Part shown: positions 1 through 35,055 of the stretch, in pieces
Position numbering within the stretch: the first letter of the stretch is position 1
Layout of the letters: each line of letters opens with the position of its first letter
Source: a virus
Length of the DNA: 35,055 bases
Strand: one strand, 5' to 3'
Virus record (IMG/VR): IMGVR_UViG_3300018049_000070
Location: 1-35,055 of that record
The notes under the pieces: model-generated
Told to the model about the DNA's origin: nothing
Seen by the model: only the letters and a program-made list of their open reading frames with translations
Databases searched by the model: none
Made by a program: the position numbers and the translations under genes

Positions 1-534
1 GGCGTTACCAGTAGAACCACCAGCAACTTCCCAATAATCGTATTGGAATGTTACAGTGTATTCTTGAATACCTTCAGTCTCCCATGCTAGGTCGATTGTA
101 GATACTTCAGTAGGGAATATACCGACAAAGTTATATACTCTTAAAATTTCACCAGTCTTACTAAACTGTGTTACTTGTGCGTTACTCTTATATAGACTAG
201 GGGCTGAACCACCAGTCCTCAAATTATTCTGTGGTGAATTAATAGCATGAGACCATTGCTCCATGGCGTTACGAATATCAAAACCTTCATCATTGATAAT
301 CGTAGGTGACCATTCAGCATATGTTCTGTTACCTGCTACTTTAATTTGACGACCGAAGTAAGGAACTTCAATAGTACCCAATGAAGCTGCTGGAATCTGA
401 GCACCTTTAACCATAAAAGGAATATTGATATCAGCAACACCATTTACTGGGTTTGTAATATTTACTTCGAACAGTGAGTTTCTAGCACCACCGTCTTTAA
501 GAGCACCTGAGAATTGATTTACATTAAATGCCAT
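1..534 (-). CDS. gp19: Tail tube protein gp19 (partial, 3' end outside window)
   Basis: This is the major tail tube subunit of a T4-like contractile tail; it stacks as hexamers inside the sheath and forms the DNA channel. The visible part is 178 codons with no stop before the window edge, starting MAFNVNQFSGALKDGGARNS, followed by an FEVNI(T)NP-type strand and ending in a WETEGIQEYTVTFQYDYWEV segment typical of the gp19 fold. T4 gp19 is 163 residues, so most of the protein is present. The ATG is preceded by a strong AAAGGAGAA ribosome site, and a TATAAATA late-promoter box sits about 20 bases upstream, overlapping the end of gp18. Position directly after the sheath gene is the T4 order. The identification rests on family resemblance plus order and is firm. 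Confidence 0.93.
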   Translation of the reverse strand, partial: MAFNVNQFSGALKDGGARNSLFEVNITNPVNGVADINIPFMVKGAQIPAASLGTIEVPYFGRQIKVAGNRTYAEWSPTIINDEGFDIRNAMEQWSHAINSPQNNLRTGGSAPSLYKSNAQVTQFSKTGEILRVYNFVGIFPTEVSTIDLAWETEGIQEYTVTFQYDYWEVAGGSTGNA

Positions 535-553
535 TTTATTTTCTCCTTTACTC

Positions 554-561
554 TATTTATA
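554..561 (-). promoter_or_regulatory. T4-type late promoter box for gp19
   Basis: The minus strand reads TATAAATA exactly, the late-promoter sequence recognised by the gp55 sigma-like factor in T4. It overlaps the stop codon region of gp18 and lies about 20 bases before the gp19 start, allowing the abundant tube protein to be transcribed separately from the sheath gene. Confidence 0.75.
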
Positions 562-2491
562 CCGCACCGACGATTTCGTTGAACTCAACACCAGTCCTAA
601 CCGCCACAAAGTTTAACTGAATAAAGTTAATACTTCTAGCAGGTTTGATATAGATATCACCAACAAACTCGTTTCTATCTATAACTTCACCAGTGTTATT
701 AGTGTTATCACACACTACTCTAAAGTCGGTAATACCTCTTCGACCTTGAACATCTCTTAAGAATGGGTCAACTAAGTTTCTGAATTGACTTCTTGTAAAG
801 TCATCATTAAACTCAAATAGAGTAAACTTAGAGGCAGTTGAGATTGCTTTCTCAAGAACAATAAACAATCTACGAACATTGATTCGGTCAAACGCACTTG
901 GTTTAGCAAGTAGAGTCTTATCACCGAATAGAACAGTTCCTTGTCCTGGGAAAGTAACAACTGGGTTAATTCCTTTCTTATATAATGCGTCTCTTTGTGA
1001 TTTACTTGGATTGTATGCTAATCTTACAACTGATTTAACATTACCTCTATTGAAACCTGCAGGTGAGAACCACGGATCCCTTGTAGAATCTGTTTGAACC
1101 ATTAAACCAGCAGTATCTGCGTTTAGAGGAACATATCTGTAAACATCGTTATACTTGTCATACATATATTTCCAACCAGAATCCATCACAGCATATGATG
1201 AACTTGGTAAAGTATCTCTAAATGAAATTACATCATCAACCTCTTTACCGTCATAACCGTTGTTATTTACAACATCTGCTCTTTCTGGAGAGATACAAAC
1301 GATACAGTCTTTACGAGATTCTGCGATGTTATTAATTAGATGTGTAGCAAGTGTTCCATCAGCATCAGAACCTAATACAAGAGAAACATCTACATCTTCA
1401 GCAGACCTAAACTTGTTATAGTAACCAATCTTCTGAGCAGAACTCAACTGAGCACCATCTTTACCTTTAGTCAAACTATTTGTAACTGGTAAATCATTTC
1501 CTGGATAGTTAGTTCCTAGACTTGCTTTAACACCACCTTTTCCTAGATTAGTGTTATGACCACCAAACCACAACCATTGTGATTGTTGGTTAACTAACTC
1601 TTTATAGTAGTTTCCAGCACCAGTATCAGTCTTAGCATCTTGTGCTTGAGATACATTTTCGTATGTTTCTAATATAGCACCGTCTTGACCAGTAATTAAA
1701 CCGTCTTCGTCGACAACTGCGATATGTAACGCATCACCTTGTGAATTGTTAGTGTTTGCGTAAGCAGTAGTAGTAGGTGCAGTATCAAACTCACCAAAAT
1801 ACTCCCAACGACGAGTCATACTTCCTGAATAGTTAGTTACAGTATTACCTTGATAAGCAGATGTTAATGTAACTGTGTTACCACTTAAAGAAGCAATCTT
1901 TCTTTGTTCTTTATCTGGACCAAGTAGTAAGATATCACCAACAACAAATTGTGCTTCAGCATTAGAACCTGCGAAACCATTAGTTGTATCTGAATCACCA
2001 CCTAGTGTAATTGTTTTACTGTTACGAGTAGCATTATAGTAACAAGAAGAAACTGTAGATTCCCAAGCATTAGCATTATGACATGCTGATACTTTTAGTG
2101 AGTTACCTAAGTCTCCTGGATATTTCGCAACCCAGTCACCGTGTCCACTTGAATTAGTGTATGTTTCGTTATAATAATCTTCACCCTCGATATAAGCACC
2201 AGCAGTTCCAGTTGAAGTAGCGTTATTACCACTACTTACACCACGGACTACATATAGAGCATTACCGTAAGATAAAAAGTTAGCAGCAGTAAAAAAGTCT
2301 GTTGCCGTATTTGAATTTGGTTTGTTGAATATACTTACTAATCTGTCTTCCGAATCAACCAAAACTCTTTGATTAACTGGACCCCATTTGAAGTTACCTG
2401 CGATAGCACCTTCAGTTGTGCTGACGGCAGGTACGACTGTGGTTAGGTCGATTTCTGATACATTCACTCCAGGACTTACTTGGAAAGGCAT
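557..2491 (-). CDS. gp18: Tail sheath protein gp18
   Basis: This is the contractile tail sheath subunit that surrounds the gp19 tube and drives DNA injection when it shortens. The 644-residue product is close to T4 gp18 (659). The N-terminus MPFQVSPGVNVSEIDLTTVV, followed by TTEGAIAGNFKWGPVNQRVL, is the characteristic start of phage sheath proteins. The C-terminal third carries the conserved sheath segment (GINPVVTFPGQGTVLFGDKT, then an NVRRLF.V.E..I motif and a QFR..VDPFLRDVQGRRGI stretch). The ATG follows an AGGAGA ribosome site. A late promoter box lies about 50 bases upstream, separate from the preceding oxygenase-like gene. Sheath followed by tube is the usual order. Assignment is secure. 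Confidence 0.97.
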   Translation of the reverse strand: MPFQVSPGVNVSEIDLTTVVPAVSTTEGAIAGNFKWGPVNQRVLVDSEDRLVSIFNKPNSNTATDFFTAANFLSYGNALYVVRGVSSGNNATSTGTAGAYIEGEDYYNETYTNSSGHGDWVAKYPGDLGNSLKVSACHNANAWESTVSSCYYNATRNSKTITLGGDSDTTNGFAGSNAEAQFVVGDILLLGPDKEQRKIASLSGNTVTLTSAYQGNTVTNYSGSMTRRWEYFGEFDTAPTTTAYANTNNSQGDALHIAVVDEDGLITGQDGAILETYENVSQAQDAKTDTGAGNYYKELVNQQSQWLWFGGHNTNLGKGGVKASLGTNYPGNDLPVTNSLTKGKDGAQLSSAQKIGYYNKFRSAEDVDVSLVLGSDADGTLATHLINNIAESRKDCIVCISPERADVVNNNGYDGKEVDDVISFRDTLPSSSYAVMDSGWKYMYDKYNDVYRYVPLNADTAGLMVQTDSTRDPWFSPAGFNRGNVKSVVRLAYNPSKSQRDALYKKGINPVVTFPGQGTVLFGDKTLLAKPSAFDRINVRRLFIVLEKAISTASKFTLFEFNDDFTRSQFRNLVDPFLRDVQGRRGITDFRVVCDNTNNTGEVIDRNEFVGDIYIKPARSINFIQLNFVAVRTGVEFNEIVGAV

Positions 2492-2541
2492 GTTTATCTC
2501 CTGATAATTGTAGTTAACTAAAATTCTTTATTATTTGAAAT

Positions 2542-2549
2542 TATTTATA
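2542..2549 (-). promoter_or_regulatory. T4-type late promoter box for gp18
   Basis: An exact TATAAATA on the minus strand, in the 79-base gap between the oxygenase-like gene and gp18, about 50 bases before the gp18 ATG. It follows a short T run, so it may initiate a separate high-level sheath transcript. Confidence 0.75.
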
Positions 2550-2570
2550 AAAAAACATAATTAGAACATT

Positions 2571-3122
2571 CTATACGAAGTTAGCAAAAAATACTAAGCA
2601 CTTTCTCATATCATATGTAAAATCATTCATAGGTGTATGTAAAACTTGACCATTATAAACAATGAGTCTATTAGGATATGCTCCTACAACAAATTCTGGA
2701 ACACTATCACCATCAACTCCAAAAAAAGCAGTTCCTCCATCTACTGTTTGGTCGAAATATAAAACCCCAGCAATATCAAATTCATCTCTATGAATACTAG
2801 GATATTTTCCATTCCGTTTACTCTTTTTAACTTCATCATTATCAACAAACCTTAAAATAGAAAAAAAGTCTTTAATATCTATATTAAGTTGTTCTTTAAT
2901 TTTATTAAAAATAAAAAATTCTATTTCTGGATTTAAATTAGACTCATAGGTCGGAAAAGCCTGTAATCTATTACCAAAAGGTATTCCATGTGGTTGGTGT
3001 TTTGGTTTGAACATATCTTTGTATTCAAAAATCTTTTCTATTTCTAAATAGTCGTCTACATTCAACCAATTGTTAAATACAAAAAACCCACCATTTTCAA
3101 TATAATCTTTTGTATTTACCAT
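2571..3122 (-). CDS. 2-oxoglutarate/Fe(II)-dependent oxygenase-like protein
   Basis: The 183-residue product looks like a small double-stranded beta-helix dioxygenase. The iron and co-substrate ligands expected of that superfamily are visible in order: an HxD pair at H111 and D113 (SIHRDEFDIAGVLYF), a GGTAFFG strand near 129-135, a distal histidine at H162 (NGQVLHTP), and an arginine at R173, eleven residues later, suited to bind 2-oxoglutarate. The substrate cannot be read from the sequence; hydroxylation of a phage or host protein, or of another small molecule, are all open. The gene sits between gp17 and gp18, where T4 has none, and overlaps the gp17 end by seven bases (ATGGTAA). It is much more AT-rich than its neighbours: only 20 of 120 bases in 2821-2940 are G or C, which suggests recent acquisition as a moron gene. 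Confidence 0.7.
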   Translation of the reverse strand: MVNTKDYIENGGFFVFNNWLNVDDYLEIEKIFEYKDMFKPKHQPHGIPFGNRLQAFPTYESNLNPEIEFFIFNKIKEQLNIDIKDFFSILRFVDNDEVKKSKRNGKYPSIHRDEFDIAGVLYFDQTVDGGTAFFGVDGDSVPEFVVGAYPNRLIVYNGQVLHTPMNDFTYDMRKCLVFFANFV

Positions 3123-4744
3123 CTTTCTTCTTCACCACCCATTAACCAATCATATCTTCTTTCTTCAATCACTTCCATTTGTTCGACTCCATCATCTTGT
3201 ATACCAAAAGGTAGTAAGTCGTCCATTAATTCTTCTTCAGACTTTTCTCTAAGTCTTGATAATGTATTTATGTCTGTGATATCTTTGAAGTATGTTTGGT
3301 CAGATAACCAAGCAAACAATACTAAACCCATTACTAAGTCATCGTGAACACCACTCTCTGCTTCATAAGAATTACCTTTCTTACTGAAACGAGATAATTC
3401 AAATATAGTTTGGTGGTCATTTAATATTAACTGGTCTTGTTCAACTAATAATTTTAAAATAGAACAACCAACCGACTTAACTGTTTTAGTTGTTCTAATA
3501 CCTCTATCAGAACCTTTACCGAAACCACCACTTATTCTTTTGCCACTCCTTCCTTGATTCTCTGTATATAATATATTATCATATTCATAGTCATAATGTA
3601 GTAAGTCTGATACTTGCCCACCAATATCATTAATTTCAATTAGAACAGAAGCATTGTTATATAACTTTGCTACTTGATGTATAACTTCAACATATTCTAC
3701 TGGTGATAGGAAATTATCTCTAAACACACAAACTTGTTTGTATGGCATCTGTGTTACATCAATAATCTGAAATGCTGAATAGTCTAAACCCTTACCTCTA
3801 CTCACATCGACAGTCATTGTATATGTTCCATTCTCTTTTGGTTTCTCATACATCAATAGTCTACCGTCATCTTTCAATGGTGTTCTTGGCAATAATGCTT
3901 TGAGTTTAGAACCATCAATTAATGTGTTGGACGACCCTAACCATGCACATTCATACTCTTGAGCAAACTTCTGTTGGTCAAAGTCCATCGATGATAATGT
4001 TTCTTTCTTCCATTCTTCATCTCTTCCAGGAACATCAGTCCAAGGAACTTCAACATACTTGTAACCATTCGTGCCTTCTTTAGCACCCATACAAGTTTTA
4101 TAGAAATGATTTAAACCGTTCGGTGTAGAGGTAAACAACATCTTAGTTGTTGTTCCTGATGAGATTGTAGGTAGAACGGCAGCAAAGAACTCATCCCAAC
4201 CATCAACGAATGCGGTCTCATCAATATAAAGAAACGATACTGACTTACCACGAATAGAACTTGATGAGGTAGCAGCAGCAATAATCTTAGAACCATTCTC
4301 AAATTCAACAGAACCTTTGTTCCATTCAATGACACCTTGCTGTAACCATTTAGGTAATGCTTCATAAGCAATCTTAATTCTATCTAAGATTTCTCTAGCA
4401 CTATCACCTTTGTTTGCTAACAGACCAACAAGTTTATGTTCGTTGAATAATATGTAATGTAGAATAACTGCGACCGCAGTAGTTGTCTTACCTGCCTGAC
4501 GAGATGTTACAACCGCAACTCTTCGATTCTCTGTAATGAGTTTAGTGATTTCTTTTTGATAATCATACATTGTGATTGGTATGAGACCTTTGTCTACATG
4601 AACAATCTTAATGTAATTCTCTGCGAAATATATTGGGTCTTTTGAACATTTAAGAAACTCTTGTATTCGTTTCTTTGTCCAATTAAATTTTGTTCCCTTT
4701 CGTTTTAAAAGTGGGTTTCCTAGATAACCCTTATCTTCAGACAT
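3116..4744 (-). CDS. gp17: Terminase large subunit gp17
   Basis: This is the ATPase and nuclease that pumps DNA into the prohead through the portal and cuts the concatemer. In the 542-residue product the Walker A loop is SRQAGKTT (81-88), Walker B is FLYIDE (171-176) with the catalytic glutamate, and the coupling motif TSTPNG is at 205-210. The RNase H-like nuclease follows, with acidic residues in VDVS (D313), IEIND (E370 region) and HDDL (D468/D469), matching the T4 pattern of three acidic ligands. T4 gp17 is 610 residues. The ATG follows directly on the stop of the nuclease gene upstream, with no gap. Separation from gp16 by four small genes is unlike T4, where 16 and 17 overlap. Assignment is secure. 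Confidence 0.97.
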   Translation of the reverse strand: MSEDKGYLGNPLLKRKGTKFNWTKKRIQEFLKCSKDPIYFAENYIKIVHVDKGLIPITMYDYQKEITKLITENRRVAVVTSRQAGKTTTAVAVILHYILFNEHKLVGLLANKGDSAREILDRIKIAYEALPKWLQQGVIEWNKGSVEFENGSKIIAAATSSSSIRGKSVSFLYIDETAFVDGWDEFFAAVLPTISSGTTTKMLFTSTPNGLNHFYKTCMGAKEGTNGYKYVEVPWTDVPGRDEEWKKETLSSMDFDQQKFAQEYECAWLGSSNTLIDGSKLKALLPRTPLKDDGRLLMYEKPKENGTYTMTVDVSRGKGLDYSAFQIIDVTQMPYKQVCVFRDNFLSPVEYVEVIHQVAKLYNNASVLIEINDIGGQVSDLLHYDYEYDNILYTENQGRSGKRISGGFGKGSDRGIRTTKTVKSVGCSILKLLVEQDQLILNDHQTIFELSRFSKKGNSYEAESGVHDDLVMGLVLFAWLSDQTYFKDITDINTLSRLREKSEEELMDDLLPFGIQDDGVEQMEVIEERRYDWLMGGEEERW

Positions 4745-5170
4745 TTAGACACCTGCGTTAGGATCCTGATGATAAGTTTCTTCCCAAAGATGTTTAACAT
4801 TATATTGTAGTCTACCTTCTTCTTTGTTACCACCAGTGTAAGGTATCGCAAGTTTGTTATCCATTAACATTTGATTTACATCATTACCATCAATCATTAT
4901 TGTTCCAAGGACTCTACCAAACTTACCTTTCTTTTGTAGTTTAGTAGTGAGTGTAAATTTACCTTCACACTTTGCTAACTCTTCTTTAAGAAATGCTTTA
5001 GCAGCCTTACCCCAAGATTTTTCCATCAAGTTTTTTGTTCTTGACTCTGGAGTATCGATACCCATCAAACGAATTCGTTCTTTGAGTATCACCTTGAACC
5101 CTAAATCAATATAGGCGTCGATAGTATCACCATCGACAACCTTAATCAATTCACATTTATATTCATACAT
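4745..5170 (-). CDS. Staphylococcal-nuclease-like (thermonuclease) protein
   Basis: A 141-residue member of the SNase-like fold, a calcium-dependent phosphodiesterase family acting on DNA or RNA. The diagnostic elements are all present: VVDGDTIDAYID (acidic D13 and D15), RIRLMGIDTPES (R34, D39, T40, E42) and KFGRVLG (R86). R34, E42 and R86 correspond to the catalytic Arg35, Glu43 and Arg87 of the staphylococcal enzyme, so it is probably active. No signal peptide is visible, so it would act in the cytoplasm. It overlaps the upstream holin-like gene by one base (TAATG) and abuts gp17, so it is translated with the packaging motor. Host nucleic-acid breakdown or a role in DNA trimming near packaging are both possible; the sequence does not decide. 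Confidence 0.9.
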   Translation of the reverse strand: MYEYKCELIKVVDGDTIDAYIDLGFKVILKERIRLMGIDTPESRTKNLMEKSWGKAAKAFLKEELAKCEGKFTLTTKLQKKGKFGRVLGTIMIDGNDVNQMLMDNKLAIPYTGGNKEEGRLQYNVKHLWEETYHQDPNAGV

Positions 5171-5628
5171 TATGACTTACCGAGATAGAATGAACCCGCA
5201 GCAAGTATAGAAATCTTTAACCATTCGAAATGAACAATAGCATTCTCAAATCTAAAGAATTCAGTAGTTGTATGTGTATTATCAAAAAGACCTAAAATGT
5301 TTACACCTTTTTGAACCTCAACTGGAACAACAATGTCTAGTCCCCACAAAGCACCCATCATTGCCCAAGCACCCATACCTAACATAGAAAGAACAAATAT
5401 TCTTCTTGTCATTTTTGCGAATGGGTCATTACCGACTCTTTTAGCAGCAGCATCAGCCGAAGCAGTTGCGGACTCTCTGTCAGCAGCTTTTAGTTTTTGG
5501 TCTGATTCGTTCTTCTGAATTAGAAGTTTTTGTTGCTCTGCTTTATTCTTTTGAGCGGCGTCCATAAACTTGAACAAACCACCCATAGCAGCACCACCTG
5601 CCATTGTTATCAATTCAACTGGTATCAT
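5170..5628 (-). CDS. Small membrane protein, candidate holin of the three-segment type
   Basis: A 152-residue protein with three hydrophobic stretches: a glycine/alanine-rich N-terminal helix (about 4-22), a strong membrane segment RRIFVLSMLGMGAWAMMGAL (about 75-94) and a C-terminal segment WLKISILAAGSFYLG (about 136-150). A charged, alanine-rich helical region (about 23-68) joins the first two. This layout, and the short tail after a final glycine-rich helix, resemble the three-segment holins known from gene transfer agents, though the resemblance is from memory. Its ATG overlaps the stop of the spanin-like gene (ATGA), and a late promoter box lies about 31 bases upstream inside that gene. 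The neighbouring spanin candidate supports a lysis role. It could instead be a membrane protein unrelated to lysis. Confidence 0.55.
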   Translation of the reverse strand: MIPVELITMAGGAAMGGLFKFMDAAQKNKAEQQKLLIQKNESDQKLKAADRESATASADAAAKRVGNDPFAKMTRRIFVLSMLGMGAWAMMGALWGLDIVVPVEVQKGVNILGLFDNTHTTTEFFRFENAIVHFEWLKISILAAGSFYLGKS

Positions 5629-6005
5629 TGTTCTTTCCTCTGTAAATAATATCTAACTGTATTTATAAAATACATTGTCCCAGAGAGTAAAACGATTAAA
5701 ATGAGGGGTAAAGGTATAGACCATTCTTTTTCTACTTCCGTCTCTTGTTCGGTCTTTTTGACCTCTTTACGGGTCGGTTCTGGTGATATTTTTATTTTTT
5801 CGACCTTTGTAGATTTAGTGTTATTCCAGTTATGAGATGAGTCATAAAACCTCTCTTCGTCATAAGCATTTTCTGCTACAACCTTAGCAGGTTTTTCTGG
5901 TTGTTTTTTAGTTGCCTCTTGAAATATGTTTACTACAGAAAAGGCATCCATAACTGGCATACCTTGACAACCACTCAAAAATAAAACTAATAATATTCTT
6001 ACCAT
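5625..6005 (-). CDS. Candidate unimolecular spanin (lipoprotein with C-terminal membrane anchor)
   Basis: The 126-residue product has a membrane anchor at each end. The N-terminus MVRILLVLFLSGCQG contains an LSGC lipobox with the acylated cysteine at C13 and Q at +2, which should sort it to the outer membrane. The C-terminus has a transmembrane helix (about 97-114, IPLPLILIVLLSGTMYFI) followed by a basic tail (RYYLQRKEQ) suited to the cytoplasm. The middle is charged, proline-containing and hydrophilic. This is the plan of the phage T1 gp11 u-spanin, of similar length, which fuses inner and outer membranes in the last step of lysis. The signal is short (12 residues before the cysteine), but an in-frame stop three codons upstream rules out a longer start. 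It overlaps the 59-residue ORF by seven bases and the holin candidate by four. Confidence 0.7.
   Translation of the reverse strand: MVRILLVLFLSGCQGMPVMDAFSVVNIFQEATKKQPEKPAKVVAENAYDEERFYDSSHNWNNTKSTKVEKIKISPEPTRKEVKKTEQETEVEKEWSIPLPLILIVLLSGTMYFINTVRYYLQRKEQ
5660..5667 (-). promoter_or_regulatory. Internal late promoter box inside the spanin candidate
   Basis: An exact TATAAATA on the minus strand, lying within the coding sequence of the C-terminal membrane helix of the spanin candidate and about 31 bases before the start of the holin candidate. It could start a transcript for holin, nuclease and gp17. Because it overlaps coding sequence, chance occurrence is more likely than for the intergenic boxes. 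Confidence 0.5.
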
Positions 6006-6178
6006 ATACTTCTAATAATAGGAACAACTTCTTCATCAACTTGTTGTTCTATATCATTGATATAAGTTTCTTTCCACTCATCTGTTAAATCAGACTTTTG
6101 AATTAATTCTATTAATCTTTCTATCCTACCACCTTGTAGTCTTATTGTATAAATTTCACTATTCTTCAGTTTTTTCAT
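5999..6178 (-). CDS. Small hypothetical protein of 59 residues
   Basis: An ATG-started frame of 59 codons ending in TAA fills what would otherwise be a gap between gp16 and the spanin candidate. It starts MKKLKNSEIYTIRLQGGRIE, continues with an amphipathic, charged helical region containing LIELIQKSD and DEWKETYINDIEQQVDEE, and ends VVPIIRSIW. There is no signal peptide or membrane segment. Its start lies 20 bases inside the end of gp16 and its stop overlaps the next gene in the arrangement ATGGTAA, the same junction seen between gp17 and the oxygenase gene. The ribosome site is weak (AAAAG), so translation probably depends on coupling to gp16. No family is recognised. The position in a lysis-like cluster makes a small regulatory or antiholin-type role conceivable, but nothing in the sequence shows it. 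Confidence 0.6.
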   Translation of the reverse strand: MKKLKNSEIYTIRLQGGRIERLIELIQKSDLTDEWKETYINDIEQQVDEEVVPIIRSIW

Positions 6179-6584
6179 CTTTTAACATTTTCAACATCTC
6201 TGCTGTCGAACCGACAAACAAAGCATTAGTTACATTCTTAACATCACCACCCTTTGCCTCTTCTTCTTTTTGTAAGTCTTTAACTTTCTTTTGAATATTC
6301 AATAGGTCTTTGTTAGCATCCATTAATGTTTTTGATAAAGTAGCAACCACCTCAAATGCTCTTGGGTGTTCTGATACTTTTGCTAATTCGATGAGATGGT
6401 CAAGGGCATCTGTTCCCTTACCAATTACATCATAGAGATTCTTACGAGCAAAGTCGTAATCGTTTTCGATATCTTCTTCTTTGGTTTCTTTCTGAATCGC
6501 AGGTAAATCTTTTGTTTCTTCTGAAACTATCTCACCATCAATATCGAATATTTCATTTAGATTTTTTTCAAATTGTGTTGCCAT
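6159..6584 (-). CDS. gp16: Terminase small subunit gp16
   Basis: This protein recognises DNA for packaging and stimulates the gp17 motor; in T4-like phages it forms rings of helical subunits. The 141-residue product (T4 gp16 is 164) has an acidic, variable N-terminus and then the conserved core: DYDFARKNLYDVIGKGTDAL (about 43-62), SEHPRAFEVVATL and the coiled segment DANKDLLNIQKKVKDLQKEE. The HPRAxEVV stretch and the NKDLL.IQKK stretch are what I recognise from T4-type gp16. It follows gp15 after a 30-base gap. The ATG lacks a clear Shine-Dalgarno sequence: the 20 bases upstream read CCTTTATGGTATAATATAAT, and a short ATACC/GGTAT hairpin could form there. Confidence 0.9.
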   Translation of the reverse strand: MATQFEKNLNEIFDIDGEIVSEETKDLPAIQKETKEEDIENDYDFARKNLYDVIGKGTDALDHLIELAKVSEHPRAFEVVATLSKTLMDANKDLLNIQKKVKDLQKEEEAKGGDVKNVTNALFVGSTAEMLKMLKDEKTEE

Positions 6585-6614
6585 ATTATATTATACCATA
6601 AAGGGGTATTAAAG

Positions 6615-7460
6615 TCAATCGTGGTTATGTCTATTTACCCCATCAAAATAATCATAGTCGTCAAAAGCGTATGTCCAATTGTTATTCGCATTGATACTAG
6701 AAATCGATATAGAAGCACTACTATTCGCAGTTGGTGTACCATTAGCATACATTCCTGGCTGAATTCTTGTTCTTCTATGTGGACCTGCTTCTGTGCCAAT
6801 TGCTGTATTAGAATCTTGAGCAGTGATATCAATATATGTTCTCTTAATAACACCCTTCTTAGAAACTGGACCGTATATCAAACCTTTAACAGTAAAGTTA
6901 AAAGTATATATAATTGCTCTACGAGATTGAAAGTCTGCCTCATATGTATCTTCAATAGACATACCATTTAATACAGTAGGAACATCAATATAATCACTCA
7001 TCTCTGGAATAAGTTTAACTGTGTTTGTCCACTCTGGTCTAAAGAATGGTAATATTTGTTCTACCACTTGAACAGCATCTTCATTGTTATCAAACATACC
7101 ATATAAAGATATATTAATATCATATGGGACTGGTGTAAATTGACTTCTTAAACTATCACCATTATCACCCAAAGCAGTATTTCTTTGTAGTTTGTTTAAA
7201 CTTCTATCTGGGGCATATGTCATATCAGTTATCTCAAAAGATAAACGAGGTAACTGAATAGCAACTTCTCTACTTAAATTAGCATCTTGATTTAGACGAG
7301 CAAGAAACTTTTCTCTCGGACCATATGCGATAGGAACACGAATTGTTTGAACAGAAGTTCCTGAGTTATTAAATCTTTCTATGTTAATATCATTAAACAT
7401 ATTGCCAAACATAACAATATATTTACGAATAACTCCGTGATAATAATCGTGACCAAACAT
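6615..7460 (-). CDS. gp15: Proximal tail sheath stabilizer gp15
   Basis: gp15 caps the finished tail at the head-proximal end, stabilises the contracted or extended sheath and joins the neck. The recognisable start MFGHDYYHGVIRKYIVMFGN, with an NDI.I.R strand and IRVPIAYGPREKFLARL, matches the T4-type gp15 N-terminus, which also begins MFG. The core includes RLSFEITDMTYAPDRSLNKL and PYDINISLYGMF, as in relatives. I place the start at the ATG whose A overlaps the gp14 stop (TAATG), giving 281 residues (T4 gp15: 272). A longer frame would need a TTG two codons earlier, and the GGGAG ribosome site is spaced nine bases from the chosen ATG. The C-terminal tail after about residue 230 is low-complexity and likely variable. 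Confidence 0.94.
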   Translation of the reverse strand: MFGHDYYHGVIRKYIVMFGNMFNDINIERFNNSGTSVQTIRVPIAYGPREKFLARLNQDANLSREVAIQLPRLSFEITDMTYAPDRSLNKLQRNTALGDNGDSLRSQFTPVPYDINISLYGMFDNNEDAVQVVEQILPFFRPEWTNTVKLIPEMSDYIDVPTVLNGMSIEDTYEADFQSRRAIIYTFNFTVKGLIYGPVSKKGVIKRTYIDITAQDSNTAIGTEAGPHRRTRIQPGMYANGTPTANSSASISISSINANNNWTYAFDDYDYFDGVNRHNHD

Positions 7461-8215
7461 TACCAACTACTCCCTTCAGAGAATGGATTAGATTCTGAGA
7501 AATCAATAAATGAAACCGAAGATGTTTGGAACAATTCATTGTTTGCTGAATTGTCAGTATCTTCAATACGGTAACCATCATTAATAATACTTTCACCTGC
7601 TTCTGTAACAAGAGTATTACCTGCTTCATCAAGTAACTCATAGAATCCCATATCACCAGAGTAAGCAGTTTCAACAGCATCAATCTCTGTAATACCAGTA
7701 TCAATAGCTTGATGACTGTATTCAAATAATTCACAACGCAAATCATAAGTTTGTAAATTACCCATTTGATAGAAGATTGCTTCGTGTTCAACAAACTTAA
7801 TTTCAAACAGTTTACCATTAAGTGGGAAGTAAATTAAATCACCTTCAACTGGTCTTAATGATTGAGTATGTGATACTGTATCCGTTCCAGCATGACTATG
7901 AGAAGTTATCTCTTCTTCATATCTTCTTTTAGCAACAGTGAAAGTCATTTCGTCTCTAATCTCTAAACCAAACTTAGATAAGAAATCGCCCTCTCCTTCG
8001 AAACCATCAACATTCTTAATATACATTTCTAAAGGTAATGCCTCGTCGAAAGATGATATAGTATCTTCACCAAAGATAGTGTCTTCTGATACGATGGTTC
8101 TTGGAATATAATAAACTTCCATACCATAAATCTTAATTGATTCTATGATAAGGTCTTCAATTAACCATTGAGATTGTTGGTGACCGTAATTGTTGAAATA
8201 AAGATTAGTTGCCAT
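7460..8215 (-). CDS. gp14: Neck protein gp14
   Basis: gp14 forms, with gp13, the neck ring that lets the filled head accept the tail. The 251-residue product is almost the same length as T4 gp14 (256). It starts MATNLYFNNYGHQQSQWLIE, followed by DLIIESIKIYGMEVYYIPRT, the hallmark N-terminus of T4-type gp14. Further signals are DVDGFEGEGDFLSKFGLEIR-like sequence (here NVDGFEGEGDFLSKFGLEIR), DEMTFTVAKRRYEEE, and the GDLIYFPLNGKLFEIKFVEH segment found in relatives. It lies two bases after gp13 and overlaps gp15 by one base, so the three neck genes are translated as a coupled set. Identification is firm. Confidence 0.95.
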   Translation of the reverse strand: MATNLYFNNYGHQQSQWLIEDLIIESIKIYGMEVYYIPRTIVSEDTIFGEDTISSFDEALPLEMYIKNVDGFEGEGDFLSKFGLEIRDEMTFTVAKRRYEEEITSHSHAGTDTVSHTQSLRPVEGDLIYFPLNGKLFEIKFVEHEAIFYQMGNLQTYDLRCELFEYSHQAIDTGITEIDAVETAYSGDMGFYELLDEAGNTLVTEAGESIINDGYRIEDTDNSANNELFQTSSVSFIDFSESNPFSEGSSW

Positions 8216-8217
8216 AA

Positions 8218-8958
8218 TTATCCTATCATATCATAAGACGGCATTGAGTATGTGTTAATGACTTCTTCCTCTAACCTTTTAATTTCTTCTTCTGCCTCCT
8301 GATAGATTTGTTCACCATTAAAGGTTAAACCTCCAGGAAGTTGCATACCAGAGAACTTCTTAAGGTTTGTACCCCATTGTCTTTTAATTAATTGAGTAGC
8401 ATATTTTCTTAACCATCTGTCTGACCATACATCAGAATAAGTATCTGCGTCTGCTGTTCTATAACATTTAATAACGATATACTCACCAGCAGTCATTACA
8501 TCCCAATCCATATCAATGTATAGTTTGTCTGTATGACGATTAAATCTGAATAGTTGTTTACCTACAAATATTTCATTAAGTAATGCGATTCTTTCTTTGG
8601 TCATTGTATAGTTAGCAAACTGACCGTGAGCCCAGTCATATATCTCATTAAGAGTAATATGATATTTAAGATTGAATAGATTACTTGAGTTAAGACCTTG
8701 TCCTACTGGAAATATATCTACAACACTATGAATGTCTTCATCTAGTGTAATATAACCGTTAGAGATGTCTGAAGATGTTATTACATGCTTGTAGTAATCT
8801 TCGAAAGACCCATCGTAGTGAAAATCACGATAGTAATCAAGAGCATCGTCAATACGGTCTTGAACTTGGTCTTCGTCTACATTTATTTCTACTACTGGGT
8901 GTCCTAATTCTCTCAGGCAATACTTTTTAAACTCTGTTCTTGTAGTGGGGGTTGCCAT
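8218..8958 (-). CDS. gp13: Neck protein gp13
   Basis: gp13 is the head-completion and neck protein that binds the portal side of the capsid and works with gp14. The 246-residue product is shorter than T4 gp13 (309). It begins MATPTTRTEFKKYCLRELGH, then PVVEINVDEDQVQDRIDDAL and DYYRDFHYDG; the pattern of an N-terminal helix followed by a D-Q-hydrophobic-x-DRIDDAL helix is typical. The middle holds WAHGQFANYTMTKERIALLN and FNRHTDKLYIDMDW, and the end a glutamate-rich helix (EAEEEIKRLEEEVI). It is the first gene after a terminator and has its own late promoter box 32 bases upstream, so it opens the neck-terminase operon. Confidence 0.93.
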   Translation of the reverse strand: MATPTTRTEFKKYCLRELGHPVVEINVDEDQVQDRIDDALDYYRDFHYDGSFEDYYKHVITSSDISNGYITLDEDIHSVVDIFPVGQGLNSSNLFNLKYHITLNEIYDWAHGQFANYTMTKERIALLNEIFVGKQLFRFNRHTDKLYIDMDWDVMTAGEYIVIKCYRTADADTYSDVWSDRWLRKYATQLIKRQWGTNLKKFSGMQLPGGLTFNGEQIYQEAEEEIKRLEEEVINTYSMPSYDMIG

Positions 8959-8989
8959 AGTATAATTCCATTGAAATTCGTTATTATAC

Positions 8990-8997
8990 TATTTATA
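8990..8997 (-). promoter_or_regulatory. T4-type late promoter box for the neck operon
   Basis: An exact TATAAATA on the minus strand in the 100-base gap between the terminator after the chaperone gene and the gp13 ATG. It is followed by GTATAATAACG and lies about 32 bases upstream of gp13. Its place right after a terminator makes it the clear start of the gp13-gp14-gp15-gp16 transcript. Confidence 0.8.
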
Positions 8998-9014
8998 ATG
9001 AAAAATTATTCGCC

Positions 9015-9041
9015 AAAAAAAACACCCAGAAGGGTGCTTTC
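9015..9041 (-). terminator. Rho-independent terminator after the fibre chaperone
   Basis: The minus strand reads AAAGCACCC-TTCT-GGGTG followed by eight T residues. The CACCC/GGGTG stem with a four-base loop, extended by A-T and G-T pairs, and the T run form a standard intrinsic terminator 17 bases after the chaperone stop codon. The plus strand also has a T-rich tail, so it may work in both directions. Confidence 0.85.
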
Positions 9042-9058
9042 TTTTTTATATGAAATTT

Positions 9059-9520
9059 TTAGATATTTAAAGGATATTCTAATGGATTACCATCGACATC
9101 TAAAATTCTAATACCATCCGAATGAAAAACTGGTTGTCCATCAGCATCAAACTGAATACGAGAATAATCTGAATCTGGTCTTATAGGCCATTCGGGTGAT
9201 GTTGTGACGAATGAGTTTGAAGAAGGCATATCTCTTAATTCTTGTCTATATGTTGCCCATTCTGCTTGAGTATTAGCACTAAGATTAGAATCACTCATTT
9301 GCGTCCAATCACATTCTGCTAATAATTTGTTTCTTGCTTCTCTATTTGCTATAGCATTTTGAAGTTCCAAAAACTCATCTTGAGTATCTTGTGACCAAGT
9401 TTCACCTACACTTTGGCAATAATTAATTTTTTCACTTGATGATAAACTATAATCATCGTCAACCATTATAATATCGGTAATTACTCCATCAGTGTCTATT
9501 GTTGATATTTGTTTTGCCAT
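9059..9520 (-). CDS. Tail fibre / tail assembly chaperone
   Basis: The 153-residue product has the layout of phage tail-fibre assembly chaperones. An N-terminal part begins MAKQISTIDTDGVITDIIMV. A helical part follows with RNKLLAECDWTQMSDSNLSA, then WATYRQELRDMP and PEWPIRP, the LL..(T/C)DW...D...........W..YR..LRD....WP pattern found in the phage tail assembly chaperone family and in gp38-type chaperones. Such proteins help fibre or adhesin trimers fold and usually sit next to the gene they serve; here it follows the glycine-rich adhesin with a 20-base gap. An AAAGGTG ribosome site precedes the ATG. A terminator follows, making it the last gene of the adhesin operon. The C-terminal DGNPLEYPLNI stretch is not a feature I recognise. 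Confidence 0.75.
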   Translation of the reverse strand: MAKQISTIDTDGVITDIIMVDDDYSLSSSEKINYCQSVGETWSQDTQDEFLELQNAIANREARNKLLAECDWTQMSDSNLSANTQAEWATYRQELRDMPSSNSFVTTSPEWPIRPDSDYSRIQFDADGQPVFHSDGIRILDVDGNPLEYPLNI

Positions 9521-9540
9521 TTTAATACACCTTTATTTAA

Positions 9541-10272
9541 TTACATTGCGTCCCATTCGCAGATTCTTACCTTACCAGTTCCGCCATTTTGTCCTGGTGC
9601 ACCTTGATATGGATAACTGTTTCCTGGTTTTCCTGGATTTCCACCACCACCAGTGCCTCCATGGAACTGATGTCCACCCGCACCACCATTACCGCCACTC
9701 ATAAAGTATTCTGGCATTGACCCCTGATTCCAATAACTTCCTTCACCACCTGGCGCACCGCCGCCAGTTGGGGCTTGACCACCGCCACCGCCTCCACCTC
9801 CGGCGTGGGAGTTTCCACCTCCTTGACCACCACCTTGCCAACCCATTTGACCGCCAAATCCTCCAGAACTTGAACTTCCAAATATATATGTGCCGTTTAT
9901 AGAAGCAGTGCCAGCAACTCTATTATTTGTTCCGCCACCTACTAAATTATAAAAGGTTGAAGTTCCTCCAGCCCCACCAACGGTAACTGGTTGAGTCGCA
10001 GATATATCATCTGCAGATATTAGAGCATAAGCACCACCAGCACCACCGCCACCATACTCTTGTGTGCCGTGTCCTTGAGCACCAGTAATTCTTCCACCAC
10101 CACCTTTAACATGTGCTGATATCATAGTAGTTGCTGGGTTTTTACTGTAAGTGCCAGTTGAGTTAAAATCGAGACTCCTTGTTCGATAAATTCCACCACC
10201 ACCTTCTGCTAGAGTAGTCTGAACTGTAGCATCTGGAAACTGAATACCAGTTGATGTAAGTGTAGTAGGCAT
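9541..10272 (-). CDS. Glycine-rich receptor-binding adhesin, gp38-like architecture
   Basis: The 243-residue product begins with STGIQFPDATVQTT, the short motif common at attachment ends of phage fibre proteins. It then turns into glycine-rich segments: 44 of residues 131-230 are glycine, in runs such as AGGGGGGGG separated by short variable stretches with aromatic, Ser, Asn and His residues. Length and layout match the tip adhesin gp38 of T2/S16-type phages, where polyglycine-II helices pack into a sandwich and the loops bind the receptor. It ends TGKVRICEWDAM. It lies after the 817-residue fibre and before an assembly chaperone, the expected neighbourhood for a distal tip. It has its own late promoter and an AAGGAGAT ribosome site. 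Host-range function is inferred. Confidence 0.72.
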   Translation of the reverse strand: MPTTLTSTGIQFPDATVQTTLAEGGGGIYRTRSLDFNSTGTYSKNPATTMISAHVKGGGGRITGAQGHGTQEYGGGGAGGAYALISADDISATQPVTVGGAGGTSTFYNLVGGGTNNRVAGTASINGTYIFGSSSSGGFGGQMGWQGGGQGGGNSHAGGGGGGGGQAPTGGGAPGGEGSYWNQGSMPEYFMSGGNGGAGGHQFHGGTGGGGNPGKPGNSYPYQGAPGQNGGTGKVRICEWDAM

Positions 10273-10294
10273 AATGTAATCTCCTTAATTTCTT

Positions 10295-12748
10295 TTATTT
10301 ACTATTTATAATATTTTTTAATTCTTCTATCTGTGCTTGTTGCTCTTTAATTGCTTCAACAAGTATACCGTGAATTTGGTCATATTCAAGAATTAAATGT
10401 GAACCTTCTGTATTAAGAATTTCATGTTCAGTAACTGCTCTTGGTAAGACTTCTTGTACTTCTTGAGCAATAAGTCCAGCACCTAAACGACCATCTTTCT
10501 TATATGTGAATGTATAACCGTTTAATGCTTTAACCATATCTAAAGCACCCTCAATCTTTTCGATGTTATCTTTAAGATTTCTATCTGATACAGTTGATGA
10601 GTGAGCAACAACATTACCTTCAACATCTAAGTTACCATTGTTAGTCAATCTCATATCTTCAGCACCATCTAGATACCAACTCTGAGTTGTTGTGCCAACA
10701 GTAAAGTAATCGTTTGTATCTCTACCCATTGTCCACATATCACCTCTGACATCACTATCAAGATTAAATGTAGTAGATGATAAAGTTATACCAGAACCAC
10801 CAGTGTAAGTAGTATTAGTATCAGTTGGAGTTGCCCAAGAGAACGAACCATCACCATCAGACCTTAAGAACTGAGAAGTTGAACCGTTACCAGAAACATT
10901 CAACTCAGCAGCACCAACAGTGTTATCAGTAATCTGAGAAGCACCAACTGCCGATAGTGTAGCAAGTGAACCCAAACCAAGATTTGTTCTAGCAGTAGAT
11001 GCTGAACTCAAATCGGAAAGGTTATTAGTAGTTACTGCGTAAGAACCACTTGCTTGTTTAGCATTTAACTGAGTTTGAATAGCAGAGGTAACACCATCTA
11101 AGTATCCTAATTCAGTTGAAGTTACGGCAGATACTGCGACTTTACCAGAACCATTTGAAATTAATGCTCTTGATGCACCCAAGTTACTTGAAGTAATTGT
11201 AGAAGCACCACCATTGACAGTTGCTTGTTTACTATCAATTTGTGTTTGAATTGCTGATGTTACACCATCTAAGTATCCTAATTCAGTTGAAGTAACCGCA
11301 GATACCCCAACTTTTCCTGAACCATTTGAAATTAATGCACGGTTGGTTGTTAGGTCACTTGAAGCAATTGTAGTAGCACCACCAGTGAGTGTGTCTTGTT
11401 TTTCATCTATTTGAGTTTGAATAGCAGAGGTAACACCATCAACATAATTTAACTCAGTAGTAGTTGCTGTTACACCGTCTAGTTTATTAATCTCAGCAGT
11501 AGATGCTGTTACACCATCCATAATGTTTAATTCAGCAACAGTAGCAGTAATACCATCAATATTTGATAGGACATGGTTATGTGAGTCATCAGCAACAGTT
11601 ACTGAAATGGATACTGCGTTAGAACTGAATGAACCAGAACCTGATACATCACCAGTTAAAGTTACACTAGCAGTAGCACCCAACTTTTGACTGATGTTTG
11701 TGTTAAGGGTTGTAAATGCATTAGCATCATCATTAAGAGCTGCAGCCAACTCGTTTAGAGTATCAAGAGCAGCAGGTGCTGAATCTACAACTCCAGCAAC
11801 AGCAGTATCTACATAAGTTTTGCTAGCAGCATCAGTTCCTGCTGATACAGTATCGATACCTTGAATACGACCAGTTCCCGATAAAGTAATATCACCACCA
11901 GATACAGTTAGGTCACCACCGACCGTAAACGCACCAGAAGAACTAGAGTGATTATGCGAATCGTCAGCAACAGTTGCTGTTAATGTAGCATTACCCAAGT
12001 TGGTAAATGTAGCAGAACCACTTACATCACCAGATAGTGTTAATGTAGGGTCTGAAGTAGCAGTTGTTGTGATTGATACAGCATTAGCACTGAATGAAGC
12101 AGAACCAGTGACCGCACCAGTTAAAGTCACACTAGAAGTAGCACCTAGTTTTTGGTCTAAATTAGTATTGATAGCATCGATATCATTATCATTTGAAGAT
12201 ACCAACGAACGGATAGCGGTGTTAGTTGCTGTAATAGCAGACCATAAATTAGAATCCTCAGTCTGTAGACTTGAAATGTCTGAATCGTTAGAAGTTACTA
12301 ACGAACGGATAGCGGTGTTAGTTGATTTAAGACCAGTCCATACATCACCAATCTCAGTTGCGTTAGCAGTTGTGATAGAACGAATGGCTGTGTTAGTGGC
12401 AGTGATTGCCGACCATAAACTAGAATCTTCTGATTGTAGATTGGATATATCTGTGTCGTTAGAACTAACTAAACTTCTAATCGCAGTATTGGTTGCTATT
12501 AATCCTGACCATACATCACCTATTTCTGTAGCATTTGCTGTCGTCAAAGCACGGATTGCTGTATTGGTAGCAAGTAATTCTGTCCATGTTGCGTGGTCAC
12601 TATCACCAACAACATGTCCACCTGCGGTTACACCGTCATGGAGACGAACTTGTTTTAGTGTAGTATCTACGGACAATTCACCGACGGCACCAGTAAAGTT
12701 GTCGTTCTCGGCGGTTGTCCCTCTTCTAAATTGAACTGTAGTTGGCAT
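10295..12748 (-). CDS. Tail fibre with tropism-determinant-like N-terminus, coiled-coil repeats and S74 chaperone
   Basis: The 817-residue product starts MPTTVQFRRGTTAENDNFTG and has GELSVDTT..Q.RLHDG, the pattern of the Bordetella phage major tropism determinant N-terminal domain. Residues 55-197 hold five copies of a TNTAIR-centred repeat spaced 25, 32, 25 and 32 residues. A beta-rich part follows, with repeated VTLTGDVSGSGSFSSNAVSI-type modules and STELGYLDGVTSAIQTQ repeats. The end is an intramolecular chaperone (peptidase S74): SDRNLK carries the Ser721/Lys726 dyad for self-cleavage, followed by GAGLIAQEVQEVLP and a final helix. Cleavage would release about 97 residues after trimer folding. 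The gene has its own late promoter and a TTAGGAG ribosome site. It is probably a trimeric fibre bearing, or alternating with, the glycine-rich adhesin. Confidence 0.85.
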   Translation of the reverse strand: MPTTVQFRRGTTAENDNFTGAVGELSVDTTLKQVRLHDGVTAGGHVVGDSDHATWTELLATNTAIRALTTANATEIGDVWSGLIATNTAIRSLVSSNDTDISNLQSEDSSLWSAITATNTAIRSITTANATEIGDVWTGLKSTNTAIRSLVTSNDSDISSLQTEDSNLWSAITATNTAIRSLVSSNDNDIDAINTNLDQKLGATSSVTLTGAVTGSASFSANAVSITTTATSDPTLTLSGDVSGSATFTNLGNATLTATVADDSHNHSSSSGAFTVGGDLTVSGGDITLSGTGRIQGIDTVSAGTDAASKTYVDTAVAGVVDSAPAALDTLNELAAALNDDANAFTTLNTNISQKLGATASVTLTGDVSGSGSFSSNAVSISVTVADDSHNHVLSNIDGITATVAELNIMDGVTASTAEINKLDGVTATTTELNYVDGVTSAIQTQIDEKQDTLTGGATTIASSDLTTNRALISNGSGKVGVSAVTSTELGYLDGVTSAIQTQIDSKQATVNGGASTITSSNLGASRALISNGSGKVAVSAVTSTELGYLDGVTSAIQTQLNAKQASGSYAVTTNNLSDLSSASTARTNLGLGSLATLSAVGASQITDNTVGAAELNVSGNGSTSQFLRSDGDGSFSWATPTDTNTTYTGGSGITLSSTTFNLDSDVRGDMWTMGRDTNDYFTVGTTTQSWYLDGAEDMRLTNNGNLDVEGNVVAHSSTVSDRNLKDNIEKIEGALDMVKALNGYTFTYKKDGRLGAGLIAQEVQEVLPRAVTEHEILNTEGSHLILEYDQIHGILVEAIKEQQAQIEELKNIINSK
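10303..10310 (-). promoter_or_regulatory. T4-type late promoter box for the glycine-rich adhesin
   Basis: An exact TATAAATA on the minus strand, at the 3' end of the 817-residue fibre gene and about 30 bases before the adhesin ATG. It would transcribe the adhesin and its chaperone separately from the long fibre gene. Confidence 0.7.
12158..12586 (-). repeat. Coding repeats (TNTAIR-centred coiled-coil units) in the 817-residue fibre
   Basis: Five units with TNTAIR at residues 61, 86, 118, 143 and 175, alternating spacings of 25 and 32 residues. Long units contain SNDxDISxLQxEDSxLWSAI, short units TTANATEIGDVW. The DNA of each copy is diverged at third positions, so the repeat is kept at the protein level and old. 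Confidence 0.85.
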
Positions 12749-12776
12749 TTTTCAAAACTCCTAATTTTTCTAATTC

Positions 12777-12784
12777 TATTTATA
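12777..12784 (-). promoter_or_regulatory. T4-type late promoter box for the 817-residue fibre
   Basis: An exact TATAAATA on the minus strand in the 39-base gap between the 974-residue adhesin and the 817-residue fibre, 28 bases before the ATG. Confidence 0.75.
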
Positions 12785-12787
12785 CTA

Positions 12788-15712
12788 TTATGCTACTGAC
12801 CCAAAATCATAAGCGGTTGCATATCTTCCTGATGGTTCCATGGCGTCATAAATAAATCCACCAATATTAATACCAAAAGCATCTGTTCCAGCACCTGCTT
12901 GTCCTGGATAAGTTTCTCCATCACCCCAGTCTGTTGGGATAGAGTAAACTGTTGATTGAACATAACCCTGACCAATAGCATCTGAGTCTAACGCACCAGT
13001 ACCATCAGCAATTGTCGTTCCATTAACAATAATACCATTTTCTGAAGAAATGTTAACTGTTTGATTACTATCTTGGTCTGTAAAATAAAAACCACTTGAG
13101 TTAGCAGAAATCGATGTTCCATCAATGTTAATTGTTGAACCAGACAGATATAAATCTCTAAATGCTAATTCTGTTGTTCCTAAGTCATAGGTAACATTTG
13201 CTGCAGGTATTAAATGAGCAGCAACTCTACCACTTGAATTAAATGAGGCAATTCTTGGGTTAGTATTAGCAATATAACTATTAAGGTTAGCGGTAATACT
13301 TGTATGTAGTGCTTGTGTATTAGCAACCTGCATACGGTCGTTAACCAAAGTATTAGTATTAGCAACCTGCATTCTATCATTAACTAAAGTGTTTGTATTA
13401 GCAACTGACATCTTAGTTGCGATACTATTAGTAACTGTAGTTGAGAAATTAGCATCGTCACCAAGTGCTGCTGCTAATTCATTTAATGTATCTAATGCTC
13501 CAGGAGCAGAATCTACTAAATTAGAAACCTCAGTTGAGATAGCATTTCTGATTGAAGTATTAGTAGAAAGTAAATTAGATTCAACTTGAGCAATCTTATT
13601 CGCATTAGTTGTTGTAATACTTCTAATAGCAGTATTGGTTGCTGTAATAGCAGACCATAGATTACCATCTTCAGTCTGTAAATTCGAAATATCTGTGTCA
13701 TTAGAACTAATTAAAGCACGAATTGCTGTGTTTGTATTAGTCAGATTTGTATTAAGTAAATCTACTTCGGCATTTGTATTTGCTAAGTTATTATTAACAA
13801 GTGTTTGTAAGTTACTAATATCAGTGTCGTTACTTGTAACTAAAGACCTAATTGCTGTATTCGTGGCAGTGATTGCTGACCATAGATTACCATCTTCTGT
13901 TTGAAGATTTGATATATCAGTATCGTTAGAAGTAATTAAAGACCTAATTGCTGTATTAGTAGCAGTTAAGTTGGTATTCAGTAAATCTGCTCTACTATCA
14001 ACATCTGATACAAGACCTCTAATCGCAGTATTAGTAGCAGTAATTCCTGACCATATCCAGTCATCAGCATTTTGTCTATCAGTAGTTTCAGTTGAAACTA
14101 GATTTCTAATAGCAGTATTTGTTGAAGAAATACTTGATAATATATTAGTAATTCTTGGATTAGTATTTGCTATGTAAGAATTTAAGTTGGCAGTAATATT
14201 ACTATGAAGTGCTTGAGTATTAGCAACTGTCATCTTATCACCGACACTGATAGTAACATCGTGTGTTGTTCCATCAGCAACAGCAATTCTTAAATTGTTA
14301 TTACCACTTGTAAATGTTACAGAAGAAACACCAGCAACAGTTGTATTACTAATATTTGTAATCTGACCTTTACTATTTACAGATATTACTGGTATCTTAG
14401 TTGAACTACCAAATATACCAGTTGGTGTTCCAGTATCAGCAAGAGTTGTTGAGATTGAAACTGAGTTAGAACTAAATGAACCAGAACCAGTGGCATCACC
14501 AGTTAAAGTTACACTAGCAGTAGCACCTAGTTTCTGACCTAAATTAGTTGTAAGTGTTGTAGCAAAGTTTGCGTCATCACCTAAAGCAGCAGCCAATTCA
14601 TTTAATGTGTTTAATGTCTCTGGTGCTGAATCGACTAAACCTGCGACTTCTGAATCTACATAAGAACGAATTGCCGTGTTAGTTGATGTTAATGCTGTCC
14701 AAGTAGCAAACTTAGAATCTGAATTAGCAGTTTCGTTTGCGATTAAACTTTGAACATTAGCAACAGACATCTTAGTGGCTGCGACAGCACGAATTGCTGT
14801 GTTAGTGTTACCAATACTTGTTAGAATGTTAGTAATTCTTGGATTAGTATTTGCTTTATATGAATTTAGATTAGCAGTAACATTATTATATAATGCTTGT
14901 GTATTCGCAACAGACATATTGTTTGCTGAATAGGCTGCTATAAGGTTCTGTGTATTAGAAACCTGCATTCTATCAGAAACTAATAATCTAATCGCAGTAT
15001 TTGTAGAAATTAGTGAAGTCCAAGGAACAGTATTTGCTTTCAATGTATTATATAACGACTGAGTATTAGATGTATCCATCTTAGTGTTCAATGCTGCTTG
15101 TAAACCATCTACATTTGAAATAGTATGATTATGACTGTCGTCTGCGATTGTTGTTGTGATTGAAACACTATTTGAACTGAATGAAGCAGAACCACTTACA
15201 TCACCAGTTAGAGTAACTGTAGCAGTAGCACCCAAACGAGCATTAACAAGGGCTTGAGTATTCGCAACCGCCATATAGTTTTGAACATTAGTTGTTGATA
15301 CAAGATTTGCTTGTAGTGTATCAAACAATGCCTGAGCGTTAGCAACCTGCATACGGTCGTCAATTAATGTTCTAAGAGCAGTATTTGTTGAACCTAAATT
15401 ACTATCTGTTCTTAATATCCAAGTATTTGTATTAGCAAAGTATGCCTGAGCATTAGACATTTGAAGATAGTTTTGAACATTAGTTGTTGAAACTAAGTTT
15501 GCTTGTAATGTGTCGAATAATGCTTGTGCGTTAGCAACTTGCATTCTATCCATAACATCAACATGGCGAGCAACCTTGAAACCACCTGCTGTAGCACCAT
15601 CGTGGATTCTTAATTGGTCAAGGGTAGTGTCTATCGTTAATTCGCCTTCGGAACCAGTATGACCGTCTGCTTGTGAGGTCGTTCCTCTCCTAAATTGTAA
15701 AATCGTAGGCAT
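12788..15712 (-). CDS. Large tail fibre/adhesin with tropism-determinant-like N-terminus
   Basis: The 974-residue product starts MPTILQFRRGTTSQADGHTG with GELTIDTTLDQLRIHDGATA, closely paralogous to the start of the 817-residue fibre. The body is a long repetitive rod: a MQVANAQALFDTLQANLVST unit duplicated at residues 55-82 and 119-146, nine exact TNTAIR motifs (first at 237, last at 692), ANTNPRI segments and two DSAP(E/G).L(N/D)TLNELAAALGDDANF modules. A beta-rich head follows from about 820. There is no S74 domain; instead the last 42 residues (from ETYPGQ at 933) match the end of the 164-residue protein. It lies one base after that gene, with a TTTAGGAG ribosome site, and is probably co-transcribed with it. 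It is likely a trimeric adhesin; receptor unknown. Confidence 0.82.
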   Translation of the reverse strand: MPTILQFRRGTTSQADGHTGSEGELTIDTTLDQLRIHDGATAGGFKVARHVDVMDRMQVANAQALFDTLQANLVSTTNVQNYLQMSNAQAYFANTNTWILRTDSNLGSTNTALRTLIDDRMQVANAQALFDTLQANLVSTTNVQNYMAVANTQALVNARLGATATVTLTGDVSGSASFSSNSVSITTTIADDSHNHTISNVDGLQAALNTKMDTSNTQSLYNTLKANTVPWTSLISTNTAIRLLVSDRMQVSNTQNLIAAYSANNMSVANTQALYNNVTANLNSYKANTNPRITNILTSIGNTNTAIRAVAATKMSVANVQSLIANETANSDSKFATWTALTSTNTAIRSYVDSEVAGLVDSAPETLNTLNELAAALGDDANFATTLTTNLGQKLGATASVTLTGDATGSGSFSSNSVSISTTLADTGTPTGIFGSSTKIPVISVNSKGQITNISNTTVAGVSSVTFTSGNNNLRIAVADGTTHDVTISVGDKMTVANTQALHSNITANLNSYIANTNPRITNILSSISSTNTAIRNLVSTETTDRQNADDWIWSGITATNTAIRGLVSDVDSRADLLNTNLTATNTAIRSLITSNDTDISNLQTEDGNLWSAITATNTAIRSLVTSNDTDISNLQTLVNNNLANTNAEVDLLNTNLTNTNTAIRALISSNDTDISNLQTEDGNLWSAITATNTAIRSITTTNANKIAQVESNLLSTNTSIRNAISTEVSNLVDSAPGALDTLNELAAALGDDANFSTTVTNSIATKMSVANTNTLVNDRMQVANTNTLVNDRMQVANTQALHTSITANLNSYIANTNPRIASFNSSGRVAAHLIPAANVTYDLGTTELAFRDLYLSGSTINIDGTSISANSSGFYFTDQDSNQTVNISSENGIIVNGTTIADGTGALDSDAIGQGYVQSTVYSIPTDWGDGETYPGQAGAGTDAFGINIGGFIYDAMEPSGRYATAYDFGSVA
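13536..14121 (-). repeat. Densest TNTAIR-type repeat block of the 974-residue adhesin
   Basis: Six exact TNTAIR motifs at residues 531, 560, 585, 617, 660 and 692, plus the variant TNTSIR at 717. The spacings are 29, 25, 32, 43, 32 and 25. Units share SNDTDISNLQTEDGNLWSAI with the 817- and 426-residue proteins, which points to exchange of modules among the three genes. Confidence 0.8.
15275..15550 (-). repeat. Duplicated 28-residue coding unit in the 974-residue adhesin
   Basis: Residues 55-82 and 119-146 are identical over 28 positions (DRMQVANAQALF through STTNVQNY), 64 residues apart. The two DNA copies (15467-15550 and 15275-15358) differ at several silent positions, so the duplication is not brand new and the protein sequence has been conserved. 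Confidence 0.85.
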
Positions 15713-15713
15713 C

Positions 15714-16208
15714 TTAAATTGCTCCTAAATCTTCGGTTACAAATCTTCTTACTGGATCCATATTACTATAATTAGGGTCTGCTAAAGACACACCATAAGG
15801 GTCTTGTCCAGAACCACCTAGTTGACCGACATAGGTTTCTGTTCCACTACCACCTTCCATCAAATCACCACTTGGGACTGATGTTAGTAATGAATTCTCA
15901 AAACCACCTGCGTCAGCAGCAGCATCTACATCTTGAAATGTTATATTTCCTGAACCATCAGTTGATAATACTTGACCACTTGAACCGTCTGTAGTTGGGA
16001 AAGTGATAGAACCATTTGCTATAACTAAACCACCAGTTCCTACAGAGATAGAGTGAACATTACCACCAATTTCAAATACAGCAGTTCCATCAGAAGAGAA
16101 TAACTTACCATCTCTGGTGTTTAGTGCTATTTCCCCTGCCTCCAAATCAGAAGTAGTAGGCGCCTTGCCTTGAACAGCAGAGCGTTTAATCTTTACGATT
16201 GATGCCAT
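15714..16208 (-). CDS. Short adhesin-like protein with tropism-determinant-like N-terminus
   Basis: The 164-residue product begins MASIVKIKRSAVQGKAPTTS with LEAGEIALNTRDGKLFSSDG, a member of the same N-terminal family as the 426-residue fibre just upstream. A short glycine/serine linker contains SSGQVLSTDGSGNITFQDVD, also seen near the end of the 129-residue protein. The final 41 residues (ETYVGQ at 124 to the end) share the pattern ETYxGQxGxGxDx(F/Y)G with the end of the 974-residue protein, including an M(D/E)Pxx(R)R segment. It thus looks like the neighbouring adhesin with its rod removed. It has its own late promoter after a terminator and a 77-base leader with palindromes. Possibly a short fibre, or a cap on the same site; function not shown. 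Confidence 0.7.
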   Translation of the reverse strand: MASIVKIKRSAVQGKAPTTSDLEAGEIALNTRDGKLFSSDGTAVFEIGGNVHSISVGTGGLVIANGSITFPTTDGSSGQVLSTDGSGNITFQDVDAAADAGGFENSLLTSVPSGDLMEGGSGTETYVGQLGGSGQDPYGVSLADPNYSNMDPVRRFVTEDLGAI

Positions 16209-16233
16209 ATGTATGGTTTCCTAATTGTTCAAA

Positions 16234-16279
16234 GTCTATATAGACCAGTTAAAATTTTTTGACTGATTATGTAATCAGT
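16234..16279 (-). promoter_or_regulatory. Palindrome-rich 5' leader of the 164-residue adhesin transcript
   Basis: Between the late promoter and the ATG there are two perfect inverted repeats: ACTGATTA-TG-TAATCAGT (16262-16279) seven bases after the promoter box, and the 12-base palindrome GTCTATATAGAC (16234-16245). The first would sit at or near the transcript 5' end. A protective 5' hairpin or a protein-binding operator are both possible. Confidence 0.45.
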
Positions 16280-16285
16280 TTACTA

Positions 16286-16293
16286 TATTTATA
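16286..16293 (-). promoter_or_regulatory. T4-type late promoter box for the 164/974-residue adhesin unit
   Basis: An exact TATAAATA on the minus strand, 20 bases past the terminator that closes the 426-residue fibre unit and 78 bases before the ATG of the 164-residue protein. Confidence 0.75.
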
Positions 16294-16312
16294 ATCAAAA
16301 AACATTAGACAT

Positions 16313-16335
16313 AAAAAAAGGAGACCGAAGTCTCC
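16313..16335 (-). terminator. Rho-independent terminator with UUCG loop after the 426-residue fibre
   Basis: The minus strand reads GGAGAC-TTCG-GTCTCC followed by seven T residues. The perfect six-pair stem with a C(UUCG)G tetraloop is especially stable. It begins 22 bases after the fibre stop codon and ends that transcription unit before the next late promoter. Confidence 0.9.
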
Positions 16336-16357
16336 TCTCTTTATTTTTGATTAATTT

Positions 16358-17638
16358 TTAGTATGAACCACCGTCAATAACAGCATCAACTTGTGCTAGG
16401 GCATAACCCGCACCAGCGACATTTACTGTAGAAGTTGGTTCAACTTGTAGACCAGTGTAGAACTTGAATATACCATCAGAAGCATCTCTGAAGTATCCAG
16501 CAAATTCATCTGTGCCACCATCATCATACATACCGTAGATACCAGTATCAGTAGCATCACCTGCGTTATTAGCAGCAAGTTTGAACATACCATCATCAGT
16601 ATAAACAGTTGAAGTTGATAAGTAAGTTGTAGCACCAGAAACAGTTAAGTCTCCAGAAACTGTCATATTACCACCAACTGATGTGTTACCAGAAATTACT
16701 GCGTTTTCACCAACATTTAATTGAGCAGTGATAGATACATCATCAGGAAGACCGATTGTAACAGCAGCAGTTTCAGAACCAGAACCAGAAACAGTAATCT
16801 CGTTAGCAGTTCCACCAATTGTAGCAACATAGTTACCAGTTGTGTGTGTTCCTAAATCAACAGAGTTATTTTGTTGAGTAACCGCAACATTTACTGAGTT
16901 ACCAGAGAATGAAGCAGAACCTGCAACATCACCAGAAATTTGAACTGTAGCAGTAGCACCAAGTTTTTGGTCAATGTTAGTAGCATTCTGAGATGTTAAT
17001 GCTCTAATAGCAGTATTAGTAGCAATTAATCCTGACCATAAATCACCAATCTCATTAGCGTTAGCAGTTGTTAGTGAACGAATAGCAGTATTGGTTGCTA
17101 TTAATCCTGACCATACATCACCAATCTCATTAGCATTAGCGGTAGTGATAGAACGGATAGCGGTGTTAGTTGCTGTAATAGCACTCCATAAGTTACCGTC
17201 TTCAGTTTGTAGGTTACTAATATCAGTGTCATTACTAGAAACTAAAGCACGAATGGCTGTATTAGTAGCAGTGATTGCTGACCATAAGTTACCGTCTTCA
17301 GTTTGTAAGTCTGAAATGGAACTACCTTGTGTTGAGGTGAATGAGATTGAACCATTACCATCACGAGCAACTGTAATACCAGTGCCACCTCTTAGTAGAA
17401 CTGTATTTGAAGTTGAACTTGTATCACCTAATAGTTTTAGATAAGCACCTGCACCAGAGGTTGGGTCTTGAGAGGTTAGTCTAAAGTCTTCACCACCCAT
17501 TGCCGTGACGCCAGTACCATTTGACACATATAGTTTACGGTCAAATAAGTTTACTGCGATTTCACCAGTGGCAAGGTCAGAAGTAGTAGGCACCGAACCT
17601 TGAGTGCTACTTCTTTTTAGTTTAATTACTGACGCCAT
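16358..17638 (-). CDS. Tail fibre/adhesin with tropism-determinant-like N-terminus (426 residues)
   Basis: The product starts MASVIKLKRSSTQGSVPTTS with LATGEIAVNLFDRKLYVSNG, a tropism-determinant-like attachment domain. Residues 109-223 carry four TNTAIR repeats (125, 157, 182, 207; spacings 32, 25, 25) shared with the 817- and 974-residue fibres. Then come modules shared with the 1182-residue fibre: NNSVDLGTHTTGNYV, VTIGLPDDVSITAQLNVGEN and GNMTVSGDLTVSG. The end has no S74 domain; it is a compact segment beginning DDGMFKLAANNAGDATDTGI and closing VDAVIDGGSY. It is a mosaic of two neighbouring fibre types. An AAAGGAG ribosome site precedes the ATG; only a one-mismatch late box (AATAAATA, 17678-17685) lies upstream. 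A terminator follows. Confidence 0.8.
   Translation of the reverse strand: MASVIKLKRSSTQGSVPTTSDLATGEIAVNLFDRKLYVSNGTGVTAMGGEDFRLTSQDPTSGAGAYLKLLGDTSSTSNTVLLRGGTGITVARDGNGSISFTSTQGSSISDLQTEDGNLWSAITATNTAIRALVSSNDTDISNLQTEDGNLWSAITATNTAIRSITTANANEIGDVWSGLIATNTAIRSLTTANANEIGDLWSGLIATNTAIRALTSQNATNIDQKLGATATVQISGDVAGSASFSGNSVNVAVTQQNNSVDLGTHTTGNYVATIGGTANEITVSGSGSETAAVTIGLPDDVSITAQLNVGENAVISGNTSVGGNMTVSGDLTVSGATTYLSTSTVYTDDGMFKLAANNAGDATDTGIYGMYDDGGTDEFAGYFRDASDGIFKFYTGLQVEPTSTVNVAGAGYALAQVDAVIDGGSY
16970..17314 (-). repeat. TNTAIR-type coding repeats in the 426-residue fibre
   Basis: Four units with TNTAIR at residues 125, 157, 182 and 207, spaced 32, 25 and 25 residues, the same two spacings as in the 817-residue fibre. 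Units contain SNLQTEDGNLWSAI or TTANANEIGD(V/L)WSGL. Confidence 0.85.
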
Positions 17639-17676
17639 TGAAGGACTCCTTTGTTAAATGTTTTTAATCTTTTACT

Positions 17677-17982
17677 TTATTTATTCTTTTTCAAACTTGA
17701 ACTTAAACCACCTCTTCTAACAACTTCAGTCTTTCCTTCCCTATCTTTAATAACTTGTTTAGGAACAAACCTTTTGTAATATAATAAATCGTTCTCTAAT
17801 TTTTCTATCTTTTGTGTTTGTTGTGTTACTTGCTTTATCACACTTAAAGGTATCTTCATTTTTTCTTGTATTTGAAGAGCACCTCTTAAATCTTTTATTT
17901 CTTTTTCTTGTTGTTCAAGTCTTGTTTTTAAATCAACAACAAGTTTAGCATAACCAACAGCATCATCTACATAATCACCCAC
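17677..17982 (-). CDS. Small coiled-coil protein of 101 residues
   Basis: The product is mostly charged helix: LVVDLKTRLEQQEKEIKDLR (about 15-34) and VTQQTQKIEKLENDLLYYKR (about 52-71) have heptad-like hydrophobic spacing. The end is basic (REGKTEVVRRGGLSSSLKKN). There is no signal peptide or membrane segment and no enzyme motif. It sits between two adhesin-type genes, nine bases after the 129-residue protein, in the same relative position as the other small coiled-coil protein beside the 1182-residue fibre. An adaptor, connector or assembly-factor role for the neighbouring fibres is possible, but I do not recognise a family. The low-GC, lysine-rich composition resembles a cytoplasmic or assembly protein more than the threonine/serine-rich fibres around it. 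Confidence 0.65.
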   Translation of the reverse strand: MGDYVDDAVGYAKLVVDLKTRLEQQEKEIKDLRGALQIQEKMKIPLSVIKQVTQQTQKIEKLENDLLYYKRFVPKQVIKDREGKTEVVRRGGLSSSLKKNK

Positions 17983-17991
17983 ATCTATCTC

Positions 17992-18381
17992 CTAATAATT
18001 GCCTCCGTCTAAATCATCAAAAGTTGGTGTAGAGTTAGAAGCAATCTGTAATATCTGACCACTACTACCAGTTAGATAATCTATAACACCATCTGCCTTA
18101 GCAAACAAAATACTATTATTAGTAGCACTACTAATCGTCATCACATTCGTAATTGTTACATTCGAATGTGTAGAAGTTTGAGTTAATATTGTAGATTCAA
18201 GATTTGCTACTTTATCTACTAATAATTTACCACCAATATATTCAACACTTACAGCATCTGTAGAAGTATCTGTCTGACCAATAAACAATTTATTTGATGA
18301 ATATGAATATGCTAATTCACCATTCGCAAGACTCGTAGGCGCATTATTACTCTGCGAGGTCTTGATTGAAATAATTGCCAT
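17992..18381 (-). CDS. Short fibre-like protein with tropism-determinant-like N-terminus (129 residues)
   Basis: The product starts MAIISIKTSQSNNAPTSLAN with GELAYSYSSNKLFIGQ, the most divergent of the five tropism-determinant-like N-termini in the window. A middle stretch (NLESTILTQTSTHSNVTITN) leads to a short tail, YLTGSSGQILQIASNSTPTF, that matches a segment of the 164-residue protein (SSGQVLSTDGSGNITF) and ends DDLDGGNY. It has no rod, repeats or chaperone. The start codon follows directly on the stop of the 85-residue gene, so the two are translated together. It may be a small virion decoration or attachment-site protein built from the adhesin N-terminal domain. Function is inferred from the shared domain only. 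Confidence 0.65.
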   Translation of the reverse strand: MAIISIKTSQSNNAPTSLANGELAYSYSSNKLFIGQTDTSTDAVSVEYIGGKLLVDKVANLESTILTQTSTHSNVTITNVMTISSATNNSILFAKADGVIDYLTGSSGQILQIASNSTPTFDDLDGGNY

Positions 18382-18639
18382 TTAGAAACTCCCACCTTGT
18401 AAGGTCACCTCGTTTCCGTCGTATTCAAATACTTTTTCTGCTTTATAAGTTCCTGCTGTAGCGTCATAAACAAGTGTAGCACCAGCAGTACCTGCCTCTG
18501 GTGTTGTTAAATCAATATCATTTAAAGTTCCTAAACTGGTAGCAGCCGATGATGACTTAATTGTTAATGTCGGTGCTGAAGAACCAAACTTAGCATTGAT
18601 TCCTGATGATGTAGAACTTATTTTACCAGATATTGCCAT
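18382..18639 (-). CDS. Small virion-type protein of 85 residues
   Basis: A short Ser/Thr/Gly/Ala-rich product starting MAISGKISSTSSGINAKFGS, with APTLTIKSSS, LNDIDLTTPEAGTAGATLVY and a final strand region FEYDGNEVTLQGGSF. It has no charged helix, signal or membrane segment and reads as a small beta protein. Its ending (GGSF) resembles the endings of the 129-residue (GGNY) and 426-residue (GGSY) proteins, which may reflect a shared C-terminal strand. It lies between the 111-residue and 129-residue genes with gaps of four and zero bases, so it belongs to the same operon. I do not recognise a named family; a structural role in the tail or fibre attachment region is inferred from context. Confidence 0.6.
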   Translation of the reverse strand: MAISGKISSTSSGINAKFGSSAPTLTIKSSSAATSLGTLNDIDLTTPEAGTAGATLVYDATAGTYKAEKVFEYDGNEVTLQGGSF

Positions 18640-18643
18640 TTTG

Positions 18644-18979
18644 TTACCTCGTTACTTGTGGTGTTACTGTGACTATTCCTTCTACTAATCTTGATGTTGT
18701 ATTCGCAGCACTTGTTAATTCAACATCATATACATATCTACCATATTCTAAATTCGCAGTTTGAATTCTTGTTAAAGACAATGATACTTCACCATCACTT
18801 CTCGGAGAACCAAACGAAAGTGTAAAGTCAGTAGAATCCGAAGACTCGTAATGTTTTCTTATCTGACCTTCACCAGTATAACCAGTTAAGTCAGTTACAT
18901 TACCGTCATCATCAGTTACCGTAATCGTCGTAGAAAAATCTGTTCCTTGGTCGATTATAATATTTGCTTTAGCACCCAT
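18644..18979 (-). CDS. Small beta-rich structural protein of 111 residues
   Basis: The product begins MGAKANIIIDQGTDFSTTIT, then VTDDDGNVTDLTGYTGEGQI and alternating strands (DFTLSFGS, EVSLSLTRIQTANLEYGRYV, YDVELTSA, RLVEGIVTVTPQVTR). The order of an IDQGTDF start, a D-x-x-G-x-x-x-DLTGYT turn and a final YDVE...G.V.V strand resembles the immunoglobulin-like N-terminal domain seen in some phage baseplate upper proteins and in many short marine-phage virion proteins. No enzyme motif is visible. It starts three bases after the 1182-residue fibre ends. It probably joins or decorates fibres at the baseplate; the exact role cannot be read. Confidence 0.6.
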   Translation of the reverse strand: MGAKANIIIDQGTDFSTTITVTDDDGNVTDLTGYTGEGQIRKHYESSDSTDFTLSFGSPRSDGEVSLSLTRIQTANLEYGRYVYDVELTSAANTTSRLVEGIVTVTPQVTR

Positions 18980-18982
18980 ATA

Positions 18983-21900
18983 CTATTTATTTCCTTTTAA
19001 CTCATCAATCTCTGCTTTCAATTCTTTGATTGCTTCGATAATTAAACCGTGAACTTGGTCGTATTCTAATACTTTATGAACACCTTCTACATTTAGAATT
19101 TCTGTTTCTGTTACCGCACTTGGTAAGACTTCTTCAACCTCTTGTGCTATCAATCCAGCACCTTTACGGTCGTCTTTGTTATATGTAAATGTGTAACCAC
19201 CTAATTGACAAATCTTCTCTAATGCGTTATCAATTCTTTCTATATCGTGTTTTAGATTTCTATCAGAAACTGTAGTTGAATGTGCTACAACATTACCTTC
19301 AACATCAAGATTACCGTTATTGGTTAAACGCATATCTTCAGCACCATCCAAATACCATCTATGCATTGTAGCATCAATATTATAATAATCGTTTGTATCT
19401 AAACCAATTTGGTCAACATCACCTCTAAGGTCTGATTCAATACTAACTGTAGCAGTAGAACCCTCTCCTGGAGTATGTGATACATCAATACCAGCACCTG
19501 CTGAAACATTTGTCATATAGTTACCAGTAGTGTCTGTTCCAAGAGCAATACCATTTGTAGTATTAAATTCTGAAATAGCAATGTTTGCTTTAGTAAGTTT
19601 TCTGGATACATTAGAAGCATCAACTACTACAAAATAATCACCATCACCATTTGTTGTTGAAGTTGTTAATTCACTTAAGTCTAGTGAGATAGTAGCAGTA
19701 GAACCCTCTCCTGGAGTATGTGATACATCTAAACCAGTTCCGACACCAACATCTGCCATATAGTTACCAGTTGTGTCTGTTCCTAGAGCAATCTGATTAG
19801 TTGTGTTAAATAAACCTAAAGTAATTTCACTGATTGCTTTTCTCTTTTGAGAACCTGCGTCAAGAATTACTAATTCGTCTGTGCTAACAGCAGCATCTGT
19901 CATATCTGTTAATTCAGATAAGTCTACCGCAACTGTTGGTGACCAACCTTCACCTGCTGAACCACTGATATCAATTAACGCACCAGCAGTAAGATTATTT
20001 ACATAGTTACCAGTTGTGTGTGTTCCTAAATCAACAGAGTTGTTTTGAACTGCCATATTAGTAGCAGTAATAGTAATATCACCAGTACCATCAAAACTTG
20101 CTGAAGCAGAACCAGTTATATCACCACTTAATGAAATACCAATTGAACGAGCAGTTTCTAAAGCAGTTGCTGTGTCAGCATTACCAGTTACATCACCAGT
20201 TACATTACCTTCAAAGGTTCCAGCAACGAAAGTTTCTGAACCGACTGTCCATTTGTCAGAAGTTTCATTCCATAATAGAGTTTTGTTTGTTGATGTTCCT
20301 CTTTCAATTTCAAAACCACCGTTTTGTGAAGGAGTTCCACTTTCATTACTATTAAGAACAAGAATGTTATCAGCAATGTTTACTGTTTCTGTGTTGACTG
20401 TAGTTGTAGTTCCTGATACTGTAAGGTTACCAGTTACAACAACATTCTCACCAACATTAAGTTGACCAGTTACCGTAACATCATCTGGAAGACCGACCGT
20501 AACTGTTCCATTTGAACGAGATACATTGACTTCGTTTGATGTTCCACTAACCGCAAGAACAGCACCAGTAGTTGCGTTCTTTAATGATACCGCACCAGAC
20601 GATACATCAAAATCACCAGAATCGAATGAAGCAACACCTTTAACTGAAGTTGTCGCAGGGTCGATAACATCGTCGAATGTTGAACCATCAGCAGTTGAAA
20701 TTCTTATATTATTATTTGAGGATGTGTATGTAATACCAGTTACACCTGCTACTGTTGTAGTAGTTGCTGAAGTAATCAAACCTTTTGCGTCTACTGTAAT
20801 CACTGGAATAGCAGTCGCACTACCATAAGAAGCAGCAGTCACACCAGAGTTTTCTAAATGAACATCTCTAATTGTCCCGTTTGTAATTGTATTGTTTGCG
20901 TGTAGTTTACCATTAGCACCAATTACGACCGTTCCGTCATTTGATATAGAACCACTTGTATCGAGATTACCTGCGTGGTCAATATTACCAGTTAGTGTCA
21001 TAGCACCTGCTATTGTAGTAGCACCAGTAATTGTATGAATATCTGAACCACTATCACCAATAGTAGAGTTTCCAGAAACATGGAGATTAATGAATGTAGC
21101 ATCAGCAGCTTCGAAAGCGGCATCTGCTGGAACAGTAAATGAACCAGTTACAGTTAGATTACCAGTAATACTTGTATTACCAGAAACCGTTAAGTTTTCA
21201 CCTACTTTAGCAGAGTTTGCTACATCAAGGTCAACACCAGTTGTGATTGAAGCAGTTCCTACACCAACATTACCACCAAAAGTAGCAAGACCTTCTGTGT
21301 GTTGGTTAGCAAAGTTACCCTTAATTGTAATTGTATCACCAGTTGCGTCACCGAGTGTAGTATCACCGTTTACAGTTAGATTACCAGTGACAGTAGCATT
21401 TTCATCAACAGTTAAAGTGTCGACTTTCGCAGTTCCGTCAAGATATAGATTTCTCCACTCTAACGATGAAGTTCCTAAGTCATAAGCACCATTAGCAACT
21501 AAGTGACTTACTACTCTTGAATTTACTGTTAGAGTATCAGCAGTGCTATCACCAATTGTTGTATTACCTGCTAGTGAAGCAGTTGAATTGATTGTAATTG
21601 TATCTGTAGCAGCATCACCAACATTCACTGTTCCGTTTAGGTTCAGTGTTCCATTCATATTGGTTGTGCCGTTGAAATGAGTAGTTCCGTTAAATGAAGC
21701 AACACCAGTAGTTGCTTGGTTGGCGAACTTACCTTTAACTGTTATTGTATCTGAATCAGCATCACCTAAAACTACAGAACCATTTAGAGTAGTTGTTCCA
21801 TCAGCAGTTAGTGTTCCTGAAAAATCAGCATTACCATCTGAATCGACAGAAGCAACAACTGTGTTAGAAGAATCTGTTATGTTTACTGCTGAGTCTCCAT

Positions 21901-22531
21901 TTGCGTCAGCAAGTATAATGTGTAAATCTGAATCACCAGCAGTTCCATCACTAGCAACAAACAATTCTACAGTATCACCATTAACATCTGCGAACTTTAA
22001 ATGAGGTGAGTCACCATTATCACTAAAGGTTGTATTAGAACCAGAAAGAATGATGTGAGCAGAGTTAGATGATAAATCTGAAATTTGTCTTAGTGTTAAT
22101 GGTTCAAAGTCTAAACCACTTGTTCCAGACTTTCTTAAGAATTGACCTGCCGAACCACCAGTCATTCTCATACGAGAAATATTACCCATATCAAATACTT
22201 CAGCACCAGAAGTATTAATGATAACATTACCACTAATTGTAGTGTTAGCACTAACTGTTAATGTAGTAGGTGAGATGGTTGTGTTAGAAGCAATAGTGAT
22301 AGAAGAGTCGGTTGATGTATTACCGCCCTTAATAGTAGTTGCTCTTAATTCATTAGCAGTGAATGTTCCTTTAATATGACCATTACCGTATGATACACCA
22401 CTTCGATTCGCAGAACCTGCCCTCGAAACGGTAACCACATTATTTGAAACAATAGTTGCTACTTCGTTGGTGTTATTTCTCCAAGTATTAAAACTATCAT
22501 TTAAGTTTGTATTAGAAACTACTATAGCCAT
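18983..22531 (-). CDS. Long tail fibre with C-terminal S74 intramolecular chaperone
   Basis: The 1182-residue product begins MAIVVSNTNLNDSFNTWRNN, a start common in marine T4-like fibres. The body consists of many short beta-helical repeats with the pattern GN(L/T)TV.GDTT(L/I)GD, TADTLTVNS and TIGDSGSDIHTI, as expected of a triple beta-helix shaft. A segment near two thirds (TVNTETVNIADNILVLNSNE, then FEIERGTSTNKTLLWNETSD) is typical of these fibres. The C-terminus is an S74 chaperone: SDRNLK with Ser1089 and Lys1094 as the cleavage dyad, KGAGLIAQEVEEVLPSAVTE and a closing helix. Self-cleavage should release about 94 residues after trimerisation. It follows the 66-residue coiled-coil gene by two bases. 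It lacks the tropism-determinant-like start of the later fibres, so it likely attaches at another site. Confidence 0.88.
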   Translation of the reverse strand: MAIVVSNTNLNDSFNTWRNNTNEVATIVSNNVVTVSRAGSANRSGVSYGNGHIKGTFTANELRATTIKGGNTSTDSSITIASNTTISPTTLTVSANTTISGNVIINTSGAEVFDMGNISRMRMTGGSAGQFLRKSGTSGLDFEPLTLRQISDLSSNSAHIILSGSNTTFSDNGDSPHLKFADVNGDTVELFVASDGTAGDSDLHIILADANGDSAVNITDSSNTVVASVDSDGNADFSGTLTADGTTTLNGSVVLGDADSDTITVKGKFANQATTGVASFNGTTHFNGTTNMNGTLNLNGTVNVGDAATDTITINSTASLAGNTTIGDSTADTLTVNSRVVSHLVANGAYDLGTSSLEWRNLYLDGTAKVDTLTVDENATVTGNLTVNGDTTLGDATGDTITIKGNFANQHTEGLATFGGNVGVGTASITTGVDLDVANSAKVGENLTVSGNTSITGNLTVTGSFTVPADAAFEAADATFINLHVSGNSTIGDSGSDIHTITGATTIAGAMTLTGNIDHAGNLDTSGSISNDGTVVIGANGKLHANNTITNGTIRDVHLENSGVTAASYGSATAIPVITVDAKGLITSATTTTVAGVTGITYTSSNNNIRISTADGSTFDDVIDPATTSVKGVASFDSGDFDVSSGAVSLKNATTGAVLAVSGTSNEVNVSRSNGTVTVGLPDDVTVTGQLNVGENVVVTGNLTVSGTTTTVNTETVNIADNILVLNSNESGTPSQNGGFEIERGTSTNKTLLWNETSDKWTVGSETFVAGTFEGNVTGDVTGNADTATALETARSIGISLSGDITGSASASFDGTGDITITATNMAVQNNSVDLGTHTTGNYVNNLTAGALIDISGSAGEGWSPTVAVDLSELTDMTDAAVSTDELVILDAGSQKRKAISEITLGLFNTTNQIALGTDTTGNYMADVGVGTGLDVSHTPGEGSTATISLDLSELTTSTTNGDGDYFVVVDASNVSRKLTKANIAISEFNTTNGIALGTDTTGNYMTNVSAGAGIDVSHTPGEGSTATVSIESDLRGDVDQIGLDTNDYYNIDATMHRWYLDGAEDMRLTNNGNLDVEGNVVAHSTTVSDRNLKHDIERIDNALEKICQLGGYTFTYNKDDRKGAGLIAQEVEEVLPSAVTETEILNVEGVHKVLEYDQVHGLIIEAIKELKAEIDELKGNK

Positions 22532-22533
22532 AT

Positions 22534-22734
22534 CTATCTACCTATTAATTCTTTTAATAATTGTTTAATCTCTTTTACATCTTCTTTAAGAGATTCTATC
22601 TCGTTATCTTTTTTCCTCATCATCTCTCTTCTTGCTTTGTAGTTTTCTAAACTAGAAAGACTTGAGTTGAGGACAGCATTAGAGTCTGTATCTCTAATTA
22701 AACTGTCCTCATCTTTTATTTTTACTTCATTCAT
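22534..22734 (-). CDS. Small coiled-coil protein of 66 residues
   Basis: The product has a loose N-terminal half (MNEVKIKDEDSLIRDTDSNA) and a C-terminal helix, ARREMMRKKDNEIESLKEDV followed by KEIKQLLKELIGR, with isoleucine, leucine and valine at heptad spacing. Small proteins of this type commonly sit next to large virion genes in marine T4-like phages, so I think it is real even though it is short. It lies seven bases after the 1959-residue gene and two before the 1182-residue fibre. A trimeric helix bundle joining fibre to baseplate is an attractive idea given the neighbours, but no family with known function is recognised. Confidence 0.7.
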   Translation of the reverse strand: MNEVKIKDEDSLIRDTDSNAVLNSSLSSLENYKARREMMRKKDNEIESLKEDVKEIKQLLKELIGR

Positions 22735-22741
22735 CTATTTA

Positions 22742-25700
22742 TTACTTCTGTAAAGCGATTGCCCTCATATCTTTTACTAAAGGAACCGTTTGTGTTCCAC
22801 TAGAAGTCATTACAATCTTAATAGCAAAAGTCTTAAATGTCGCATGAATAGAACCATCACCTGCTCTATAAGTAACAACCTCATTATTAGAACTATTAAG
22901 TCTAGCATGAGAGTTAGCAGTTGTTAAGAAACCTTGACCATCAGTGTTAGCACCAAACCCAAATTCAAACTCTTTATAATCTGTAGTGTCTACAGAATCA
23001 GAATAAGTGTTACTTGAAGTTAATTGAACTAACGGTGAGTAATCTTTATCACTGAAACCTTCAGCATCTTCAGGATTATGAATACGAGCATAAACTGTAA
23101 TGTTTGTTCCTTGAGGTTTATAAGAAGTTAAGAATACTTTCAAATCTTCAGCATCTTGACCATCTGCCAATTCTACTGGTTTAGAGATATATCTCATTGA
23201 AGCAGAACCAACCTCTTTATGTTCATCAGTATTTGTATTATTGATAATATTTTCAATAATCAAACCATTTGTTCTAGCAGTATCAAATACTGGTGATACA
23301 TTAGGGTCTGAAGAAGTGAATGTTCCTTTCAATACAAGAGACTTACGAGAATCACTAACTGGTGTTAAACCTGCCTCGTTAGTCTTAGAGTAAACCTTCT
23401 TCTCACCATCTAAGAAATTATTTTCGATACCTAAATCAACATTTGTGAATGATGAACCAATAACTCCAGAAGTTGATGTTGTTCTAACAGACCAACTTGA
23501 AGCAGTGTTACCATAATTGATTTGTGGAACTTTAGGAACTAAAGAGTTAAGAATCAAGTTATCTACTGAAGTTACTCTAGCAGTAGCACCAGATACTTGA
23601 CCTCTAATATAACCATTAGCATGATTACCACTTGAAGTATCAATATAAAGTTTATTGTTTGTTGTATCAACAAAGTTAACAAAACCAGTGTTAGCAGAAA
23701 TACTTACAGAGTTAATCTGTCCAGCACCACTTGTAAAGTTAGAACTTAGAACTGCTACTGAACCATTTGAACTAGCAAGTGATGTCCAACCACTTGTTCC
23801 ATATGGGTCAATACGAACGATACAAGTACCATTAGCATATTCTTGAACAATCTCTCTGACCGTTCCGTTAGCAGATGTTCCAGTTGTGTTAGCAAGAACT
23901 GTTCCTACTGTAATGTAATCTCCAGCAGCATTACCACTTACACCTTGAATCGCAACAAGAGATTCACCAACAATCTTTTCACCTCTATTAAATGTGCCAT
24001 AGAAGTTATCAACTGTAAAGTAATCAATCTCATCGTTCTCCATGTAAACTGTTCCAGAAGAACCAAACGACGCTTTGTATAATGTGTATTTAACATCTTC
24101 ATCTTGAATTGGAGACCAAGTCTTATTATCAGCAGATGAGAATAAAATACCAGTAGCAGGTTGCTTATTAATTAATTCATTAGTATTTACATCTGTGCCA
24201 CCCATTTGACCAACCCATAGAGTATAGTCGTCTGAATTACCTCCAGGAATTACTGAGAAACAATAATCAGTATTGTTCTTCAGATATACTGGTGAATCGA
24301 ATGTAAATGTTGTAGCAACCGATGCTGAGTTAGCATATGGGTTTACTTCACTTGGTTGTAATGTCTTAGAACCATAAGGAACAATAGTTTGTGTTGGGAA
24401 ACCTTGTTCCATTTCTCTAATCTGAACTGTAATTGGGTATGTCGAAGACTTCTTACCGAAGAATAAATCCATCTTAGTAATGAATACACCATCTGAATCT
24501 GCGTCAGTAGTTACAGTAAATGATTGTGAGATTGGGTCAGTTGAAGGGAATCTTGTAACAACTGAGGTTAATGTTCTATTATCAGTTACTTGAGCAGTAG
24601 CAATCTGAGGTGTCTTGATATTAATTGAAGAACCTCTTTGTGTAACATCTAAACCAATAGAAGTATAATCACCGTGAGCAGAAGTTGTAACAAGGTCTGC
24701 TTGAGTAATAGCATTTGAAATATCTTTTAATTCAAATCTTCTTGTTCCTACTCTGAATTTTAAATCTTCATCATTTGGTATTCTGAATACACCATAAACA
24801 TTACCGTTTGAATCAGTAGTTAGTGTAGAACCTTCAACAGCAGTGTTTGCGAATGAAGAGTTAGCAGGAGTACAATATGAACTTACAGACTCGTCATCGA
24901 AGAATGGATAAACTCTAGTATTAGGTTTCATTCTTGTTCCAGTAAACTGAACTAAACGAGAACGCATATAATCTCTAACTGCTACATTTTCTACAAAGTT
25001 ACCAATAGAGAATGTTTCAGTTGAAGGTGATACAAAAGTTGATACACCATTTCTGATTTGTTCTGTTTGAGTGGTTGTTCTTGTTCCACCACCAACACTT
25101 TCATTACTTCTGTTGGTTGATGTTGTTCTCCAATTACCCCAATCAATACCAGTAATACCAGTGCGATTTGCGATATCTTCAATAGCAGAATACATACCAT
25201 CAAAGTCAACTTGGATGTCTGGGAGTGTGGTGGTATCACCTAAGTTGTCGATTGATGGGTTTAGTAAAACTTCACCTTTCCAATTAAATGTTAATTCTTG
25301 AACTGGGTTTCTTTGTTTACTTGCGAATGGTTGTTTACCCATCTCAGCATGAGAGTAAGATAGAGTTACCAAATCACCAGTCTTAGTTACACCACTTGAT
25401 GTAAATGATATATCTTTACTTAGACTAATATCTGCTCTATTGAATGTAGGTCTTAATAGTGTATTGTTTCTATCAATAGCAGCACGGTAACCAACCAAAC
25501 TAGAATCAGCAAGGTTATGACCGTCGAAGTTATCTACAAAGAAACCATTCTTAAATCTATCTAAACCAGTTGAACCAAAGATTTGCTTGTTCTTAGCACT
25601 TGCTTCTAGTGAATTAAGTGATGAATAATACTCAAGGTTCTTAACTCTCTCTTCGATAGCACGAAGGTCTTTCATCGTGTATCTTCTATTGTTTTCTAAA

Positions 25701-28621
25701 TCTAGTGTTACAGCATAATCGTTTCTTTCATATACTTTAGAAACATATGGTGAAAGTGAAGGGTATACTGGAACATTTAAAACACCAAGTGTCATCGCAC
25801 CACCCAACTCATCTGGAGTCTTAGGTGTTAATGCTGAAATACCTTTTGTGACTTCTACTTTACCCTCTGGAGTTAAAACGACTCTATCTTTACGAGGTAA
25901 GTAGTAATCAATATCAGTTTGATAGTTTTCATCTGGAGTTGGCATATGTGAACCAGTTGACTGAATCGCAAAACTTGTGAGTGTTGAAGGATTAGTCGGT
26001 GCTAAAGCAACTGTTCCAGTTGAAGATGGGGCAGCAGTGTTTGCCTTAATAGGTCTAAAGTCTACCGCATCTCTTAAATCATATACTTTACCAGTTGTAG
26101 GTGAAGTAAATAACGGTATTTCTTGTGTAGTAATAGCAGTAGTATTTGATGCCAATGCGTCATCAATTGGGTATGAATCTACAGAAAGATAACCAATACC
26201 ACTTGAATAGTTTCTACCGAAGTAGTTGAACTTAACCATCAAACCTTTGTTAGTTAAGTCTAAGGTTGAAGTTGCTTTTTGTTTTAAGAAAGAACCATCA
26301 TACATAGCATCCTTCATACCAGTATCTAATTCAAAGTGTGAAGTAACATCAGTATCAGAAGTTGTTACTGAAGTGTTTGTTCCTGAGTATACTGCTACAA
26401 GTTTAAATGCGTCAGCAACACCTAACGACCAAGGACCGTTCTTACTTGCTGAGTGTGAACCAGTATTAATGTGAACATACTTATTCTTGTTAACTGACTT
26501 AGCAGTTTCATTTGCTGATGTTCTTAATCTATTGTAGATAACAGAAGCAGTAAATGTAGAAGCAAGGTTCGCATTTAAATCGATTTGATGTTGAGTTGAT
26601 GTTGATGTAATTTCTACACCAGTCGCACCAGTGTTCCAAATCCAACCAGTTGGGAAATGTTTAGTATGAGCAATAGTTAAACCACTACCAGTATAACCGA
26701 ATGTATTAGCAACTTTAATAGAGGTATCATTTGTAATTTCAGTAATACGAGATGTTAAAGTGTTAGCACCATGTGTGAAACGAATAAAGTCACCAACAGC
26801 ATAATCACCATCAAAGTTAGTTGATGAACCAGTAATTGTATTACCACTAAACGCAGTTACTTGACCAGTTAAACCACTTGTGGTTACTGCTGAAGTAGAA
26901 ATGATAATAACATTTCTTTCTTCTGCCTCTGATAAAGAACCAGTTTCATTCATTGTTTCAGTAGCACCAGTATGAGCAGTGTTTGCTGTTACTGTTACTG
27001 TTCCATCAGTAGCAACTGTTACAGAACTTTCATTTCTATAAACGAACTGTTGAGAAGCAAGTGTTTTACTACCAGACTGTGTGAATGGGAAAACAAGAGT
27101 ATTTAATCCAGGTTCTTGTAGTTTAGCATTACCATCAGATTCAAGAACGATATCTGCCATTGAATCTGGATAAGAAGCATTTGAATTTTCTTCGTAAATA
27201 CCTCTTACATCAGAGAATGATTTACCACTATTCATTTGAACATCGAATAGATAGATTCTAAATTGACCGTTGTATGTTCCTGGATTACCAGAATGCCATT
27301 GAATACCTCTTACACGAGCAGTTCCAATTTCTGTTCCAGTGACACCTTGACCACCAACATTTAAACCAGAGTAACCTTTTTGAGCAGCATCTCTTAATGA
27401 TACTTGACGAAGACCTTGAAAGTCCCAAGTACCCACAACCTCTTTAGCATAAACATAGTTACCAATTGCTTGACCGATTACACGACCTTCTTTAGTAGCA
27501 TAGTCTGTTGCTTTGTCTACATCTCTGAATACAGAAGACTCGATAGCAATACGATTACCAGAAACATAACCAATACCTTTTTCTACCTCAACAACAAGTT
27601 TCTGATTGTCACCACCTTCAGCAGCAGTATAACGACCTAAGTTGTTTGTGCCTTTAAGATTCTCTCTAACACGAAGGTTAAAAGGTTCGATAGCATAGTT
27701 ACCACTTGTTTCGTATTGTCTATTACTAATATATTTACCAATATCTGAATAAGTTGTATCAGTAAACTTTTGAATAACTTTACCATTCTCGATTTGAGCA
27801 ATCGTAAAGAATGTTGTTGTGTTAGCAGCAGTCAAACTTCTTACATTTAGAGTCGGAACCATCTTAAGACGGTTTGCTCCTGGAGCAGCATAGTTAGTTG
27901 AACCAGTTGAGTTATCTAGTAATGAAGAATCTGCGTTTGAATCGATTAAACTTTCAGTTGTTTCAAAACCAAGTCTCTTACTTGGAGTTGTTGAATATTT
28001 GTCAACAATAACACCTTGAGCATCAACACGAACGAAATGTCCTTTATGATAAACAATACCATCACTTACTGTTGCTCTGAAACCTTTACCAGTGGCACCA
28101 GTTACAATTGTATTAGCAGCAACAACAAAAGAATTATCTGAAGAATTTCTTAAAATTATTTGTTCGTTGTTAGCAAAAGTTTGTGTAGTGTTATTAGCAC
28201 CACTATTAGTATATTCTACAAAGATAGAAAGATAATTTGGAGTAGCAGCCTCAGAACCATCTTTAGCATCGATTAGTTTAGCAGTAACACCAGAAGTTTC
28301 TCCAGTTATAACGGCGTTGGCAATCTTTCCACCACTGAAGAAGTCTGATAATAATACTACTCGGTTATTTGCTGAGTCCTTATCTCTTAATTTAACATAC
28401 TGAACTTCTGCGGTCTGAACACCACATCCAGTAATTACTGTTCCATCTACAACAACTTCATTAGCAAATCTTTCGATTTGATTCTGAAGAATCGTTTGTA
28501 GTTGAGTTAATTCCCTTGCTTGAACCGCATATCCTGGACGAAATAAAACTCGATGAAAGTTTTTATCTTCGTTGAAGTCGTCAAAGTAAGGTGATTGATT
28601 TAAATTTGTTTCGATTGCCAT
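22742..28621 (-). CDS. Giant baseplate/tail structural protein, DUF4815 type
   Basis: The 1959-residue product starts with the DUF4815 signature: NQSPYFDDFNEDKNFHRVLF, RPGYAVQARELTQLQTILQN and QIERFANEVVVDGTVITG (within about the first 65 residues). A long series of beta domains follows. Around the middle, ENNRRYTMKDLRAIEERVKN marks a conserved helix, after which come SYSHAEMGKQPFASKQRNPV and a jelly-roll-like stretch with FTFDSPVYLKNNTDYCFSVI. The C-terminal part has KPVELADGQDAEDLKVFLTS and ends LVKDMRAIALQK. It follows gp8, where T4 has gp9, gp10 and gp11, and no recognisable copies of those genes are present. It therefore probably replaces some of them as the baseplate periphery and fibre mount. 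That role is inferred from position and size. Confidence 0.8.
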   Translation of the reverse strand: MAIETNLNQSPYFDDFNEDKNFHRVLFRPGYAVQARELTQLQTILQNQIERFANEVVVDGTVITGCGVQTAEVQYVKLRDKDSANNRVVLLSDFFSGGKIANAVITGETSGVTAKLIDAKDGSEAATPNYLSIFVEYTNSGANNTTQTFANNEQIILRNSSDNSFVVAANTIVTGATGKGFRATVSDGIVYHKGHFVRVDAQGVIVDKYSTTPSKRLGFETTESLIDSNADSSLLDNSTGSTNYAAPGANRLKMVPTLNVRSLTAANTTTFFTIAQIENGKVIQKFTDTTYSDIGKYISNRQYETSGNYAIEPFNLRVRENLKGTNNLGRYTAAEGGDNQKLVVEVEKGIGYVSGNRIAIESSVFRDVDKATDYATKEGRVIGQAIGNYVYAKEVVGTWDFQGLRQVSLRDAAQKGYSGLNVGGQGVTGTEIGTARVRGIQWHSGNPGTYNGQFRIYLFDVQMNSGKSFSDVRGIYEENSNASYPDSMADIVLESDGNAKLQEPGLNTLVFPFTQSGSKTLASQQFVYRNESSVTVATDGTVTVTANTAHTGATETMNETGSLSEAEERNVIIISTSAVTTSGLTGQVTAFSGNTITGSSTNFDGDYAVGDFIRFTHGANTLTSRITEITNDTSIKVANTFGYTGSGLTIAHTKHFPTGWIWNTGATGVEITSTSTQHQIDLNANLASTFTASVIYNRLRTSANETAKSVNKNKYVHINTGSHSASKNGPWSLGVADAFKLVAVYSGTNTSVTTSDTDVTSHFELDTGMKDAMYDGSFLKQKATSTLDLTNKGLMVKFNYFGRNYSSGIGYLSVDSYPIDDALASNTTAITTQEIPLFTSPTTGKVYDLRDAVDFRPIKANTAAPSSTGTVALAPTNPSTLTSFAIQSTGSHMPTPDENYQTDIDYYLPRKDRVVLTPEGKVEVTKGISALTPKTPDELGGAMTLGVLNVPVYPSLSPYVSKVYERNDYAVTLDLENNRRYTMKDLRAIEERVKNLEYYSSLNSLEASAKNKQIFGSTGLDRFKNGFFVDNFDGHNLADSSLVGYRAAIDRNNTLLRPTFNRADISLSKDISFTSSGVTKTGDLVTLSYSHAEMGKQPFASKQRNPVQELTFNWKGEVLLNPSIDNLGDTTTLPDIQVDFDGMYSAIEDIANRTGITGIDWGNWRTTSTNRSNESVGGGTRTTTQTEQIRNGVSTFVSPSTETFSIGNFVENVAVRDYMRSRLVQFTGTRMKPNTRVYPFFDDESVSSYCTPANSSFANTAVEGSTLTTDSNGNVYGVFRIPNDEDLKFRVGTRRFELKDISNAITQADLVTTSAHGDYTSIGLDVTQRGSSINIKTPQIATAQVTDNRTLTSVVTRFPSTDPISQSFTVTTDADSDGVFITKMDLFFGKKSSTYPITVQIREMEQGFPTQTIVPYGSKTLQPSEVNPYANSASVATTFTFDSPVYLKNNTDYCFSVIPGGNSDDYTLWVGQMGGTDVNTNELINKQPATGILFSSADNKTWSPIQDEDVKYTLYKASFGSSGTVYMENDEIDYFTVDNFYGTFNRGEKIVGESLVAIQGVSGNAAGDYITVGTVLANTTGTSANGTVREIVQEYANGTCIVRIDPYGTSGWTSLASSNGSVAVLSSNFTSGAGQINSVSISANTGFVNFVDTTNNKLYIDTSSGNHANGYIRGQVSGATARVTSVDNLILNSLVPKVPQINYGNTASSWSVRTTSTSGVIGSSFTNVDLGIENNFLDGEKKVYSKTNEAGLTPVSDSRKSLVLKGTFTSSDPNVSPVFDTARTNGLIIENIINNTNTDEHKEVGSASMRYISKPVELADGQDAEDLKVFLTSYKPQGTNITVYARIHNPEDAEGFSDKDYSPLVQLTSSNTYSDSVDTTDYKEFEFGFGANTDGQGFLTTANSHARLNSSNNEVVTYRAGDGSIHATFKTFAIKIVMTSSGTQTVPLVKDMRAIALQK

Positions 28622-28636
28622 TTTATCTACCTATCT

Positions 28637-30421
28637 TTAAAAATCTAAGATTATTTTAATATCTTCCGTTTGGTCAGGGTCTCTTGTTACTGGTTGAACA
28701 TTTTCAACAAATAACACTTCTCCTGAGAATGTATTTGCTTCTGGACCTTTAATTGCTTCAATAGTAGCAATCTGAGTATCAGAAGTTGATTTCAAAATTA
28801 TATCATCTTTTGTAAATTCTGTTTGAGCACCCTCACCACAAACTGAGTTAAGGTATGCTACATAAAAAGAACTATCAGCAACTGTTTCATCATCACGAAT
28901 ATAAGCAACAACTGCGTTAGCCCCTCTAACAGCATTATCTAAAGCATTGGTTGCTCTTGATGTAGGACTTAAGTCTGTTACAAAAGGTAATGTTCCTAAC
29001 TCAGCAGCAAGTCTAACTCTTTCATTAGTAATTAGGTCACCAATAGCAAGAGGATTAACTGGGTTACTACCATCCATACTATTATATGAAATTTGAGCAC
29101 GATGTGTTAATCTCAATGTGTCTGGACTGTTTGATGTGTTTGCTACATATTCTGTAGATACTGTATTATTATTTGCGTCTACCTTTAATACTGGGTCTTT
29201 CAATACTGTAATTGTTCTGAAAGATGTATTAGAAGGTATGTATCCATTACCGTTAGCAGACAAACCATCGCTTACACCTAGTTTAACATTGATACAAATT
29301 TTATCTGAACCCAATTCTCTAACCGCATCTGAACCGTGACCACCAGACGGACTAATATAAGCATTAGCAGTCGCACCAGAACCGTGAATTGAATTTGATG
29401 TAATTAATACCTCTGCTGAAGTATATTTAGAACCGACACTAATTATATTTACATTAGAAATAGCACCAGTAGAAGTGTCTACTTCAGAATATGCTTTAGC
29501 ACCAGTGCCGTCACCGAGTATTGTAACTGTTGGTGAAATAACTACACGAGAGTCTGTGTTACATACAGTAGAGAACGCAGTATTAACTGTCAATGTTTTA
29601 GTTGTTCCACTATATTTAATAATTCTTCTTAATTGTCCAGCACCAGTTCCTGAGATAACATAAACTGATGAACCATTATAATATTTGTCAATTGAACTTG
29701 GTGGGTTATCTCCAGCAGCAGATAATCTTAAAGTAGTAACACCACCTGCTTCAATAGCACCGTTTGCTACAGTGTGATATCCTGAACCAGTGTTTACTGT
29801 TTCTGCGATTTCGATAGCACCATTTACAGCAGCATTTTGAACTGCTAATTGTCTATCACTTTCAATACTACCATCACCAGCAGTAATTGTTTTTACTGGA
29901 ATATGTGAAGCAGTTTGGAATTTATTTGCCTCACCCAAAGAAACTGTATACATATACTTCCAAGTATAACCATCAGAAGTAGTGAAAGGTAGAGTTGAGA
30001 AACCAGTTGGTTTTACTGTAGAAGCACCACCTTTATTATTGTATAGACATTTGTATACATTATTTTCATTTGTGAAAACCCAACCTTTTCTTTCATAAAA
30101 GTCTTTGTCGGTATGACGATACATAGAATAGACTGTTCCAGACTCCCAATCATATCTTTCAGTTACATGCGAGTAATCACCATCGTTAACCTTTTTACCA
30201 GCAATCATTTGACGATGAACTTCGTGTCTTAAATACTGGTCGTTATCTACTGGTTCGTCTGGAGTTGGTTCATTTTCCCAAGCAGTTTGTCTACCAATTG
30301 TAACATATAGAATTACAGAACCTTTACTATTACGACCATCAATAGGGTCATTAATAGAATGAGCAAATGCTTTCGCATTTGAGATTGATAATTCTTTTGT
30401 TGCGTATGTATATGTCGCCAT
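28637..30421 (-). CDS. gp8: Baseplate wedge protein gp8
   Basis: gp8 is a dimeric component of the baseplate wedge that binds gp7 and gp10 in T4. The 594-residue product is much longer than T4 gp8 (334). The N-terminal part carries the recognisable pieces: GSVILYVTIGRQTAWENEPT, then VNDGDYSHVTERYDWESGTV, a VYKCLYNNKGGAST segment and DGYTWKYMYTVSLGEANKFQ (compare DGYVWEYLFEIP in T4). The very end, DQTEDIKIILDF, matches the DQTEEINILFTF end of T4 gp8. The extra length is a beta-rich insert in the middle (about 200-520). It overlaps the gp7-like gene by one base (TAATG). The gp6-gp7-gp8 order is the T4 order. Assignment is confident. Confidence 0.9.
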   Translation of the reverse strand: MATYTYATKELSISNAKAFAHSINDPIDGRNSKGSVILYVTIGRQTAWENEPTPDEPVDNDQYLRHEVHRQMIAGKKVNDGDYSHVTERYDWESGTVYSMYRHTDKDFYERKGWVFTNENNVYKCLYNNKGGASTVKPTGFSTLPFTTSDGYTWKYMYTVSLGEANKFQTASHIPVKTITAGDGSIESDRQLAVQNAAVNGAIEIAETVNTGSGYHTVANGAIEAGGVTTLRLSAAGDNPPSSIDKYYNGSSVYVISGTGAGQLRRIIKYSGTTKTLTVNTAFSTVCNTDSRVVISPTVTILGDGTGAKAYSEVDTSTGAISNVNIISVGSKYTSAEVLITSNSIHGSGATANAYISPSGGHGSDAVRELGSDKICINVKLGVSDGLSANGNGYIPSNTSFRTITVLKDPVLKVDANNNTVSTEYVANTSNSPDTLRLTHRAQISYNSMDGSNPVNPLAIGDLITNERVRLAAELGTLPFVTDLSPTSRATNALDNAVRGANAVVAYIRDDETVADSSFYVAYLNSVCGEGAQTEFTKDDIILKSTSDTQIATIEAIKGPEANTFSGEVLFVENVQPVTRDPDQTEDIKIILDF

Positions 30422-33261
30422 TAAATACTTCCCGATTCGTAATAAACATTAGCACCAGACAAATTACTATTTGCCCATGCTATATTAACATTAGCAGCAG
30501 TATCACTCGATACAACATTTAGTGGTATTGAATAGAATTCACCGTGAGCATATTCGATAATCACAGTTCCGTTATTCGCAAACTCATTTGTAAAGGTTGT
30601 GCTACTACCAGTTAAATCATAACTACCATTATTTATACTGATTGAACCATTACCTTGTAATCGTTTTTTGTTCGATGTTGATGCTGTAACTTGAACAGCA
30701 ACATTTGCTAAAGAACGATAACGACCGAATAAAGCCATACCAGCAGGGTGAACTAATTTCAATACAGTATCTCTATATCTGTCTAGAGAAATACCAGACA
30801 CAACTTCGTATGCGTATTCTTGATAGAACTCAGAATCTTGTAAATAACCTCTCAATGAAGAGATATGAGAACGAGTAGTTGCGTAATAACCTTCTGCGTT
30901 AGCAACACCTTCTAAATCTAAAGTAACCTCAGCACTTGATGCGTTAACTCTAGTTGTTGATTCTATTGTAACAGTTTCATTGTCTCTATGTGAGAAACCA
31001 GAGTCAAGAACTCTAAGAGCAGTAACTGTTCCGTTCGCACCAACTGTTCCTCTGATATTAGCATTCTTACCTAAGACACCTTCATCTTGTACAAATACAA
31101 TTTGACCATTACCAACAAGACCTCTTGTCTTAACTTGACTTCTTGTATCTGCGTCTCCACCTTGAACATAAGACGAATCATATATCTCAAAGTTAGCAGT
31201 TACATTATTTGCCCAATTAATATTTCCTGGACTTCTTTGTAATTCATCTTGCCATACACGAACAGTCATTTCATATGTTCCGTTAGCATATTGTGCTACA
31301 CTAATACCTTGATTAGGAACAGCACCACCTTTAACATGCGCCGTTACACCAGTTGAAGGTTGAACTACTTTATCGTTTGTATCTAGTTTAGTAAACGCAC
31401 TATTACCAGTTCCCCAGTTTTCATCATCTGATTGTAATGTAATATATGCTTCGCCGATACCGAGAGCAGATATGTCAGCATCAACCACAGAAATATCTGG
31501 GGCGACCGTATAACCAGTGCCACCAACCTTTAATGATAGTTGGTCGATTGTTCCGACAGTAGCAGTTTTAAATAATAATGAATCTGATAGTTTAGTATAA
31601 ATGTTTTCTACGGTTGTATTTGATGTTGTCGATACAACATTACCAACAGTTGTATTCGCACCTACAATTCTTAAACCTTCATTTGATAAGAAAGACCTCA
31701 TCGGACCAGTATCATATTGACTGGTTAAATTAGCAGTTGTATTTGAAGTTACATTTACTGTATATAAATCTCTATCATCAGCACCACCTACACCTCTCGT
31801 GTAACCGTTAGCAACTAATGCCACAGATTTAACTACACCAAACGCACCAGATGTGCGACCTACTAATTCTGTTCCTTCTGTTAAAGGTGATAGAGAAGTG
31901 TTTGCTATCCAACCAATCTGAAGGACATGATGACCTACTGTGTTACCACTAAAGGATGAGACAGTACCCACCGTAGTACCCACTGAGGTGTTGATATTTA
32001 CCTTTTCACCGTTCTGAAAGTCTTTGTAACCATCTATGTCAAGAACTACATCTGTGGAGTTATATGCCCTTCTAATAAAGTTTACTTTCGCATTCGCCCC
32101 AGTTGTAACACCAAACAAAGATTTCCCAACTGCGATACTTGGGTCTGAAGTATTTGCGATTACAATAACTGCGTTAGCATGGTCGTGAAAGTCTGTTCCT
32201 GAAGTTACAATTTGACCAGACTCAGGGAAACCATAGTTAGGACTTGATAGTGGTGTATTCGCAAAAGTATCTGTTCTACCATATCCAGAAATGATTGGTG
32301 CTAATAGACCAAAAATATTATTACTTGATATTAAGTTTGTATTTCTAGAAATAGCAAAAGTATCACCAATATCTCCAGGCGCAATCTGGAAGTTTGCGTT
32401 AATACCATCACCACCAGTAATATTAATATTTGTAGAACCAGAAGTTGAAGAAGTATATCCAGAACCACCGTCAAGTAAATTAAATGTAATTGTTCCACCC
32501 AAGTCTTCAACTTTAGTTACAACAACTTTACCGAACTTACCAATAATATCAGATTGAATATCTACAACATCACCGACTCTATATTCAGCACCTGGACTGA
32601 CAATTGTTATAGAATTAATACCTGCTTCAGCAATGGGTGCGTGACCAGTAGCACTGGTATCTGTTTTTAAACGAATAGGTTCTAAGTGAACAAAAGTTCC
32701 TTTTACATTTGATACAAGAACCTGCATCAACTTACGACCACGAATTGTTCTTACAACTACATCTTCTACTAATGCTTCAGCATTTGAATCATTACCTTTA
32801 ATTGTTTTACCAATAAAGTTAAATGTATTCGAATCATAAGGAACAATTAAATATCTGTCGATTCTCCAATCACCATCAGATACTTTTAAAACTTGGTCTG
32901 CTGGATATGAACCATCTACATTCTCGTTATATAAAGAACGGAATAATAATTTGTATGAAGATTCTGTTCCTCTTGTCTCATTAAAGAACTTAATTGCTTT
33001 TGCTAATAATCTTTTATCAGCAAGAGTATCACTAGGAATAGAAGGTAAAAGAGTTGTTCTAAAGTATTCTACATACTCATCGAGTGTTGTATCAATATCT
33101 TTATATGATTGTAGATTTTGAATACCGTCAGTTAGTTTACCAGTTTGTTCTAAGTATTCATAGTATGCTTGAACAAAGAGTAAAAAGTTTTCACCGTCTT
33201 CTTTGTAGAAGTCGGGGAATTGATTCTTAACAAGAGTTGATATCTTGTCTGTAACTGCCAT
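30421..33261 (-). CDS. gp7: gp7-like baseplate wedge protein
   Basis: The 946-residue product lies between gp6 and gp8, where T4 has gp7 (1032 residues). Its first 120 residues resemble a stretch near the C-terminal end of T4 gp7: NFLLFVQAYYEYL compares with NFEAFCEAYIQYL, and TESSYKLLFRSLYNENVD with IEASYKFLFKVLYNEEVE. Near residue 838, DTVLKLVHPAGMALFG compares with SDVIRFVHPVGFGFIA of T4. Between these pieces is a long run of Thr/Asn/Gly-rich beta domains not present at that place in T4, while the large N-terminal part of T4 gp7 is missing. The T4 comparison is from memory. The protein probably bridges gp6/gp53-type wedge parts to gp8. It starts two bases after gp6 ends and overlaps gp8. 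Confidence 0.72.
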   Translation of the reverse strand: MAVTDKISTLVKNQFPDFYKEDGENFLLFVQAYYEYLEQTGKLTDGIQNLQSYKDIDTTLDEYVEYFRTTLLPSIPSDTLADKRLLAKAIKFFNETRGTESSYKLLFRSLYNENVDGSYPADQVLKVSDGDWRIDRYLIVPYDSNTFNFIGKTIKGNDSNAEALVEDVVVRTIRGRKLMQVLVSNVKGTFVHLEPIRLKTDTSATGHAPIAEAGINSITIVSPGAEYRVGDVVDIQSDIIGKFGKVVVTKVEDLGGTITFNLLDGGSGYTSSTSGSTNINITGGDGINANFQIAPGDIGDTFAISRNTNLISSNNIFGLLAPIISGYGRTDTFANTPLSSPNYGFPESGQIVTSGTDFHDHANAVIVIANTSDPSIAVGKSLFGVTTGANAKVNFIRRAYNSTDVVLDIDGYKDFQNGEKVNINTSVGTTVGTVSSFSGNTVGHHVLQIGWIANTSLSPLTEGTELVGRTSGAFGVVKSVALVANGYTRGVGGADDRDLYTVNVTSNTTANLTSQYDTGPMRSFLSNEGLRIVGANTTVGNVVSTTSNTTVENIYTKLSDSLLFKTATVGTIDQLSLKVGGTGYTVAPDISVVDADISALGIGEAYITLQSDDENWGTGNSAFTKLDTNDKVVQPSTGVTAHVKGGAVPNQGISVAQYANGTYEMTVRVWQDELQRSPGNINWANNVTANFEIYDSSYVQGGDADTRSQVKTRGLVGNGQIVFVQDEGVLGKNANIRGTVGANGTVTALRVLDSGFSHRDNETVTIESTTRVNASSAEVTLDLEGVANAEGYYATTRSHISSLRGYLQDSEFYQEYAYEVVSGISLDRYRDTVLKLVHPAGMALFGRYRSLANVAVQVTASTSNKKRLQGNGSISINNGSYDLTGSSTTFTNEFANNGTVIIEYAHGEFYSIPLNVVSSDTAANVNIAWANSNLSGANVYYESGSI

Positions 33262-33263
33262 TC

Positions 33264-35024
33264 TTATTTCTCACCAATTGAATTAATTGTAGCATCTGTT
33301 CCGTTCATAACAAGAACTTGTTGTCTTACTGGTATGATATCTAATCTATCAGGAACACAAGTTACTTTTAATTCAATATCAGCATAAGCACTTGGTAAGA
33401 AACTATTAATATCTACATCACCAGTTGTATAGTCAATTGTTCCAGCATTCGCAACTACATTTACTTTTTCTTTATCAGCATTAAAACGATAGATATTTAC
33501 ATTACCGTTTTCATCATCATCAAGATATGATATAAAACCATTATAAGTAAACTGAGTAGATTCGAGTGTTCCTTTACGAATAGGATTATTAAATCTTAAC
33601 TCAACCTTTTGTTGAGCATTCGTATCAGGAACAAATCTTTTTTGCATCTTCAATGAAACATCATTATTTAATACTGCCCCACTAGAAGTGTTATCTAATG
33701 CTCTCACAAAACGAGAGAATCTTAAACGATTACCGAATCTCTCTAAGTTATTTGTCGACCAACTGTTAATAACTGTTTGAATATTTGTCTCAATCTGAGT
33801 TGAAGTTAATGTTGTCGCAGTTGAATCAAAATAAGTTGTAACTGTTGGAATTAAATATGTATAATCTGGGTCGATAATTACTGGGTCAATTGCCAGAGGT
33901 GTTCTATCTAAAATACTTTCTCTCAGTGATATTTTTCTTTGTGCTGTTGTAAAGTCTTCACCATATGGTTTAACAGCAATATAAACTTTACCATAAACTT
34001 TTGGGGATGCTTCTTCACCACCATAAGCAATTACTGATTGTAAGTCTGTATTTTCGTTTAGAATAATTCTTGAATAGTCTTCATTAATTACACAACGATT
34101 TTGTGTTTGATAATTTCTTGGTGCGTTGTATTTAATTGATTCAACAGTTTCATTATTGTGACCACCAGCTGCTTTAGTAACCAAAGTAACTGTAGCACTT
34201 GTATAAGACATACCTACATTAAGTGTGTCAACTGAGAATGTATCAGCACCGTTTGTTGCTGGACCACTACTTACTAAGTATTCAACAATAATAATATTAC
34301 CACTCTTAACTTGTTTACCTAAGATACCATCACCAAATACTAATTCATATTTCTCATCACTTGCTTCTTGTAAAGAATAAACTGGTGATGTTGTAAATAC
34401 TTGTTTAACATTTGTTAGTCTTGTAAATTCAGTAGTAGTTGTATCAGAAGCAGATTCTTGAACACTTACTGTGATACTTGTAGTGTCTACATTTTTATTT
34501 GGTAAAATAAATCTTTGTGTTCCTGAAGCATCAACTGTGAATCTGTGTGTTAAAGAAGTTCCTTCACGAATAGCAACATTTGTTGAATAAGTATTTGAAC
34601 TATTTACAACTTTTGTAGCAGCAACTGTATTGAATGTATAAGTTAAATCATCAATCGTTGTTGTGAATGTAGAACCCTTTGGTATTGTGAAAGAAGCAAC
34701 GGCATTGTTTGCCCCCTGAAAGTTAAGATTAATAATTGCGTCAGCACCTTTTGAAGAAGTTGGTAGATAACCTAACTCTTTCGCACGAGATACAACTGAG
34801 TCTCTTTGTTGAGCAGTATCCAAAAACATTTCATTACCTACCATATTTAAATAGTAAGCATTATAATGAGTGTTGTAAGCAAGAACATCTAGTAATGTTG
34901 CGATTGCCGAACCCTCAAAATTATAATCTTGAAATTGTGTTTGACTACTTAAATAAGTTTTTAGATTAGAACGAATCTGTTCAAAATCCAACTCACTGAC
35001 TTGTAGGTATGTATTTGCTGACAT
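33264..35024 (-). CDS. gp6: Baseplate wedge protein gp6
   Basis: gp6 is the core wedge subunit; its dimers form the inner ring that holds the baseplate together, and it belongs to the baseplate J-like group of contractile systems. The 586-residue product (T4: 660) starts MSANTYLQVSELDFEQIRSN, then YLSSQTQFQDYNFEGSAIAT and LLDVLAYNTHYNAYYLNMVG with NEMFLDTAQQRDSVVSRAKE and LGYLP, the unmistakable N-terminal region of the family. The middle has KYELVFGDGILGKQVKSGNI and VINEDYSRIIL, both conserved. It begins one base after the stop of the preceding gene. Identification is secure. Confidence 0.96.
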   Translation of the reverse strand: MSANTYLQVSELDFEQIRSNLKTYLSSQTQFQDYNFEGSAIATLLDVLAYNTHYNAYYLNMVGNEMFLDTAQQRDSVVSRAKELGYLPTSSKGADAIINLNFQGANNAVASFTIPKGSTFTTTIDDLTYTFNTVAATKVVNSSNTYSTNVAIREGTSLTHRFTVDASGTQRFILPNKNVDTTSITVSVQESASDTTTTEFTRLTNVKQVFTTSPVYSLQEASDEKYELVFGDGILGKQVKSGNIIIVEYLVSSGPATNGADTFSVDTLNVGMSYTSATVTLVTKAAGGHNNETVESIKYNAPRNYQTQNRCVINEDYSRIILNENTDLQSVIAYGGEEASPKVYGKVYIAVKPYGEDFTTAQRKISLRESILDRTPLAIDPVIIDPDYTYLIPTVTTYFDSTATTLTSTQIETNIQTVINSWSTNNLERFGNRLRFSRFVRALDNTSSGAVLNNDVSLKMQKRFVPDTNAQQKVELRFNNPIRKGTLESTQFTYNGFISYLDDDENGNVNIYRFNADKEKVNVVANAGTIDYTTGDVDINSFLPSAYADIELKVTCVPDRLDIIPVRQQVLVMNGTDATINSIGEK

Positions 35025-35025
35025 A

Positions 35026-35055
35026 TTATCTTACTCTTTCTAGTATTACATCCAA
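35026..35055 (-). CDS. 3' end of an upstream gene, possibly baseplate gp25
   Basis: Only the last nine codons are inside the window, reading LDVILERVR and a TAA stop, one base before the gp6 ATG. A short ILERVR-type ending and the position before gp6 would suit gp25, the lysozyme-like wedge protein, but nine residues cannot prove it. Confidence 0.5.
   Translation of the reverse strand: MDVILERVR

Follow-up and report, generated by a model that had tools for sequence, protein, structure and literature searches.

Lysis genes interleaved with packaging genes are known from phage T7, which holds holin 17.5, the small terminase subunit (TerS) 18, the spanins 18.5/18.7 and the large terminase subunit (TerL) 19. 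Its spanin is an embedded two-component one, and the holin, of two segments, carries a type II annotation. The prototype unimolecular spanin (u-spanin) is gp11 of phage T1, a protein of 133 aa with its lipobox cysteine at Cys22, a hydrophobic segment near the C-terminus and a beta-rich periplasmic domain, the last being a feature of the T1 family that is not stated as required of every u-spanin. All 58 catalogued u-spanins have zero periplasmic Cys (PMC6139136). Remote homology links TeaA (ORF137) of Vibrio phage ICP1 to GTA_holin_3TM, and the protein was shown to act as a holin (PMC7182436). The releasin gp25 of phage Mu is described as N-out, C-in, with a 73-aa cytoplasmic domain (PMC9239132). 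In marine T4-like phages, lysis genes are annotated poorly or, for the most part, not at all, and the locus described here supplies two short genes with putative functions.

Gene order between the terminase genes

The DNA that was analysed (hereafter the window, 35,055 bases) comes from an uncultured marine T4-like phage. As judged by gp17, its nearest cultured relative is Sinorhizobium phage phiM12 (about 61% identity). Only gp17.2 lies between gp16 and gp17 in phiM12, and the corresponding gap of phage Melnitz also carries an insert, a different one. Four small packed genes separating gp16 from gp17 had been proposed in an earlier note on this DNA, and this anatomy is confirmed from coordinates and family matches:

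6159..6584, minus strand: gp16, the terminase small subunit (TerS; phrog_445, E 3.4e-39; PF11053, E 7.1e-14)
5999..6178, minus strand: 59-aa ORF without a family or a membrane segment
5625..6005, minus strand: 126-aa lipoprotein, putative u-spanin, with a lipobox and a C-terminal TM helix
5170..5628, minus strand: hol, encoding a 152-aa protein, putative holin, with three hydrophobic segments
4745..5170, minus strand: 141-aa staphylococcal-nuclease (SNase) homologue of the thermonuclease family (PF00565, E 3.4e-13; phrog_452 endonuclease, E 3.4e-35)
3116..4744, minus strand: gp17, the terminase large subunit (TerL; phrog_5989, E 4.8e-67; PF03237, E 5.9e-29)

The successive junctions from gp16 to the SNase gene are overlaps of 20, 7, 4 (ATGA) and 1 nt, and the SNase gene abuts gp17, so the four-gene set looks translationally coupled. 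Of the four genes, three lie inside the span given in the earlier note (5170–6178) and the fourth, the SNase gene, is just outside. The lipoprotein and the 152-aa protein are probably a unimolecular spanin and a holin, respectively, that is, the outer- and inner-membrane-disrupting parts of a lysis system, as judged from sequence. This reading is based on the topology plan, on the pairing of the two genes across lineages and on the holin-like gene abutting endolysins in relatives; from these we infer membrane disruption, its timing, outer-membrane sorting, late expression and the choice of endolysin. The placement of such a pair among packaging genes, which had been called unusual, has a precedent in T7, where holin and spanins are likewise interleaved with the small and large terminase genes, although T7 is not T4-like and differs in the spanin and holin types given above.

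Neither of the other two genes of the set shows a lysis feature, and both were dismissed as candidate parts of the lysis system. The 59-aa ORF has no PHROG match at E ≤ 0.001, its tblastn matches are limited to near-identical contigs (L001, L022), and it is probably a filler particular to this lineage rather than a lysis gene. The SNase homologue shares the operon but is not a lysis protein; no SNase gene was found between hol and gp17 in L006–L008 and L010–L012. The gap between gp16 and the lipoprotein gene is a variable site, and some contigs (L098:6962–7681 and equivalents) carry there a 240-aa protein that looks nucleotidyltransferase-like by eye. Between gp17 and gp18, the window encodes a 183-aa protein (2571–3122) with a borderline DUF6445 match (24.1 vs 24.0 bits) and conflicting weak PHROG matches.

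The lipoprotein and its pairing with hol

The window lipoprotein has a lipobox (LSGC, Cys13) assigned by a rule-based scan, an 83-residue linker without cysteine, and one C-terminal hydrophobic segment (97–115) followed by a basic tail. With 12 residues the signal sequence is short; translation cannot begin earlier, as an in-frame TAG stands three codons upstream. In the AF2 model the terminal helix (99–125) has pLDDT above 90; the linker is modelled at low confidence, mostly as coil with a short helix at 19–33. The lipoprotein with a C-terminal membrane anchor described from the letters alone is thus recovered, with the lipobox coming from the rule-based scan and the terminal helix from both hydropathy and AF2.

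These measurements are nearly the same as those of T1 gp11. Both proteins have an outer-membrane-type lipobox, a periplasmic part of about 84 aa, no Cys from lipobox to TM, and a C-terminal TM with a basic tail. The best PHROG match and the only one of the kind "lysis" is to phrog_1804 (E 0.016), the family to which T1 gp11 is assigned (E 9.7e-45), and hhalign of the window lipoprotein against gp11 gave a probability of 60% over 20 columns; because the PHROG match and the direct profile comparison both cover the lipobox region alone, we take this likeness as a hint only. Unlike in T1, there is no alignable similarity to gp11 past the lipobox, the coil and single short helix modelled for the linker differ from the beta-rich domain of gp11, and the lipoprotein gene is not beside an endolysin.

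The association with hol was assessed by scanning every ORF of 60 aa or more, with thresholds that we set, for the u-spanin plan. It was found in 26 of the 43 non-redundant ORFs directly upstream of hol, compared with 5 of the 1,598 others in these loci (p ~ 1e-40 by Fisher's exact test, which treats the loci as independent, though they are partly related). Even with these limits the difference is large. Every one of the 26 adjacent lipoproteins has a lipobox (rule-based), zero periplasmic Cys and a linker of 57–86 aa. Their +2 residues are Q, R, T, S, E, G and N but never D, and the lack of Asp at this position fits outer-membrane sorting, a location that is predicted here from sequence. The net charge after the TM is +2 to +7 in all 23 aligned lipoproteins, which fits a C-in orientation. 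Outside the closest contigs, the lipoproteins are 19–40% identical to the window copy, and their only invariant residues are the lipobox Cys and positions in or beside the terminal helix. Mean column identity is 31% among the lipoproteins compared with 80% in a 39-member alignment of the holin-like protein. Spanins diverge fast, and we therefore count this difference in favour of the spanin reading.

The same cluster was looked for in relatives, and hol does lie between gp16 and gp17 in 14 of 78 loci. In 17 of the 78 it is upstream of gp16, where among the loci examined it adjoins the neck gene gp13, with the pair upstream of gp13. In both T4-like settings hol is directly preceded by the gene of a u-spanin-plan lipoprotein, and the same pair is present in L019 and L059, in which gp16 and gp17 were not found nearby. 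The lipoprotein–hol pair travels together across genome positions. In the podovirus-like contigs, no lipoprotein of the u-spanin plan was found upstream of hol.

The lipoprotein might instead serve in superinfection exclusion (Cor/Imm-like), or be some other envelope lipoprotein, with its adjacency to the holin incidental. Matches to phrog_1119 (Cor) in 3 of 23 members (best E 0.0009) point in this direction, but the window protein itself matches only at E 0.64. The conserved C-terminal helix and positive tail are those of the u-spanin plan, and the adjacency to the holin-like gene is kept when the genome position differs. We regard an exclusion function as very unlikely.

Among the titles and abstracts of the literature found, no description of a lipoprotein–holin pair of this family is evident. 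We consider the family pair to be new, its kind being already known. The module is widespread in metagenomic phage contigs, and its regularity provides a rule for locating a fast-evolving spanin, namely directly upstream of the conserved holin.

The 152-aa protein and the endolysins of relatives

Relatives of the 152-aa protein were found in 78 viral contigs at 59–100% identity, most of them full-length, with a few more from later scans. No member of the family was found in a scan of bacterial and archaeal genomes, tblastn of the window protein in 50,697 phage records gave no match, and a search of NCBIfam gave nothing useful. Three hydrophobic segments had been noticed in this protein, and the family-averaged hydropathy does show three peaks, at 2–19 (1.36), 77–94 (1.92) and 131–148 (1.27), the outer two being marginal. 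In the family, loop 1 has a K+R content of 9.5 and loop 2 one of 2.4, in keeping with an N-out/C-in topology. The AF2 model is of low confidence (pLDDT 64), and a Foldseek comparison with viral models gave matches of low TM-score, to which no weight was given.

GTA_holin_3TM (PF11351) is matched by 37 of the 39 members, with a best E of 2.5e-5. The window copy matches at E 0.0021 and 19.0 bits, below the gathering cut-off of 24.8, and of eight records tested four matched, none over the curated cut-off. Because the scored matches stay under the cut-off, we do not file the protein as a member of this family. The three-segment plan is common to both, although the match in the window copy (profile positions 16–87 of 123) does not extend to the third segment. 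TeaA was tried as a homologue and rejected, with an hhalign probability of 8.8%; the two proteins belong to different PHROGs (1544 and 38283), although both have a similar distant tie to the Pfam family.

Fourteen members match phrog_38283 (best E 1.1e-8), for which no function is annotated. It also matches gp48 of Pelagibacter phage HTVC031P and gp50 of Methylophilales phage MEP401, both located between tail fibre and TerL and annotated as hypothetical. Direct similarity of the 152-aa protein to these is weak (E 0.06 and 5e-5, respectively); on profile evidence they are probable distant homologues. In HTVC031P a lysozyme-like gene follows right after TerL. With the holin reading, phrog_38283 gains a likely function.

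In podovirus-like relatives, the gene next after hol encodes a lysozyme (PF00959, E 1.9e-12) in L036/L038/L041, L042, L043, L048, L068 and L078, and a peptidase M15 (M15_3, E 2.7e-20) in L021 and L067. The endolysin starts at the hol stop codon in most of these; the start is about 40 nt later in L042. The endolysins starting at the hol stop include:

L041, 2560–3108: lysozyme
L043, 5040–5588: lysozyme
L048, 1089–1631: lysozyme
L068, 2329–2889: lysozyme
L021, 1168–1701: peptidase M15
L067, 6450–6992: peptidase M15

The same putative holin is thus found beside at least two unrelated endolysins, and two unrelated enzymes at one site beside one conserved membrane protein are what is expected of a holin. 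This arrangement also argues against a role of the 152-aa protein outside lysis, whether in the virion or as another kind of membrane protein. The position of hol among structural genes, a PHROG of its own (38283) without an assigned function and a very weak match to the internal virion family phrog_805 (E 0.21) would agree with such a role, but hol directly abuts both endolysin types and GTA_holin_3TM is matched almost throughout the family, which makes a virion role quite unlikely.

The six abutting endolysins listed above have N-terminal lipobox-like heads and two more Cys, and are possibly lipid-anchored or of the SAR type. Short cysteine-containing lipoproteins of 61–79 aa take the place of the endolysin at or just after the end of hol in other podovirus-like contigs (L026:4076–4276, L029:2522–2707, L030:655–894, L058:1866–2102 and L075:1178–1378); they are o-spanin-like, and some share the Cys...VCI pattern of the endolysin heads without a catalytic domain.

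A search of the window and 12 related records for four endolysin families (PF00959, PF08291, PF16754 and PF13539) found only one M15_3, in L059; PF16754 gave no signal in controls, so the negative is weak for that family. The L059 enzyme (9913–10368, minus strand) is a peptidase M15 with a lipobox at its head; in this 219-kb record about 3.5 kb separate it from the lipoprotein–hol pair. No endolysin of the four families was found beside hol in the T4-like records searched. The cassette of the window, which the earlier note had thought possibly complete, is therefore incomplete as it stands, with no endolysin of the four families in the window and no lysis feature in the SNase homologue or the 59-aa ORF. 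ICP1 offers a parallel, as its annotated endolysin (ORF78) is likewise far from its holin and not adjacent.

The endolysins of relatives carry export or lipid signals of their own. Instead of a holin forming large holes, the 152-aa protein could therefore be a pinholin, or resemble a releasin, and act by setting free or activating an endolysin tethered to the membrane. The hydrophobic or lipobox heads suggest Sec export and not passage through holes; the first segment of the 152-aa protein is weakly hydrophobic and Gly/Ala-rich, and a long charged region follows it. On the other hand, the protein has three segments and not one or two, its similarity to GTA_holin_3TM is weak but consistent, and the export heads are known from the endolysins of relatives, not of the T4-like members. 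We consider a pinholin or releasin unlikely, though far from negligible.

The reading as a holin with a u-spanin is upheld by topology, by pairing in many contigs and by endolysin abutment in relatives, shorn of the notions that the cassette is complete and its placement unusual. Weighing against it are the sub-cut-off GTA_holin_3TM scores, the failed comparison with TeaA, the marginal outer segments and low AF2 confidence of the 152-aa protein, the short signal before Cys13 and a likeness to T1 gp11 confined to the lipobox region. Under this reading, spanin and holin would be expressed late, together with the packaging genes. The 152-aa protein, with three segments and an N-out/C-in topology, would gather in the inner membrane and permeabilise it at a set time, which would release or activate an endolysin whose gene lies elsewhere. 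After the wall has been cut, the spanin, anchored by its lipid to the outer membrane and by its C-terminal helix to the inner one, would disrupt the outer membrane, probably by fusing both membranes.

A lipoprotein frame continued into hol

In a sister T4-like lineage the lipoprotein frame continues 182–206 nt into hol in the second (+2) frame, adding a tail of 59–67 aa. The overlap was found in L024, L025, L028, L034, L037, L046, L063, L065, L066 and L069–L071. Of 14 sister-lineage loci, 13 keep the second frame open, compared with 0.4 expected after synonymous shuffling. Differences at four-fold sites of hol in this lineage amount to 0.38 in the overlap compared with 0.54 in the rest of the gene, a sign of selection on the overlap; the corresponding values are 0.50 and 0.50 in the group of the window and 0.62 and 0.66 in the podovirus-like group. 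The sister-lineage sequences are related, and the evidence for a translated tail is for this reason good but not final.

If translated, the tail, which spans about the first 66 hol codons, would be a cytoplasmic part of the spanin written into the gene of its holin partner, and the outer-membrane step might in this way be tied to the dosage of the holin or to contact with it. In podovirus-like relatives the endolysins that follow hol have lipoprotein-like heads, so the family may run lysis with spanin and endolysin both lipid-anchored. We offer this as a tentative speculation, one to be taken seriously but not yet favoured. In the window itself, the lipoprotein gene and hol share a simple ATGA overlap.
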